Shown: piece by piece, positions 1-53,394 of the stretch
Position numbering within the stretch: position 1 is the first letter of the stretch
Layout: each line of letters begins with the position of its first letter
Virus record (IMG/VR): IMGVR_UViG_3300005530_000032
Coordinates: 1 to 53,394 of that record
Strand: one strand, 5' to 3'
Length of the DNA stretch: 53,394 bases
Origin: a virus
Notes under the pieces: generated by a model
The model's database searches: none
What the model saw: only the letters and a program-made list of their open reading frames with translations
What the model was told of the DNA's origin: nothing
Program-made: the position numbers and the translations under genes

Positions 1-1218
1 CTCGACGATCCGGCGCCGGTTCATGCCGTCGTTCAGCTTCAGCCAGGACACGGCGCCGCTCGGCAGCGCGCCAGCGTTGGCCGGGTTCGTGTAGAGCGCC
101 GTGACCTCGGTGCCGGTCAGCACCCGCGCGTACACCATCCCGTTGTGCAGCGCCATGTTGCCGACGAAGCTCGACGAGCTCGCGAAAAAGGCGGCGTACT
201 GCATCCCGCTGGAAGAGGTCGGGGTCCAGATCGAGTTAACGAGGGCCACCGGGGCGATCTGCTGCACCCCGTTGACGTACAGCGCCACCTTGTTCGTGCT
301 GCCCGTGTGCGTGACCACCACGTGATACCAGTGGCTCGTAAAGGTCGGGTCAGAGAACGTGTAGGTAGCGTCGTTCGAAAAAGCGTTCGACACGGGGGAG
401 GAGTGGATACCGAACGTGGCGTTCCCCCCCACCCACGCGAACGCGAAGTAGACGTTCGACTGTGCGCTGTTGCCGAACGACCAGATCGGGGCCCAGTTGC
501 CGCCCGAGGGCACCGACAGCGCCCGGACCCACACGCCGATGGTCCAGTCGCCGGCCCAGTTCATCGTCGTGAGGCCGAGCTGGCGCACGTAGCCCGTGAT
601 GCCGTCCGTGTACACGCAGCCGGCCGCCGAGTTCAGGCCGGTGGTCGCCGTCCCCCACGGCTCATCGGCGTAGGTGACCGCGCCGCCGCTGGTGTTCGTG
701 GTCCACGTGCCGGGGCCGGGGGTGATGCCGCCGGATCCACTGGAGATCGAATCCTTGGCTTGGGCGGTGGTCAGCGTCATGTGGCTGTTGTCGAACAGCG
801 CGACCGTCTGCGTGCCCTGCTGCACGGTCAGCCACGCGTCCGACCCCACGGTCACGTCGAACGTCAGCGACAGCCGCTCGCGCAGACTCGCGTACCCGCA
901 CGAGGGCACCGGGATGACGACCTGTGGCGCCACCCCGCCGTAGAACAGCGGCTGATTGCCGGCCGGCGAGATCAGGGTGTTGGGCTGCGGCGAGGCCGAG
1001 CCGCTGGCCGTGGTCCATGACTGCCGGTAGGGGTACAGCGCGGCCGGCGGGGCGAGCCACAGCTTGCCGGTGTTCGGGTCGATGTTCAGGCCGTTCTTTG
1101 CCGCCAGGGTGCACGGCGTCGAGTACGGCCAGGCGCCGGCGCGCGGGCCCTTAAACGCGGCGGAGTTCTCCGCGTCCCACCCGATGCCCGGCGCCCAGCA
1201 GCCGGATCCCAAGGTCAC
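1..1218 (-). CDS. Minor tail/fibre protein with LamG-like domain (partial)
   Basis: The reading frame is open from a GTG at 1218-1216 to the left edge, giving the first 406 residues; the C-terminus is missing. An in-frame stop at 1243-1245 leaves this GTG as the only sensible start, 4 nt past the stop of the preceding gene. The first ~60 residues (GPRAGAWPY, NGLNIDPNTGKLW) resemble the N-terminus of that preceding gene and probably form a shared virion-attachment region. From about residue 200 the sequence looks like a concanavalin A/LamG jelly roll, with WYHVVVTHTG and KVALYVNGVQQ near residues 297-320. Such domains in tail proteins usually bind glycans, so a receptor-binding role at the tail tip is inferred. 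Confidence 0.75.
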   Translation of the reverse strand, partial: MTLGSGCWAPGIGWDAENSAAFKGPRAGAWPYSTPCTLAAKNGLNIDPNTGKLWLAPPAALYPYRQSWTTASGSASPQPNTLISPAGNQPLFYGGVAPQVVIPVPSCGYASLRERLSLTFDVTVGSDAWLTVQQGTQTVALFDNSHMTLTTAQAKDSISSGSGGITPGPGTWTTNTSGGAVTYADEPWGTATTGLNSAAGCVYTDGITGYVRQLGLTTMNWAGDWTIGVWVRALSVPSGGNWAPIWSFGNSAQSNVYFAFAWVGGNATFGIHSSPVSNAFSNDATYTFSDPTFTSHWYHVVVTHTGSTNKVALYVNGVQQIAPVALVNSIWTPTSSSGMQYAAFFASSSSFVGNMALHNGMVYARVLTGTEVTALYTNPANAGALPSGAVSWLKLNDGMNRRRIVE

Positions 1219-1222
1219 GGTG

Positions 1223-1852
1223 TCACCAGCTCGAACGGTAGGTCATGATCTCGTAAGACCAGCTCGACGACGTGCCGGGGTTGGCCGAGCTTCCGGAATC
1301 GACCTTGAATGAGAACGAGCCGACGAACACCGCGCCGACCTGGCCGGGGGTCAGCGTGGCCTGCCATGGCAGCGTCACGGTGACGACGGCCTGCTGCGCG
1401 CCGGTCGTCGATTGGTTCGGCCGGTAGGCGCGGATGGGCTGTGATCCGGGTGAGACGCCGGTGGTCGGGTAGACGTCGCCGTTCACGCTCAGGCCCGACC
1501 CGGCCGCGACGGCGCTCGCCGTGATGGTGACGCGCAGCTCGCCGATCACGAGGGCCGAGCGGCAGGGGTCCGGGTTGTTCAGCGAGATGCTTCCGACTCC
1601 GGCATCGGTGTATGACGTCGTGATCGTGCCCGATGAGCCGGTGGCGCTGGCCGAGCTGTACGTGTGGATGTCCGGCGGTTCGGCCCACAGGTTGCCGGCC
1701 GCGGTGTCGATCCGCAGTCCGTTCGCCGAGCCGATCGCGCACGAGCCGGACGAGCCGTAGGGCCAGGCGACGGATCGGGGGCCGTTCAGCCCGAGGGAGC
1801 CGTCAGGGTTGACGACGAACCCCGGCCCCACGCAAACGCCGCTCATGCTCAT
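1223..1852 (-). CDS. Putative minor tail protein
   Basis: About 209 residues. ATG 1852-1850 (MSMSGVC) is chosen because the following sequence (DGSLGLNGPRSVAWPY, then NGLRIDTAAGNLW) aligns with the start of the LamG protein downstream; longer frames begin inside the upstream gene. The second ATG, two codons later, is an alternative. The rest is rich in Ser, Thr, Gly and beta-prone residues, as in virion surface proteins. It lies between a small tail gene and the LamG protein in the leftward tail operon. No enzymatic motif is seen; the role is inferred from position and the shared N-terminus. Confidence 0.65.
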   Translation of the reverse strand: MSMSGVCVGPGFVVNPDGSLGLNGPRSVAWPYGSSGSCAIGSANGLRIDTAAGNLWAEPPDIHTYSSASATGSSGTITTSYTDAGVGSISLNNPDPCRSALVIGELRVTITASAVAAGSGLSVNGDVYPTTGVSPGSQPIRAYRPNQSTTGAQQAVVTVTLPWQATLTPGQVGAVFVGSFSFKVDSGSSANPGTSSSWSYEIMTYRSSW

Positions 1853-1896
1853 CAGGCTAGCTGAATTGCCTTGATATGCCGCGTATGCCCAACTTG

Positions 1897-2124
1897 TCAG
1901 GATGGGGGCAGCGCCGTGCCGGCCCCGAGCTGCACCGGGTAGGACATCCGGGTTCGCAGGTTGACCGCCACGAGGTTGCCGCCGGTGTCCATGTCGAGGA
2001 CCCAATCACCCACCCCGGGACGCCGCGCCGGCGCCGCCTGGCGATTCTCGATCTCGGTGAACCGCACCGCGAGCACGTCGTCATCGCCGGCGTACTGGTG
2101 CGCGGGGATGCTGGTCCGTCTCAT
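1897..2124 (-). CDS. Small tail-operon protein, unknown function
   Basis: 75 residues. ATG 2124-2122 overlaps the stop of the preceding gene as ATGA, pointing to translational coupling. The protein (MRRTSIPAHQ... to GAGTALPPS) has a compact beta-prone centre (WVLDMDTGGNLVAVNLRT) and no recognised domain. Small proteins in this place, between the Gp37-like protein and tail tip genes, are common in actinobacteriophages; a minor tail or assembly role is an inference. Confidence 0.6.
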   Translation of the reverse strand: MRRTSIPAHQYAGDDDVLAVRFTEIENRQAAPARRPGVGDWVLDMDTGGNLVAVNLRTRMSYPVQLGAGTALPPS

Positions 2125-3227
2125 CAGGTCACCGGCCCCAACGAGATACCGATCTTCTCGCCGTTCGCGTCGTGCGAGCCGGACACCCGCACAAGCTGAA
2201 GATCTTCGGGCACGAACGTGCAGAAATACCCGGATCCGGCGATCCGGACCACCGAGCCGCAGATCAGGTCGGATACCGCCACGGTTGCCCCCGGCGAGAG
2301 CTGCGCGCCGTCCGCCACCCGCAGAACCCGGGGCTTGCGCGCGCCGAAGTAAACCGCCTGAGCGGCCGCCAGCACCGAGCTCGTGCCGTTCGCGCCGGCC
2401 GTCGAGGACACCGAGGCCTCGATCCGGCCGCGCCAGTCCGTGTCTTCCGGGGCGCCGAGCACGACGAGCTGCGGATCGTCCGGCGGCACCTGGCCGGCCG
2501 CCACGCCGGCGGCAGCGTTGCCCGATGTCCCGTAGACGGTGTTCGCGTACACGGTCGCGTCGTGCACCATGGTCACGTTCCCCGCGATGTCCGACACGCT
2601 CAGGTTGATCGGCGCCCCGAACGCGGCGCCGTTCATCCCGCCGAGGTACAGCGACCGGACCACGGTTGTGAACCGCAGCCCCGAGGCGACCAGCGCGGTG
2701 AGCTCGGCAAGGATGGAGTTCGAGGCGCGTGCGGCCGCCCTCGACGCCCGCACGCCGGCCTCGGTGACCACCATGCCGAGGCCGATCCCGGGGTCGTCCG
2801 TGGCCAGGTCGGCACCGATCACCGTGGCGGCGATGTCCACCACGTCGCCGGTGAGGTTGTAGCCGGCCTGCAACTGGTGCCGGTCGAGGTATTCGCACAC
2901 GTCGAGGGCGGTCAGTTGCACCTGCTGCGTGCTCGGCCCGACCGTCTCGGTGAGCGTGGTGATCGGCCCGCACCACACCTCGTCGCTGTCGCGGTAGATG
3001 CTCAACTCGTAGGCGCCCTGAGCCTCATCTTGCGCCAAGGTGTTCAGCAGCCGGCAGCACTGTGTGGACACCGGCCCCTGAGCGAGGGTGACGGTGGCCG
3101 CGCCGGGGGCGTTCATCTTGCGGTCCCACGCCACCGAGGTGACGCCGTCGAGCTCGCCGAGCGGCCGGCCGCCGCCGCGGTAGGTGACCAGAGAGGTATA
3201 GGTGCCCGCACAGCCGAGAGTCGCCAT
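2124..3227 (-). CDS. Minor tail protein, Gp37-like (tail hub/baseplate)
   Basis: 367 residues. The N-terminal half has the pattern of siphovirus ReqiPepy6 Gp37-like tail proteins: a Trp-containing strand (VAWDRKMNAPG), then DEVWCGPITTLTE, TALDVCEYLDRH and a region rich in Ala and Val. These proteins usually form part of the tail-tip hub next to the distal tail protein. It ends ATGA-overlapped with the next small gene and starts 6 nt after the preceding gene, so it is co-translated in the tail operon downstream of the tape measure gene, the position expected for the family. Confidence 0.75.
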   Translation of the reverse strand: MATLGCAGTYTSLVTYRGGGRPLGELDGVTSVAWDRKMNAPGAATVTLAQGPVSTQCCRLLNTLAQDEAQGAYELSIYRDSDEVWCGPITTLTETVGPSTQQVQLTALDVCEYLDRHQLQAGYNLTGDVVDIAATVIGADLATDDPGIGLGMVVTEAGVRASRAAARASNSILAELTALVASGLRFTTVVRSLYLGGMNGAAFGAPINLSVSDIAGNVTMVHDATVYANTVYGTSGNAAAGVAAGQVPPDDPQLVVLGAPEDTDWRGRIEASVSSTAGANGTSSVLAAAQAVYFGARKPRVLRVADGAQLSPGATVAVSDLICGSVVRIAGSGYFCTFVPEDLQLVRVSGSHDANGEKIGISLGPVT

Positions 3228-3233
3228 CGCCGA

Positions 3234-4610
3234 TCACCACACGTCGTCTCGGACGGCGATCGACACCGAGGCCCACGCGTCCGAACCCACGTTGTCGGCG
3301 TCCGCGGTCACGGCCACGCACCAGGCATCCGAGCAGCCGAGCACCGGCCACTTGGCCATCGGGCCGTCCGAGGTGTAGAGCACCGGCGTCTCGGTGCGCC
3401 CATCGGCGCACGTGACCATCGCGACCTGCTGCCGCCCATCGACCAGCAGCGTCGCACCGGCCGGCAGGTACGGAATCCCGATCTCGCCGGCGACGTCGCA
3501 GGTGCCGAGGTTCGCGTAGGTGCACACCTCGCCTGCGCTGGCCCGGTAGAACCGCAGCAGGATCCGCCTCATGTCCTTGATCACACCGGCGCTCACCTGA
3601 AGGATCGGCACGAACGCCCCCGTCCTCGGCAGCGTGCCGCCCGGGATGTTCGTCATCGTGGTGACCGGGTTCATGCTGATCACGCACAGACACGGGTCGT
3701 TCGGCCGCGCCGGCGGCGTCGGCGGCACCGGCACCGGGCACAGCGGGTCGTTCAGCAGGCAGTCGCCGTCGTCCGTGCTGCACGGGTCGGCACAGCTCGG
3801 GTCCGTGGCCGGCGTCCACGTCATGCACGCGCCGTAGACGTTCGTCGAGCAGTCCGGCAGCGTGCACATCCCGGACCCGGGCGTATGGCTCTGCCACGTC
3901 ACGCACGGCCACAGCGTCGGCACGGCGAACGGCACCCGCGTGGCCACCACGATCGGATCCTGATACGCGAACGGCAGCCCGGCGCCGAGCAGGAAATCGG
4001 TGTCCCACATCCACGGCCGGCCTCGGCCGCACGACTGCCCGATCTGCACCTTGTTCGTGTTCTCAGGGCCCTGCAACAGCGCCGACTGAAACAGGCTGCG
4101 GTTCGCCGCCACGCACGCCGCCGCATCGTCGGTACAGCTCGGGCACCACGCCTTGACGTTGATCGCCACGCCCGTGCACGGCGCGCCGCACGCCGGGATG
4201 CCCGAGCCGGCCTGTAGCACCGAGGACAGCCACGATTGCCCCCACGACATGCCCTGCTCGCTCAGGGCGAACCCCATCGCGTGTACGTTCAGCTCGCGTT
4301 GAGCGTGTTTCATCTGGCCGATCACCGCGCCGTCGCCGACCTTGGCCAGCGGCGCGCGCGAGCCGGTCGCCGCGGTGACGCCGCCGACCGTGATCCCGAA
4401 GAAGCCGAGGAAGTCTTTCGACCACGGCACGGCCGGATCGACCCACGGGGCGCCATCGGTGACCGGGTCGTAGTAGGGGCCGGCGGCCGCGCCCTGGCAC
4501 TGCTTGCAGGCGATGACGACCGCGAAACCGTAGTTGTTGACGTAGCTCGCCGTGCGCACCGAGTTGACGACCTCGGTGCCGTTGAACGCCATGTAACCGT
4601 CGTAACCCAT
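3234..4610 (-). CDS. Cysteine-rich distal tail-like minor tail protein
   Basis: 458 residues, starting MGYDGYMAFNG at ATG 4610-4608, which overlaps the tape-measure stop as ATGA; the longer frame extends only into that gene. Immediately following the tape measure gene is the usual place for a distal tail protein, and the N-terminus (FNGTEVVNSVRTASY) fits that class. It is unusual in having about 23 cysteines, many in CxxC-like pairs (CKQC, CPSC) and a run of Cys-rich loops in the middle, suggesting metal binding or disulfides in the mature tail tip. The assignment rests mainly on gene order. Confidence 0.65.
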   Translation of the reverse strand: MGYDGYMAFNGTEVVNSVRTASYVNNYGFAVVIACKQCQGAAAGPYYDPVTDGAPWVDPAVPWSKDFLGFFGITVGGVTAATGSRAPLAKVGDGAVIGQMKHAQRELNVHAMGFALSEQGMSWGQSWLSSVLQAGSGIPACGAPCTGVAINVKAWCPSCTDDAAACVAANRSLFQSALLQGPENTNKVQIGQSCGRGRPWMWDTDFLLGAGLPFAYQDPIVVATRVPFAVPTLWPCVTWQSHTPGSGMCTLPDCSTNVYGACMTWTPATDPSCADPCSTDDGDCLLNDPLCPVPVPPTPPARPNDPCLCVISMNPVTTMTNIPGGTLPRTGAFVPILQVSAGVIKDMRRILLRFYRASAGEVCTYANLGTCDVAGEIGIPYLPAGATLLVDGRQQVAMVTCADGRTETPVLYTSDGPMAKWPVLGCSDAWCVAVTADADNVGSDAWASVSIAVRDDVW

Positions 4611-7600
4611 CAGGCGGCCTTCCGTGCGAGGCGTCCGACGACCTGAGCCGCCACGACCTCGGGGTTCTGTGCCATCGACGTGACGGTGGTGTTGTAGATC
4701 GTCTGAGACGGCCTGCCGCCGCCCTGGCTGGCGAGCAGGTCGGTCAGGCCGGACTGCTGTGCGAGCTGCATCGCGCGGGTGGGGTTCGTCAGCGGCACGA
4801 CGACCTCGCGGCCGGCCTCGCCGACGCCGATGGTGGTCGGCCGGTCGAAGATGCCGCCGTACGCCTTCCACTCGGGTAGGTCCGGAATGGTGTGCTTGCC
4901 GAACCCCACGCCGAACACGTTGATATTGGCTAGACCCGCGTTGACCTGGTCAATCGCCCAGTTGATCCCGTCCACGATGCCGTTGACCACCGACTTCGCC
5001 AGGCTGGCCCCGATCGAGGGGACCTTGGCGAACCCGTCGAAAATGTTCTTGATCAACTTCGAGCCGGCATCGACGAAGTCCTTCGCCAGGTCGCCGAGCT
5101 TGCCGGGCACGGCCTTGAAGAAGCCGACCAGCGTATCAATGCCCTTACTGATCACGCCGCTCGCCGTCGAGAGCATCGACGTGAAGACGCCGGCGATCAC
5201 GCTGCCGAGCGACGACAGCGCGCTGACCGCGCGGCCGGGCAGCGTCTCGAAGAAGTGCAGCACGGCTACCGCGCCGACGTCGAGGGCGTGGCCGACCGCC
5301 CGCAGGGCGGTCGTGAACAGGTCTGCGAGCTGGCCGGGCAGCGCGGCGAGCTCGTTGCCGATCGTGGTCAGCAGGTTGCCGAACCACTCGATCACGGCCT
5401 TCCCGGCATCGACGATCGCGTGGTAGGCGCCGACGACGGCCTCTGTAAAGAGGCTGATAAGCATGCCCGGCAGCTCGGTGACCGCGAAGATGATCCCCTT
5501 CACGAGCAGGATGAACGACGCGATGATCAGGCCGAGGACTTCGCCGATCCCCTGAAGCACGAGCTTCAGGCCGCCCACGAGCAGGTCGAGCAACTGGCCC
5601 GGCAGCGCGATCAGCTCATTCAGGATCATTCCGGGCAACTGCTCGAAAAAGTGGACGACTGCCATCGCGCCGTCGATCACCCCCTGCCAGACGGCCGAGA
5701 GCACCGAGCCGAGCTCGGACAGCGCAGACCCGATGTAACCGGGCAATTTCGTGAAGAAATCGACGACCGCGTGTACGACGTCCATCAGCACGTGCCACTG
5801 CGCCACCCAGATCGACACGATGAACTCGCCCACGGCCTTGAAGGCCCGGCCCACGGCATCGACGACCTCGCGGACGACGGTGACCTTCTCGTAGAGCAGG
5901 ACCAGGCCGCCGATCAGCGCGACCACCGCCAGGCCGATCAGGACGATGGGGTTCGCGTCCATCACGAGGTTCATCGCCGCGGTGGCGATCGTGATCAGCT
6001 TGGTGTAGGTCCACCAGATCACGAACGCGTCGAGCAGGGGTTTCAGCACCGGCATCAGGATCGTGAGGCCCGTCGCCAGCGCGTCGATCAGCGGAACGAT
6101 CGCGTCCAAGATCCCCATCTTGGCCAGCGAGGCGGCGACGGCCAGGAACTGCGCGGCGCCGGCGACGAGCTGCGGCAGCAGCGGGATCAGGGAGGCGACG
6201 AGCTCGGCGAAGGCACTCACCAGCGGGGGCAGCACCGGCGCGAGGGCATTGATGGCGCCGAGCAGGGCACCGGTCAGCACCGGGATCAGGGGGCTGATGG
6301 CGGCGAACAGGGCGCCGAAGGCATCGACGAGCCCCGACTTGGCGATGGCCGAGGTCAGCGCCGCGATCACGGGGATCAGCGGCGGCAGGATGCCCTGTGT
6401 CATCTGGATGAAAAGCACCAAGATGTTGCTGAGCGGGCCGGCCAGCGGCGCGATCGCGGTGACCAGTTGCGCGAAGATCGGCGCGAGGACGCCGAGCCCC
6501 GAGGAGATCGCGGGGGCGATCTCGCCCAAGATCGGGATGATCGGGGTCATCACGGTCGCGAAGGCGTTCACGAACTGGCCGACCACGGGCAGGATCGCCA
6601 CGAGGGTGCCCGAGATCACCGGGCCGAGCTTGTCAAGGCCCGACTGCATCACCGGAACGAGGTTCGACAGCGCGTCGGTGATCTGCGGGATCGCGCCAGA
6701 GAAGGCATTCGACAGCGAGTTGCGCGCGGTGTCGGCGAACGTGCTCAGAACGCCGTTCAGCGTCTCGGACTGCTTCTCCATGCCGCCGGCCACGCCGGGG
6801 TAGTCCTGCATCCCCTTGAGCAGCAGCGCGATGCCCTCCTGCGCCGGCAGCGCCCCGTTGCTGATCCGCTTCAGCGCCTCCTGCGTCGAGACGCCCCACG
6901 CCTGAGCCGCCTGCTGCGCCAGCACGGCGCGCGCCGGGAACCCCCCGAGGTTGTTGCTGATCTGGTCCAAGTTGCCGAGGTCGAACTTCCCGGCGCCGGC
7001 GATCTGCGACAGGGCGTCGATCGCGCCGTTGATCTGCTGACCGCTGACGCCGAACGCGGACCCCACGTTGCCGATCGTGGTCAGCACGGGGATCAGGTTC
7101 TGCTGCGTGATCCCCGCGGCGTCGCCGACTGCTAGAAGTTTGGTAGCAGCCTGAGATACGTCTTTGAACTCGAACGGCGTGGCGGCGGCGAACTGCTGAA
7201 GGGAGGCGATCTCCTTCTGCGCGTTCTGCGCCGAGCCGGTGAGCTGAGTGAAAGCGACCTGTGTCTGCTGTAGGTCGCCGGCGCTCTTGACGCCGAACGC
7301 GGTCAGCGCGGTGGTCGCCGCGGCCGCGCCGGTGCCGAGGGTGATGAACGCGGATTTGAACGCCGTTCCGAGCTTGGCGGCGATCTCGGAACCCTCATCG
7401 GTTCCGGCGTTCCCGAGCCCGCTCTTGAAGCCCAGACGCCAGCTCTTGCCGCTCTCCTCGCCCTCGGTGACGAACCGGCCGTTAGCGTCGCGCAGCCGGC
7501 CGTTGACGTCGCGGGTGAATTTCTCGACCTCGGGGGCCGCCTCATCCATCCCGTCCGCGAACGACTTGCCGGCCTTGGTGCCGGCGGCCTTGGCGCCGGC

Positions 7601-7969
7601 GTCGAGGGCCGTTCCGAGGGCTTCGGCGGTTTCGGTGCCAAGCGCCTCGGCGTCGGGGATCATTTGCAGCCGCATGACCTCGCCGAGGGCGTGCGCGCTG
7701 TCGCCGCCGACCTTGGTGATCACCTGGCCGAGGGCGGTTCCCAGAGCCTCGCCGGCCTGGCTGCCGGCCGCAGTCAGGCCCTCGTCGAGGACGGAGGACA
7801 GGGAGTTGATCGCCTCGCCGCCGCCGAGGTCGAGCTCTGTCTGTAGAACCCTGCTCGCGGCCTGAGCCGCTTTCAGGGTGGCGTCTTCCACGTCTTTCAC
7901 GATCTGAGTCGCGAATTTCGAGGTGTCGGCGAGGACTTCGACCATGCTCTGAGCGAGCGGGTCGGACAC
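4610..7969 (-). CDS. Tape measure protein
   Basis: 1119 residues, the longest tail gene. GTG 7969-7967 gives MSDPLAQ; a GGTGA-like site lies just upstream. Residues 1-200 are Ala-rich helix. About residues 228-430 match the TP901-type tape measure domain (GDLQQTQVAFTQLTGSAQNA, then AATPFEFKDVSQAATKLL). Residues ~430-950 are long hydrophobic and amphipathic segments, typical of tape measures that may insert in the host membrane. Using the usual ~1.5 angstrom per residue, the tail would be about 165-170 nm. It follows the chaperone candidates and precedes the distal tail-like gene, the canonical order. Confidence 0.95.
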   Translation of the reverse strand: MSDPLAQSMVEVLADTSKFATQIVKDVEDATLKAAQAASRVLQTELDLGGGEAINSLSSVLDEGLTAAGSQAGEALGTALGQVITKVGGDSAHALGEVMRLQMIPDAEALGTETAEALGTALDAGAKAAGTKAGKSFADGMDEAAPEVEKFTRDVNGRLRDANGRFVTEGEESGKSWRLGFKSGLGNAGTDEGSEIAAKLGTAFKSAFITLGTGAAAATTALTAFGVKSAGDLQQTQVAFTQLTGSAQNAQKEIASLQQFAAATPFEFKDVSQAATKLLAVGDAAGITQQNLIPVLTTIGNVGSAFGVSGQQINGAIDALSQIAGAGKFDLGNLDQISNNLGGFPARAVLAQQAAQAWGVSTQEALKRISNGALPAQEGIALLLKGMQDYPGVAGGMEKQSETLNGVLSTFADTARNSLSNAFSGAIPQITDALSNLVPVMQSGLDKLGPVISGTLVAILPVVGQFVNAFATVMTPIIPILGEIAPAISSGLGVLAPIFAQLVTAIAPLAGPLSNILVLFIQMTQGILPPLIPVIAALTSAIAKSGLVDAFGALFAAISPLIPVLTGALLGAINALAPVLPPLVSAFAELVASLIPLLPQLVAGAAQFLAVAASLAKMGILDAIVPLIDALATGLTILMPVLKPLLDAFVIWWTYTKLITIATAAMNLVMDANPIVLIGLAVVALIGGLVLLYEKVTVVREVVDAVGRAFKAVGEFIVSIWVAQWHVLMDVVHAVVDFFTKLPGYIGSALSELGSVLSAVWQGVIDGAMAVVHFFEQLPGMILNELIALPGQLLDLLVGGLKLVLQGIGEVLGLIIASFILLVKGIIFAVTELPGMLISLFTEAVVGAYHAIVDAGKAVIEWFGNLLTTIGNELAALPGQLADLFTTALRAVGHALDVGAVAVLHFFETLPGRAVSALSSLGSVIAGVFTSMLSTASGVISKGIDTLVGFFKAVPGKLGDLAKDFVDAGSKLIKNIFDGFAKVPSIGASLAKSVVNGIVDGINWAIDQVNAGLANINVFGVGFGKHTIPDLPEWKAYGGIFDRPTTIGVGEAGREVVVPLTNPTRAMQLAQQSGLTDLLASQGGGRPSQTIYNTTVTSMAQNPEVVAAQVVGRLARKAA

Positions 7970-8002
7970 GGGTTCACCGCCTCACCTGCGAATCGGGACT
8001 CT

Positions 8003-8059
8003 GGCAAGTCCAGATTAGGCGGTGATGTCCGGATTATGCGGCAATGCTCGGATCAGGCA
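8003..8059. repeat. Three imperfect 19-bp tandem units
   Basis: Three consecutive ~19-bp units begin at 8003, 8022 and 8041. Units 1 and 2 match at about 14 of 19 positions, units 2 and 3 at about 12. They fill the gap between the tape measure start and the end of the chaperone gene and run into that gene's last codons. Function unknown; a regulator or RNA-structure role in the tail operon is possible. Confidence 0.45.
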
Positions 8060-8661
8060 GGCATACCGACGCCCGCGGGGTTCTTCAGCTCGCCGTTCGG
8101 GCCGAAAGCCGCTTGCCACTGCGCGACGCTCTCGGCCTCAAGACGAGCCATCGCGGGGTCGGGCCGGCCGCTGGTGATGGCGCCCTGCACGCCGGCGGCG
8201 AGCGCCGCATCGGCCGCCTCGGCGCCGGACAGCCGGTAGACCATGCGCGCCCGCTCGGCGTCGTCGGTGCAGCTCGTCATCAGGCAGTGGTGCACGAACG
8301 CCAGGGTCCGCGCGATCGGCGCCGACCAGGGGTCGAACCCCCGGTAGGCGCACAGCCCGTCGAACTCGACCCACGACGACGCCGCGGTGGCGGCCAGCGC
8401 GCACGAGGTGAACCACGACAGCCCCGTCAACTGCTCGACGACGGCGACGGTCACCGCTTTGGCCGTCGCCACCGTGAAATCGTCATACAGGTCGGCCACG
8501 CGGGGCACGAGCAGCCACCCGGCGTCGATGATCAGGAAGACTTCCCACCAGTCGCGGCCGGCCAGGGCCTCGATCAGCCGCAGCGGGTCGAGGCCGGCGG
8601 CGAGCTCGTAGTCATCGCCGTCGATCTCGATCGTGACCGGGCCGCCGGTGGGGATCGGCAC
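8053..8661 (-). CDS. Tail assembly chaperone, second ORF (T-like)
   Basis: 202 residues from GTG 8661-8659 (MPIPTGGPVTIEIDGDDYELA). Its place directly before the tape measure gene is that of the lambda T-equivalent chaperone extension. No strong ribosome-binding site precedes the GTG. It lies in the same reading frame as the preceding ORF, separated by one TAG and two sense codons, so it could be made by stop-codon readthrough as a fusion or initiated separately. The protein is helical and Trp-rich (DWWEVFLIIDAGWL). Function is inferred from position. Confidence 0.65.
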   Translation of the reverse strand: MPIPTGGPVTIEIDGDDYELAAGLDPLRLIEALAGRDWWEVFLIIDAGWLLVPRVADLYDDFTVATAKAVTVAVVEQLTGLSWFTSCALAATAASSWVEFDGLCAYRGFDPWSAPIARTLAFVHHCLMTSCTDDAERARMVYRLSGAEAADAALAAGVQGAITSGRPDPAMARLEAESVAQWQAAFGPNGELKNPAGVGMPA

Positions 8662-8667
8662 GGCCGG

Positions 8668-9063
8668 CTACTCGGTGAAGCCGGACACGTCGAGGGCGAG
8701 GTCGAACTCGGCTTTCATCGGTTCCTGCCACTCCTCGATGAGGTCTTTGATGCGGCGCAGCAGTTCGAGGCCGCGCACCGGGTCTTCCTCCGGCGGCAGG
8801 GACATGCGCCGCTTGATCTGCTCGCGTTCGTTCTCGTCGAGGCACGCGGTCAGGAACAGCGAGAAGGCCTGAGCCTTCTGCGAGACGGTCGCGTCCGCGG
8901 CGGTGGCGGCGAAAAGCTGGATCCAGACGAAGTCTTTCGGCATGCGGGCGTGGTAGGTCTCGCCGCCGAGCTCGAACGGGGTCACCTTGGGAGCGGGCCG
9001 CGGGGGCGTCTTGATCTTCGCTGCGGCGGGGCGGCGGCGGGCGGGGGTGCGCGATGCTGGCAT
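8668..9063 (-). CDS. Tail assembly chaperone, first ORF (G-like)
   Basis: 131 residues from ATG 9063-9061. A basic Pro/Ala-rich start is followed by FELGGETYHARMPKDFVW and a helical, charged C-terminal half (LRRIKDLIEEWQEPMKAEF). This fits siphovirus G-type chaperones that coat the tape measure during tail assembly: small, acidic-helical, two genes before the tape measure. It ends in TAG (8670-8668) with no obvious slippery heptamer before it; the downstream frame continues in phase. It begins a new stretch of the operon after terminator-like hairpins at 9170-9216. Confidence 0.7.
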   Translation of the reverse strand: MPASRTPARRRPAAAKIKTPPRPAPKVTPFELGGETYHARMPKDFVWIQLFAATAADATVSQKAQAFSLFLTACLDENEREQIKRRMSLPPEEDPVRGLELLRRIKDLIEEWQEPMKAEFDLALDVSGFTE

Positions 9064-9169
9064 GTCTGGTTCTCTCCGTTTGTCGGGGATAGTCAGAGAT
9101 TGCCCGATTTTGGTGTGGACTGTATGGCGACCCGCCCTGTCGCACGCGCGTCACACTCATGTCATACGA

Positions 9170-9216
9170 GTTCACCTCGGGTGAACCGGCGCCGGTCCGG
9201 CGCGCGCCGGACCGGC
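9170..9216 (-). terminator. Two adjacent hairpins
   Basis: GTTCACC (9170-9176) pairs with GGTGAAC (9180-9186), and GCCGGTCCGGCG (9191-9202) pairs with CGCCGGACCGGC (9205-9216). They follow the leftward small gene ending at 9235 and precede the chaperone genes, so they could stop or attenuate leftward transcription. There is no U-run, as is usual in actinobacteria. The 171-nt gap 9064-9234 holds no convincing gene. Confidence 0.5.
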
Positions 9217-9234
9217 CGGCGCGCGCCGTCGCGC

Positions 9235-9372
9235 TCACATCCTGCGCTGATGCCGCCAGGGCTGCGGCCGGCCGCGACGGATGCACGGCACGATCGCGAA
9301 CGCGCCGGCCGTCGCGGCGACCGGCAGCCACGGCCGGGCGTGCCCGGGGCCGAGCAGGTCGGCCTGAGCCAT
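9235..9372 (-). CDS. Very small putative membrane protein
   Basis: The frame ends at 9235. ATG 9372-9370 gives 45 residues (MAQADLLGPGH...); an in-frame CTG at 9408-9406, overlapping the upstream stop and preceded by GAGG, would give 57. A hydrophobic segment (WLPVAATAGAFAIVPC) followed by Arg-rich residues suggests one membrane span. It follows three small paralogous genes in the operon. A holin-like or tail-accessory role cannot be told from sequence; the start and even the reality of the gene are uncertain. Confidence 0.4.
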   Translation of the reverse strand: MAQADLLGPGHARPWLPVAATAGAFAIVPCIRRGRPQPWRHQRRM

Positions 9373-9404
9373 CAACTGATCGAACAGCGCGGCCTCGGCC
9401 GCGG

Positions 9405-9611
9405 TCAGCCGGCGACCTCGGTCACGGCGGCCATGCCAGCGGCGTGCCAGCCCCACTGAGCAGCCTCTTTCAGCGTCGCGAACGGAGGATGGCCGCCCTC
9501 GGGCGGCGAGGCCTCGCCGGTGGCGTAGGCGAAGCGCCAAAACGCGTCGTAAGTCGCCTCGCCGAGGTACGGCGAGCCGTCACGCTGGCGCAGCGACTCG
9601 ACCGAGATCAC
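9405..9611 (-). CDS. Small protein with repeated YxxF...W..AA motif (paralog 3)
   Basis: 68 residues from GTG 9611-9609, overlapping the previous stop as GTGA. The sequence ATYDAFWRFAYATG ... PPFATLKEAAQWGWHAAG corresponds to a ~50-residue module also seen in the two genes just upstream (AYEAY... W..AA and AYEVY... W..AA). Here the module makes up nearly the whole protein. Function unknown; the series lies between the gp10-like connector and the tail chaperone candidates. Confidence 0.65.
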   Translation of the reverse strand: MISVESLRQRDGSPYLGEATYDAFWRFAYATGEASPPEGGHPPFATLKEAAQWGWHAAGMAAVTEVAG

Positions 9612-10126
9612 GAGTGGGTTTCCTCATCGTCGCCACCGATCACCACCACCCGCGTGCCGGCCGGGCACTGCTCGGCCGCGGCGTCGCCGCCCGAGCAGCC
9701 CTCGGCCGCCCCGCCCTCGGCCGCCGGGGCGCCGTCGTCCTCGGCCGCCGGCGTCACGACGAGCTCGGCCGGCACCAGGCACGCGCTGCACCCGTCGCCC
9801 TCGCCGCACGAGCACGGCCGCGCGGCCGGCACCAGACCGCGCGAGCAGCCGGGCGTCGGGGCGACCTCGACGTGCCGCTGCACCGCGGCCAGGGCCTCGG
9901 TGCGCAGCTCGGCCGGGATCGTTTCGAGGACTGCGACGGCGATGCTCACCTTGACGTTGGCGACCACCGCGGCGGCGGCCGCCGACCAGCCGGCCCGCCG
10001 GTCCTCGTTCTGCTCGGCCCACGGGTGGATGCGCTGGCCGTCGTACGTGGTCCAATCCACCTTGTCGGCGTAGGCCTCATATGCCGCCTGGCCGAGGTCG
10101 AACGTGCACCCGCTTCTGCCGCTCAT
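9608..10126 (-). CDS. Small protein with AYEAY...W..AA motif and Cys-rich tail (paralog 2)
   Basis: 172 residues from ATG 10126-10124 (MSGRSGCTFDLGQ), overlapping the preceding stop. The N-terminal third carries the shared module (AAYEAYADKVDW ... RRAGWSAAAAAVV). The middle and end are rich in Ala, Glu and Cys (PCSCGEGDGCSAC) and low in complexity, ending GGDDEETHS. The Cys cluster might bind metal. Function unknown; co-translated with both neighbours. Confidence 0.65.
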   Translation of the reverse strand: MSGRSGCTFDLGQAAYEAYADKVDWTTYDGQRIHPWAEQNEDRRAGWSAAAAAVVANVKVSIAVAVLETIPAELRTEALAAVQRHVEVAPTPGCSRGLVPAARPCSCGEGDGCSACLVPAELVVTPAAEDDGAPAAEGGAAEGCSGGDAAAEQCPAGTRVVVIGGDDEETHS

Positions 10127-10599
10127 CGCTGGTCGCCTTCCTGTGCGTGGTCTGTGGGTTGTGCCGGGTCGAGCTGCGACACCGTGGCCGGGTGGCCGCC
10201 CCGCTCGTAGGCCTGGTCGAGGGCGGCGTGCGTCGCGGCGCCGACAGCGGTCTGCATCGCGGTGAACATCACCCGGCCCTCGGCCGTCCTGACCGCCTGG
10301 CTGACCTTGGCCGCGACGTCGTGGCCGGCCTGCCACATCTGGAGAGCGGCGACGGTCCACGCTTCGCGCTCGCACTCGTCGAGGTCGTCGAACCTCGGCG
10401 GCGCGCCGTGCTGTTGGGCCACGACCGAGCAGTAGACCTCATACGCCTGGCGGCCGTAGACGGACGCTGACTCGGGCACGTGCACCGGCTCGACGGCCTC
10501 GAACCGGATCCCGTCGCACCCTGCTGCGCTGCTGCTGTCGGTGCACTCGGTGCGTTCGGCGGCCGCGGTGCCGGCGCCGCCACCATGATCGATAACCAT
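10123..10599 (-). CDS. Small protein with AYEVY...W..AA motif (paralog 1)
   Basis: 158 residues from ATG 10599-10597. The shared module is at mid-length (RQAYEVYCSVVAQQ ... EREAWTVAALQMW). It begins 19 nt after the stop of the gp10-like gene and overlaps the next gene. Tandem duplication followed by divergence best explains the three adjacent genes. Proteins with this short motif are common in Streptomyces-type genomes and phages, but I know of no assigned function. Confidence 0.65.
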   Translation of the reverse strand: MVIDHGGGAGTAAAERTECTDSSSAAGCDGIRFEAVEPVHVPESASVYGRQAYEVYCSVVAQQHGAPPRFDDLDECEREAWTVAALQMWQAGHDVAAKVSQAVRTAEGRVMFTAMQTAVGAATHAALDQAYERGGHPATVSQLDPAQPTDHAQEGDQR

Positions 10600-10617
10600 G
10601 AGTCGTGATCATATGGA

Positions 10618-11112
10618 TCAGGCCGCGCCCTTTCCCGGACCCCCGGCGGGACGCCGGTAGGTGATGGGCCATCCGAGGGGGGTCAGCACCGCCCTGAGCG
10701 CGTCGGTCAGGAACGGGTTCCCCTTGGTGCCGGCGACCGACCGGGCAAAGAAGATCTCACCGCCCCGCTGCCATCGCAGCGCGGCCGGCCGGGGCGTGGT
10801 CGTCGTCGGGCGTGCCGAGGTCGTGCGCTTGGGGGTGATCCGCTTGCCGCTCGGCCCGTAGATGCCGGTGCCGTTGTGGACCATGAGCGCGTATTCGACC
10901 GGCGTGCCGACGCGCACGATCACCATGTTCCCGTTGACGGTCACGGTGTTGTCGATGCTGGCGCGTAGGCGGCCCTCATCGACCGGGCACCGGCGTTTGG
11001 CCTCGTTCTGGATCTTGCGGCCGAGGTTGTACATGTACTTGACGACCGGACCATCCTGGCCGGTCAGCAGCGACCTGAGCGCGGCGTCATTGATGATCAC
11101 GCGACTGGCCAT
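10618..11112 (-). CDS. HK97 gp10-like head-tail connector/tail completion protein
   Basis: 164 residues from ATG 11112-11110 (MASRVIINDAALRSLL). The core GRKIQNEAKRRCPVDEGRLRA followed by VGTPVEYALMVHNGTG is the hallmark of the HK97 gp10-like family, which completes the head-tail interface or tail. The C-terminus (NPFLTDALRAVL) also fits. It begins just after the terminator of an inserted gene, so it must be expressed by read-through or from an unseen promoter in 11,113-11,132. Confidence 0.85.
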   Translation of the reverse strand: MASRVIINDAALRSLLTGQDGPVVKYMYNLGRKIQNEAKRRCPVDEGRLRASIDNTVTVNGNMVIVRVGTPVEYALMVHNGTGIYGPSGKRITPKRTTSARPTTTTPRPAALRWQRGGEIFFARSVAGTKGNPFLTDALRAVLTPLGWPITYRRPAGGPGKGAA

Positions 11113-11132
11113 ATCAACATGTTAAGAAACGA

Positions 11133-11164
11133 CTGCCCCGCGCCGTCGCATCGGCGCGGGGCAG
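11133..11164 (-). terminator. Terminator of the inserted gene
   Basis: CTGCCCCGCGCCG and its exact complement form a 13-bp stem with a 6-nt loop; read leftwards it is followed by TCGTTTCTT. It ends the transcription unit of the gene at 11,184-11,954. Confidence 0.8.
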
Positions 11165-11183
11165 CCTGGCGGCCGGGCGCGGT

Positions 11184-11954
11184 TCAGGCGGCCACCGCGG
11201 CGTGCGCGAGGTCGTACCACTCGGTGATGGCGCCCACCGGGTCGATGCCCTCGCGGCGGGCGGCGTCGCTGATCCGGCGCACGATCGAGGTACGGGCGTC
11301 CTCGGTCATCGTGCCGGCGGCCTCGGCCTCGCGCGCCTCGGCGGCCAGCTCGACGACGAGCTGCGCGCACGACCGCGTCTCGACCGGTGCGGGGGCCGGC
11401 AGCTCGAACGCCGGCACCTGGCGCGCGCCGGTCGGCGCCGGCGCCTCGATCTCGTCGAACAGCTCGAACAGCGCGACGTGCGAGGGGATGCCCGCGGCCC
11501 TGCCGGCGGCGGACGCCGCGCGCACGATCGCGGCGCGGACGTCGAGGTTCATCGTGCCCTGCTCGTCGGCCTGGCGGAACTGCCGCGCCAGCGTGGTGAT
11601 CGTCTGCGCGTAGCTCGGCGCCGCGGCCTCGGCGGGCTGCTCGGCGACCTCGGCGACCTCGGCGGCGGTCGGGGCGGCCGCCGCGTTGCGGGCCTGCTCC
11701 TCGGCCAGGGTCGGCACCGCGATGTAGGACTCGTCGGCGGTCGGGGCCGTCTCGGGGTACTCGGCATCCATCGCCCTGCGCACGTACGGGTAGGACAGGC
11801 AGTTGGCGCAGGTGACCTTGCCCGTGGTGCGGCGGAACTTGGTCAGCCGGTTGTTCTGACCGCCCGTGCGGCACATCGGGATGTTCGCGATGTCCGACTC
11901 GACGTGAGTCTTGCCGCCGCCGTAGGACACCAGGCGCACGAGGTCTTCCATCAT
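11184..11954 (-). CDS. Independently transcribed accessory protein with duplicated helical domain
   Basis: 256 residues; ATG 11954 or 11951, 6-7 nt after GGGGGAG. The N-terminal part has CRTGG ... VTCANC, a possible zinc site. Residues ~115-170 and ~200-256 are an internal duplication (YAQTITTLARQFRQADEQGT / CAQLVVELAAEAREAEAAGT, then DVRAAIVRAASAAGR / DARTSIVRRISDAAR). It has its own palindromic promoter at 11,994-12,022 and its own terminator, although it sits between connector genes. This is the layout of a moron: a non-structural gene inserted in the late operon and expressed separately. Function unknown. Confidence 0.8.
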   Translation of the reverse strand: MMEDLVRLVSYGGGKTHVESDIANIPMCRTGGQNNRLTKFRRTTGKVTCANCLSYPYVRRAMDAEYPETAPTADESYIAVPTLAEEQARNAAAAPTAAEVAEVAEQPAEAAAPSYAQTITTLARQFRQADEQGTMNLDVRAAIVRAASAAGRAAGIPSHVALFELFDEIEAPAPTGARQVPAFELPAPAPVETRSCAQLVVELAAEAREAEAAGTMTEDARTSIVRRISDAARREGIDPVGAITEWYDLAHAAVAA

Positions 11955-11993
11955 TTCGGTCTCCCCCTTCGGAGTGTTTCCCTGACAAGAGAA

Positions 11994-12022
11994 ACATTAC
12001 CAGTCCGGACCGGACTTGTCTA
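11994..12022 (-). promoter_or_regulatory. Palindromic promoter-operator (copy inside late operon)
   Basis: Read leftwards: TAGACA (12022-12017), a 17-bp spacer holding the perfect inverted repeat AGTCCGGTCCGGACT, then TAATGT (11999-11994). It lies 40 nt before the start of the inserted gene. Identical in design to the cassettes at 28-31 kb. Confidence 0.9.
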
Positions 12023-12040
12023 GTTTCGCTTGGGGGGCGG

Positions 12041-12592
12041 TCACTCCACCGGGGCGGCTCGCATGATCCCCGTGGCCACGACCGTGACGACGACGCCGGC
12101 GCAGCCGCCCATCGGCCCGAGCGGCAGACTCGTCGTCACGTCCCACCGCCAGCCGGCCAGCGCCCCGGCCGGCTGCGGCTCAGGGCAGCAGGACAGCGCG
12201 CGCCGGATGTGGTACTCGTCATTGATCAGGGCGAGCGAGTCGGCGGTGTACTGCGCCGGCGTCGGCGGCCGCGCGCTGTTGCCGTCGAACGCGGACACGC
12301 AGCGGTGCACGCCGAGGTCGATCGTCACCTGCGTCGCCCGGCCGCACTGCGTGTTGTCGGCCCTCGGCGTCCCCTGCACCGGCTCGGCCCGCTGGAAACG
12401 CGCCCACGCCTGGCCGTGCGTCTTGGCGTGGCCCGAGGCCGCCTCGCATTCGCAGCAGCCCTCCATGCTCGGCCATTGGATCGCGTGGCGCACCGCGCAC
12501 GAGCACACCGGCCGGCCCGCGGTGTCGAGCTCGGTGCACACGCAGTTCAGCAGCAGCGTGATCAGGGCCTCGACCGAGGTCAGCTCGCTCAC
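12041..12592 (-). CDS. Cys-rich head-tail connector candidate
   Basis: 183 residues from GTG 12592-12590, overlapping the adaptor stop as GTGA. It carries about 12 cysteines (NCVCTELD, PVCSC, GCCECEA). Directly after the adaptor and before the gp10-like gene is where head-closure or tail-terminator genes lie, and the second half (YHIRRALSCC ... GVVVTVVATG) is beta-rich. Which of these roles it has cannot be decided from sequence alone. Confidence 0.6.
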   Translation of the reverse strand: MSELTSVEALITLLLNCVCTELDTAGRPVCSCAVRHAIQWPSMEGCCECEAASGHAKTHGQAWARFQRAEPVQGTPRADNTQCGRATQVTIDLGVHRCVSAFDGNSARPPTPAQYTADSLALINDEYHIRRALSCCPEPQPAGALAGWRWDVTTSLPLGPMGGCAGVVVTVVATGIMRAAPVE

Positions 12593-13413
12593 GGCATGCC
12601 CGTCTCGGTCGGCCACGTCTGCACGCCCGGCCGGCGGTCACCGGGAAAGCGGATGTACGGCGGCCGGCGGTGGCCGCCGGGGTTCACCGTGGCGATCCAC
12701 TGGTCAACCTCGGGGATCCCGGTGAGCCCCATCTTGTAGAGCAGCGTCGGGTCGAGGGTGTAGGTCATGCCGTCGCGGCTGACCTGCGTCACCCGGCCGG
12801 GGATTCGGCACTCGCCGTTCGCGCACGCCCGCGTGAGCTCGCGGGCGAGGATCGCGGTCATCATGTCGCCGCCGGCCGGCACCGGCTCGCCGTAGGCGTA
12901 CTCGACGCCGAGGGTGCCGACCGCGGTCAGCGGCAGATCGAGCCTCTGGCAGAACGGCCACCCCTTGCCGTCGAGGCGGTACAGCGACTCTTTCCCCATC
13001 ACCTTGTAGGCGGACGGGTCCAGGCGTACGCCGTCCTGCCACACGGCGGTGACCGAGTCCACCGGGCCGGGCAGGTCGAGGGCTTGGGTGTAGGTGCACG
13101 AGCAGTCGTCGGCGCACGAGCCGCCGCACACCATGTTGATCCACGACCCGTTCATGATCGTGGGGTTGAAGTAGCCGCCGCCCCACCCGGCCCACTGCGG
13201 GCCCCACCCGAGGCCCCACCCGACCGAGGCGCAGACGCGCCGGCACGGGCGCACGATCCGGGGGCAGGTGCCGAACCGGCGGCCGGTCTGCGACCACAGC
13301 ATCATCGTCGCGACCTCGACGCACTTCTCCCACACCGCCGGGTCGATGCCGCTGACGTCCACGCATGCCGTATCGACAGGCCAGGTGCAGGGGTTCGCCG
13401 GGCCGGTCGTCAC
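12589..13413 (-). CDS. Head-to-tail adaptor
   Basis: 274 residues from GTG 13413-13411 (MTTGPANPCTWPVD). The pattern IDPAVWEKCVEVATMMLWSQ near residues 23-42, followed by TGRRFGTCP, is typical of actinobacteriophage head-to-tail adaptors that dock on the portal. About 13 cysteines are present (GGSCADDCSC). It follows the major tail protein after a low-GC gap, whereas in most siphoviruses the adaptor precedes the major tail gene. Confidence 0.75.
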   Translation of the reverse strand: MTTGPANPCTWPVDTACVDVSGIDPAVWEKCVEVATMMLWSQTGRRFGTCPRIVRPCRRVCASVGWGLGWGPQWAGWGGGYFNPTIMNGSWINMVCGGSCADDCSCTYTQALDLPGPVDSVTAVWQDGVRLDPSAYKVMGKESLYRLDGKGWPFCQRLDLPLTAVGTLGVEYAYGEPVPAGGDMMTAILARELTRACANGECRIPGRVTQVSRDGMTYTLDPTLLYKMGLTGIPEVDQWIATVNPGGHRRPPYIRFPGDRRPGVQTWPTETGMP

Positions 13414-13444
13414 GACGCGCCACCTTCCACGGTCACTCGGGCGT

Positions 13445-13529
13445 TGTCAGTGTTCTGACATGCCGATTTGAATTGCACGACATGTTTGCAATGCTGCGCA
13501 ATTCTGTAATGAAATCCTGACGAATCAGG
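13445..13529. promoter_or_regulatory. Low-GC intergenic region with three inverted repeats
   Basis: Between the major tail gene and the adaptor, GC drops visibly over ~100 bp. It holds TGTCAG-TGTT-CTGACA (13445-13460), ATTGCA-N9-TGCAAT (13472-13492) and CCTGA-CGAA-TCAGG (13516-13529). Together with the terminator beside it, this suggests an internal promoter/operator for leftward transcription of the adaptor and tail genes. No protein-binding assignment is possible from sequence. Confidence 0.5.
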
Positions 13530-13551
13530 GAACTGACAAGGCTTTGAGTTC

Positions 13552-13582
13552 GGGGCCGGCCGGGTCGCGCCCGGCCGGCCCC
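13552..13582 (-). terminator. Strong hairpin after major tail gene
   Basis: A perfect 13-bp GC stem (13552-13564 with 13570-13582) and 5-nt loop lie 7 nt beyond the major tail stop. This would end or reduce transcription after a highly expressed virion gene. Confidence 0.75.
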
Positions 13583-13588
13583 GGCCGG

Positions 13589-14869
13589 TCACGCGGTGAA
13601 GTTCGCCGAGGCCGGCGCGCTGTCGCCATAGGTGATGTTGTCGCCCTTGGCGACGACCACGAACTTGTAGGTCGTCCCGCCGGTCAGGCCGGTGAACGTC
13701 GCCTGAGGGGTCGCCGGCAGCCCGGCGATCGTGCCCGACGAGATCAGCGTCGTGCCGGTCGAGTCGAAGACCTGCGCCACGTAGTAGGGGGTGCTCGTGT
13801 TCGCGACCTGGTTCCACTTGCCGATCAGGGTGTTCGCGACGGTCGGGTTCTGCGTGAGCGTCGGCGTGGTCAGCGGGTTCGCCGCCGCGGTGGTCATGGC
13901 CGTGGTCGTCGAGGCGGCCGAGTTCAGCGAGTTCACGCCGTCGCCGTTGGCCGTCACGCTGACGTTGTACGTCTGGCCGGCGGTCAGGCCGGTGACCGTC
14001 CCCTGAAGCGCCGTACCGGGCACGGTCGTGGTGAACACCGGGTTCGTGGTGCCGTTCTTGATCGCCGTCAGGGTGTAGCTGACGGCGCCGGAAACCGCCG
14101 TCCAATGGGCGGTGATCGTCGAGAGCGTGCCCGATCCGGTCTGCACCGGCGCGGTCGGCGCCGGCAGCGTCATCGCCGGCGTGGCCACGCCGCCGCACCC
14201 GGCGTTCGGCGGCGCGAGCGAGGTCGCGAACCACACGAGCGGCTGCGTCGCCGCGACGGCGGACAGCAGCGGCACCGGGTTGCCCGAGGGGTCCTGCCGC
14301 ACGTTGTACGGACCGACGCCCCACTTGGGGTTCGGCAGCGTGCGCCCGTTGAAGATCGTCAGCGCTTCTTTGTTCGTGATGCTGATGTCACCGAGGGTGC
14401 CGCCCTGGCAGAACGGCAGCAGCAGGTAGCCCCACCCGCCCTGAGCCGTGTTGGACGCGCAGAAATCCACGCCCGTCATGTCCTGCCACAGTTCGAGCGC
14501 GAACCCGCTCGCGTACGTGGTCGAGGTGTCCACCCGGAAACCGATCGGGTTCCCGGCCTCGTCCACCTCCTCATACCACGTCGGGTTCAGGAGCTTGATC
14601 AAGTCAGGGTCCTGCGAACACATCGTGATCTTGATCGTCAGCCACTTGATGGCGTCGAGCGACTTAGCGAGGATGCAGGGATCCCCGCCGGCGTTCTTCA
14701 CCGTGATCTCGTCGCCGGCCAGCACGTTCGGCGAGATATCGACGGCCGTGAACCCGGTCGTCACGACACTGTTTTTCGGGCCGGCCAGCGGCCGACCGCA
14801 CCCGTCGAGCGCCGTGACGCGCATGCGGCGCCCGAACGCGTAGCTAGGGCAGATCGCCTGAGTCGTCAT
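13589..14869 (-). CDS. Major tail protein with C-terminal Ig/FN3-like repeats
   Basis: 426 residues from ATG 14869-14867 (MTTQAICPSYAF). The first ~230 residues follow the actinophage major tail pattern (MRVTALDGCGRP, LKNAGGDP-like loop, IKWLTIKITMCSQDP, GWGYLLLPFCQGG, NPKWGVGPY). Two fibronectin/Ig-like repeats follow (ITAHWTAVSGAVSYTL ... TGLTAGQTYNVSV; then YVAQVFDS ... TGLTGGTTYKFVV), a common surface decoration of tail tubes. A terminator follows, in keeping with high expression. Its place upstream of the adaptor gene is unusual. Confidence 0.8.
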   Translation of the reverse strand: MTTQAICPSYAFGRRMRVTALDGCGRPLAGPKNSVVTTGFTAVDISPNVLAGDEITVKNAGGDPCILAKSLDAIKWLTIKITMCSQDPDLIKLLNPTWYEEVDEAGNPIGFRVDTSTTYASGFALELWQDMTGVDFCASNTAQGGWGYLLLPFCQGGTLGDISITNKEALTIFNGRTLPNPKWGVGPYNVRQDPSGNPVPLLSAVAATQPLVWFATSLAPPNAGCGGVATPAMTLPAPTAPVQTGSGTLSTITAHWTAVSGAVSYTLTAIKNGTTNPVFTTTVPGTALQGTVTGLTAGQTYNVSVTANGDGVNSLNSAASTTTAMTTAAANPLTTPTLTQNPTVANTLIGKWNQVANTSTPYYVAQVFDSTGTTLISSGTIAGLPATPQATFTGLTGGTTYKFVVVAKGDNITYGDSAPASANFTA

Positions 14870-15459
14870 CAGGATGCGTCCCTTCGAGTGCCGGCGGCAG
14901 CCTGAGCGGCGGCCCTTCTCCGAGCGGTGGGTGAGGTGACCTTGGGGGCGCGCCGCTCGTCGTCGGCCGGCGCGGCGGCCTCGGCCGCCTGCTCGGGCTC
15001 GGCGGGGGCGTCGCCGGCGTCGTCCGCGGCGGCCTCGGCCTCGGCCGGCGCGTCCTCGGCGGGCTGCTCGTCGTCCGCGGGCGCGTCGTCGGCCGGCGCC
15101 TCGGCCGGTGCGGCGGCGGCCGCATCGTCGGCGGGCTGCTCGGCCGGCGCGCTCTCCTGCTCGGCGGCCTGCTCGGCGGCCGCGGGCGCGTCCTCGCCCG
15201 AGGCCCCGGCCGGCGCCGTCTCGCCGGCGTCGGGGGCGCCGGCCGGCGCCTGGCCGTCGTCGGCCGGCTGCTGCTCGCCGTCGTCGTCGCTGTCGTCCGG
15301 CAGCAGCCCCACGGCGCGCGCCAGCGACTCGGGCACGTCGAGCCCCATATAGGGCGTGTCGGTGACCGTCGCCACGCGCTTGTCGTGGTGGTCGCTGGCC
15401 TCGATCTTCGCCAGAATCTCGGCGAACTCCTCGGCGTCCTTGGGGACGATGATCGTCAC
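14869..15459 (-). CDS. Low-complexity acidic Ala/Pro-rich protein
   Basis: 196 residues from ATG 15459-15457. The first ~55 residues are ordinary (MTIIVPKDAEEFAEILAKIE, PYMGLDVPESLARAVG); the next ~115 are almost only Ala, Asp, Glu, Pro and Gln, ending in a basic tail (PTARRRAAAQAA). A small folded head with a long disordered acidic arm suggests a scaffold or assembly factor, but no family is recognised. It lies between two structural genes and abuts the major tail start. Confidence 0.65.
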   Translation of the reverse strand: MTIIVPKDAEEFAEILAKIEASDHHDKRVATVTDTPYMGLDVPESLARAVGLLPDDSDDDGEQQPADDGQAPAGAPDAGETAPAGASGEDAPAAAEQAAEQESAPAEQPADDAAAAAPAEAPADDAPADDEQPAEDAPAEAEAAADDAGDAPAEPEQAAEAAAPADDERRAPKVTSPTARRRAAAQAAAGTRRDAS

Positions 15460-15472
15460 CGGGGATTCCTTC

Positions 15473-16618
15473 CTAGGGCAGGTGAGGCGGCGCCGGCACG
15501 CTGCACTGCACCGCCAAGATCGGACAGTCCATCTCGATCGTGTACTGACGCTCGACGAGGACGGTCACCTTGTTCGTCGGGGTCGCGGCCGCGCCCCCGA
15601 AAACCTCGGTCGTGATCACCGGGCCGCGCCGGATCACGATCGGCCCCGAGGCGTAGATCCATGACGTGCCGGCGGCCGGCGGTTGGCCGTCCGGCCCGAG
15701 CGCCGGGTAGCCGGCGCCGAACACGTACTTGGTGCCGACCGTGGTCGAGCGTGAGACACCGCCGGATGAGCCGGGCGGCCCGGAAAGCTGCGTCTGCCAG
15801 GCCGCTGCGAAGCTCGGCGCGAGGTAGCGGGCCGCGTGAATCAGCCCCTGAGGGCCGAGCTGCATCCCGAGCTCGCCCTCAAGCCAGCCGAGGGCATCGA
15901 CCAGGCTCAGGACACCGCTGCCGGGGGTGAGCACCTGCACGCCGCCGGGCTGGCCGGCGCCCCACCCCGCGAGGTAGGGGAAGTTCCCGGCCTGGCCGCT
16001 CATCAGGCACAGCTCGACCTGCCGTTCCTCTGTCCACATCAGGCGCTTCTGCGCGCGCATGCGGGCGTCGATGAGGCCGGGTTTGTTGCACGTGATGCCG
16101 TTCGTGACCGCGAACCCGCGGGCCTCGCCGTACTGCGGGCCGTCAACGACCTTGGGCATCAGCGTCTTGTCGATCACGACCTGCGTCCACACCGCGTTCG
16201 TGCCGGCGCTGTTGGACGCCGAGGCGTTGTAGACGCCCGGGTTCAGGTAGGAGTAGGTGAACGGCGCGACGTTGCCGCTGCCGTCAGTGTGCTTGACCGG
16301 GGTCAGCGGCATGCCGTCGCCCGGGTTGAACTGCACGTCGATGCCCGGGGACATGCCGGCGATCGTGAACTGCACGACCGTTGCCTGTGGGCTGCTGCTC
16401 TGAATCACGGCGGTGAGCGTGCCGGTGCCGGCGTTCGCGGGCGGCGCGCCGGTGGGGACGCACAGCGCGTAGTTGCCCGACATGGTGCACGCGTCTTGCT
16501 CCCACGTGATCGTGCCGAGGTAGGGCCGTTCGGCCTCGATCACCTTTGAGGCAGCGAACAGCCCGTATTGCCGGAACTCGTACGGCGGCGGGTCAACCCA
16601 ATCCTTCGCCTCGGCCAC
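15473..16618 (-). CDS. Virion structural protein with PKD-like insert
   Basis: 381 residues from GTG 16618-16616 (MAEAKDWVDPPPYEFRQYGL). Residues ~60-145 look like a PKD/Ig-like fold (VQFNPGDGMPLTPVKHTDGS, SYLNPGVYNASASN). The rest (ARMRAQKRLMWTEERQVE; LGWLEGELGMQLGPQGLIHA; ending VERQYTIEMDCPILAVQC) resembles proteins encoded just after the capsid gene in related actinophages, which are assumed to be minor capsid components. No enzymatic motif; role inferred from position. Confidence 0.65.
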   Translation of the reverse strand: MAEAKDWVDPPPYEFRQYGLFAASKVIEAERPYLGTITWEQDACTMSGNYALCVPTGAPPANAGTGTLTAVIQSSSPQATVVQFTIAGMSPGIDVQFNPGDGMPLTPVKHTDGSGNVAPFTYSYLNPGVYNASASNSAGTNAVWTQVVIDKTLMPKVVDGPQYGEARGFAVTNGITCNKPGLIDARMRAQKRLMWTEERQVELCLMSGQAGNFPYLAGWGAGQPGGVQVLTPGSGVLSLVDALGWLEGELGMQLGPQGLIHAARYLAPSFAAAWQTQLSGPPGSSGGVSRSTTVGTKYVFGAGYPALGPDGQPPAAGTSWIYASGPIVIRRGPVITTEVFGGAAATPTNKVTVLVERQYTIEMDCPILAVQCSVPAPPHLP

Positions 16619-16731
16619 AGGGCTCTACTTCCTCGTGATGCTCGGTCGCGTGCGTGCGGGGTGGCGCGCGGGTGCGGTGGTAACGGCCCAGAGGCCAGAG
16701 TGCGCCGTCACCCGCGCGCCACGATCAGGGA

Positions 16732-18561
16732 TCAGGCGGCCGGACAGGCGAGCTGCCACCCGCGGGTCGGGTCGGCGAACCCGCCGGTCATACCGTTCGG
16801 GCAGACGTCGATCTGGACGAAACGCGGCTCGAAACACCGCTTGCCGACGAGCACGCCCTCTTCCGAGAACATCCGGGTGAACGTGTTCGTCTGGATGTTC
16901 TGGGAGTCGTAGATCGCGGACAGGTCGATGACATCGGCCTGGCCCATCACGTAGCTGTCGGCGTGGTAGAGCAGGAAGCCGACCGTCTTGGGGTAGGCCG
17001 TGATCGGCGTGTTTGCGCCGAAGCCGGTGCCCGAGTTCGTCAGCGCGTCCTGCCAGTCGTAGACGAGCTGAAGGTTCATCGACCGCTTGGCGAAGTAGTC
17101 GGCGATCATCTGGTCGGTGACGTTCTCCAGCGAGACGCCGGTGCGCTTGGAGAGGTCGTCCCTGATCAGGGGCTCGACCCACGCCGGCGCGACGCACTCC
17201 AGCGGCTCGTCCATGTCCCACCGGTACTTGTACTTCAAGTCGGTGACCTGCATTTCGAGCACGCCCATGATCGAGGCGAACGCGCCGGGGCCGTAGCTCG
17301 TCAGCACCGGCGAGCCGGTGCCGGCGGTGAACGGGACCGAGGTCGCGAGGGTCTGCATCGCGCTCAGCTTGAACGCGTTGACCTGGTGCGCGTGCGCGAT
17401 CAGCGCCTGCTGCACGTACCACTCGACGAGCTCAGGGTAGGCCTGAGCTGTGAGGATGCCGGCGCGCAGCGCGAGGCCGATCGCGTTCAGCCGCTGCTCG
17501 GAGAAGCCGGGGCACGGGATGTCGTACGCGGGCTTGCTGGTCCCCGCGGCCGCCTGAGCTTCGGTCTGGTTGAAGCCCACGTTGCCGTAGACCGTCGAGA
17601 AATCAGGCGTCTGCGGCCAGCGCAGACCGCCGCGCTTCACCACGACGGACGGATGGTCAAGAATGCCATCCATCGTCGCAACATCGCACAAATCGTACAA
17701 AATTTCGGATGGCGCACACCATCCGCCCGACGCCACGAGGGAGTCGTGCCGGTCGGCCCGCATGCTCCTGAGCTGATCGAGCGTCACGATCTCGTCGGTG
17801 GCGTCGCCGTTGGCGTAGTAGCCCTCGGGCACGATGCGCCGGATCGTCGCGATGTCCGCGTGGCCCGAGCCGGCCCGCTCCAGACCCATCATCCGCTTGT
17901 GGATGACGTTGCTCAGACGCTTCAGGTCGCCGAGGTCAGAGCCGGGCGCGATCCCGGGCATCTCGCTGGCGGCCTCGATCACGTAGCTGCCGCCGGCCGG
18001 CCGCGAGCTGCGCGTGAGGAACCGTGAGGCCTTCTTGGGCTTGTCCGAGCCGAGCGCCCCGAGCGGCGCGCGCTGCGTCACCACCGCGGCCGCCATCGGC
18101 GTGCCCGAGGTCGCCGAGTGCTTCCCGTCGTCGTCGTCCTCGCCGTCCCCCTCGGCGCCCTCGCCCTCGCCGCTCTCGCCGTCGCCCTCGGCGCCCTCGC
18201 CGCTCGACTTCTTGGCGTGCGCGCCGTCGCCGGCGCCCTCGGTCGCAGCGGTCTGCGGGCCGCGGGCCCGGTCGAGGGCCGAGCGCATCCGCTCGTTGCG
18301 CTCGGCGCGCGCCGCGGCGGCGAGGCCCTGCTGAGTCCGCAGAGCCGTGATGACGTCCACGAGGGCTTCGAGGGCGTCCACGTCGGCGTCGGTGCGCTGG
18401 TCGTCGGTGATCTGGCCGAGGCGTTCGGTGCGGCCGAGCGCGTCGGTGAGCAGGCCGTCGAGGTCCGCGGCGGTGTCGCCGGCGAGCAGGGTCGCCATGG
18501 CCTCGGCGTGGTCCTCGCGGGTGGTCCGCGCTTCGATGAGCTGATCCAACAGGTTCGTCAC
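16732..18561 (-). CDS. Major capsid protein with N-terminal scaffold-like (delta) region
   Basis: 609 residues from GTG 18561-18559, 6 nt after GAGGA; the longer frame adds only upstream low-quality sequence. Residues 1-110 are helical coiled-coil, ~110-160 very acidic and low in complexity, and from ~180 the HK97-type actinophage capsid signature follows (LVASGGWCAPSEILYDLCDV, FNQTEAQAAAGTSKP, AYPELVEWYVQQALIAHAHQ). In HK97-like phages such N-terminal regions scaffold the procapsid and are removed by the prohead protease, which here is encoded two genes upstream. Confidence 0.92.
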   Translation of the reverse strand: MTNLLDQLIEARTTREDHAEAMATLLAGDTAADLDGLLTDALGRTERLGQITDDQRTDADVDALEALVDVITALRTQQGLAAAARAERNERMRSALDRARGPQTAATEGAGDGAHAKKSSGEGAEGDGESGEGEGAEGDGEDDDDGKHSATSGTPMAAAVVTQRAPLGALGSDKPKKASRFLTRSSRPAGGSYVIEAASEMPGIAPGSDLGDLKRLSNVIHKRMMGLERAGSGHADIATIRRIVPEGYYANGDATDEIVTLDQLRSMRADRHDSLVASGGWCAPSEILYDLCDVATMDGILDHPSVVVKRGGLRWPQTPDFSTVYGNVGFNQTEAQAAAGTSKPAYDIPCPGFSEQRLNAIGLALRAGILTAQAYPELVEWYVQQALIAHAHQVNAFKLSAMQTLATSVPFTAGTGSPVLTSYGPGAFASIMGVLEMQVTDLKYKYRWDMDEPLECVAPAWVEPLIRDDLSKRTGVSLENVTDQMIADYFAKRSMNLQLVYDWQDALTNSGTGFGANTPITAYPKTVGFLLYHADSYVMGQADVIDLSAIYDSQNIQTNTFTRMFSEEGVLVGKRCFEPRFVQIDVCPNGMTGGFADPTRGWQLACPAA

Positions 18562-18687
18562 GGCTTGTCCTCGCGTTGTGCGTGTGGTGGGCCGCCGTCG
18601 CCCGGCCGCCCTGCTGTCTCTGTTGTCTGGCTGTCCCGCCCCGCCACGCACCGCATGCCCGACTTTCTCGGATATGCGGCTTTTAAC

Positions 18688-18945
18688 CTATTGGGCTGGA
18701 ATAACCGTAGCCCCTGGGTCGCCGTCCGGCCGGTAATCCACCGCGCCGCCGTTCACGCCCGCCTCGGCGTAGGCGACGATCTGACTTGAGAACCACGCGA
18801 CCGAGCCATCCCGGAACGTCACCCGCCACGGGTTGGCCGCACCGGGCGGCGCGGACTGCGCCGCCTGGCCGCCGCCGACCGGCTGCGTGACGAAGGACCT
18901 TGACGACGGCCCCGGCGAGGTCGCGGATGCACCGCAGCAGCCCAT
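18688..18945 (-). CDS. Small protein between protease and capsid genes
   Basis: 85 residues from ATG 18945-18943 (MGCCGASATSPG). The centre WRVTFRDGSVAWFSSQIVAY is a small beta-sheet pattern often found in short proteins beside actinophage capsid genes. It starts 2 nt after the MuF/protease gene ends and is followed by a 126-nt gap before the capsid start that holds only the capsid ribosome-binding site. A decoration or assembly role is possible. Confidence 0.65.
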   Translation of the reverse strand: MGCCGASATSPGPSSRSFVTQPVGGGQAAQSAPPGAANPWRVTFRDGSVAWFSSQIVAYAEAGVNGGAVDYRPDGDPGATVIPAQ

Positions 18946-18947
18946 TC

Positions 18948-21900
18948 CTAGGCTCCCTTCCTGATCGACTCCATCGCGCGGGCGAACCGCTCCGCGCGGT
19001 ACTGGCGCCCGGCCGCCTCGGCACGGGTCTTGGCGGCGGCGAACCGGCGCTCACGCGCCCTGTCCGCAGCGATCTGATCGAGCACGCGCCGCGCGACGAT
19101 CTCGCCGACGCCCTCGGAGAACTGCTCGACGACCGTCGTGCCGCCGGGGACGTCGGGCTTGGCGTGCGTGGTGCCGGCGGCCGCGGTCAAGCTGCACACC
19201 ACCCCGCGGTCGTCGGTCTTCCACGCCGGCCGGGGCACCGGGAACCCGGGCTGATTGACCGCCAGCACCCCGCACAGTTCCATCGCCGCCCCGATGCGGC
19301 GCCAGTCGCCGGACCACGGTGCGCGCCGCAGCGTCACCAGATCGGCGCCGGGCAGGACCGCCCCGGAAATCCAGATACCGAACGCGTCCTCACCGGCGCG
19401 CACGACCGCGGCCGCCATGCCGGTGTCGGCGTAGTGCCGCTGCGCGTCGTGCGCGCCGAGGCGGCCGCGGGCGTGGTCGGTGCCGAGGTGGATGGTGCCC
19501 ACCGCGACGTCGGACCCCTCGGCGGTGCGCACCGTGCCCTGATGGAAGTACGCGTAACCGGACGACGAGCGCGGGGCGGTGATGCACTCGTTGGGGAACC
19601 CGGTGTGGCAGGCGTCCCACGGCGCCAGGTGCCCGAAGATCCTGCCGTCGTCGCAGATCGTGACGTTCATGTACGACGGGAACGAGGGGTTCTGGAACCA
19701 CGCCAGCGGCGGCGCGAACTCGGGCCGCCCCGTGGTGAAGCTGACCGCGGTGCGGGTCGCGGACTTCGAGGTCTTGCTGTCGTCCTTCCACGGGGGGGTG
19801 ATCGAGTCGTCGTCGAGCGCGCTGGCGAGGCGGCCGTACAGCCGCTCGGTGGCCGACTTCAGGTCGTCCTGCTGCCCGCTGGGGACGTCGAGCGGCGTGC
19901 GCGCGCCGGCGATGGCGCCGGCGACGGCGTACACGCCCTTGGGCACGATGGTGAGCCGGCCGTCGATGAGGTCGGCGTACCCGAGCTTGTACGCGGTCTT
20001 GCTGTCGTCCTTGGCGTCGTCGTCGCGGTACAGGAACGCGCGGCTGTACTTGGCCGGGTCGAGGTCGCCGTCAGCGTTCGTCGCCCACTCCGCGATCCGC
20101 TTCGCCGCGGCCGCGCCGTCCCACGCCGTGCCGGCCGGCGCGACCGGCAGACCGGTGTCGGGGTGCAAGACCTTGAAGCCCGGCCCGCCGACGAGCGCCG
20201 CGGCGACCGGCACCGGCGGCGTCGAGCGCTTGCGGTTGGGCGAGCTCGGGCCCTTGGCGCCTCGGTGGGGGTTGTGCTTGGCCTCGTTCGGCATCGGGGG
20301 CGAGACGAACACCGGGGCGCCGGAGTGGGTGCCGGTGGCCAGCGGCCGGAACGCCGCCCACTGGTGCCCGAACACCGGCCCCTCGCTCTTGCCGAGGCGG
20401 GCCGCGGTCGAGCAGAACGTGCAGTCGGGGGACGCGCACGAGCCGGCGGCGGCGATGACCTCGGCGCAGTACCCGCACGCCGGGTCCTCGCACAGCCCGT
20501 AGCGCCCCGAGGCGTCGGCGCCCTGGCCGGCGTTCAGCTCGTCGTTGTCGAGCAGCGCCGGCGCGCCGTGGTCGTCCTCGGCGCCGTCGCCGGTGGGCCG
20601 CCCGGTGGTGATCTTGGCGGTGGGGAACGCGGGCTGAGAGACCAGCGTCGCGCTCATCAGGCGCCAGTCGGCCGCGACGCTGACGCCGCTGTACTCGGGG
20701 ATACCGGCGTCACCGACGCTGATGCCCTCGCGGTACTCCATGTCGGTGTCGTCGAGGTCCACCGAGATCCAGCCGAGGTGACCGGCGGCCACCTTGCGGG
20801 CGATCTCGGCCGCGCGCGGGTCTTCGAGGTCGAACTCTCCGCAGCCGTACAGGCAGCCGTTGTCGATCCACACCTGCCGGATCAGGCCGACCGCCACCGC
20901 GCCGTCGTGCGAGGGGGCGAGGGCATCCTGATACAGCAGCGGCAGCGGCATCGGCCGCGTGCGGGGCAGCGGGTTGCCGCGGGCGTCGGTGTTGTCGTCG
21001 CCGCCGGCGTCGTATGTCGGCATGGCGATCATGCGGCCGTCAGCGGACGGCGCATCCATCGGGGCCAGGATGCCCCACCAGTAGCCGACGCCGGTGCCGT
21101 CGCCGTCGCCGGCCGGCATGTCCACCGGCGGTGTCGAGCCGGGCGCGATCGTCGGCAGCGTCTGCGTGTCCGTCGCGAAGGTAGTCGAGGCTCCAGTCAC
21201 GGCCGTCGTCTCCAGATCGTTCGAGGGGGTGGTGACAACTTGCGTCGTCGAGGCGCCGGCCCTGGTCAGGTTCTGCTGCTCGGCCGGGGTCAGGCCGGTG
21301 GCCTCGGCATGCTCGACGTCGTCACTCGGCTCGTCGGGGTCGTCCCACGCTCCGGCGGCGATGTATGGATCGGCCTCGGACTCGTCGAGGACCAAGATCG
21401 TGCAGCGGCAGTTACAGACCTCGCGGGCCGGTCCGCCCTCGGCGCCGGGGTGCGCCATCATGTAGCCGCCGACGACGAAATCCGTCTCGATCGGAACAAC
21501 CTGCTTATGCGCTTCCACGTGGTCAGGACGCGTGCGGGTGTCCTTGGTGGCGTACCACTGCTTGTACATCCGCTCGCCGGTGATGTCCGAGTACGCACTC
21601 GCGCCGTTCCACGTGCCCGAGTTGACGGCGCCCATGGTCTCGGTGCGGGCGATGCGCCGGGCCTGCCACTCGTAGTGCCCGGGGTCGAGCACCGAGCCCA
21701 GTTCCTCGGTGATGTGCGTGATCGACAGGCCCTTGGCCATGCCCTCGGCGATGACCTCGCGCACCTCGGCAAAGACGCCGTCCGACCACAGGTTCTCTGA
21801 CAGGCGGTCCGAGACGATGCTGATGTAAGCCTGCGCATAGTGCGCAGCCTGGATATCGGCCTCTTTCGTCGCCTTGATGAACGCCTCGCCGAAAAGCTTG

Positions 21901-22265
21901 GTCACCTCGGACATCACGATCTGGTCGAGCATCACGGTCCAGCTCGACGCCGCCGGCCACATGGACAGGTCGGGCAGCATGCCGGCCGGGATCCCCTGGC
22001 TCTCGCTGGCCGAGCCGGTGCCCCCGGCACCCGCGGCCGCGCCGCCACCGCCGGCGTTGCCGGCGTCGGCGGTCACCACGGGGGGCGGCGTCAGCACGGC
22101 GGTCCGCTGCGGCCGGTGGTAGATCGCCAGCCGCGCCGCTTCAAGCCACCGGTCCATCGCGGTCATGACCGCGTTCGTGATCGCCAGGTTCCCGCGGCTG
22201 ATCAGCTCGTCGTGCTCAAGACGCTTGGTCAGCCACGGGTCGCTGTCCGTCCAGATCTTCGCCAC
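18948..22265 (-). CDS. MuF-like head protein fused to capsid maturation protease
   Basis: 1105 residues from GTG 22265-22263. Residues ~200-292 are a MuF domain (ARTETMGAVNSGTWNG, YATKDTRTRPDHVEAH, Cys pair CNCRC). Residues ~395-550 resemble the first part of actinophage capsid maturation proteases (WWGILAPMDAPSADGRMI, DWRLMSATLVSQPAF). Residues 592-618 hold two CxxxxCxxC clusters. Residues ~714-812 match the WDG...YKL...DGRL module found in prohead proteases. Residues ~850-1010 look like another protease-type domain (GTIHLGTDHARG, HYADTGMAAAVVRAGEDAFG, WRRIGAAMELCGVLAVNQPG). In many phages these are separate proteins. It follows the portal gene by 6 nt. Confidence 0.85.
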   Translation of the reverse strand: MAKIWTDSDPWLTKRLEHDELISRGNLAITNAVMTAMDRWLEAARLAIYHRPQRTAVLTPPPVVTADAGNAGGGGAAAGAGGTGSASESQGIPAGMLPDLSMWPAASSWTVMLDQIVMSEVTKLFGEAFIKATKEADIQAAHYAQAYISIVSDRLSENLWSDGVFAEVREVIAEGMAKGLSITHITEELGSVLDPGHYEWQARRIARTETMGAVNSGTWNGASAYSDITGERMYKQWYATKDTRTRPDHVEAHKQVVPIETDFVVGGYMMAHPGAEGGPAREVCNCRCTILVLDESEADPYIAAGAWDDPDEPSDDVEHAEATGLTPAEQQNLTRAGASTTQVVTTPSNDLETTAVTGASTTFATDTQTLPTIAPGSTPPVDMPAGDGDGTGVGYWWGILAPMDAPSADGRMIAMPTYDAGGDDNTDARGNPLPRTRPMPLPLLYQDALAPSHDGAVAVGLIRQVWIDNGCLYGCGEFDLEDPRAAEIARKVAAGHLGWISVDLDDTDMEYREGISVGDAGIPEYSGVSVAADWRLMSATLVSQPAFPTAKITTGRPTGDGAEDDHGAPALLDNDELNAGQGADASGRYGLCEDPACGYCAEVIAAAGSCASPDCTFCSTAARLGKSEGPVFGHQWAAFRPLATGTHSGAPVFVSPPMPNEAKHNPHRGAKGPSSPNRKRSTPPVPVAAALVGGPGFKVLHPDTGLPVAPAGTAWDGAAAAKRIAEWATNADGDLDPAKYSRAFLYRDDDAKDDSKTAYKLGYADLIDGRLTIVPKGVYAVAGAIAGARTPLDVPSGQQDDLKSATERLYGRLASALDDDSITPPWKDDSKTSKSATRTAVSFTTGRPEFAPPLAWFQNPSFPSYMNVTICDDGRIFGHLAPWDACHTGFPNECITAPRSSSGYAYFHQGTVRTAEGSDVAVGTIHLGTDHARGRLGAHDAQRHYADTGMAAAVVRAGEDAFGIWISGAVLPGADLVTLRRAPWSGDWRRIGAAMELCGVLAVNQPGFPVPRPAWKTDDRGVVCSLTAAAGTTHAKPDVPGGTTVVEQFSEGVGEIVARRVLDQIAADRARERRFAAAKTRAEAAGRQYRAERFARAMESIRKGA

Positions 22266-22271
22266 GGCCGA

Positions 22272-23816
22272 TCACCCGCCGCCCGAGCTCGTGCCGGGCG
22301 GCAGCTCGGCCGTGCGGCCGGCGGCACGGTCCGGCTGCGCCGGGATCGCCCGAGCCCCGCCGGCGCGCGCCGGCTCGGCCCCGTCGCCGTCCTCGCCGGC
22401 GTCGTCAACCTGCTCGGCGCGGATCGGCGCCGGCGGCGGCGCGAGCTCGGGCAGCTTGACGCCGAGCAGCGGCAGCACGAGGGCCGCGGTCTGCGGATTG
22501 GTGGCCAGTTCCCACAGCGCGTTCCGGGTGCGTTCCTCGTGCGAGGGCGCGTCCTCCTCGCTGAACCCGTTCTCACGGCGCGTCGCCTCATCCGAGATCA
22601 GACCCTTGTCGTGCAGGGTGTTGGCCTCGGCGGACTTCTGCGGCCGCTGCGTCAGCTCGGTCGTGTCGAACCAGATCACGGCCTCACACGGCTTGTTCGT
22701 GAGCTTCTGGTACGAGGGCCGCAGGTATTTGCTCGTCAGCGTCTGACAGATGATGCTCAGCAGCGGCGCGACCGAGATCTTCACCACGTTCTCGTCAATG
22801 GCCCACGCCGACCAATGATTTGTGTCCCCGAGGCCGAGCAGCACCTCAGGGGGGATGTTCAGCCCGATTGCGATTTTCTTCAGCGTCAACTCGATCAGTT
22901 CCGGAATAGCCTTGTCGAAAGGCGTGTAGAACGTGACGAGCTTGATTTTGTCGATCGATTCATCGGGCACGCGGACGACGAACGGAACGACGCTACTCGC
23001 ACTGTTCCGATCACTGATCGGCGTGATCATGGCTTTCATCAGGCCGTCGATGAACGGGTCCTCGTGCTGTACCTCATCGCCCGGGTTCCCGGCCGGCGGC
23101 GAGACGCTGTCGCCGATGAACAGCACGCCGGCGCCGGCCAAGCGGCTGTCGGTGGTCGCCAACAGGTGGGAGTTCAGCGCCTGCAACCGCGCCAGGTCGG
23201 GCAGCAGCGCGCGCACGTGGCTCTCGGGCTCCCACGAGAAACGGGCGTTCTGGAAGTAGACCCGCAGGATCACGCTGTTGGCGTCCTTCAGCGCAATCCG
23301 GGTGTTCGGCGAGGTGCGCAACCACACCTCGTTCCCGACCGACTGCAATTCGTCCTGTGACGCGGTAATCCACTTCCGGCCCTCGTCGGGGTCGTCGAGG
23401 CCGATCAGGAACGACTCGCCCGGCACGCCGAGGTGAATGCACATCTTGCGGATCATCTCGGCGTGGCCGGTGAAGTCCGTGCCGAGCTCGTCGAGCAGCG
23501 CCTGAGCCTGAGGGTCGTCGATCGGCGTCGGGTCGGCCGCGCCGTTCGGATCCGGAATGCCGATGTACAGCCGCGCCCGGCTGGCCGCCTGAGCCAGGTA
23601 CGAGATGCCGTAGTGCAGCTCACCGCACGTGTCGTAGAAGTCCCACGCCGATTTCTGCCAGGTCCAGTGCCCGAGCAACTGCCGTAGCTGAGCGCTGGTC
23701 ACGATCTCGGCGGCCGCGGTCAGCGACTGCCGCTGCTGCTGCACGGCGCCACGCCGAGCCCCGCGGCGCGCGCCGTCGCGCGCCGCGTGCTCGGTTCTGG
23801 GCCGTGTGCCGAACAT
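22272..23816 (-). CDS. Portal protein
   Basis: 514 residues from ATG 23816-23814, overlapping the preceding stop as ATGA. Recognised by LLGHWTWQKSAWDFYDTC, LHYGISYLAQAASRARLYIG, MITPISDRNSASSVVPFVV and IAIGLNIPPEVLLGLGDTN followed by HWSAWAIDENVVK, all characteristic of actinophage portals. The dodecameric portal is the DNA gate of the capsid vertex. The C-terminal ~70 residues are disordered and Ala/Pro-rich. Codon use between ~22,790 and 23,010 is visibly less GC-rich than around it, perhaps from recombination. Confidence 0.93.
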   Translation of the reverse strand: MFGTRPRTEHAARDGARRGARRGAVQQQRQSLTAAAEIVTSAQLRQLLGHWTWQKSAWDFYDTCGELHYGISYLAQAASRARLYIGIPDPNGAADPTPIDDPQAQALLDELGTDFTGHAEMIRKMCIHLGVPGESFLIGLDDPDEGRKWITASQDELQSVGNEVWLRTSPNTRIALKDANSVILRVYFQNARFSWEPESHVRALLPDLARLQALNSHLLATTDSRLAGAGVLFIGDSVSPPAGNPGDEVQHEDPFIDGLMKAMITPISDRNSASSVVPFVVRVPDESIDKIKLVTFYTPFDKAIPELIELTLKKIAIGLNIPPEVLLGLGDTNHWSAWAIDENVVKISVAPLLSIICQTLTSKYLRPSYQKLTNKPCEAVIWFDTTELTQRPQKSAEANTLHDKGLISDEATRRENGFSEEDAPSHEERTRNALWELATNPQTAALVLPLLGVKLPELAPPPAPIRAEQVDDAGEDGDGAEPARAGGARAIPAQPDRAAGRTAELPPGTSSGGG

Positions 23817-25426
23817 CAGGCGACCATGAGGCTGAAGGTCGTCGAGCCGGCCGCGCCGGTCGAGTCGGTGGCGGTCAGCGTGTAGTTCCGGCGCGCCGCG
23901 GTGGCCGCCGGGGTGCCGGCGATGGTGCCGGCGTCGGGGTCGAGGGTCAGGCCGTCCGGCAGCGTCGGGGCGATGGACCACGCGAACGCGGTCAGCGCCG
24001 GGTCGCTGTCGGTCGCCGCCGCGGTGAGCGCCGGCATCTCCGCACCCTTGCTCAGCGACTGGTCGGCGACCTCGGCCACGGCGACGGTGTTGCCGACCGT
24101 GATGCCGAAGCTCGCCGAGCCGGCCGCGCCGCGGGCGTCGGTGGCCGTGACCGTGTACTTGGTCTTGCTCTGCGCCGAGGCCGGGGTGCCGGTGACGGTG
24201 CCGGTGTTCGGGTCGAGCGACAGGCCGGCCGGCAGCGCCGGCGTGACCGTCCACCCGAGGGCGGTCTGAGTGGTGTCGGTGTCGGTCGCCGCGAGCGTCA
24301 GCGGCTCGACCGGCGTGCCCGAGGTCCACGTCTGGTCGCCGGGCGATGTGACCGAGATCTTGCCGGTGACCGACCACACGAACGAGGCCGAGCCGGTCGA
24401 GGCGGCGCCGTCCGCCGCGGTCACGGTGACCGGCGCCGGCGCCTGGCCGGACGTGGGCTTGCCGGTGATGACGCCGGTCGCCGGGTCGATGGCGAGGCCG
24501 GCGGGCAGCCCGAGGGCCGACCACGTGTAGGTGTCGATCCCCGGATCACTGTCGGCCGCGGACATGGCCAGCGACACCGCGGCGCCGATGGTGCCGGACT
24601 GGTCGCCGGGGTTGGCGACCGTCACGGTGTTGACCTGATCGACGACCGACCAGCGGAAAGCGCAGGTGACGCGCTGGCCGAACCCGTTGTCGCCGGTCAC
24701 GACGACCTCGGTGATCTGGCCGAGGGTGGCCGGCGCGCCCATCACGGCGGCCGACCCGGGCCCGACCTGTTGCACCCGCAGCCCGTCAGGCAGCCCGGTC
24801 GCCGTCCACGTGAACGACGTCGCGACGTTCGCCGAGGTCGCCCCGAACGGCACGAACACCTGCCGCCCGACCGGGGTGCGCTGGTCCCCGGGACAGTCCA
24901 CCTGAGCGAAGTCGCCCACGCGCGGGATCGCGACCAGGGTCGGGCCGCCGTAGCGGCCCGAGGTCTGGTCCTGCACGCGCATCGGGTAGTGACCGGGTCG
25001 GGTGTAGGTCGTCCTGACCGGGGTGTTCAGCTCGACGTCGGTGCTCGCCAGCACGCCGGCGCCCCAATGCACGGTGAACGGGCCGGCGCCGGCCGGGCCG
25101 GTGACGACGACGGTGACGGTGGGGGCCTCGGACACGTCCACGATGTAGATCGCGCCGCCGGTGCAGCCGTCCGGGCTGCACGCGGGCACGCCGGCCGGGA
25201 TCACCTGGCTGTCGGCCAGCGGGCACAGCGGCACGCCGGGGTGCAGCATGAGCGGGCCGGCCGCCTCGCACCAGGACTTCCCCACGGTGATCGTGCCGCC
25301 GGCGGGGTCCACCTCGACGGCCGGCGCGAGGTCGGGGCCGGCCCAGCAGTTCACCGCGCACAACGCGTTCGGCAGGTCGGCGGGGTTTTCGAGCACGAGC
25401 ACCGCGGCGTCGGTGGGGTCGATCAT
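23816..25426 (-). CDS. Ig-like (He_PIG) virion protein, four repeats
   Basis: 536 residues. ATG 25426-25424 is chosen because MIDPTDAAVL aligns with the paralog start MIETANEVRL; an in-frame GTG sits just before it. A shared N-terminal domain (ALCAVNCWAGP ... KSWCEAAGPL ... LCPLADS) and a second beta domain are followed by four putative-Ig repeats of the TWxxxGLPAGLxxDPxTGxITGxP type (for example LPAGLSLDPNTGTVTGTP). Such repeats decorate phage surfaces and can bind carbohydrate or host surface. Overlaps both neighbours by start/stop codons. Confidence 0.75.
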   Translation of the reverse strand: MIDPTDAAVLVLENPADLPNALCAVNCWAGPDLAPAVEVDPAGGTITVGKSWCEAAGPLMLHPGVPLCPLADSQVIPAGVPACSPDGCTGGAIYIVDVSEAPTVTVVVTGPAGAGPFTVHWGAGVLASTDVELNTPVRTTYTRPGHYPMRVQDQTSGRYGGPTLVAIPRVGDFAQVDCPGDQRTPVGRQVFVPFGATSANVATSFTWTATGLPDGLRVQQVGPGSAAVMGAPATLGQITEVVVTGDNGFGQRVTCAFRWSVVDQVNTVTVANPGDQSGTIGAAVSLAMSAADSDPGIDTYTWSALGLPAGLAIDPATGVITGKPTSGQAPAPVTVTAADGAASTGSASFVWSVTGKISVTSPGDQTWTSGTPVEPLTLAATDTDTTQTALGWTVTPALPAGLSLDPNTGTVTGTPASAQSKTKYTVTATDARGAAGSASFGITVGNTVAVAEVADQSLSKGAEMPALTAAATDSDPALTAFAWSIAPTLPDGLTLDPDAGTIAGTPAATAARRNYTLTATDSTGAAGSTTFSLMVA

Positions 25427-26781
25427 CACGCACCCCCGCCGTTCACGGCGATGCTGAAGCTCGTCGAGCCGGCCGCGCCGAGCTCGTCGGTGGCGGTCAG
25501 CGTGAAGTCGGTCGCGATGAACAGCGACGCCGGGGTGCCGCTGATCGTGCCGGTGGCCTCATCGATGGCGACGCCGGCGGGCAGCGTGGGGGTGATCGAC
25601 CACGTGAACGTGGTCAGGGCGGCGTCGCTGTCGGTGGCCTCGGGCACGACGTCGGTGATCGGCTCGCCTTGCGTCCACGTCTGGGCCGTGACCCGGGTCA
25701 CGGTGACCTCGGTCGTGACGCCCCACAGGAACGACGTCGAGTCGGTGGCGCCGTTGGGGTCGGTCGCGGTCACGGTGACCGTGGTCGGCCGGCGGCCGCC
25801 GGGCGCGCCGGTGATCAGGCCCGTGTCGTCGATGGTCAGCCCGTCCGGCAGTCCGGCGGCGTCCCACGTGAACGAGGTGACGTCCGGGTCGCTGTCGGTC
25901 GCCTCGATCTGGAGTGACACCGGTTCGCCGGCCGGGCTGGTCTGCGTGGTGACCGGGGCCAGGGTGACGGTGGTGCCGGCGTCCACGGCCCACGTGAACC
26001 AGCACTCATACGAGCCGCCGCTGTCGTCGGCGACGGTGACGCTGACGCGCGCCGCGGGCTGCGCGGTGGTGAGCGTGCCGGTGATCGAGGCCTGACCGTC
26101 GCCGAGGTTGTTCAGCGCCAGGCCGGCCGGCAGACCGGTGGCCGTCCACGTGAACGCCGTGACCGACTGGTCGGAGTCTGCGACGGTCAGCGGCAGCGAC
26201 ACCGCCTCGCCGGCGGTGCCGGTCTGGTCGCCGGGGCACTCCAGTCGCAGCACGTTGTGCGGGCCGGCGAGGATCGTCACCGGGAAGGGTCCGGCGACGA
26301 CGCCGGTCTGCTCGTCGTAGACGCGCACCGTGTAGGCGCCGGCGGCGCGGTAGGTGTGCGACACCGTGGCGTCGGCGGCCACGGCGCGGTCGGCCGCCTG
26401 GTCGGTGCCCCACTCGATCCGGTAGGTCGAGCCGTCGTGGCCGGCGATCGTGACCGTGACGGGGTTGTCGCCGGTGATGGTGACGACCGGGGCGAGCTCG
26501 CAGTCTGCGGCGCGGCACGGCAGCAGCGGCGTGGGCACCGAGGCGACCGGCGGCAGCGGGCACAGCGTGGTGGCCTGGCCGTCCGTCGTGGTGAAAATCA
26601 GCGGGCCGCGGGTGTCGCACCACGTCTTGTCCACGATGAGCGCGGCCGCGGGGCCGCCCGTCTCCAGACCGATGTCAGAGCCGTTCTCCGGGCCGGCCCA
26701 ACACGTGACCGCGCACGCGGCCGCGTTCAGGTCCGCGTTGTCCGACAGCAGTAGCCGCACCTCGTTGGCGGTTTCGATCAT
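25426..26781 (-). CDS. Ig-like (He_PIG) virion protein, three repeats
   Basis: 451 residues from ATG 26781-26779; the frame continues upstream only through another gene. Domain order: shared N-terminal domain (AAACAVTCWAGPENG, KTWCDTRGPLIF), a PKD/Ig-like domain (SHTYRAAGAYTVRVYDEQTG), then three He_PIG repeats (LPAGLALNN, LPDGLTIDDTGLITGAP, LPAGVAIDEATGTISGTP). Clear paralog of its two neighbours. Predicted secreted-type beta fold with no enzymatic motif. Confidence 0.75.
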   Translation of the reverse strand: MIETANEVRLLLSDNADLNAAACAVTCWAGPENGSDIGLETGGPAAALIVDKTWCDTRGPLIFTTTDGQATTLCPLPPVASVPTPLLPCRAADCELAPVVTITGDNPVTVTIAGHDGSTYRIEWGTDQAADRAVAADATVSHTYRAAGAYTVRVYDEQTGVVAGPFPVTILAGPHNVLRLECPGDQTGTAGEAVSLPLTVADSDQSVTAFTWTATGLPAGLALNNLGDGQASITGTLTTAQPAARVSVTVADDSGGSYECWFTWAVDAGTTVTLAPVTTQTSPAGEPVSLQIEATDSDPDVTSFTWDAAGLPDGLTIDDTGLITGAPGGRRPTTVTVTATDPNGATDSTSFLWGVTTEVTVTRVTAQTWTQGEPITDVVPEATDSDAALTTFTWSITPTLPAGVAIDEATGTISGTPASLFIATDFTLTATDELGAAGSTSFSIAVNGGGA

Positions 26782-26792
26782 GGTCGTGGTCC

Positions 26793-27668
26793 TCAGTTCA
26801 CCGTGATGTGGAAGGTCTTCGAACCGGCCGAGCCGGTCGAGCCGGTTCCCGTCTCGGTGGCCGTGAGGGTGTAGAGCGTCGAGCCGGCGGCCGCGGCCGG
26901 GGTGCCGCTGATGACGCCGGTCGAGGTGTTCAGCGACACCCCGCCGGGCAGCGCCGGCGAGATCGACCACGTGAACGTCGTGACGGCCGGGTTGCTGTCG
27001 GTCGCGCTCGGCGTCACGTTCGTGATCGCGCTGCCGTGCGTCCACGTCTGGTCGGCGACCGTGGCGACGGTGACGGTGTTCGGCAGCGCCTGCACGGTGA
27101 CCGGCACCACCGCGTCGCCCCACCCGCCGGCGCACGTGGCCTTCAGCACGAAGTTCTGCGTCGGCACCACGTAGCGGGGGGTGCCGCTGATCACGCCGGT
27201 GGCCGGGTTGACCGACAGGCCGTCGATCAGGGGCGGCTCGACCGACCACGTGACCGGGTACCCGAGGGCCGGGTTCAGCGTCGCGGTCGGGGCCCCGGTC
27301 GGGGTGATCGCGACGTTCGCGACCCACGTGCGCGCGGACGGGGCGCCGCTGACCGTGACGGCGACGTTCGGCGAGTTCGGGGTGCAGGCGTCCACCGCGC
27401 CGGCGGCGACCGTGACCGTGCCGGTGAGCGGGCACAGGTTCGTCGAGCCCTGCAAGATCAGCGCACCCTGTGACGTGCACCAATCGCTGTTCACGTTGAA
27501 GCCGTACGCCGCCTTGTCGGTCAGCAGCTCGATCGCCGAGGCGAACGGGCCGGCCCAGTTCGACAGCCGGCACCCGACCGCGGGGAAATCGGCGTTCGAG
27601 GTCAGTTGGATACGCACCCGCTGCGGCGCGGGGATGATCGACTCTTGCTCGCTGCTGAGGAACCTCAT
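26793..27668 (-). CDS. Ig-like (He_PIG) virion protein, two repeats
   Basis: 291 residues from ATG 27668-27666 (MRFLSSEQESIIPAP). It has the shared N-terminal domain (VGCRLSNWAGPFAS, SDWCTSQGAL, LCPLTG) and two He_PIG repeats (IDGLSVNPATGVISGTP; LPGGVSLNTSTGVISGTP). First and shortest of the three paralogs in transcription order. A short 11-nt gap separates it from the next. Confidence 0.75.
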   Translation of the reverse strand: MRFLSSEQESIIPAPQRVRIQLTSNADFPAVGCRLSNWAGPFASAIELLTDKAAYGFNVNSDWCTSQGALILQGSTNLCPLTGTVTVAAGAVDACTPNSPNVAVTVSGAPSARTWVANVAITPTGAPTATLNPALGYPVTWSVEPPLIDGLSVNPATGVISGTPRYVVPTQNFVLKATCAGGWGDAVVPVTVQALPNTVTVATVADQTWTHGSAITNVTPSATDSNPAVTTFTWSISPALPGGVSLNTSTGVISGTPAAAAGSTLYTLTATETGTGSTGSAGSKTFHITVN

Positions 27669-27734
27669 GCCGTGTGTCTCCGGTCGGTGGCGGCTGGTGG
27701 GGGCAGCCGGCGCGGGCGGCCGGCGAGGGCGCGG

Positions 27735-28109
27735 TTACGAGGTGGACGGCGGCGAGGGCGCCGGCGACGGGGCCGCGGGGGCGGCCGAGTGGCCGGCGAG
27801 CGTCAGGCCCGACAGCAGCGAGGCCGTCAGGGCGGCGTAGACGTAGGCGAGCACGTGCCGCAGACCGGGGATCAGGCCGTACGCGCCGAACGTGACCAGC
27901 CCGGTATGCACGCTGACGCACCACGGGCAGGTGATGAACCGCCACCACGCGCCGCCGTTCGGCGCCGGCGGCCGGTGCGCGGCGGCGCGCGCCTTGGCGT
28001 CGCGGCGGGCGAACCACGCGCGCAGTCGAGCGCTGATCTCGTCGTGGGTGATCAGACGCGTGATGCGCATGACCGCACCCACTGCTACGGCGAAGGCCCA
28101 CCAAGTCAC
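27735..28109 (-). CDS. DUF1360 membrane protein
   Basis: 124 residues from GTG 28109-28107 (VTWWAFAVAVGAVM). DUF1360 features are plain: RITRLITHDEI, then WWRFITCPWCVSVHTG with the conserved Cys pair, and hydrophobic C-terminal spans (FGAYGLIPGLRHVLAYVYAA). Predicted inner-membrane protein with about three spans. The molecular role of the family is unknown. It is the first gene of the leftward structural block and diverges from the cassette array; in-frame extension upstream to 28,223 would overlap the palindromic promoter and is less likely. Confidence 0.75.
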   Translation of the reverse strand: MTWWAFAVAVGAVMRITRLITHDEISARLRAWFARRDAKARAAAHRPPAPNGGAWWRFITCPWCVSVHTGLVTFGAYGLIPGLRHVLAYVYAALTASLLSGLTLAGHSAAPAAPSPAPSPPSTS

Positions 28110-28225
28110 AGCACTCAGTATGTACGCATGCGTCCGGTTTGATGAGGAATACGGGCGTTTACGAGGCATATCCGGGCACGACGGCGCGCGCCGGAAACCC
28201 CACGGGGCCGGTTCCCCCATCAAAG

Positions 28226-28254
28226 TTGACTAGTCCGTGCCGGACTGGTAATGT
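28226..28254 (+). promoter_or_regulatory. Palindromic promoter-operator, cassette 1
   Basis: TTGACT (28226-28231), 17-bp spacer with the near-perfect palindrome AGTCCGTGCCGGACT, then TAATGT (28249-28254). It is followed by a leader containing ACACACCGCAG and AAGGGAG before ATG 28298. Confidence 0.9.
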
Positions 28255-28297
28255 CTGCGGCGCAGCAACACACCGCAGAGATCAAGGGAGCCAGACC

Positions 28298-28948
28298 ATG
28301 AGCACCACGTCACTTGCCGCCGTCATCGCCGCGGCGATCGCGGCGGGCCTCGCCCTCGGGTCCGCCGCCGTCGCCGGCTGCCGCCGGCTGCACGCCGACC
28401 GGGGCGCCGAGCAGGCCGCCGAGGTCGCCACCGCCACGCACACGCCGCGCCCGAGCTACGTCACCCCCGATCCCGACTGGTTCGCCGGCGTCCTCGGGAT
28501 GCTCGTCATGACGGCCGAGTCGCTGGCCGTCGTCTCGCAGACCGACGACGACGCGCTGCCGATGGTCGGCCGGATCGTCGGCAACCCGCAGCGCGGATCG
28601 CAGATCTGGATTCTGTGGGCGGACGGCCGCACGACCTACGGCGAGGTGGACGAGTTCATGGTGATGCGCCCGGCCACCGCCGAGCAGGCCGCGACCTCGC
28701 TGGTGTTCCTGGCCGACGTCGCGCTGCTGCCGCGCTACGAGGTGTGGGGCGAGGCCTACGACCACTCGACCGACGCGAGCCTCGGCTACCGGCTGGCCGG
28801 CTTCGCCGACGCGCTGCCGGACGACGACGACGAGTACGCGTATGAGGAGACGTACTACGTGGACCGGTGGAACGTGGCCACGATCCAGGGGCGCGGCTGC
28901 GACGACTGCGAGTGCGTGCGAGCCGCGTGGGCCGAGGTCCCGTTCTAG
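28298..28948 (+). CDS. Membrane-anchored protein with WADG domain (paralog A)
   Basis: 216 residues; ATG 28298 lies 8 nt after AAGGGAG and directly downstream of the promoter. Residues 5-28 form a hydrophobic anchor (SLAAVIAAAIAAGLALGSAA) followed by CRRLHADR, so the body is probably cytoplasmic; VAGC resembles a lipobox but the n-region has no Lys or Arg. Residues ~85-200 (LPMVGRIVGNPQRGSQIWIL then WADGRTTYGEV, LPRYEVWGEAYD, YYVDRWNVATIQG) are closely similar to the next gene. Probably an SH3-like beta barrel. Function unknown. Confidence 0.8.
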   Translation: MSTTSLAAVIAAAIAAGLALGSAAVAGCRRLHADRGAEQAAEVATATHTPRPSYVTPDPDWFAGVLGMLVMTAESLAVVSQTDDDALPMVGRIVGNPQRGSQIWILWADGRTTYGEVDEFMVMRPATAEQAATSLVFLADVALLPRYEVWGEAYDHSTDASLGYRLAGFADALPDDDDEYAYEETYYVDRWNVATIQGRGCDDCECVRAAWAEVPF

Positions 28949-28968
28949 CCTCCGCCGGCGCCCTGATC

Positions 28969-29010
28969 GGACGGGCCCCCGAGTCTGTGACCAGGCTCGG
29001 GGGCCCGTCC
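28969..29010 (+). terminator. Terminator, cassette 1
   Basis: A perfect 15-bp stem (28969-28983 with 28996-29010) and 12-nt loop, ending 5 nt before the next promoter. Its stem base and loop resemble the terminator at 29,610, indicating that gene and terminator were duplicated together. Confidence 0.85.
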
Positions 29011-29015
29011 GTGGG

Positions 29016-29044
29016 TAGACTAGTCCGGTCCGGAGTGGTAATAT
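29016..29044 (+). promoter_or_regulatory. Palindromic promoter-operator, cassette 2
   Basis: TAGACT (29016-29021), 17-bp spacer with AGTCCGGTCCGGAGT (one mismatch in the palindrome), TAATAT (29039-29044). Confidence 0.88.
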
Positions 29045-29087
29045 TTGTGGTGTAGGGAAGCCCCCGACGAAAGGACACACCGCAGCC

Positions 29088-29582
29088 ATGACCACCACCC
29101 GGACCCGCCGATTCATCACCCCGGACGCCGACGCGTCCGCGGGCGACCTCGGCCAGCTCGTGACGTACGCCCGCACGGTCGAGATCACCGCCGTGCACCC
29201 CCACCATGACGACGACGACCCGGCGCTGCCGCTGGCCGGGTACGTGACCGGCCGCCCCGGGCTCGGCGAGCAGATCGCCGTCACCTGGCCGGACGGGCAC
29301 CAGACGTTCGGCACCCCCGAGCAGTTCCAGGCGGTGCGCCTGACCACCACCGCCGAGCGCGCGACGGCCCTGGTGTTCCCGGTCTACACCGCGGCGCTGC
29401 CGCGCTACGAGGTGCGCGGCCTGGCGTACGACGCCGCGGCCGAGGGCGGCCTGAGCCGCCGGACGCTCGGATACGACGACGAGCCGCTGACCGGCGACCC
29501 CGAGACGGTCTACGTGGACCGCTGGCGGATCGCCGAGATTCAGGGGGCGCCGTGCCGCCGCCGGGCGGGGGGCGCCGCCTAA
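29088..29582 (+). CDS. WADG-type domain protein (paralog B)
   Basis: 164 residues from ATG 29088, preceded by AAAGGACACACCGCAG, a leader lacking the usual GGGAG element. It corresponds to the soluble part of the preceding protein (LPLAGYVTGRPGLGEQIAVT, WPDGHQTFGTPEQF, LPRYEVRGLAYD, YVDRWRIAEIQGAPC) without the membrane anchor. A duplicated gene in its own promoter-terminator unit. Function unknown; an early regulatory or host-interaction role is a guess from the strong promoter. Confidence 0.8.
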   Translation: MTTTRTRRFITPDADASAGDLGQLVTYARTVEITAVHPHHDDDDPALPLAGYVTGRPGLGEQIAVTWPDGHQTFGTPEQFQAVRLTTTAERATALVFPVYTAALPRYEVRGLAYDAAAEGGLSRRTLGYDDEPLTGDPETVYVDRWRIAEIQGAPCRRRAGGAA

Positions 29583-29609
29583 CCTGGGGAGCGGTGCACA
29601 CGCCGAACC

Positions 29610-29643
29610 GGCCCCCCGAGCCTCTGACCAGGCTCGGGGGGCC
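29610..29643 (+). terminator. Terminator, cassette 2
   Basis: GGCCCCCCGAGCCT pairs perfectly with AGGCTCGGGGGGCC around a 6-nt loop (14 bp), 16 nt before the next promoter. Confidence 0.85.
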
Positions 29644-29659
29644 GCTTTCACATCCCGAG

Positions 29660-29688
29660 TAGACAAGTCCGGACCGGACTGGTAATGT
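29660..29688 (+). promoter_or_regulatory. Palindromic promoter-operator, cassette 3
   Basis: TAGACA (29660-29665), spacer with the perfect palindrome AGTCCGGACCGGACT, TAATGT (29683-29688). Confidence 0.92.
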
Positions 29689-29732
29689 TTGCTGCGCAAG
29701 GACACACCGCAGCGAACGAGGGAGACAGACCC

Positions 29733-30038
29733 ATGACCACCGCCACCGCCACCGCGACCGTGCCGGCCGACACCGCGACGACCGCGTGGGGCAGCATCGC
29801 CGTCGAGGACATGCGCCCCGGCTACCGCTACGTGCCCGTGAACGCCGGCTACGAGTCCGCGTGGACGATCGAGACGGTGACGATCCACCGCAGCAAGGGG
29901 CAGGTGTACCGCGACGGCCGGTGGATCACCCCGACCCTGGTCACCTACGTGCAGCGCAACGGCAACGGCCAGACCCTCGAACTCGGCGAGCAGATCGCGA
30001 TTCAGGGCCCGTGGCTGACCGAGGACACCGAGGACTGA
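29733..30038 (+). CDS. Small beta-rich protein, unknown function
   Basis: 101 residues from ATG 29733, after GAGGGAGACAGACCC. Thr/Ala-rich start, then WGSIAVEDMRPGYRYVPVNA and ETVTIHRSKGQVYRDGRW, a likely small beta barrel. The first gene of a two-gene unit with the zinc-ribbon gene 106 nt downstream. No family recognised. Confidence 0.75.
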   Translation: MTTATATATVPADTATTAWGSIAVEDMRPGYRYVPVNAGYESAWTIETVTIHRSKGQVYRDGRWITPTLVTYVQRNGNGQTLELGEQIAIQGPWLTEDTED

Positions 30039-30144
30039 TCGAGCCGCGCCCGGCGCGCGCCGGCACTGACCGGCCGGCGCGCGCCGAGTCGGCTCGACCG
30101 ACCTCGAACCCCGCACCACCCGACCCGATCCCGAGGGGGAATCC

Positions 30145-30402
30145 ATGTCCGTGAACCCGTGGCAGGACGTGCACGCCGAGGACGACCGCGCGTACACCGG
30201 CGACGGCTACACCGCGGCGATGTCCCGCGCGCTGACCGCGAGCGAGTACGCCGGCGAGGACCAGGCGCACACGTGCGGCAACTGCGGCAGCGGCCGCGCG
30301 TTCTACCGCGCGACGGTCGGCGCCGTGATGTGCACCGCCTGCTCGGCGGTGCGCGTGATCCGCGACGGCGAGGACGGCACGGCCGTCGAGCGCTGGATTT
30401 AG
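30145..30402 (+). CDS. Small zinc-ribbon protein
   Basis: 85 residues from ATG 30145, preceded by GAGGGGGAA. CGNCGS at residues ~44-49 and CTAC at ~65-68 form a four-Cys zinc ribbon (AHTCGNCGSGRAFYRA, AVMCTACSAVRVI). No palindromic promoter precedes it, so it is probably transcribed with the 29,733 gene; the gap holds two copies of the palindrome GGCGCGCGCC that can form a hairpin. Could act in nucleic-acid or polymerase binding. Confidence 0.75.
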   Translation: MSVNPWQDVHAEDDRAYTGDGYTAAMSRALTASEYAGEDQAHTCGNCGSGRAFYRATVGAVMCTACSAVRVIRDGEDGTAVERWI

Positions 30403-30423
30403 GGACCCGGCCGGCGACCTCGC

Positions 30424-30470
30424 CGGGCGGACGGCCCCCGCGCCTGACCGGCGCGGGGGCCGTCCGCCCG
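30424..30470 (+). terminator. Very strong terminator, cassette 3
   Basis: Perfect 21-bp stem (30424-30444 with 30450-30470) and 5-nt loop, ending 2 nt before the next -35 box. It insulates adjacent cassettes. Confidence 0.9.
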
Positions 30471-30472
30471 AG

Positions 30473-30501
30473 TAGACAAGTCCGGTCCGGACTGGTAATG
30501 T
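30473..30501 (+). promoter_or_regulatory. Palindromic promoter-operator, cassette 4
   Basis: TAGACA (30473-30478), spacer with the perfect palindrome AGTCCGGTCCGGACT, TAATGT (30496-30501). Confidence 0.92.
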
Positions 30502-30544
30502 TCTCCGTGTAGGGACACACCGCAGAGAACAAGGGAGACAGGCC

Positions 30545-31006
30545 ATGCCCACCACCACCCGGGCCAACATCATCACGCACATCGCCCCCGACACCGACGC
30601 CGTCGCCATCGGACTTCAGGTCATCGACACCGACAGCCTCGACGCGCCGTGCCTGGTTGACGCCGGCGTCGTCGTCGGCATCGCGGGCGACCGGGCTGAC
30701 GTCTACTGGGCCGACGGCACGATCAGCAGCCGCAAGATCGCGCACCTGGCGACCATCCGGCCGGCCGGCCCGACCGAGCGCCCGGCGGTCCGGGCCAGCG
30801 TCCCCCGCGTCGCCGCGGCGTATGACGCGATCGCCGCCCGCAAGGTGGCCGCGATGATCGACGACAACTGCGCGGCGATGGCCGAGCGCCGCCCCGGCAC
30901 GCGCCCCGAGCAGTGGCGCCGCTCGGTCACCGAGTTCGTCATGAGCACTCTGCGCACGCAGAACCCGCGCATGTACGACGCCGCCGCGCGCGTCATCGGC
31001 GCCTGA
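30545..31006 (+). CDS. Protein with diverged WADG domain (paralog C)
   Basis: 153 residues from ATG 30545, after AAGGGAGACAGGCC. Residues ~40-76 (AGVVVGIAGDRADVYWADGT ... IAHLATIRP) match the core of the 28,298 and 29,088 proteins (GRIVG ... WADG ... MRP). The C-terminal half is helical and basic (EQWRRSVTEFVMSTLRTQNP). Function unknown. Confidence 0.78.
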   Translation: MPTTTRANIITHIAPDTDAVAIGLQVIDTDSLDAPCLVDAGVVVGIAGDRADVYWADGTISSRKIAHLATIRPAGPTERPAVRASVPRVAAAYDAIAARKVAAMIDDNCAAMAERRPGTRPEQWRRSVTEFVMSTLRTQNPRMYDAAARVIGA

Positions 31007-31020
31007 TCCACCGCACGGCC

Positions 31021-31064
31021 GAGGGCGGGCCGGCCCGGGGATGACCCCGGGCCGGCCCGCTCTC
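31021..31064 (+). terminator. Very strong terminator, cassette 4
   Basis: A 16-bp perfect GC stem (31025-31040 with 31045-31060) extended by GAGG/TCTC to about 20 pairs, loop ATGA. Confidence 0.9.
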
Positions 31065-31088
31065 GCGTGGCGCGACGCCTTGCAGGGG

Positions 31089-31117
31089 TAGACAAGTCCG
31101 GTCCGGACTGGTAATGT
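31089..31117 (+). promoter_or_regulatory. Palindromic promoter-operator, cassette 5
   Basis: TAGACA (31089-31094), spacer with the perfect palindrome AGTCCGGTCCGGACT, TAATGT (31112-31117). Confidence 0.92.
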
Positions 31118-31160
31118 TTCTCGGGTAGGAACACGCCGCAGACAGACAGGGACCAGACCA

Positions 31161-32102
31161 GTGACCACCCGAGACAGCAACGCCCCCGCGTACATCGGCA
31201 GCCAGGGCCTCGCCACCGCCCACACCATGCGATGCGCGACCGTGGGGCGCTACGAGCGGCTGCGCAACGGCGTCGGCCGCGGCCAGTGCCCGAACCTCAC
31301 CGAGAGCACGTACGGCCACGTCATGCAGCAGATCGAGGCGCGCCGCCTGTTCGAGTGCAAGCTGTGCAAGCGGCAGCGCGAGGCCGAGGCCGGCCGCTTC
31401 CACACCGCGGACGGGACCGAGGCGTTCCCGATCGAGGGCGACGACCTCAAGTGGCTCGTGCGCCCCAACCGCTACACGTGGTGGGTGATCGAGCTGACCG
31501 GCAGCAAGGCACTCGGCGAGATCGACCTCGGCGACACGTCGCGCGACTCCGGGTTCATGATCCCCGGCGTGGCCTCCCGCGTGTTCGCCGACGAGATCTC
31601 TGATGACATGCGGGAGAACCACCCCGGCGCCGGCTGGTTCTATCAGCTTGACCGCACGTCGAACGAGGTGCCGTATCGGCGCATGGCTGACGCGATTGAC
31701 GGGCTGCTGCTCGCGGTGGCCGAGGAAAACCGCCGGCTGGCCGAGCTGCACGCCGAGCATGCGCAGCGCGAGGCCCGGATCACTGCCGCCGCCGAGCCGA
31801 TCCGCTGCCTGACCCACCCGAGCGTCACGACGGACGGCCGGCACGGCGCGCGCCTGGCCATCCCGGCGTGCGAGTCGGGCGCCGACTACGGCGTGTGGTG
31901 CGACGACGACGCCGGGTTTCTGACGTCGTTCGACTGCGCCGTCAGGGCCGCCGGTTACGCCGCCGAGCTCTTGGACCAGGACGACGAGCAGGTTTTCGAG
32001 GTCAAGCGGCTGTGCCGCGACCACGAGGACCAGCCGCACGACGGCTGTGCGGCGTGTTTCGCCGAGGGCGACGAGCCGGCCGAGGGCGACGGCGGGTTCT
32101 GA
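31161..32102 (+). CDS. Accessory protein with Cys-rich N- and C-terminal regions
   Basis: 313 residues from GTG 31161, after a leader with ACACGCCGCAG. The N-terminus has MRCATVG ... RGQCPNL ... LFECKLCKRQRE, a possible zinc-binding region similar in style to the inserted late-operon protein at 11,184. A helical stretch (LLAVAEENRRLAELHAEHAQ) follows, then IRCLTHP and a Cys-rich end (KRLCRDHEDQPHDGCAACF). Largest cassette gene. No family recognised; nucleic-acid binding is plausible. Confidence 0.78.
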   Translation: MTTRDSNAPAYIGSQGLATAHTMRCATVGRYERLRNGVGRGQCPNLTESTYGHVMQQIEARRLFECKLCKRQREAEAGRFHTADGTEAFPIEGDDLKWLVRPNRYTWWVIELTGSKALGEIDLGDTSRDSGFMIPGVASRVFADEISDDMRENHPGAGWFYQLDRTSNEVPYRRMADAIDGLLLAVAEENRRLAELHAEHAQREARITAAAEPIRCLTHPSVTTDGRHGARLAIPACESGADYGVWCDDDAGFLTSFDCAVRAAGYAAELLDQDDEQVFEVKRLCRDHEDQPHDGCAACFAEGDEPAEGDGGF

Positions 32103-32142
32103 CCGGGGCGCGGCGCCCCTCGGGGCGCGGTGCTGACACACC

Positions 32143-32180
32143 GGCGGCCGGCTGCGGGCGAGAGTCCGCGGCCGGCCGCC
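32143..32180 (+). terminator. Terminator, cassette 5
   Basis: GGCGGCCGGC (32143-32152) pairs with GCCGGCCGCC (32171-32180), with an inner CGG/CCG pair. It directly precedes the leaderless promoter of the antitoxin-like gene. Confidence 0.7.
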
Positions 32181-32190
32181 TGACGTCGGG

Positions 32191-32196
32191 TAGGGT
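32191..32196 (+). promoter_or_regulatory. Leaderless -10 box of the antitoxin-like gene
   Basis: TAGGGT ends 7 nt before ATG 32204, so transcription should begin at or next to the start codon. Confidence 0.6.
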
Positions 32197-32203
32197 CGCC
32201 GCC

Positions 32204-32470
32204 ATGACCGCATCAGCATCCGACCACGGCCGGCGCCGGGCGCCCGTCGTGCCGCTCTCTCTGTTGAGCGGCGGCATCATCCGCGAGGTTGCCGAATCCG
32301 GCGAGCCGATCACGGTCACCGCCCACGGGCGGCCGCTGGCCGTGATCACGCCGGCCGTCGAGGGGCAGACGCCAGGGTTCGACGACGAGCCGGCGGCGGC
32401 GGTCCGGCTGCGCGCCGGCGCCGCCTCGGACGACGGCGACGACGAGCCGCCGCTTGCGGCCGCCGCCTGA
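32204..32470 (+). CDS. Phd/YefM-like antitoxin, no adjacent toxin
   Basis: 88 residues from ATG 32204 on a leaderless transcript. Residues ~18-50 (LSLLSGGIIREVAESGEPIT, VTAHGRPLAVITPA) match the DNA-binding N-terminal fold of Phd/YefM antitoxins. The usual C-terminal toxin-neutralising helix is replaced by a short acidic Ala-rich tail. A terminator follows and the next gene is a lipoprotein, so no partner toxin is encoded beside it. It may be a stand-alone regulator or an anti-toxin decoy against host systems. Confidence 0.7.
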   Translation: MTASASDHGRRRAPVVPLSLLSGGIIREVAESGEPITVTAHGRPLAVITPAVEGQTPGFDDEPAAAVRLRAGAASDDGDDEPPLAAAA

Positions 32471-32488
32471 ACCGCGCCCCCTGCACAG

Positions 32489-32525
32489 ACTCGGCCGCCC
32501 CCCGTTCCGCACACGGGGGGCGGCC
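32489..32525 (+). terminator. Terminator after antitoxin-like gene
   Basis: A perfect 15-bp stem (32489-32503 with 32511-32525) followed by TTTCG. Confidence 0.85.
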
Positions 32526-32577
32526 GATTTCGCGTCAGAGTTCGTCATCACCGGCGCGCGCCGGTACGCGCCGCGGC

Positions 32578-32583
32578 TACGCT
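32578..32583 (+). promoter_or_regulatory. Leaderless -10 box of the lipoprotein gene
   Basis: TACGCT ends 8 nt before ATG 32592. Confidence 0.55.
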
Positions 32584-32591
32584 GCCCGGTC

Positions 32592-33176
32592 ATGACCCTT
32601 CGCATTCACACGGCTACCGCCGCGGCGCTGGCGGCCGCGTTCCTCGTGGCCGGCTGTTCGTCGTCGGCCTCGACGCCGGCGGCCTCGACCACCACCGCGG
32701 GCGGGATCGGCGCGCCGCTGCCGTCCTCCGCGCTGCCCTCGGCGACGAGCTCGGCGCCGCTGGGCCAGCCGATCCACCGGGGCGACCTCACGATGACGAT
32801 CAGCGGGCCGCCGAGCGTGCAGGCGGACGGCGGCGGCCTCGACGTGACGTTCAACGTGTCCATGACGAACACCGGCAGCAGCCCCGTCGCCGGGCCGGGC
32901 GAGTTCGGCGTGCGCTGCGACGCGAACCGCGGCGACGGGCCGGGCGGGTGGCTCACGAGCACGACCGCGGCCCACAAGGTGATCCCGGCCGGCCAGACCG
33001 TCACCGGCACGGCCGTCGTGCAGTGGGTGGACAACGGCGCCGTGACCAAGTGCACCGGCGTCACCACGATCGAGGCGGACTGGACCGGCACGAGCTACCT
33101 CGCGTGGACGATCCCGCCGGCCGAGGTCGCTACCGTCAACGCCGGCGGCGGCGCCTCGGCGACGCCCACGGGCTGA
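32592..33176 (+). CDS. Secreted lipoprotein
   Basis: 194 residues from ATG 32592. The signal peptide (MTLRIHTATAAALAAAFLVA) ends in the lipobox LVAGC, followed by a Ser/Thr/Ala linker of ~35 residues. The mature domain (~60-180) is an Ig-like fold resembling DUF4352-type extracellular domains (TMTISGPPSVQ, LDVTFNVSMTNTGSSPV, CDANRGDG ... TKCTG disulfide candidates). It is transcribed alone from a leaderless promoter, as expected for a lysogenic-conversion or superinfection-exclusion gene; that role is inference. Confidence 0.8.
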   Translation: MTLRIHTATAAALAAAFLVAGCSSSASTPAASTTTAGGIGAPLPSSALPSATSSAPLGQPIHRGDLTMTISGPPSVQADGGGLDVTFNVSMTNTGSSPVAGPGEFGVRCDANRGDGPGGWLTSTTAAHKVIPAGQTVTGTAVVQWVDNGAVTKCTGVTTIEADWTGTSYLAWTIPPAEVATVNAGGGASATPTG

Positions 33177-33196
33177 CGCCGGCGGCGCGCGCCGAC

Positions 33197-33226
33197 GACG
33201 CCCGGACCCCTCGGGGGCCGGGCGTC
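33197..33226 (+). terminator. Terminator after lipoprotein gene
   Basis: GACGCCCGG (33197-33205) pairs with CCGGGCGTC (33218-33226), with an inner CCCC/GGGG extension; 20 nt after the lipoprotein stop and between convergent genes. Confidence 0.7.
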
Positions 33227-33248
33227 GGTCGTGTCGTCTCGGCGGGCT

Positions 33249-33294
33249 GGCACCTCCCATTCTGGGAGTTGCTAGTACTTGGCTAGTAGGTGCC
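33249..33294. repeat. Nested inverted and direct repeats with CTAG motifs
   Basis: GGCACCT (33249-33255) and AGGTGCC (33288-33294) enclose CTCCCA-TTC-TGGGAG (33254-33268) and the direct repeat GCTAGTA (33271-33277 and 33282-33288). The element is less GC-rich than its surroundings and lies between convergent genes. It might be a terminator for the leftward gene, an operator or a recombination site; nothing more can be said from sequence. Confidence 0.5.
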
Positions 33295-33303
33295 GGCCGC
33301 GGA

Positions 33304-34596
33304 TCAGTGCTCGGCGCAGTCCGGCTCGTGGCGTACGCCGGCGACGGCGGCTGCGGCGGCCGCCGGCCCCGAGTGCTGGCCCGAGGTGATGGCCAGGCGA
33401 TCGCCGATCCGGCGCAGCATCTCGATCTGGCTCTTGTGCGCGCCCTCGGCGTCGGCGTTCTGGCGGGTGTGGCGGTCGAGCACCTTCCCGAACGTGCCGA
33501 ACAACTGCGCGTCCTGAGCGCGGCCGAGCACGAGGCCGTCAAGGGCGCCGGCCGCGCGGCTCACGATCTGGTGCGTCGAGGTCGTGACGCCGGACGCCGT
33601 ACCGATCAGGGTCTTCAGCTCGGCGAGCGCGGCGGCCTGTGCCGTCAGCGCCTCGGGCACGCCGGCGGTGTGCACGTGGTGCATGTCGAGCTTGCCCCCG
33701 ACCGCCTCGACGGCCTCGGCCACGCGGCGCGAGTGCCGCTCGACCGCGTCTGTGACGCGTACCAGGGCCGCGCTGTCGGCGTTGCGGCCGCGGGCGAGCT
33801 CGTCGAGGGCCTGCCCCTGGCGGCTGATCGCGGTGGCCGAGGCGGCGGTGACGTCGAGGGCCTTCCCTGCGACCTTTTGCAGCTCGCTGATCATCATGGT
33901 GTTCGCGGCCAGGGTCTCGGGGGTGCCGAGGCCGTGCGTGTGGTGCTCGGCCAGGGCGCCGGCGATGCGCTCGACGCCGGCGGCGATCTGCTGCACGACG
34001 TCGGCCACGCGCGTGACCGTGGCCTGAGTCTCGGCGGCCGCGGCGGTCAGGCCGGCGGCGGCCTGCTCGATCGCCTTCAGGGTGCGGGCGCCCTCGCCGA
34101 ACCGGCGCTTCACCTCGGCGTCGAGGTCGGCCAGGTGGGCGCTGTGCTCGTCGGCGGCCATCTGCACGAGCTCGTCGGCCTCGCGGCGGGCGGCGTGGCC
34201 GAGGGCGATGGACTCGGCCAGCGCGGCGAACTGGTCGCCGGCGTGGCGGCCGACCTTGGCCACGCCCTCGGCGACCAGTTCGACCGCGGAGAGCGTCTGC
34301 GCGTGGAAGTCGCGGCGCGCGTCGTGGCCGTTCGACAGGTTCTCACGCGCCATGTCATAGAGGCTGTCGAGGCGCTGCCTGATCTGCGCGGCCCGTTCGG
34401 CGACCTCGCGCACGGTCTCGCGGGTCAGCTCGCCGTTGTCGCCGCCGGCGGTGACCGCGCCGAGGATGGCGGCGGTCAGGTCGTTGTGGGCCGTCTTGAT
34501 CGAGCGGTCGAGCACCGCCAGGGCATCGACGACCTCGGGGTGCCCGTGCGCCCCCGAGGTGGCGCCGGGGGCGGTGTGCGCGTCGCAGGTAGTCAC
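33304..34596 (-). CDS. Long coiled-coil protein with internal duplication
   Basis: 430 residues from GTG 34596-34594. Nearly all helical, with Ala-rich heptads (IKTAHNDLTAAILGAV ... AAIAEQ-like runs). Residues ~217-290 and ~307-380 are duplicates: HTHGLGTPETLAANT / HVHTAGVPEALTAQA, then QALDELARGRNADSA / GALDGLVLGRAQDAQ, ending AVERHSRR / VLDRHTRQ. It resembles signalling or tether coiled coils but no domain is recognised. Its -10 box TAGGCT (34609-34604) lies 7 nt before the GTG, so the message is probably leaderless. Confidence 0.75.
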   Translation of the reverse strand: MTTCDAHTAPGATSGAHGHPEVVDALAVLDRSIKTAHNDLTAAILGAVTAGGDNGELTRETVREVAERAAQIRQRLDSLYDMARENLSNGHDARRDFHAQTLSAVELVAEGVAKVGRHAGDQFAALAESIALGHAARREADELVQMAADEHSAHLADLDAEVKRRFGEGARTLKAIEQAAAGLTAAAAETQATVTRVADVVQQIAAGVERIAGALAEHHTHGLGTPETLAANTMMISELQKVAGKALDVTAASATAISRQGQALDELARGRNADSAALVRVTDAVERHSRRVAEAVEAVGGKLDMHHVHTAGVPEALTAQAAALAELKTLIGTASGVTTSTHQIVSRAAGALDGLVLGRAQDAQLFGTFGKVLDRHTRQNADAEGAHKSQIEMLRRIGDRLAITSGQHSGPAAAAAAVAGVRHEPDCAEH

Positions 34597-34603
34597 GCGG
34601 GGA

Positions 34604-34609
34604 AGCCTA
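34604..34609 (-). promoter_or_regulatory. Leaderless -10 box of the coiled-coil gene
   Basis: Read leftwards TAGGCT, 7 nt before GTG 34596. Confidence 0.55.
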
Positions 34610-34636
34610 GATCAACATGTTGTCGTCTCGGGGGAA

Positions 34637-34665
34637 CCGGCCGGGCGGCTGCGGCGCCCGGCCGG
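34637..34665 (-). terminator. Hairpin after the zinc-finger-like gene
   Basis: CCGGCCGGGC (34637-34646) pairs with GCCCGGCCGG (34656-34665), directly beyond the stop at 34,668. Confidence 0.65.
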
Positions 34666-34667
34666 GG

Positions 34668-35090
34668 TCACACCGCGGCCGGCGTGCGTCCCCAATCGGC
34701 CGGCAGCGGCAGCGGGGCGACCGGCGCCGGCGCGACGGCGGCCGCCGCCGCGGCTGCCTGCTCGGCCCGGACGTCGGCGGCGCGGCCGGCCGGCGTCCGC
34801 GGCTCGACGTCGAGTGCGCGCAGCCCGGCCCGGACCCGGACCAGCAAACCCGCATGGCAGGTACACGGCATCGCGAACAAGAGCACGGGGTCGGTCGGGC
34901 GTTCGTCGCCGCGGGCGAACCTGCCCTTGGCGCCGTAGACGTTGCGCAGCCCGGTGTCGAAGCATCCCGCGCACCGGGTCTTGACCTGGGGCAGCCAGGA
35001 GACGCCGCCGAGACGAGTACTCTGCGCGTGTGGGGGGCGCGCGGAACGTCGCGGTATCCCGCCGTAAGCGGTCTGCGATGGGTGCGACAT
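34668..35090 (-). CDS. Small zinc-finger-like protein
   Basis: 140 residues from ATG 35090-35088, 2 nt beyond the preceding stop. CAGCFDTGLRNVYG and PCTCHAGLL form a CxxC...CxC pair reminiscent of half a DnaJ-type zinc finger. The C-terminal third is Ala/Pro-rich and disordered. It is the second gene of a leftward pair with the related Cys protein at 35,093. Function unknown. Confidence 0.65.
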   Translation of the reverse strand: MSHPSQTAYGGIPRRSARPPHAQSTRLGGVSWLPQVKTRCAGCFDTGLRNVYGAKGRFARGDERPTDPVLLFAMPCTCHAGLLVRVRAGLRALDVEPRTPAGRAADVRAEQAAAAAAAVAPAPVAPLPLPADWGRTPAAV

Positions 35091-35092
35091 GA

Positions 35093-35410
35093 TCAGTCCA
35101 ACTCGACGATCTCGGTTGGCCGCCGCCCCGGGGGCCGGCTGCCGATCTCGGCGGGGTTGATCATCAGGTCTGCCGACAGCGGCCAGTTCCGCCGGTTCCA
35201 CTCGTCGATCACGGACTGATTGCCGATGCTGCGCGCGAGGTCGATCGCCTCGCGGGCGATGCCTTTGCGACAGCGACAGTAGCGGCTGCCGAGGGACACG
35301 CCGCGCGAGCTGCGCCGTTCGTAGGTCCCCCACCCCTGGCAGACGGAACAGGCGGCCTCGGGGACGGCGACGGTACTGCGAGGGTTTGCGGACAGGGTGT
35401 CAAGGGTCAT
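35093..35410 (-). CDS. Small zinc-finger-like protein
   Basis: 105 residues from ATG 35410-35408 (MTLDTLSANPRST). CSVCQGWGTYERR and RYCRCRKG form a DnaJ-like CxxC...CxC site; the rest is helical (AREAIDLARSIGNQS). It is divergent from the XRE/TPR regulator, sharing an 84-nt intergenic region with direct repeats, so its expression may be controlled by that regulator. A short upstream extension to 35,464 is possible but would cover the operator. Confidence 0.65.
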   Translation of the reverse strand: MTLDTLSANPRSTVAVPEAACSVCQGWGTYERRSSRGVSLGSRYCRCRKGIAREAIDLARSIGNQSVIDEWNRRNWPLSADLMINPAEIGSRPPGRRPTEIVELD

Positions 35411-35454
35411 GCACTCAGGGTCGCCCCCTGCACGTTTGGGGGGAAGCGCAGAGA

Positions 35455-35476
35455 AACTAGGCACTCTAACTAGGCA
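35455..35476. promoter_or_regulatory. Direct-repeat operator candidate of the regulator gene
   Basis: AACTAGGCA occurs at 35455-35463 and 35468-35476, a 13-bp period, just upstream of the -10 box TACTCT (35483-35488) and GTG 35495. The placement suits autoregulation of the XRE gene and control of the divergent gene. Confidence 0.6.
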
Positions 35477-35482
35477 GTTCAG

Positions 35483-35488
35483 TACTCT
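35483..35488 (+). promoter_or_regulatory. Leaderless -10 box of the XRE/TPR gene
   Basis: TACTCT ends 6 nt before GTG 35495. Confidence 0.6.
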
Positions 35489-35494
35489 GACAAC

Positions 35495-36826
35495 GTGACC
35501 AAAGGGGAGGCAAAGCCGAATACAGTACTCACCGACCTACGGATGAGTAAGGGATATAAACAGGCTGATCTCGCTACCGCGGTGTGCGATGAGGTCGAGC
35601 GGGCGACCGGGGTGCGGCCGGCGGTGGGTGACCAGACCGTCAGCCGATTAGAGCGCGGCATGGTCGGCACGCCGAGAGATCCCGCCGTCCGCGCGGCGTT
35701 TCGTGTGATCCTCGGTGTGACGTCAGACAAGGAACTAGGGTTCCGCAACGAACGACCACCGCGACGACGCCAGGGCGAACCCCCGGGCGCCGCCGCTGCC
35801 GTACCCGAACAGCAGGATGAAGGGGTGCCACCCGTGGACCGCCGAGCCTTCCTCACCAGCGCCACAGCCCTCGGGCTAGAGGCCGCCCTGTTCCGCGGCT
35901 CCCCGGCCGCCGCGGCGGTCCGGCGCGCGCCGACCACGCACGAGCAACTGGCCGTCGCCGAGCCGATGTCCGATGCCGACCTCGTCAGGGCCCTGTCGTC
36001 GGCGCCGGGCGCCCTGCCGGTCGAGCAGTTGCGCCGGGCGCTGGTGACCGCGCAGCGGTACTACCGGCAGGCCCGCTACGGGCTGCTCGGCAACACGCTG
36101 CCGGCCCTGATGGAACAGGCCGAGACGTACGGCGATCCGACGATCACCTGCCAAGTCTGCATCCTGGCGTCGGAACACCTGATCAAGATAGGAGACGACG
36201 ACCTTGCGCGGTTCACCGCCGAGCGGGCGCGCGCGGCCGCCGAGCTGGCCGGCGACCCGATCTCGCGGGCGAACGCCGCATGGATGCTCTGTGTCACGCT
36301 GCGGCACGCCGGCCGGCACGCCCTCGGCCTCGGCCTGACCGAGAACGCCGCCGCCGAGCTGGCCGAGCTGACCGGACTGCGCACCGACCTACAGCGCGCG
36401 ACGTACGGCCATATGCACCTCACCTCGGCCTACACCGCGGCCGGCCTCGGGAACGCGCATTCGGCGATGGCGCACTACGCCGAGGCGGCATCGATGGCGG
36501 CCAAGTTCACCGGCGAGCACCCTCACGGGATGTGGTTCTTCGGGCCGGGGCAGTTCGAGCAGTACGGCGTATCGATCGACAACAACCTCGGCGACCCCGG
36601 GGGCGCGCTGGCACACGCCAGGCGGGTGAACCTCGGCGCGCTGGCCTCGACCGAGCGCCAAGAGAGGTTCCTCGTGGACCGCACCCGCGCCGAGCTCGCA
36701 GCCGGCTACACCGATCAGGCGGCCGACACGATCCGCGAGGTCGTGCTGATCGCCCCTCAGGCCGTGCGGCGGCCGCGCGTGCGCGAGCTCGCGCGTCAGG
36801 CCGGGATCCGTTCCCTGACCGACTGA
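35495..36826 (+). CDS. XRE-family regulator with TPR-like sensor domain
   Basis: 443 residues from GTG 35495. Residues ~10-65 are a helix-turn-helix (KGYKQADLATAV ... VGDQTVSRLERG). A linker ends in DRRAFLTSATALG (115-127), which looks like a Tat motif but is a known feature of such intracellular Streptomyces regulators. From ~150 to the end, repeated helices (AQRYYRQARYG, ASEHLIKIGDDD, SAMAHYAEAASMAAK) form a TPR-like sensor. These regulators often respond to peptides or small ligands. It may be the lysogeny or stress regulator of this phage; no target is proven. Confidence 0.8.
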   Translation: MTKGEAKPNTVLTDLRMSKGYKQADLATAVCDEVERATGVRPAVGDQTVSRLERGMVGTPRDPAVRAAFRVILGVTSDKELGFRNERPPRRRQGEPPGAAAAVPEQQDEGVPPVDRRAFLTSATALGLEAALFRGSPAAAAVRRAPTTHEQLAVAEPMSDADLVRALSSAPGALPVEQLRRALVTAQRYYRQARYGLLGNTLPALMEQAETYGDPTITCQVCILASEHLIKIGDDDLARFTAERARAAAELAGDPISRANAAWMLCVTLRHAGRHALGLGLTENAAAELAELTGLRTDLQRATYGHMHLTSAYTAAGLGNAHSAMAHYAEAASMAAKFTGEHPHGMWFFGPGQFEQYGVSIDNNLGDPGGALAHARRVNLGALASTERQERFLVDRTRAELAAGYTDQAADTIREVVLIAPQAVRRPRVRELARQAGIRSLTD

Positions 36827-36839
36827 CCGACAGGCTTCA

Positions 36840-36878
36840 CCGGCCGGCCGTCACCGGGGCGCGCGCCGCCCCGGCCGG
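36840..36878 (+). terminator. Terminator after the XRE/TPR gene
   Basis: CCGGCCGG (36840-36847 and 36871-36878) flanks an inner GGGGCG/CGCCCC stem that contains GGCGCGCGCC. Confidence 0.65.
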
Positions 36879-36893
36879 CCAACGGGGCGCAGC

Positions 36894-36899
36894 TACGCT
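36894..36899 (+). promoter_or_regulatory. Leaderless -10 box
   Basis: TACGCT ends 6 nt before ATG 36906. Confidence 0.5.
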
Positions 36900-36905
36900 C
36901 GCGGG

Positions 36906-37112
36906 ATGGCCACAGACCGCACACGGGGCGCCGACTGGTCCCGCTGCCCGAACACACCGCCGTGCCCTCACGCGTCCGTGTTCCACGACGTCGAGGACGA
37001 CGAGGACGACACCCCGCGCTGTTGCGCGGACGGCTGCGACTGCGGCTCGGCCGCCGAGCCGGCGCCGACCGGCGCCATCAGCCCGAGCTCGGCGAGCTCG
37101 CCGAAGGTCTGA
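36906..37112 (+). CDS. Small Cys/His-rich protein
   Basis: 68 residues from ATG 36906. CPNTPPCPHASVFHDVEDDE then CCADGCDCGS is a Cys/His pattern found in small actinobacterial and phage proteins and probably binds zinc. Its last ~45 codons overlap, on the opposite strand, the 3' end of the HAD gene; the final ~20 residues look like antisense shadow. The promoter and Cys pattern argue that it is real. Confidence 0.5.
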   Translation: MATDRTRGADWSRCPNTPPCPHASVFHDVEDDEDDTPRCCADGCDCGSAAEPAPTGAISPSSASSPKV

Positions 37113-37468
37113 GTCCAGTTCCTGAACCTGACCGCGCGGTCGTCGATATAGGCGACCGCCGGAAGCTTCCGGCTGGTCACGAGCAGCACGCCTTGCGTGT
37201 TCCAGAACTCGGCCGGGGGGAGCGCCGGCCACGCCTCGCACTCGAAGCCGTACCGCCCGAGCCACAGGGCGACGTCGTACACGTCGCGGGTGGTGTGGAT
37301 GAACACGGCGAACCGGCCCATCAGCACCCGCAGCGCCTCGATCGCGCCCTGTTTCGGGCCGTCGTAGATCGTGCCGTCGTGCCACCCTTTCGAGTAGCCG
37401 TGCACCACGCCGTCGAAGTCAACGGCGACCGTCCGCACCTGCGTCGTCTCGGCCGGCTGTTCCGTCAT
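36968..37468 (-). CDS. HAD-family phosphatase
   Basis: 166 residues from ATG 37468-37466, which has GGAAGGA 7 nt before it; an ATG 12 codons upstream is less well placed. Motif I is VAVDFDGVV (D17, D19) and motif IV AYIDDRAV (D109, D110); FIHTTRD lies between them at the motif II position. Compact HAD with a small cap. Phage HADs of this type act on nucleotides, polynucleotide ends or sugars; the substrate is unknown. The C-terminal ~45 residues are low-complexity and overlap the opposite gene. Confidence 0.75.
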   Translation of the reverse strand: MTEQPAETTQVRTVAVDFDGVVHGYSKGWHDGTIYDGPKQGAIEALRVLMGRFAVFIHTTRDVYDVALWLGRYGFECEAWPALPPAEFWNTQGVLLVTSRKLPAVAYIDDRAVRFRNWTQTFGELAELGLMAPVGAGSAAEPQSQPSAQQRGVSSSSSSTSWNTDA

Positions 37469-37532
37469 CTCGGGTTCCTTCCGTCCCTGGCCTGTTGTGA
37501 TCATGCTCCCTGATGGGGCGGCCGCCGGCCGG

Positions 37533-37538
37533 TAGCGT
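37533..37538 (+). promoter_or_regulatory. Leaderless -10 box
   Basis: TAGCGT ends 7 nt before ATG 37546. Confidence 0.5.
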
Positions 37539-37545
37539 GGCGCCC

Positions 37546-37911
37546 ATGACGACCGAACCGCAGCCGGCCCCGGACGGCGACGACCTGCCGGCGACGTTGG
37601 AACAGGCCGCGCGCGAGGAACTTGAGTGCCTGTGGGATGACCTCGACTCGGCTCTCTCGCTGGTGGTCACCGGTGCGCAATGGTCGATCAAGTGCCAGCA
37701 GACCGCCGACCGGATCCGCGCGCTGACGATCCATCTCGGGGCGTGCCCGTGGATGAACGTGCCGGTCACCGTGCTGAACAGCGGCCACTACGAGCGGCTG
37801 CACGCTGGCTGGGGTGTTCCGGCGCCGGTGGACTGGTCGCAAGTCCCGCAGCCGACCGGCATCCCGGGCCGGTACGTCATCAGCGGCGGGGCGGCCCCGA
37901 GCGGCGGCTGA
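37546..37911 (+). CDS. Hypothetical protein
   Basis: 121 residues from ATG 37546. Acidic N-terminus, then helices (ATLEQAAREELECLWDDLDS, WSIKCQQTADRIRALT) and a Gly/Pro-rich end (GIPGRYVISGGAAPSGG). Codon-position GC bias and the leaderless promoter support a real gene. No family recognised. Confidence 0.6.
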   Translation: MTTEPQPAPDGDDLPATLEQAAREELECLWDDLDSALSLVVTGAQWSIKCQQTADRIRALTIHLGACPWMNVPVTVLNSGHYERLHAGWGVPAPVDWSQVPQPTGIPGRYVISGGAAPSGG

Positions 37912-37974
37912 CGCCGCGGTGGCGCGGCCCCGGGTTTTCCCCCGCGGCGGGGCGCGCCGGACGGTCCACGGCAC

Positions 37975-37980
37975 TACCCT
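37975..37980 (+). promoter_or_regulatory. Leaderless -10 box
   Basis: TACCCT ends 7 nt before GTG 37988. Confidence 0.5.
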
Positions 37981-37987
37981 GGCCCGG

Positions 37988-38614
37988 GTGACCGACCTCG
38001 ACCTCATCGGGATAGCCGCGCGCCTCGACGAGACGACCTCGTACACGCTGCCGGCGTTCGCCGACGTGGCCTGCCTTCCCCGGTCGGTGGTCTACGCGTG
38101 GATCGGCGCCGGCGTCATCCCGCCGGGCCGGGGCGCCGGCGGCACCGGAACCCGCCGCCGGTGGACCGGCGCCGAGCTGCGCGCCGCCCTCACCGCGGCG
38201 GCCGAGGGCCGGCGGCTGCCGGTGCAGTGGGACGTCGCCCCGCTCACCCGCTACCGCCTCGGCGATCGCGACCCCGAGGCGGTCGGCGCGCAGTCGCTGC
38301 GCAGCCGTGACTACCGGCGCGAGCTCGCCGAGGCCTGTTTTCCGCCGGCGGCGCGCGCCCGGGTGATCGCGCTGATCGGCGCCGGCACGCCGGTGGACCA
38401 GGCGGCGGCCGCGGTCAACGTCACCCGGAGTCTGGTCTACGGCCGGGCCCACCGTGACGCCGAGTTCGGGCGGGCGCTCGACGACGCCGGCCACGCTCTG
38501 TGCATCGGCGGGGTCTGCGGCTCGGCGACGGCGTACCGGGATGGCTGCCGGGGCACGGCGTGCCGACGCGAGCACAACGACGCCGCGCAGCGGGCGCGCG
38601 CCGGCCAGGCCTGA
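37988..38614 (+). CDS. DNA-binding protein, MerR-like helix-turn-helix
   Basis: 208 residues from GTG 37988. Residues ~17-60 resemble a MerR-type winged helix (YTLPAFADVACLPRSVVYAW, then RRRWTGAELRAAL). A second helix-turn-helix-like region is at ~145-165 (DQAAAAVNVTRSLVYGRAHR). The C-terminus CIGGVCG ... YRDGCRGTACRREHN is a Cys-rich motif common in actinophage DNA-binding proteins. Candidate regulator or small structural DNA-binding factor; target unknown. Confidence 0.7.
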   Translation: MTDLDLIGIAARLDETTSYTLPAFADVACLPRSVVYAWIGAGVIPPGRGAGGTGTRRRWTGAELRAALTAAAEGRRLPVQWDVAPLTRYRLGDRDPEAVGAQSLRSRDYRRELAEACFPPAARARVIALIGAGTPVDQAAAAVNVTRSLVYGRAHRDAEFGRALDDAGHALCIGGVCGSATAYRDGCRGTACRREHNDAAQRARAGQA

Positions 38615-38693
38615 CCGGGGGTTCGGCCGCGGGCCCGTTTGGGGCTTGCTATCGTCGTGTGCCCGGATAGTGAGTTCCCTGAGATGAGATTTC

Positions 38694-39527
38694 GTGGCCT
38701 ATTCAAAAGCGACGCTCGCCATTGATCCGCCCGGAACGAAAGTCCGGGAAGATGCGATCCGGGCATCTTCGCACGACGGTAAGTGGTTTCTGCGGGTTCA
38801 TGTGACCGATGCCGCCCGAGGGATTGCGGTTCGGTCCAATGAGGACAACCGGGCTCGTAACGTCGTGACCGATGCCGTTGCCAGCATCGGGAACCACGGC
38901 CCGCAGGTGTACCCCGCCTCGCTACTGAACGCGCTGGCGCTCGGGCCTCGCGACCATACCCGGGTGATCGCTGTGTCGGCCGCCTACACCCTCGACGGCG
39001 ACGGCGCCGGTGTGGTGCTGTCCGCCCAGGAACTCGGCGGCATGTACGTGGTGGACTATCGCCAGGCCGAGCTAGCGTTGCACCAGCACATCGCGGGGGC
39101 CTGGCACAAGATTCTGATCGCCGCATCCGATCTGGCGCATATGCTGCGGCGCCGTTGGGGCGTGGCCGAGGGCGGCCCGGAAACCGTGGCCGACATTGTC
39201 ACCGACATGATGCGGGCGGCGAATGCCGCCGCCGGGTCGTGGGCGGTGGAAAACGGCGTTCCGCTGCTGTTCCTCAACCGTTCCGGCGCGGCCTGCGAAT
39301 CCTCGCGCCTGTCGGTCACGCCGGTCGGGCACGACACGGTGGGCGGCGCGCCGTACGCGCGAGTGACGTCGCCGCTACGGCGCTACGACGACCTGATCAA
39401 CCAGCGCAGCATCACGGCGCACCTGGCCGGACGGCCCGCGCCGTACTCACTCCAAGAGCTGAATGACCTTGCCGCGGCGATGAACCGCGCCCACCGGCCC
39501 GGCGTCGTGAGGGGGCCGGCCACCTAG
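38694..39527 (+). CDS. Stand-alone RNase II-type (RNB) domain protein
   Basis: 277 residues from GTG 38694, with GAGATGAG upstream and a possible -10 TATCGT at 38,650. The whole protein follows the RNB fold: AIDPPGTKVREDAI, WFLRVHVTDAARGI, MMRAANAAAGSWAVE, and the hallmark YARVTSPLRRYDDLINQRSI. The RNA-binding OB domains of RNase II/R are absent. The catalytic DxDD acidic cluster is partly changed (KVREDAI for the usual KDLDDAV), while the first Asp (AIDP) and the SPLRRYDD Arg are kept. It may be an altered 3'-5' exoribonuclease or an inactive RNA-binding derivative. Convergent with the terminase gene, overlapping 4 nt. Confidence 0.8.
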   Translation: MAYSKATLAIDPPGTKVREDAIRASSHDGKWFLRVHVTDAARGIAVRSNEDNRARNVVTDAVASIGNHGPQVYPASLLNALALGPRDHTRVIAVSAAYTLDGDGAGVVLSAQELGGMYVVDYRQAELALHQHIAGAWHKILIAASDLAHMLRRRWGVAEGGPETVADIVTDMMRAANAAAGSWAVENGVPLLFLNRSGAACESSRLSVTPVGHDTVGGAPYARVTSPLRRYDDLINQRSITAHLAGRPAPYSLQELNDLAAAMNRAHRPGVVRGPAT

Positions 39528-41164
39528 CGGCGGATACCGGGTCCCCCGGCCGAGCCGGGCGGCTGGTCGCGGTTGATCCGGACGCCGGCGGTGCGGTTCG
39601 TCGAGCGGCTGACGTTGCGCATGTCGGTGTCGGCGGGCGACGTGGTGGGCTTGCCGGTGGCGGGCGGTCTGAGCAGGTCGTAGGCGAGCCACACCATGGC
39701 GTCGATGCGGCCGGGGGATTCCTGGCCGGGCTGGTAGGTCGCCCACTCGTGCTCGACCATGGGCAGGTATTTGGCGAACCTGATCCGGTCTTCGATGACC
39801 ATCTGCGCGACCGGTTCGGCGCGCATCAGCTTGTTGCCCATGTCGGCGGCGCGCTTGGGGACCAGGCGCGGGCAGAACCCCGCGTAGGGGTTCGGCTTGG
39901 TCGAGCGTTCGGCCTCGGGCAGCTCGGCCTGTTCGGCGTCCCACTCGCGCTGTAGGGCGTCCCACGCGGTGCGGATCATGTTCGGGCCCATGCGGGCGCC
40001 GAAGTCGGTTTCGACGACGAACCGTTTCGCGCCGATGCGGGCGGCGAGCTCGCACGCCTTGCGGGGCCAGACGTCCACCGCCATGACGGCCGTCTCGTCG
40101 TCGGTGACGTACAGCCGGCCATCGGTGCCGGTGAACCCGCCGATGATGCCGCAGGTGTCCTCGCCGCCGCCCGAGGGGTCCACCGCGACGGCGGTGACGG
40201 TGCGGGCCGGCAGGTCGGTGAGGTGCCGGCGCTCGCGCAGCATCTCGGCGGTGAGCAACGCGCCCTCAAGGGGCTGCGGGTCGCACATGTACATCGCGAA
40301 CCAGTCGCGAAGCGTCTTGCCGACTCTTTGATCTTCCCAGTGTTTGTGCAGCGCGGCGACGTCGGCCGGGTCGATCTTGGGGTGGGTCAGCGGCTCGCCG
40401 ACCTTGCGGCCGAGCACGTCAGCGTCGCTGGTGGCGTAGGCCGGGCACTTGAGCACGAGCCAGCGGCCGCCGGTCGCCCGGTCGCCCTCTTGTGCGATGA
40501 CGTGCGCCCCGATGTCTTGGGGGTGCCACAGCGTCATGATCAGGAACACCGGCGTCGTCGGCGACAGTCGCGTCATGACCGAGCTCGACCAGAATTCCTC
40601 GACGGCCCGCCGGACGGTCTTGGACTCGGCCTGTTTCCGGTTCTTCACGAGGTCGTCGGCAAAGATCACGCCGGCGTCGTAGCCGGTGATACCGCCATCG
40701 ACGCCGGCGCAGCGCATGCCGCCGCCGGTCGTCAGCTCGAAGTCGTCGGCGGCCTGTGCCCCGCGTTCGAGGTGCAGACCGAACCGGGCCCCGTGCTCGC
40801 GGATCAGCTTGCGCACCGCGCGGCCTCGGCGGGTGGCCAGCGAGGCGGCGTAGCTGGCCACGATGACGCGCTGGTCGGGGTGGTGCACCAGCCACCAGAA
40901 AGCCCCCCACACCGCGGCCGCGGTGGACTTGCCGACCTGTGGCGGCGTGGTGATCAGCACCCGATCGACCTGGCCGCGGTCGGCCGCGACGACCGCCTTG
41001 CTGATCAACTCCGAGTGCGGGCGCGTCTGATACTTCGGGTCCAGTCGGCGCGCGAGGTTCGCCGGCGACTTGCACGCCGCGAGGTCGCGGGCGCGCTCGA
41101 TCGCGACGTCGGTCGCCACGCCCCCGGGCAGCGCGGCGGGCGGTTCGGCAGGACGGTGCAGCAT
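39524..41164 (-). CDS. terL: Terminase large subunit
   Basis: 546 residues from ATG 41164-41162; the frame extends upstream only as a shadow. Walker A TPPQVGKS (~73-80), Walker B VIFADDL (~166-172), coupling motif TLWHPQD (~211-217). The C-terminal nuclease has VAVDPSGGG (D329) and VETDFGARMGP. It pumps DNA into the capsid through the portal and cuts the concatemer. It ends the operon that starts with ParB and the modification enzymes, and is 15.7 kb from the portal gene, an unusual separation. Confidence 0.95.
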   Translation of the reverse strand: MLHRPAEPPAALPGGVATDVAIERARDLAACKSPANLARRLDPKYQTRPHSELISKAVVAADRGQVDRVLITTPPQVGKSTAAAVWGAFWWLVHHPDQRVIVASYAASLATRRGRAVRKLIREHGARFGLHLERGAQAADDFELTTGGGMRCAGVDGGITGYDAGVIFADDLVKNRKQAESKTVRRAVEEFWSSSVMTRLSPTTPVFLIMTLWHPQDIGAHVIAQEGDRATGGRWLVLKCPAYATSDADVLGRKVGEPLTHPKIDPADVAALHKHWEDQRVGKTLRDWFAMYMCDPQPLEGALLTAEMLRERRHLTDLPARTVTAVAVDPSGGGEDTCGIIGGFTGTDGRLYVTDDETAVMAVDVWPRKACELAARIGAKRFVVETDFGARMGPNMIRTAWDALQREWDAEQAELPEAERSTKPNPYAGFCPRLVPKRAADMGNKLMRAEPVAQMVIEDRIRFAKYLPMVEHEWATYQPGQESPGRIDAMVWLAYDLLRPPATGKPTTSPADTDMRNVSRSTNRTAGVRINRDQPPGSAGGPGIRR

Positions 41165-41178
41165 GGTGCGGGGCCGGG

Positions 41179-41817
41179 CTACAGCTCGCGCTGAGCCGGG
41201 ATCGCCAGCAACGCCGCCAGGTCGTCCTCGTCGGCGGTGATGATCTCGCCGGCGGCCATCCTCTCGCCGACGCCGCGCAGCAGTGCACCGAGCTCGGCCT
41301 GACGCTCGGCCGGCGTCATGCCCGAGATCGGCTTGAACGCCGGCGCGGCCGCCTCGGCGCGGGTGATGGTGACGCGGTGGTCGGGCTCGCCGAACGGCGA
41401 CCGGCCGAGCTGGTTCGCCGTCGCGGCCCACTTGGCGACCTCGCCCGCGGTCATGTCGGCGAGCTTTTCGAGGGTCATCGTGTTCAGGAACTGCGCGGCC
41501 CAGTGCAGCATCCCGCGCGCGACGAGCACTTTCTGAGCTTCGAGCCTCACGAACTCATCCATCAGCCGGTAGTCGCGCTGACGGGCGTCGTCGAGGTCTT
41601 TCGCGCCGGCCCGAACCGACCAGTTCCACTTGGACGAGAGCCGGTAGAGGTACTGCGTCGTTTTTCTGACCTTTTCTGCCAAATCCTTGATCTTCCGGCC
41701 CTTGCCGAGGGCGCAGAACTCGACGAAGTACCCGTAGGCGTTCGCCGGCTCGCCGGGGTACCGTTCCCAGATCTCAGGCCCTAGTTGATCTTCGAGTTCG
41801 GCATACACCGCGGTCAT
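41179..41817 (-). CDS. terS: Terminase small subunit candidate
   Basis: 212 residues from ATG 41817-41815, overlapping the dioxygenase stop as ATGA. WERYPGEPANAYGYFVEFCA followed by KIKDLAEKVRKTTQYLYRLS and WNWSVRAGAKDL is the helix-turn-helix region of many small terminases (DNA recognition at the pac/cos site); the centre is helical (QFLNTMTLEKLADMTAGEV), suited to ring assembly. Located immediately before the large subunit. Confidence 0.8.
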   Translation of the reverse strand: MTAVYAELEDQLGPEIWERYPGEPANAYGYFVEFCALGKGRKIKDLAEKVRKTTQYLYRLSSKWNWSVRAGAKDLDDARQRDYRLMDEFVRLEAQKVLVARGMLHWAAQFLNTMTLEKLADMTAGEVAKWAATANQLGRSPFGEPDHRVTITRAEAAAPAFKPISGMTPAERQAELGALLRGVGERMAAGEIITADEDDLAALLAIPAQREL

Positions 41818-42776
41818 GACGTCGCCCCCTTGCTCGTCGGCGTCTTGGGCTTCTCCGGTGGCGGCGGGTTCGCGTTGCGCCGGTCGAGGATCGCCTGACC
41901 CCTGCGCAGTTCCTCGGCCGGCGACCCGCACGCGGCGACCTTGGTCCGGAAGTAGGCGACCACGCTGATCCGCTCGGCGCCGCACCCCTTGCACGGGCCC
42001 CACAGCCGCACCCCGCACGCGCACGTCATCGGCGTGTTCGCGTGCCACTCGTGCGCGTCCATCAGGATCAGGTCGCCGTCGTGCATGTCCACCCCGATCC
42101 GGTACTCGGGGAACAGCAGCACCCCGCCGTCGTACTCGCCGCGCCGGTGCACCGCGATCGTCGAGAAACCCGCTTCGAGGTCGCCCCGGTCGGTGTGCAC
42201 ACCGGTGCTGTATGAGTTGTTCACGGTCACGGTCGTGAACGGCGTGCCCGGCACCACCCACGCCGGGTCAGCGGCATCGGCGTAGGCCTGCTGCGCGGCG
42301 GCGCGCGCCGGCACGTGCTCGTGCAACCGCTCGGCCACCGCGCGCAGCAGCGGGTGCAGCGTCTGCCACTGCGGCAGGTTCCGGCCGGTCCACGCGGTCA
42401 GCCGGCAGAACACCTTGCCGGGCGGTCCCTCGTACACGCCGATCACCGAGCTGGCGACCTGCGCCGACTTCCGGCGCTTGGCGTTGTTCGGGTACATGAT
42501 CGACACGGTGCCGCTGGCCATCCCGCGGTTGTTCGTCAGCACCTTGGACAGCGCGGCCAGCACCTCATAGACCTCGGGCGTGAACTGGCCGGCCAGCGCG
42601 CCGGGCAGGTACACGCACAGCGGCGTGCCGTCCGGTTTGAACACGGCGGCTGGCCCGGTCAGCAGCGCGTGCACGTAGGCGGCCGCGGGCACCTTGCCGA
42701 CCATCAGCGCGAGCTCGTCGGGCGAGGTGCGGGTGCGCACCCGCAGCTCGATCAGGCCGGCCGCCGCGGTCGTCAT
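41814..42776 (-). CDS. JBP/TET-like 2-oxoglutarate/Fe(II) dioxygenase (DNA base oxidation)
   Basis: 320 residues from ATG 42776-42774, overlapping the kinase stop. The double-stranded beta-helix core is at ~180-280: VNNSYSTGVHTDRGDLEAGF with HxD at H194/D196, EYDGGVLLFPEYRIGV, HDGDLILMDAHEWHANTPM with the distal His at H245 (or H242), and ERISVVAYFR supplying a 2-oxoglutarate-binding Arg. A CxC...CxxC cluster (C252, C254, C262, C265) is inserted between the distal His and the Arg and may bind zinc. The family hydroxylates the 5-methyl group of thymine (JBP) or 5-methylcytosine (TET) in DNA. Its base preference cannot be told here. Confidence 0.85.
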   Translation of the reverse strand: MTTAAAGLIELRVRTRTSPDELALMVGKVPAAAYVHALLTGPAAVFKPDGTPLCVYLPGALAGQFTPEVYEVLAALSKVLTNNRGMASGTVSIMYPNNAKRRKSAQVASSVIGVYEGPPGKVFCRLTAWTGRNLPQWQTLHPLLRAVAERLHEHVPARAAAQQAYADAADPAWVVPGTPFTTVTVNNSYSTGVHTDRGDLEAGFSTIAVHRRGEYDGGVLLFPEYRIGVDMHDGDLILMDAHEWHANTPMTCACGVRLWGPCKGCGAERISVVAYFRTKVAACGSPAEELRRGQAILDRRNANPPPPEKPKTPTSKGATS

Positions 42777-43342
42777 CGCAATGTCTCCAGTTCAGGCACG
42801 AGGTAGCGCACTTGATCGGCCAGGACGCCCGGGGGCTGACTGGCGTCGAGCCTGGTCGCGCCGACCGCCTCGGCGGTCCGGGCCGCGCGGGTCGTCGCGC
42901 CGGCCACCCACGACGGGTTCTGCGACCCCGGGCGGCCGGCCCGCCGGTCGGCGATCACCGCCGGGGCGGCGACCAGGTGGAACACGCGCAGCCGGTAGCC
43001 GGCGAACTGCGCCGCGCCGAGGAACTGGACCGTCCCGAGGCGCGCGCCCTCGGCGAGCACCAGGCCGTAGGGGACGCCCATGATCCACGCCATCGCGCGC
43101 GGGTGAATGTTCATCGCCGTCGCGTCCGTGCCCGAGAACGAGGTGCGGGTGCGGCCGATCTCGGCGCCGACCGTGTTGGGGCCGAGCGCGGGCATCGTCT
43201 TGATCAGCAGTTCGTGCGGCACGCTGACGCCGGCGACCGGGCGCCGCTCGCAGCGGGCCGTCAGCCGCCGCATGAGCGTGGACTTTCCGACGCCGGGCGC
43301 GCCGAGCAGGTAGACCAGCAGCGGCAGCGGTGGCGGCCTCAT
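42773..43342 (-). CDS. P-loop kinase, candidate hydroxymethyl-pyrimidine DNA kinase
   Basis: 189 residues from ATG 43342-43340 (MRPPPLPLLVYLLGAPGVGK); the longer frame is a shadow of the PLP gene. Walker A GAPGVGKST at 14-22. Further motifs FSGTDATAMNIHPRAM, LVLAEGARLGTVQF and RAGRPGSQNPSWVAG recur in small kinases next to amino acid:DNA transferases in phages. In characterised hypermodification pathways a kinase phosphorylates 5-hydroxymethyluracil in DNA, activating it for substitution. Genes on both sides overlap by start/stop codons. Confidence 0.75.
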   Translation of the reverse strand: MRPPPLPLLVYLLGAPGVGKSTLMRRLTARCERRPVAGVSVPHELLIKTMPALGPNTVGAEIGRTRTSFSGTDATAMNIHPRAMAWIMGVPYGLVLAEGARLGTVQFLGAAQFAGYRLRVFHLVAAPAVIADRRAGRPGSQNPSWVAGATTRAARTAEAVGATRLDASQPPGVLADQVRYLVPELETLR

Positions 43343-44271
43343 GCCCGCCCCCCGGTGCCGGCCGCGTTCCCCGACCGGCGGCGGCCGGCGCGCGCCGTCT
43401 GGCCGGCCAGCGGGCCGCCGACGATCCACAGGCACGTCGTGTCGTCGCGCCGTTCCCACCAGGCGGGGCGGTGCTGGTTCAGGTAGCGGATCACCTTGCC
43501 CTCGTAGGTGGGGTGCGCGTCGATGCCGTCGAGGGTTTCGGGCATCTTGTCGGCGTAGGCGGCGAACCCGGTGCCGTGCAGGTCGATGTGCTCGACCGGC
43601 ACCGGCACCCGCGCGTGCAGCCACGCCAGCCGATCGGTGAGCCAGGGCCGGCGGTCCGGGCCGATGCCCATCAGCACGATCCGTTCGAGGTCGGCCGGGG
43701 CCCGCACAGAGATGCCGAGCAGCACGCCGGCGGCGGTGTTCCCGGACCCGAACGGCACGATCAGGGTCCGCACCGAGGGCGGCAGGTTCGCCACCTGTTT
43801 CGCCGTGGTCGCGTGGAAGTCGGACACCTCATCCCGGCTGGCGTTCGGGGGCGGTGTGATGCCGTACCGCAGCCAGTAGGCCCCGGGCCGCTCGTCGGCC
43901 AGCCGCGACGCACGCTGCTGTAGATACGGGTTGTAGCCGACCGGCACGTGATGCAGGCGCGCGCCGTACTCCACCGCGATCCGGATGCTGGGATGGCGCA
44001 TCGCCGCGTGGTCGGTCGTGGCGCCGAGGATGACGGTGGCCGGCAGTCCGTGCGCGGCCGCGACGACGGCGGCCATCGCCGACTGTGGGGAGTGGACCGA
44101 GGCGGCCGAGATCACCTCGGTGGCGCCGGCGGCGGCCGCGCAGCCGATGAGGTGCTGACAGGCTCGCAGCTTGGACCCGTTGACGACGCCGCCGGCGGTG
44201 TGCAGGTCTTCGCGCTTGAACAGGCGGCCGCCGCGCGACTCGACCGGGGTCAGGGTGGTGGGCGCGGGCAC
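43339..44271 (-). CDS. Fold-type II PLP enzyme (ACC deaminase/D-cysteine desulfhydrase-like)
   Basis: 310 residues from GTG 44271-44269, 9 nt after AGGAGG. LFKREDLHTAGGVVNGSKLR gives the Schiff-base Lys (K34); ISAASVHSPQSAMAAVVAAA and VPFGSGNTAAGVLLG are the phosphate- and cofactor-binding loops of the tryptophan synthase beta superfamily. Free-living homologues act on amino acids. Here it overlaps the kinase gene and follows the amino acid:DNA transferase, so it probably alters the amino acid joined to the base, or makes the amino substrate. That substrate is inferred. Confidence 0.75.
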   Translation of the reverse strand: MPAPTTLTPVESRGGRLFKREDLHTAGGVVNGSKLRACQHLIGCAAAAGATEVISAASVHSPQSAMAAVVAAAHGLPATVILGATTDHAAMRHPSIRIAVEYGARLHHVPVGYNPYLQQRASRLADERPGAYWLRYGITPPPNASRDEVSDFHATTAKQVANLPPSVRTLIVPFGSGNTAAGVLLGISVRAPADLERIVLMGIGPDRRPWLTDRLAWLHARVPVPVEHIDLHGTGFAAYADKMPETLDGIDAHPTYEGKVIRYLNQHRPAWWERRDDTTCLWIVGGPLAGQTARAGRRRSGNAAGTGGRA

Positions 44272-44273
44272 GG

Positions 44274-45389
44274 CTACCGCCTCCTGATCCCGTACTCGCC
44301 GGCGGTGACCCCTCGCTCGAATCCGCCGGCGAAGCACGGCCAGTCGCGGTGCATCATCGGCGGGATGCCGTGGTCAAGGTAGTAGTTCTGTTTGACCGGC
44401 ACGCACCCCGGGTCGGTGGGGTTGTCCTCAAGTCGCAGGTGTGCCGGCAGCACGTCGCGGCGGACGTCCCACAGCAGCCCGAACCGGTCGCCGAAACGCG
44501 CCTCGGCGTGCCGGATCCGGTCGTACAGCAGGTCGTTGTAGACGTTCGGATAGCGGCGGTTGCGCCGGTGCCAGCTCTTATACGTGCACAGCGCCGACTC
44601 AAGCGTGAGGTAGGACACGTCGGGGTGGCCGATGCGGGCGCGCGCCTCGGCGAGCAGCCCGCGGCCGAACCGGTCGAGGGTGTCGAGGACCGCGCGGGGG
44701 TACTGCCCGCCGAACCCCCTGTTCCGGTCCCACCAGATCCACTCGTCCATGCACGCCACGAGCGCCAGGCCGTTGCGGTGGGACTTGGACCCCTCGCGGT
44801 CGTTCAGCATCAGGTCGTCGGCGTCGGGCACCGGCGCGACGTCGAGGATCCTGACGTATTCCAGATACGACCACGTGGACAGCCGGCCGAGGTGCGGCAG
44901 CGCCGAGGCGGCCCGCCAGGCGTCGCCCCATTCCGAGGTCTTGCCGCGCCACCATGCGGCCGGGCCGCCGGCCGCCTCGACGAGTTCGAGCCATCGGCGG
45001 GTGGACCGGTCGAAACTGCCTTTCTGGTGACGGCGGTCGGTATCCCACGCCAGGTCACCGAACCGTGCGCGCCAGAACGCGAACATGGCGTCGGCGCCGC
45101 GGTGGCTGTTGCCGCTGGCGTCCATCAGCAGCATCGTCGTCACCGGGTTCTGCGTGTTCCCGTTGATCCACGCCGCCCACGCCCGTTGATCGGCGTCCCA
45201 CCCGCCGGCGCGCGCCAGCGCGGGCAGCGCGTAGTAGACGCCGCCGGGGTGCGAGCGGTGGTGCAGGTGGAAGGCGTAGAACCGCATGAACACCTCGCGC
45301 CGGTGTTCCGAGGCCCGGAAGTCGCGCACGCCGTCGAGGGGGTCGTGCGGCGGGCCGGCGTCGGGGGTGGCGGGTGGGGTGAGCATCAT
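44274..45389 (-). CDS. Amino acid:DNA transferase (aGPT-Pplase/ADDT family)
   Basis: 371 residues; ATG 45389-45387 overlaps the ParB stop (a second ATG follows at once). Characteristic features: REVFMRFYAFHLHHRSHPGG, VYYALPALA, WINGNTQNPVTT (76-84), LAWDTDRRHQKGSFDRST and LTLESALCTYKSWHRRNRRY. Members of this DNA-glycosylase-related family displace the phosphate of a phosphorylated hydroxymethyl-pyrimidine in DNA and join an amino group (alpha-glutamyl, putrescinyl or glycyl in known phages). With the adjacent kinase, dioxygenase and PLP genes it defines a DNA hypermodification operon. Confidence 0.85.
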   Translation of the reverse strand: MMLTPPATPDAGPPHDPLDGVRDFRASEHRREVFMRFYAFHLHHRSHPGGVYYALPALARAGGWDADQRAWAAWINGNTQNPVTTMLLMDASGNSHRGADAMFAFWRARFGDLAWDTDRRHQKGSFDRSTRRWLELVEAAGGPAAWWRGKTSEWGDAWRAASALPHLGRLSTWSYLEYVRILDVAPVPDADDLMLNDREGSKSHRNGLALVACMDEWIWWDRNRGFGGQYPRAVLDTLDRFGRGLLAEARARIGHPDVSYLTLESALCTYKSWHRRNRRYPNVYNDLLYDRIRHAEARFGDRFGLLWDVRRDVLPAHLRLEDNPTDPGCVPVKQNYYLDHGIPPMMHRDWPCFAGGFERGVTAGEYGIRRR

Positions 45390-46459
45390 CGGTCGGCGCC
45401 GCCGTCCTGCCGCGGGATCATCCGCTCGTCGAGGGGTTCGGCGTCCTCGGGGTCGCACCGCATGCACGGGCACAGCTCGGGGTGCTCGGCGTCCTCGGGC
45501 TGTCCGGCGGCGTCGGCGATGATCGCGGCCACGAGGGCGCCGGTGGTGTACTCGCCGGGCATCCGGCGCCGCAGCGTGCCGAGGTGGGCCATCATGTCGG
45601 CGTGGTCGCCGAGCGGCAGCACCAAGATCAGTTCGCGTAGTCCCTCGACGTTGCCGCCGCGGGTGTTGTACTGCCCGATCAGCTCGCCGCGTTCGGCCTG
45701 CTCCTCGGGCGTCTCGTTGTAGGCGGCCTGCACCTGCTCGGGCTCGGCCGGCGGCGGCATGACCGGCAGCGCGTCGAACTGCTCGGCCAGCGACTCGAAA
45801 TCGTCCATGTCCCAACCGGTGCCGACGAACACCGAGGGCGTGCCGGCCTCGGCTTCCAGCGCGCGCAGCAGCTTGAACGTGGCTTCCTCGTCGTCGTGGC
45901 CGAGGCGCGTCGTGCGGTTCAGCGCGAGCAGCATGCGCTTTGCGGTGAGGTCGTCCACGTCGTAGAAGATCACCGGGATGCGCTCGGCGCCTTTGTCGCG
46001 GTACACCTCCCACGAGTGGTTCCCGCCGATGATGTGGCCGGTCGAGCGCTGCACGATCACCGGGTCGAAGAAACCGAACTCGTCGATCGAGGCCCTGATC
46101 GATGCCTTGTCGCCGACGTTGTTGTTCTCCGGGTGCCGGCTGATCGAGTCGATCGGCACGAGCTCGACGGCGATCTCGTCGTCACGGATCCGCTGGTCGG
46201 GGCCGAGCAGTTGATCGACGGCGGCCAGGCGGCCGGGGTGGCTGCCGGGATCGCGCGGGACGGTGAGGTACTGCTCGGGCGGTTCGTCGAGGGCGGCGGC
46301 GTCCTCCAACGCGCCGTCGTCGTCGAACTCGTCGAGGTCGTCGCCGGCGCTGTCGTCGAGGTCGTCGGTGCCGTCGTCCTCGGCTGTCTCGGCGTCGAGT
46401 GGCTGCTCCAAGCCCGTCAGGTCAGTTTCTGCCCTATTCCTATTGATTCGTGGTGTCAT
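45386..46459 (-). CDS. ParB-like nuclease-fold protein
   Basis: 357 residues from ATG 46459-46457. An acidic disordered N-terminus (~1-60) precedes the ParB N-terminal-like domain at ~95-200: VELVPIDSISRHPENNN, IRASIDEFGFFDPVIVQRST, HIIGGNHSWEVYRDKG, RMLLALNRTT. No helix-turn-helix centromere-binding domain or partner ParA is present, so it is not a partition protein. ParB-like domains recur in phage base-modification operons and may guide or couple modification to DNA; some have nuclease or NTPase activity. First gene of the operon, leaderless. Confidence 0.8.
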   Translation of the reverse strand: MTPRINRNRAETDLTGLEQPLDAETAEDDGTDDLDDSAGDDLDEFDDDGALEDAAALDEPPEQYLTVPRDPGSHPGRLAAVDQLLGPDQRIRDDEIAVELVPIDSISRHPENNNVGDKASIRASIDEFGFFDPVIVQRSTGHIIGGNHSWEVYRDKGAERIPVIFYDVDDLTAKRMLLALNRTTRLGHDDEEATFKLLRALEAEAGTPSVFVGTGWDMDDFESLAEQFDALPVMPPPAEPEQVQAAYNETPEEQAERGELIGQYNTRGGNVEGLRELILVLPLGDHADMMAHLGTLRRRMPGEYTTGALVAAIIADAAGQPEDAEHPELCPCMRCDPEDAEPLDERMIPRQDGGADR

Positions 46460-46466
46460 GTTGCCG

Positions 46467-46472
46467 ACGTTA
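46467..46472 (-). promoter_or_regulatory. Leaderless -10 box of the modification operon
   Basis: Read leftwards TAACGT, 7 nt before ATG 46459; it overlaps by one base a GTCTGACCT motif. Confidence 0.6.
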
Positions 46473-46569
46473 GGTCAGACCGCGCGGAATCTTGCGCAGG
46501 TCAGACGTCATTTTGTGAGACGTCGCCAGGGTCGAACCGGGGTCAACACGACGGCGCCCCGTCTGACCT
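46472..46569. promoter_or_regulatory. Three copies of GTCTGACCT between divergent promoters
   Basis: The 9-mer reads leftwards at 46506-46498 and 46480-46472, and rightwards at 46561-46569. The upstream copy is 25 nt from the leftward -10 (46472) and the rightward copy 26 nt from the rightward -10 (46596), so both promoters carry it in the same orientation and position. This suits an activator or alternative sigma-type recognition; the extra copy at the leftward -10 could mediate repression. Confidence 0.65.
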
Positions 46570-46595
46570 CGGGCAACCCGCCGTGATTGTCGCAC

Positions 46596-46601
46596 TACAC
46601 T
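46596..46601 (+). promoter_or_regulatory. Leaderless -10 box
   Basis: TACACT ends 6 nt before ATG 46608. Confidence 0.55.
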
Positions 46602-46607
46602 GCGCGC

Positions 46608-47072
46608 ATGCCCTACCCCATCGAAACGCCCCGCGCCGATCCCCCCGATCGCCGGCAGCAACGCGCGCCCTCGGCCGCCGAGGGAGGCACCGAGCTGACG
46701 CTGTACAGCCCGGCCGGCAACGTCATCGCCATGCGTCAGGTCGGCTGGCGCGGCGCCGCCGGCGCCCTGTACGAGCTCGGCGAACCGCTCGCGCAGTACG
46801 AACACGGCGGCTACTGGCCGCTGTATTTCCCCGCCCACAGCGACCCGATCGTGGCGCGGCCGCCGGATCCGCGCATGATCGGGCACCACATCACGGCCCA
46901 CTGCACCGCGCTGGAAGCCACCGCGGCCGTGCGGCAGCTCACGCACGAGGAATACGAGTTGCTGTGCGCGCTGATGACCGCCGGCCGGCTGCTGAACGCC
47001 GGCCTGAGGGTCGCCGGGCCGCGCCCCGCCGACCCGCGCCTGACCGGTTCCATCGGCGCGCGCCGGCTGTAG
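46608..47072 (+). CDS. Hypothetical protein divergent from the modification operon
   Basis: 154 residues from ATG 46608. Disordered Pro/Arg-rich start, then a beta-rich part (TELTLYSPAGNVIAMRQVGW, LYELGEPLAQYEHGGYWPL) and a helical end (LTHEEYELLCALMTAGRLLN). It shares the GTCTGACCT-containing promoter region with the ParB operon, so it may be co-regulated with modification and packaging. No family recognised. Confidence 0.65.
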   Translation: MPYPIETPRADPPDRRQQRAPSAAEGGTELTLYSPAGNVIAMRQVGWRGAAGALYELGEPLAQYEHGGYWPLYFPAHSDPIVARPPDPRMIGHHITAHCTALEATAAVRQLTHEEYELLCALMTAGRLLNAGLRVAGPRPADPRLTGSIGARRL

Positions 47073-47183
47073 ACCGTCCGGGCCCGGTCCGGGCTTGTCC
47101 GGGTGCGTCCGCAGCGGTGGACCGGCGCCGGCGGCCGCTGGCACGGTGGTCGCGGTGGCCCCTTTCAGGGTGTGGACGCACCG

Positions 47184-47256
47184 CGAGGGGCCGTCTCCCG
47201 TGACCGGCGTCTCTTGGCAGAGACGCGCCGGCGATGGATCGGGAGAGGGCCCCTCG
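47184..47256. terminator. Long imperfect hairpin between convergent genes
   Basis: The outer arms 47184-47200 and 47240-47256 pair at 16 of 17 positions; an inner stem CGTCTC/GAGACG (47208-47213 with 47220-47225) plus CCGG/CCGG closes a short loop. It lies between a rightward gene (stop 47,072) and the leftward endolysin gene (stop 47,279) and probably ends transcription from both sides. The 206-nt gap holds no convincing gene. Confidence 0.7.
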
Positions 47257-47278
47257 GTCTGCGCGGGGGCGGCCGCGG

Positions 47279-48178
47279 TCAGCCGGTGGCCGGCGCCGCC
47301 GGCGGGGGCACGGTCACGCCGACGTGCGCCGCGATCGCGCCCACCACGGCGGTCAGCTCTGTGATCGCCTGGCGCAGCGCCGCGGTGTCGCCGGCCGAGC
47401 TGGCGGCGGCGTGCGCCGCCGCGGTGGCCTCGGTCGCGGCCGCGCACGCCCGCATCGCCATGTACGCCACCACCGTGCCGAAAGGTGCGCCCTTGCTGTC
47501 GCCGAGCGGGAAGTTTTCCGCGATGACCTCGCCGAGGCCGGCGGCGACGAAGTCCTCGAAGAAGGCTTCCGCCGAGGCCGGGAACACGATCGGGGTGGTG
47601 GTGTCCATGTCGGTAGTCCTCGATTCGAGTAGGGCCGCGACCTGCGCCCTGAACTGGTTCATGTCCCAGTAGGCGGGGTCGATCTTGCCCGCGGTGCTGA
47701 ATTCCTTGTGCCCGGCCAGGCGGCTCGCCGGCTGGCCGAGGTAGTGCAGGATCGCCGCGACGAGCCGCGGGTAGGCGTCGCGCTGCGCCGGCGTCCAGTC
47801 GTCGCGCGTGCCGATGCTCTCGGCCTCGATCCCGAGGCTGTACCAGTTGCCCTCGTTCGCCGGCAGCCAGCCGCCCCACTCGATCCCGTCGCCGGCGTGC
47901 CAGCACACGCCGGCCGCGATCACGTAGACCGTGCCGTCACGGCCGAGGCCGTAGGCGGCCAGCGGCCCGGACAGGTCGGGGCGGCCGCTGATGATCGTGT
48001 TCAGGCTCGGGTAGTTCCCGGTGCCGCTGCTGCCGGTGTGGTGCGCGACGACGCCGCGGCATTCGATGTACTCGGCGTGACCGCGGGCCTTCCAACCGGC
48101 CGTCTCGACCACCGGCAGCCCCGAGGACCGGGCGACGTCGGCGAGCCACGTCAGATAGCCGGACGTCTGCGGGCTCAC
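47279..48178 (-). CDS. Endolysin: N-acetylmuramoyl-L-alanine amidase (Amidase_2/PGRP)
   Basis: 299 residues from GTG 48178-48176, overlapping the preceding stop as GTGA. The catalytic domain spans ~30-170: CRGVVAHHTGSSGTGNYP (Zn ligand H46 or H47), YVIAAGVCWHAGDG, NWYSLGIEAES, and LAGHKEFSTAGKIDP (Zn ligand H157, Asp in the third position). It cleaves the amide bond between muramic acid and the stem peptide at lysis. Residues ~180-299 have no recognised wall-binding repeat; they are Ala-rich helical and could mediate targeting or oligomerisation. Confidence 0.9.
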   Translation of the reverse strand: MSPQTSGYLTWLADVARSSGLPVVETAGWKARGHAEYIECRGVVAHHTGSSGTGNYPSLNTIISGRPDLSGPLAAYGLGRDGTVYVIAAGVCWHAGDGIEWGGWLPANEGNWYSLGIEAESIGTRDDWTPAQRDAYPRLVAAILHYLGQPASRLAGHKEFSTAGKIDPAYWDMNQFRAQVAALLESRTTDMDTTTPIVFPASAEAFFEDFVAAGLGEVIAENFPLGDSKGAPFGTVVAYMAMRACAAATEATAAAHAAASSAGDTAALRQAITELTAVVGAIAAHVGVTVPPPAAPATG

Positions 48179-48567
48179 GGGCCCTCGCTCGTGGTCGGCG
48201 CCGGCGGCGTCTCGCGCTCGGGCAGCGTCTCGCCCGGCTCGGCGCCGGTCGGCAGGGTGCCGTCGTGCCGCCCCAGACGTTCCAGCGCCGCGCCGAGGTG
48301 ATCCCACGCGCGGGTGAGGTGGTTCCGGGCCACGTTGCCGTCGATGATCTCCGGGCTCTGCGGGCCGTCGCTGTGCCGGCGGCCGTCGAGGTCGCGACTC
48401 ATCCGGCCGCGCAGCTCGTGCAGACGCTCGCGCAGCCCGTGGATGTGGGCGACGTCCCACGGCGACGGCGGCGCCTCGGTACGGTCCGGGTCGGGCGCCT
48501 CGGGCGCCTGCTCGGCCGGGGCGGTGGCGGCCGGGTCGGGCTCGACGTTCTCTGTGATCTCTGACAT
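48175..48567 (-). CDS. Hypothetical protein before the endolysin
   Basis: 130 residues from ATG 48567-48565 (MSEITENVEPDP). The ends are acidic and Pro-rich; the centre is helical and charged (HIHGLRERLHELRGRMSRDL, HLTRAWDHLGAALERLGRHD), a likely coiled coil. Co-translated with the endolysin and downstream of the tail-spike gene. It has no membrane span, so it is not a holin. Function unknown. Confidence 0.6.
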   Translation of the reverse strand: MSEITENVEPDPAATAPAEQAPEAPDPDRTEAPPSPWDVAHIHGLRERLHELRGRMSRDLDGRRHSDGPQSPEIIDGNVARNHLTRAWDHLGAALERLGRHDGTLPTGAEPGETLPERETPPAPTTSEGP

Positions 48568-48625
48568 GCGGTGAGGTCGTCTCTCGGTCAGCGCGCGCCG
48601 GCCGGTCGGCCGGCGCCGCGGTGGT

Positions 48626-48665
48626 GGCCGGCCCTCGCGCCGGGGGAGTAGCGCGAGGGCCGGCC
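48626..48665 (-). terminator. Terminator after the tail-spike gene
   Basis: A perfect 15-bp stem (48626-48640 with 48651-48665), 10-nt loop, 8 nt beyond the stop at 48,674. It separates the spike from the lysis genes. Confidence 0.8.
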
Positions 48666-48673
48666 GGCGGGGG

Positions 48674-50275
48674 TTACGTGAGCGTCCACGACCACGAGGG
48701 CGCGGCGCCGCTGTAGGTCAGGGTGATCGTCTGGTTCGTCGGCACGGTGACCGTCGCGGCCGCGGTGGCGACCTGCGTGCCGTTGACGCTGATCCCGGTG
48801 ACGGTGCCGGACACGATCACCGTGGCGTCGCGGTAGAACGGGTTTTTGAACGGGGTCGCCGTGGCCGGCACGGCGGGCGGGCTGGCGATCGGGCCGGCCG
48901 CCTGATCGCTGTTGATCAGCCGGATCGCGGTCGTGCCCTGAATCGCGTTCGCTGCGAAAGGGCTCTTGCCGTTCAGCGCGTCGTTCAGGCTCTGGCCATC
49001 GGTGCCGTTCGACCCGATGGTGATCTCGCCGTGCGCTGGCGTCGAGCACGCGTCCACGAAGATCGGCCCCGTTCCCCACTCGATGTCAGCCATCAGGATG
49101 ATCAGCTTGCCGGTCGAGCCGGCCGTCTCGATCAGGGTGTGGGCGTTCTCCAGGCACGCGTACTCGATCAGGTTCTGATGCGGTGTGCTCTGGTTCGACC
49201 AGACGATCAGGTTCGTGTAGTTGTTCACGAGCCGCAGCGACTTGACGCTGAGATGTTCGTAGCCGATCAGGCCGTAGGTCAGGCCCTCGCAGCTGAAGTA
49301 GTCGATGTCACAGCGGGCGTTGTTCGCCGGGTAGGGCATCGCCAGGCCGAACGCCCACTTGGGCGACGGGATGTTCGGCGGCCCGTTGACGCCGGGCGTC
49401 TGCGCGGCCAGCACCCCGGCCGACTTGACGTACGCCTGACCGAAACAGCGCAGGTCGATGCCGCACACGTTCGGCTCGTTCGGCACCGAGATCTGCACGT
49501 TGTCGATCGTGGCCAGCACGTTCGACCAGTGCGCCGGCGGGCTGCTCAGGGTCGGGCCGCCGATCACGCTCGCCTCGCCGGCGCCCGGGATGCTGTTGCC
49601 GGCGTCGTACGTGCTCTTGAGGACCGCGCCGGCGTTCTGCGGCACCTTCTGCAACCAGTGGTAGAGCATCGACTGATCGGGCACCGAGGGGCACCAGAAA
49701 CCGCCGCCGATCTTCAGACCCGTGTCGGCGCCGGGGGCCGAGTCCGCGGTGACGTACGGCCAGGGAAGCTGAGCGTTGCCCTGGTGCGACGTGCTCGGCG
49801 CGCCGGCGATGTGGTAGGTCAGCGCGTCGAGGACGACCGAGTACACACCACCGTGCGAGCCGGCGTACGCGAACGCGTCGGCGTGGCAGGCGTTGATCGC
49901 CGCGGTGTCGTCGTGGTCGCCGTCGCCGACCGCGCCGTAGGCGCTGACCGGGAACTGCCACGGCTTCAGAACCTGCACGTTCGACTTGCCGCAGGTGTTC
50001 GGGTCCACCGTGGACACCTGCGAGGCGTTGAGAAAGAAGTACTGCCACCCCGAGTTCGCCAGCGTCGAATAGTCGGTGCCGCCGTCCTGCATCACCAGGC
50101 CGGCCGGGATGGGGTTCGGAACCTCCCACCCGTTCTGCGGGTAGCTCACCGAGTTGACGACACCGCTCGGGTTCGCCTTCTGCCAGCACAGCAGCCGCTG
50201 CGCTTCCCACGTCAGGGGGTCGCCGCCGTGCGAGTTGTCTGCGAAGAACCGCAGCCCGCCAGTCGTAAGGGTCAT
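48674..50275 (-). CDS. Tail spike/fibre with pectate-lyase-like beta-helix
   Basis: 533 residues from ATG 50275-50273. Residues ~105-130 (FPVSAYGAVGDGDHDDTAAI) are the signature of the pectate lyase superfamily beta-helix of phage tail spikes. Repeated helix rungs follow (NVCGIDLRCFGQAYVKSAGV, LSVKSLRLVNNYTNLIVWSN). The last ~70 residues form a beta-rich cap (VIVSGTVTGISVNGTQVA). Such proteins bind and often cleave surface polysaccharide. It is more than 48 kb from the tail cluster on this strand and sits next to the endolysin, or close to the tail genes if the genome is circular. Confidence 0.8.
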   Translation of the reverse strand: MTLTTGGLRFFADNSHGGDPLTWEAQRLLCWQKANPSGVVNSVSYPQNGWEVPNPIPAGLVMQDGGTDYSTLANSGWQYFFLNASQVSTVDPNTCGKSNVQVLKPWQFPVSAYGAVGDGDHDDTAAINACHADAFAYAGSHGGVYSVVLDALTYHIAGAPSTSHQGNAQLPWPYVTADSAPGADTGLKIGGGFWCPSVPDQSMLYHWLQKVPQNAGAVLKSTYDAGNSIPGAGEASVIGGPTLSSPPAHWSNVLATIDNVQISVPNEPNVCGIDLRCFGQAYVKSAGVLAAQTPGVNGPPNIPSPKWAFGLAMPYPANNARCDIDYFSCEGLTYGLIGYEHLSVKSLRLVNNYTNLIVWSNQSTPHQNLIEYACLENAHTLIETAGSTGKLIILMADIEWGTGPIFVDACSTPAHGEITIGSNGTDGQSLNDALNGKSPFAANAIQGTTAIRLINSDQAAGPIASPPAVPATATPFKNPFYRDATVIVSGTVTGISVNGTQVATAAATVTVPTNQTITLTYSGAAPSWSWTLT

Positions 50276-50418
50276 GGGGCGCTCTCCACGTCAGTCCACG
50301 AGACAACCGGGAGATTCCACAGTATTCCGACATATGACGCGGCCCGGCTCGACGCGCGGCGCGGCCGCCGGGCGTTCGCGCCGGCGCGCCGGGCGGGGGG
50401 CCGGCAGGGACGCGGACG

Positions 50419-50455
50419 CGACGACGCCCGCCGGGGGTGCCGGCGGGCGTCGTCG
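50419..50455 (-). terminator. Terminator after the 50,468 gene
   Basis: A perfect 16-bp stem (50419-50434 with 50440-50455), 5-nt loop, 13 nt beyond the stop. The rest of the 192-nt gap before the spike start holds an AT-richer patch (50,316-50,338) that may carry the spike promoter. Confidence 0.8.
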
Positions 50456-50467
50456 TCGCGGGGGGCG

Positions 50468-50782
50468 TCAGGCCGAGATCTGGACCTTGGACAGGCGCGC
50501 GTCGTACGGGGTCGTGGTCATCGGGTCGAAGTCGAGCACGTCGCCGCCCCAGTTGTTGCGGTTCGAGCCGGCGACCTTGGCGGCCAGGAACACCGCGTCC
50601 TCGTTGTCCCAGATGACCGACTCGACCTCGGCGGCGGTGTTCAGGTCGCCGGCCGAGGCCGGGATGATCCGCGCGGCGGCGAGCTCGTCGGCGGTGAAGT
50701 CGAACGCGAGCAACTGCATGAACTGCTCGCCCGTCTCCGGGTTCTCGATCTCCTCGATCAGGGTCAGGGTCGCGGTGATCAT
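50468..50782 (-). CDS. Small cassette protein, unknown function
   Basis: 104 residues from ATG 50782-50780, with AGAGGAA upstream. Acidic, mixed alpha/beta (MITATLTLIEEIENPETG, QLLAFDFTADELAAARI, AVFLAAKVAGSN). It forms a monocistronic unit with the palindromic promoter at 50,826 and its own terminator, like the 28-31 kb cassettes. No family recognised. Confidence 0.75.
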   Translation of the reverse strand: MITATLTLIEEIENPETGEQFMQLLAFDFTADELAAARIIPASAGDLNTAAEVESVIWDNEDAVFLAAKVAGSNRNNWGGDVLDFDPMTTTPYDARLSKVQISA

Positions 50783-50825
50783 CGGGGTTCCTCTCGTCGG
50801 TGTCTGGCTCGGCCTTACGAGAGGA

Positions 50826-50854
50826 ACATTACCAGTCCGATCCGGTCTTGTCTA
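50826..50854 (-). promoter_or_regulatory. Palindromic promoter-operator (copy at 50.8 kb)
   Basis: Read leftwards: TAGACA (50854-50849), spacer with the imperfect palindrome AGACCGGATCGGACT, TAATGT (50831-50826). Confidence 0.88.
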
Positions 50855-50897
50855 CTCTCGTGCGTGTGCGACTGGCGGCAGGGCCGTGACGTGCGAA

Positions 50898-50930
50898 AAC
50901 CCCTGTTGCGCGGGATCGGCAACAGGGGTT
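50898..50930 (-). terminator. Intrinsic terminator after the 50,951 gene
   Basis: A 12-bp perfect stem (50898-50909 with 50919-50930); read leftwards it ends in GGGGTTTTCG, the most classical terminator in the window. Confidence 0.88.
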
Positions 50931-50950
50931 CCGGCGCGCCAGCGGCCGGT

Positions 50951-51265
50951 TCAGGCGGCCGCGGCGTAGGCGGGGCGTCGGCCGGGCGTGCGCACGACGT
51001 CGGTGCAGATCTCGCGGACGTGCGCCACGATCCTGTCGAACTCGTCGCCGACGATGGCCAGGCGGCGGCCGGTGAACGTCTCGGTCCACACCTCGGGGCG
51101 CTTGCCGGGGCACTTGCGGGTGATCTCGACCCACTCGGTGCGCGTCTTGCGGGCCGCCGAGGACATGTAGCGGCGCATGGTGAACCGGTCGCCCTCGGCG
51201 TTCGTGCCGCTGATCTCGTCCACCAGGTGCGCACTGCGGGGTATCTGCGTGTACTTGGCCGCCAT
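50951..51265 (-). CDS. Small basic cassette protein, unknown function
   Basis: 104 residues from ATG 51265-51263, with GAGAGGA upstream. Basic and beta-rich (FTMRRYMSSAARKTRTEWVE, VWTETFTGRRLAIVGDEFDR), compatible with nucleic-acid or protein binding. It has its own palindromic promoter at 51,312 and terminator. No family recognised. Confidence 0.75.
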   Translation of the reverse strand: MAAKYTQIPRSAHLVDEISGTNAEGDRFTMRRYMSSAARKTRTEWVEITRKCPGKRPEVWTETFTGRRLAIVGDEFDRIVAHVREICTDVVRTPGRRPAYAAAA

Positions 51266-51311
51266 CGGGGTGATCCTCTCGGGGTTCGTCGTGTCCTGCC
51301 CTACGACTTAT

Positions 51312-51340
51312 ATATTACCAGTCCGGACCGGACTTGTCTA
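51312..51340 (-). promoter_or_regulatory. Palindromic promoter-operator (copy at 51.3 kb)
   Basis: Read leftwards: TAGACA (51340-51335), spacer with the perfect palindrome AGTCCGGTCCGGACT, TAATAT (51317-51312). Confidence 0.9.
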
Positions 51341-51414
51341 CTTTCTAAGGCCTGCGCCCGCACCCTGATACGGTGTTCCGTCGCAGCTCACAGCTATGCG
51401 AGAGGACCCGCGCG

Positions 51415-51771
51415 ATGAATCTCGGTGACGCACTCTGGAGTCAGGCCGACCGCGAGTTCATGGCCAGGCGCGCCCTCGGCGGGTACGGCACCGGCGAGGG
51501 CAGTTTCGGCGTCGTCGAGAACCACGCCGAGGGATCGTGCGGCATCGCGACCTGCGAGCTGTGCACCGCCGAGGCCGTGCTGTATTTCGTGGACTCGGCC
51601 AACGCCCGCCAGCACTTCGCATGCCTGACGCACGCCGCGGCGATCGCGTACGACGCCGCGGTGGCCAGCACCAGCAGCCCCGACATTCCCGCCGACCAGC
51701 GCGGCGCGGACGACCGCCGGCTGCCGAGTCGGCAACACCGCGGCGGCGACGTCGAGCAGCCCGACGCGTAG
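51415..51771 (+). CDS. Small Cys/His protein, unknown function
   Basis: 118 residues from ATG 51415, with GAGAGGA upstream and a possible -10 TACGGT near 51,369. CGIATCELCTAEAVLYFVDS followed by ARQHFACLTHA is a Cys4/His-type zinc-binding pattern seen in small phage and actinobacterial proteins. The C-terminal ~30 residues are disordered. Divergent from the palindromic-promoter cassette at 51,312. Confidence 0.65.
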   Translation: MNLGDALWSQADREFMARRALGGYGTGEGSFGVVENHAEGSCGIATCELCTAEAVLYFVDSANARQHFACLTHAAAIAYDAAVASTSSPDIPADQRGADDRRLPSRQHRGGDVEQPDA

Positions 51772-52073
51772 ACCAGACCGCCGGCCGGCGCGCGCCGGCG
51801 CCGGAAACAGAACGGCCGCCCCCGTACCGAACGGGGGCGGCCGTCTGCCGCGGGGATCGTGGCTTTCGCCCTCGATCGACGTGCGACAGCGTACTGCCAC
51901 GGTGCCGAGGCGCGCGGCCGAACCGAGCACACCGGCGCCTCGGCGCGCGCCGAGCCGGGGAATGTCCGCCGTGGCGTCAGAGTGCTGACTAGCCTTGTAC
52001 GCCACACCTTCCGGTGTCGGGCGCCGGCCGTTCGGCCGCCCTCGGCCCGGACCGCCCCGGAAAGCGACGACCG
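51772..52073 (+). other. 302-nt gap without a gene
   Basis: It holds the terminator at 51,812-51,844, two copies of GGCGCGCGCC (51,787 and 51,942, the latter within CTCGGCGCGCGCCGAG) and a possible -10 TAGCCT (51990-51995) for the acetyltransferase gene, whose message would then have a leader of about 70 nt. No credible ORF is seen. Confidence 0.5.
51812..51844 (+). terminator. Terminator after the 51,415 gene
   Basis: ACGGCCGCCCCCGT pairs perfectly with its complement at 51831-51844 (14 bp, 5-nt loop). Confidence 0.8.
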
Positions 52074-52817
52074 ATGATTCACGACCTGCTACGGCTGCCC
52101 GGCCAGCCGGACGACCCCGCACCGATCCGGCTGCCCCTGCCGCAGGATGCGAACAACGTACGGCTGATGGCGCGCGCGGCCCACCCGCAGATGAGCGCCG
52201 ACGACCTCGCGCGTCTGGGCAAGCTCGTGACCACGAAGCCGGACGACGAGACGGTGTGGACCGTCCACAGCGCAAGCCTGCTCGACAGCAGGACGTTCGA
52301 CGTGCCGTGGCTGCGCAGCATCCGAGTCATCGGCCGGCCGGCGCAGCAGGCGAAGTCGTTCGTCCACTGCGCGCCGCCGGTTGACTGGATCATGGCGCAG
52401 CGGCAACTGACGACCGAGGACCGGTGCCGACTCAGCGCCGCCCTGGTCGAGGTGATGCTACTCGGGACGATGACGCAGCACCGCGGCCGCGGGTACGGCA
52501 CGCGGCTACTGCGCGACGCCGAGGAACGGTACGCGGCCGCCGGATACGCCGCGGTGTTCGCGACGGTCCGCACCGAGCGGGCGGGCGTGATCGACGGGTT
52601 GCGCGGCCGCGGCTACACCATCGGCGCGCCGGGCGTCGCGCCGCTGCTGTACCCGTGGGCGGATCCGGGGCGCGCCAGCGCGGTATACGACTACGTCAGG
52701 CGCGGCGTGCACTTCGCGGTCAAGGCCTTGACCGGGCGGGTGATCGTGGACGAGCGCGGGGGGCTGGTCATCGTCAGCGGCCTGCTCGCCGACGAGCCGA
52801 CGCAGCAGCCGGCGTAG
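52074..52817 (+). CDS. GNAT-family acetyltransferase
   Basis: 247 residues from ATG 52074, with GGAAAG upstream; a 20-codon in-frame extension to 52,014 lacks a site. The N-terminal ~125 residues are of unknown fold. The GNAT core is at ~125-200: ALVEVMLLGTMTQHRGRGYG with acetyl-CoA loop QHRGRGYGTRL, LLRDAEERYAAAGYAAVFAT, then GVIDGLRGRGYTIG. The acceptor is unknown. Phage GNATs can modify host proteins, small molecules or DNA-linked amino groups, so a late step of base modification is conceivable but only speculative. Confidence 0.8.
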   Translation: MIHDLLRLPGQPDDPAPIRLPLPQDANNVRLMARAAHPQMSADDLARLGKLVTTKPDDETVWTVHSASLLDSRTFDVPWLRSIRVIGRPAQQAKSFVHCAPPVDWIMAQRQLTTEDRCRLSAALVEVMLLGTMTQHRGRGYGTRLLRDAEERYAAAGYAAVFATVRTERAGVIDGLRGRGYTIGAPGVAPLLYPWADPGRASAVYDYVRRGVHFAVKALTGRVIVDERGGLVIVSGLLADEPTQQPA

Positions 52818-52842
52818 CCGGGCCGGCCGCCGCGCGGCCGGT

Positions 52843-53025
52843 CTATCGGCCGCGCGCCCGTAGCCACGCGTCAACAACCTGCCAGGTCGAATACGCCCCG
52901 CCCGCGGCCGCTGCGGCGTTCGCCCACAACGCCCCGTGCATAGCCCCGACGCCGGCCGCGGTCAACGTCACCATGCCTAGCGACAGGACGAATCCGAGCG
53001 CTACCCCTTGCGTCAGTTCGTTCAC
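52843..53025 (-). CDS. Small two-span membrane protein (holin candidate)
   Basis: 60 residues from GTG 53025-53023 (MNELTQGVALGFVL). Two hydrophobic segments (VALGFVLSLGMVTLTAAGVG and LWANAAAAAGGAYSTW) and a basic C-terminus (AWLRARGR) fit a class II-like holin or small membrane accessory protein. It is on the same strand as the endolysin, 4.6 kb upstream. No other holin candidate of better quality is seen in the window. Confidence 0.55.
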   Translation of the reverse strand: MNELTQGVALGFVLSLGMVTLTAAGVGAMHGALWANAAAAAGGAYSTWQVVDAWLRARGR

Positions 53026-53089
53026 GCGCGACAGGGTGGCACAGCAGGCGACCAGGGCACAGCCGGTTCGAGAAATTCAGACAGCCGAG

Positions 53090-53394
53090 CTACGACAGCA
53101 GCTCGCCGTCGAAACGCACCTCGACCTCGGGCCACCAGGCGCGCACGAGGTTCTGCGCGGCCTCGATCCCCTCGACGCCCTCGACGTCGTTCATGAACCG
53201 GGCCACGAGCTCGTCGCGGACGTCGCCGGCGAAGCAGGCGGAGAGGAAAGCGGCGATCGCCTGCTCTGCGGCATCGGCGCGCGGCGTGCCGGGCTCGCCG
53301 ATCACGAACTCGCCGGCGAAGTCGATGAACGGCACCAGGCGGCGCCACTCGGACTCGGGCGGGCACGCGCCCTCGTACGGGCGCTTGCCGATCA
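53090..53394 (-). CDS. Hypothetical protein, cut by the right edge
   Basis: The frame is open from the stop at 53,090 to the right edge (about 100 residues). The sequence at the edge (IGKRPYEGACPPESEWRRL) suggests that the start codon lies just outside. The body is acidic and helical (TPRADAAEQAIAAFLSACFA, DELVARFMNDVEGVEGIEAA). A GTG at 53,335 is an internal alternative start. No family recognised. Confidence 0.55.
   Translation of the reverse strand, partial: IGKRPYEGACPPESEWRRLVPFIDFAGEFVIGEPGTPRADAAEQAIAAFLSACFAGDVRDELVARFMNDVEGVEGIEAAQNLVRAWWPEVEVRFDGELLS

Follow-up and report, generated by a model that had tools for sequence, protein, structure and literature searches.

The analysed window, IMG/VR record IMGVR_UViG_3300005530_000032, is a whole virus record of 53,394 bases; it is linear, has a GC content of 71%, and may represent an incomplete genome. 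Much of the record beyond the locus described here consists of genes for portal, major head, tail and tape-measure proteins and for an endolysin, which indicate a tailed phage. The phage is high in GC and probably actinobacterial. Five modification genes lie on the minus strand (46459–41814), and encode a ParB-like protein, an amino acid:DNA transferase (ADDT), a PLP enzyme, a P-loop kinase and a TET/JBP dioxygenase. These are the genes, in the order, proposed in an earlier note on this DNA, and each has Pfam or PHROG matches to its family. The gene-to-gene overlaps described there are also found, with 4-base overlaps at three junctions (ParB/ADDT, PLP/kinase and kinase/TET), while the ADDT/PLP pair nearly touches across a 2-base gap. 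Four of the five proteins score above the curated Pfam cut-offs, and the ParB-like protein falls below in Pfam and is clear in PHROGs. Because the same families recur jointly in dozens of other virus contigs, a chance grouping of the five genes is ruled out. In a PADLOC scan of the record, the sole matches were to the N-terminus of a ParB-type methyltransferase and, weakly, to a kinase.

The ParB-like protein (357 residues; 45386..46459, minus strand) matches phrog_723 with an E-value of 4e-31, and scores 21.1 bits against PF02195 (ParB_N), whose cut-off is 26.3. It also matches phrog_498, a family of ParB-containing DNA methyltransferases, and its residues 99–205 match the N-terminus of a Type II methyltransferase in PADLOC. 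These similarities suggest that it is probably a DNA-binding or NTP-dependent targeting subunit; any role assigned to it in the pathway is a guess.

The transferase (371 residues; 44274..45389, minus strand) is of the aGPT-Pplase2 type, and scores 43 bits against PF18724 (cut-off 26.2) and E = 3e-77 against phrog_3271. A profile built on it retrieves Vi01_199 of phage ViI (E = 1e-44), and gp51 of phage M6 belongs to the same Pfam family (PF18724, 160 bits). As a single sequence, it had no match among PDB sequences, and profile and fold searches were needed. The predicted model (pLDDT 93) has 8z2m and 8z2n as its only convincing PDB neighbours (probability 1.00, E 0.008–0.024, TM-score by target 0.58–0.65); both are the 5-phosphomethyl-deoxyuridine (5-PmdU) glycinyltransferase gp46/PUGT of phage PaMx11. 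By profile and predicted fold, the protein is thus assigned to the amino acid:DNA transferase family of the M6/ViI pathway.

The P-loop kinase (189 residues; 42773..43342, minus strand) scores 104.7 bits against Ploopntkinase3 (PF18751; cut-off 27). Its Walker A motif reads GAPGVGKS, and Gly14, Gly19, Lys20, Asp73 and Gly99 are invariant across 73 members. The gene adjoins that of the transferase in most loci surveyed. A 5-hydroxymethyluracil DNA kinase is predicted, with the substrate assigned by analogy because the protein belongs to PF18751, whereas the M6 kinase gp54 falls in PF18748.

The last gene of the set encodes a 2-oxoglutarate Fe(II) dioxygenase (320 residues; 41814..42776, minus strand) that scores 54.4 bits against Tet_JBP (PF12851; cut-off 34.9). 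The predicted model has a pLDDT of 90, and its top PDB matches in Foldseek are CcTet, NgTet1, TET2 and CMD1, with E-values of 1e-10 to 1e-12. The active site comprises the facial triad His194-x-Asp196 and His245, and the 2-oxoglutarate-binding Arg269; these four residues, together with Asn186 and Tyr275, are invariant across 67 members. Profile and model thus identify a dioxygenase of the TET/JBP type, with a predicted double-stranded β-helix, an HxD...H iron triad and an arginine for 2-oxoglutarate. The solved TET-type members TET2, NgTet1 and CcTet have the same fold and HxD...H...R site, but are only 11–15% identical to it. The single sequence retrieved from the PDB only a tyrosine decarboxylase (E = 0.1), a chance match, so that profile and fold searches were needed. 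The TET fold and the ADDT family, as named in the earlier note, are therefore upheld by Pfam and the predicted models over unrelated families.

The fold-type II PLP enzyme (310 residues; 43339..44271, minus strand) starts with GTG, with AGGAGG upstream, and scores 59.7 bits against PALP (PF00291; cut-off 35). Lys34 is invariant in an alignment of 25 family members and is likely the Schiff-base lysine. A profile of the family finds Vi01_182 of ViI (E = 3e-96) and gp52 of M6 (E = 5.5e-9). The PLP-dependent decarboxylases of these two phages were reportedly found, by Lee et al. in 2021, to act on the amino acid bound to DNA. By analogy, the PLP enzyme is probably a tailoring enzyme, and most likely a decarboxylase. 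It is possible, although we hold it to be the poorer assignment, that the enzyme instead provides the transferase with a non-standard amino acid in free form, by synthesis or supply, and performs no tailoring on DNA. The closest sequence in the PDB is that of ACC deaminase (E = 2e-7), an enzyme of free amino acids, which agrees with such a role, whereas the homology to the ViI and M6 proteins, reported to act on the DNA-bound residue, speaks for tailoring. Several TET-ADDT-kinase loci lack the PLP gene, as do the phages Tonitrus and JAMaL, an absence that is compatible with either role. Extra open reading frames between the PLP and kinase genes of relatives have no Pfam match. The PLP gene occurs in operons with TET and in operons with a thymidylate-synthase-fold enzyme, and therefore acts apart from the first step; the distribution says no more than this.

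The operon was compared with known systems. ViI-type phages carry 5-(2-aminoethoxy)methyl-dU (5-NeOmdU) and M6 carries 5-(2-aminoethyl)-dU (5-NedU), both derived from 5-hmdU after its phosphorylation in DNA (PMC6449724; PMC11721090). The M6 order, with ADDT gp51, PLP gp52, gp53, kinase gp54 and the helical protein HMUDK_hel gp55 (PF18723), parallels the order ADDT-PLP-kinase-TET of the record. ViI and M6 thus share homologues of the transferase and PLP enzyme with the record, and M6 also has a P-loop kinase nearby; by contrast, both phages make 5-hmdU at the nucleotide level by a thymidylate-synthase-fold hydroxymethylase (gp58 in M6) and have no reported TET, and M6 carries HMUDK_hel. A search of the whole record, possibly an incomplete genome, found no thymidylate-synthase-fold enzyme (PF00303), in agreement with the absence of a dUMP hydroxymethylase from the window claimed in the earlier note, and no C5-cytosine methyltransferase (PF00145). 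HMUDK_hel had no match in the record either, while the same search detects it in eight other records. The record, lacking a PF00303 enzyme, is therefore a variant of the M6/ViI-type pathway and not a plain member; judged by sequence, the transferase and the PLP enzyme are shared and the entry step differs.

Closer counterparts are found in cultured phages. Rhodococcus phage Tonitrus (PP978825) has a five-gene set, published in 2025 as a putative thymidine hypermodification system (PMC11955845). Like the record, it groups ParB, a TET-like protein, an aGPT-Pplase2/ADDT and a P-loop kinase, with neither PF00303 nor HMUDK_hel; unlike the record, it has no PLP gene that we could find, its gene order is different and its transferase distant. 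Mycobacterium phage JAMaL (Coopervirus, KF493881) carries ParB, TET, ADDT and kinase genes followed by terminase at the genome end, with a transferase 56% identical to that of the record, but it has no PLP gene and its TET gene is placed between ParB and ADDT. Glutamicibacter phage Montesquieu has ADDT and PLP proteins 47% and 40% identical to those of the record with P-loop kinases adjoining, but a thymidylate-synthase-fold hydroxymethylase and HMUDK_hel replace TET, and the kinases are two. With four clustered genes and no thymidylate-synthase-fold hydroxymethylase, the record belongs with the ParB-TET-ADDT-kinase sets of Tonitrus and JAMaL, and the "distinct branch" envisaged in the earlier note had thus been seen before. 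Iyer et al. are said to have already linked phage TET/JBP proteins to these genes in 2013. PMC6449724 credits Iyer et al. 2013 with predicting gene clusters of this kind by bioinformatics. The gene set therefore has precedent. New here are the pattern of exclusion presented below, the finding that it arose repeatedly, and the argument for thymine from a specificity residue.

The operon runs unbroken into the terminase genes, a continuation that the earlier note does not mention. The ATG of the small subunit (41179..41817, minus strand; phrog_6299 terminase small subunit, E = 2e-15) overlaps the stop codon of the dioxygenase gene by four bases, and the large subunit follows (39524..41164, minus strand; phrog_38, E = 1e-76; PF03237, 39 bits). 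The small terminase is translationally coupled to the dioxygenase, and is regarded as context outside the modification pathway. Were the coupling functional, the operon might serve to mark particular sites, either for packaging or to control genes, in place of bulk protection. The overlap of the TET and TerS genes, the kinase that abuts TerL in JAMaL, and a ParB-like protein suggestive of sequence-directed action would fit such marks, but the modification genes are not beside the terminase in Tonitrus and Montesquieu, and the linkage is not general. We consider this explanation rather unlikely.

The distribution of TET and thymidylate-synthase-fold enzymes was surveyed in 50 records, consisting of 47 IMG/VR records, JAMaL and Montesquieu (matched by the transferase of the record) and Tonitrus (from the literature); whole records were searched, most of them fragments. 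TET was present in 42 and the thymidylate-synthase fold (PF00303) in 7, with both in none and neither in one (Fisher p = 8e-8, uncorrected for relatedness, n = 50). HMUDK_hel occurs in exactly eight records, which are all those that lack TET (the seven with the thymidylate-synthase fold and the one with neither), so that the partition between TET and HMUDK_hel is complete across the 50 records. A thymidylate-synthase-fold protein was likewise found in none of 50 further TET records.

A tree of the transferases places the exchange at several points. Grouping of the rows with the thymidylate-synthase fold as one clade is rejected (AU p = 8e-7), and the tree requires a minimum of three switches from one state to the other; the first quick tree held very long rows (L003), and the tree rebuilt without them gave the same number of changes. 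The largest thymidylate-synthase group, which includes Montesquieu, is sister to the transferase of the record (UFBoot 87, SH-aLRT 89), and the two sit inside a 24-row clade (100/99) of otherwise TET-bearing operons. About three independent exchanges are thus seen. The exclusion and its repeated origin imply that TET has taken the place of a dUMP hydroxymethylase more than once, and the simplest reading of these sequence data is that the two enzymes would be exchangeable sources of one intermediate.

The identity of this intermediate is suggested by the specificity residue of the exchanged enzymes. Asn at the position of E. coli residue 177 marks dUMP enzymes, and Asp marks dCMP enzymes (PMC8670742). 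All thymidylate-synthase-fold partners with a readable motif (L038, truncated, and Vi01_060, which did not fit the motif search, are omitted) have Asn at this site and PCN at the catalytic cysteine, like M6 gp58. One partner has as its closest PDB entry MilA, a CMP hydroxymethylase with Asp at the specificity site, but the candidate function of dCMP hydroxymethylase was ruled out for the partners by their Asn. Since the replaced enzymes are of the dUMP type, the shared intermediate would be 5-hydroxymethyluracil and the TET substrate is likely thymine and not 5-methylcytosine (5mC). The earlier note had left the choice between the two bases; thymine is now favoured and 5mC has become less likely, as a C5-methyltransferase (PF00145) is found in 3 of 42 TET- and ADDT-bearing records and 1 of the 50 further TET records (4/92 in total). 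Phage-supplied 5mC was rejected for the record, which has no PF00145 match, and for nearly all relatives (39/42 and 49/50 without).

A 5mC substrate could still come from the host, or from a phage C5-methyltransferase missing from the record, in which case the kinase, the transferase and the PLP enzyme would decorate hydroxymethylcytosine. The dioxygenase of the record keeps an Asp three residues past the HxD motif, which is also the residue by which NgTet1 contacts the amino group of 5mC, and this agrees with such a substrate. The Tonitrus and JAMaL enzymes are of the HxDxxN type; because both types occur with ADDT, the position was dropped as a mark of base specificity. According to PMC11404850, which cites Burke 2021, 5mC is the base oxidised by those phage TETs that have been assayed to date. 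Against 5mC, the transferase and the PLP enzyme are homologous to those of phages with modified thymine, and the exchange with enzymes carrying the dUMP-type Asn would be left unexplained; with the scarcity of C5-methyltransferases, this makes 5mC clearly improbable as the substrate. Even less probable is a dUMP hydroxymethylase encoded outside the record, with TET doing other work such as further oxidation: the record is linear without a completeness value in IMG/VR and none of the proteins scanned was recognisable as the product of a replication gene, but the thymidylate-synthase fold is absent from all 42 TET- and ADDT-bearing records, several above 75 kb, and from the 50 further TET records.

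With thymine as the preferred substrate, the locus is probably a protective, post-replicative thymine hypermodification operon, as judged from sequences, predicted models and analogy. The ParB-like protein would bind phage DNA and direct the enzymes. The dioxygenase would hydroxylate the methyl group of thymine within DNA to give 5-hydroxymethyluracil, which the kinase would convert to 5-phosphomethyluracil. The transferase would then swap the phosphate for a free amino acid, and the PLP enzyme would tailor the attached residue, most likely by decarboxylation to an amine, leaving virion DNA shielded from host nucleases. The analysis itself shows the genes and how their operon is built, the families, folds and active-site residues and, across relatives, the swap of TET for dUMP-type hydroxymethylases; we infer every catalytic step, which amino acid is used, any specificity for sequence and the protection of the DNA. 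The gene identities and the proposed order of oxidation, phosphorylation, substitution and tailoring set out in the earlier note hold up and are strengthened, mainly by the exclusion between TET and a dUMP-type hydroxymethylase.

On balance, we lean towards in-polymer hydroxylation of thymine by a phage TET, the product of which, 5-hydroxymethyluracil, would pass to the kinase, transferase and PLP enzyme, in a route swapped several times with a dUMP hydroxymethylase plus HMUDK_hel; modification would then be confined to selected thymines, with no thymine to be restored. The exclusion of TET by this pair offers a clue to the role of HMUDK_hel, which should be needed only where hydroxymethyluracil first replaces thymine. 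If correct, the locus would encode in a single operon a route to aminoalkyl-thymine DNA that runs in the polymer, where the phage TETs shown so far act on 5mC. Oxidation of thymine by a phage TET as the entry to amino-acid hypermodification would also have a parallel in the synthesis of base J, and trypanosome JBP is related to the dioxygenase of the record by family. The cultured relatives Tonitrus and JAMaL make the pathway directly testable.

Whole-record searches of the 50 records with an amino acid:DNA transferase (ADDT) show that those lacking the TET/JBP dioxygenase (TET) are exactly those that encode HMUDK_hel (PF18723), the type of protein represented by gp55 of phage M6; sample records behind this pattern are L002, L014, L016, L048, L081, L083 and L085. 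HMUDK_hel is a putative restorer of thymine from hydroxymethyluracil, and the need for such an activity is possibly confined to the route in which the hydroxymethyl group is introduced at the nucleotide level.

Many TET loci lack both ADDT and the kinase (L118, L119, L131, L133, L136, L137, L139, L145, L151, L164 and L168, among others), and most of these retain ParB. A TET-associated glycosyltransferase (PF20691) is encoded in 13 of the 31 TET records without ADDT and kinase, with two of the 13 matches falling below the cut-off. Record searches found neither a C5-methyltransferase nor a TS-fold enzyme in the TET records that carry this glycosyltransferase. Glycosylated hydroxymethyluracil is a possible product of these loci, and it would be a phage counterpart to base J.

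In the TET of the window, an inserted CxCG...CxxCG segment (residues 250-266, about 41979-42029) separates H245, the distal iron ligand, from R269. The closest relatives of this TET share the segment, a possible zinc knuckle, and other TET members lack it.

ParB, TET, ADDT, the PLP enzyme and the kinase occur all together in an Actinomycetota MAG contig (L169, RGDC01000007.1), one of just two matches from the genome_contigs search, an occurrence that fits an actinobacterial host or prophage. In region 1-3152 of Mycobacterium phage AlanGrant (L087), gene 1, a weak match to the DNA methylase N6_N4_Mtase, is followed by a PLP enzyme with 49% identity to that of the window and then by a kinase; no ADDT match was found in this record. 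AlanGrant is a case of the same parts put to a different use.

Several close relatives encode a conserved additional protein between the PLP enzyme and the kinase, with the motif PQPGDIGLT...WIVEAMPGGA...ICSQL (L019:12297-12833, L041:12342-12884, L024:7264-7779, L022:5510-6211 and L031:11798-12634). A Pfam scan of two of these proteins gave no matches; judged by eye, the conserved protein resembles a permuted NlpC/P60-type fold, and it could be an additional tailoring enzyme.

Kinases of the window type (42773-43342; JAMaL gene 4, L001:2834-3460; M6 gp54, L086:41685-42248) are labelled 'terminase small subunit' in PHROG phrog_800 and in several GenBank records, a label that apparently stems from gene position. 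Besides the kinase, the window carries a distinct small terminase gene at 41179-41817 (phrog_6299).
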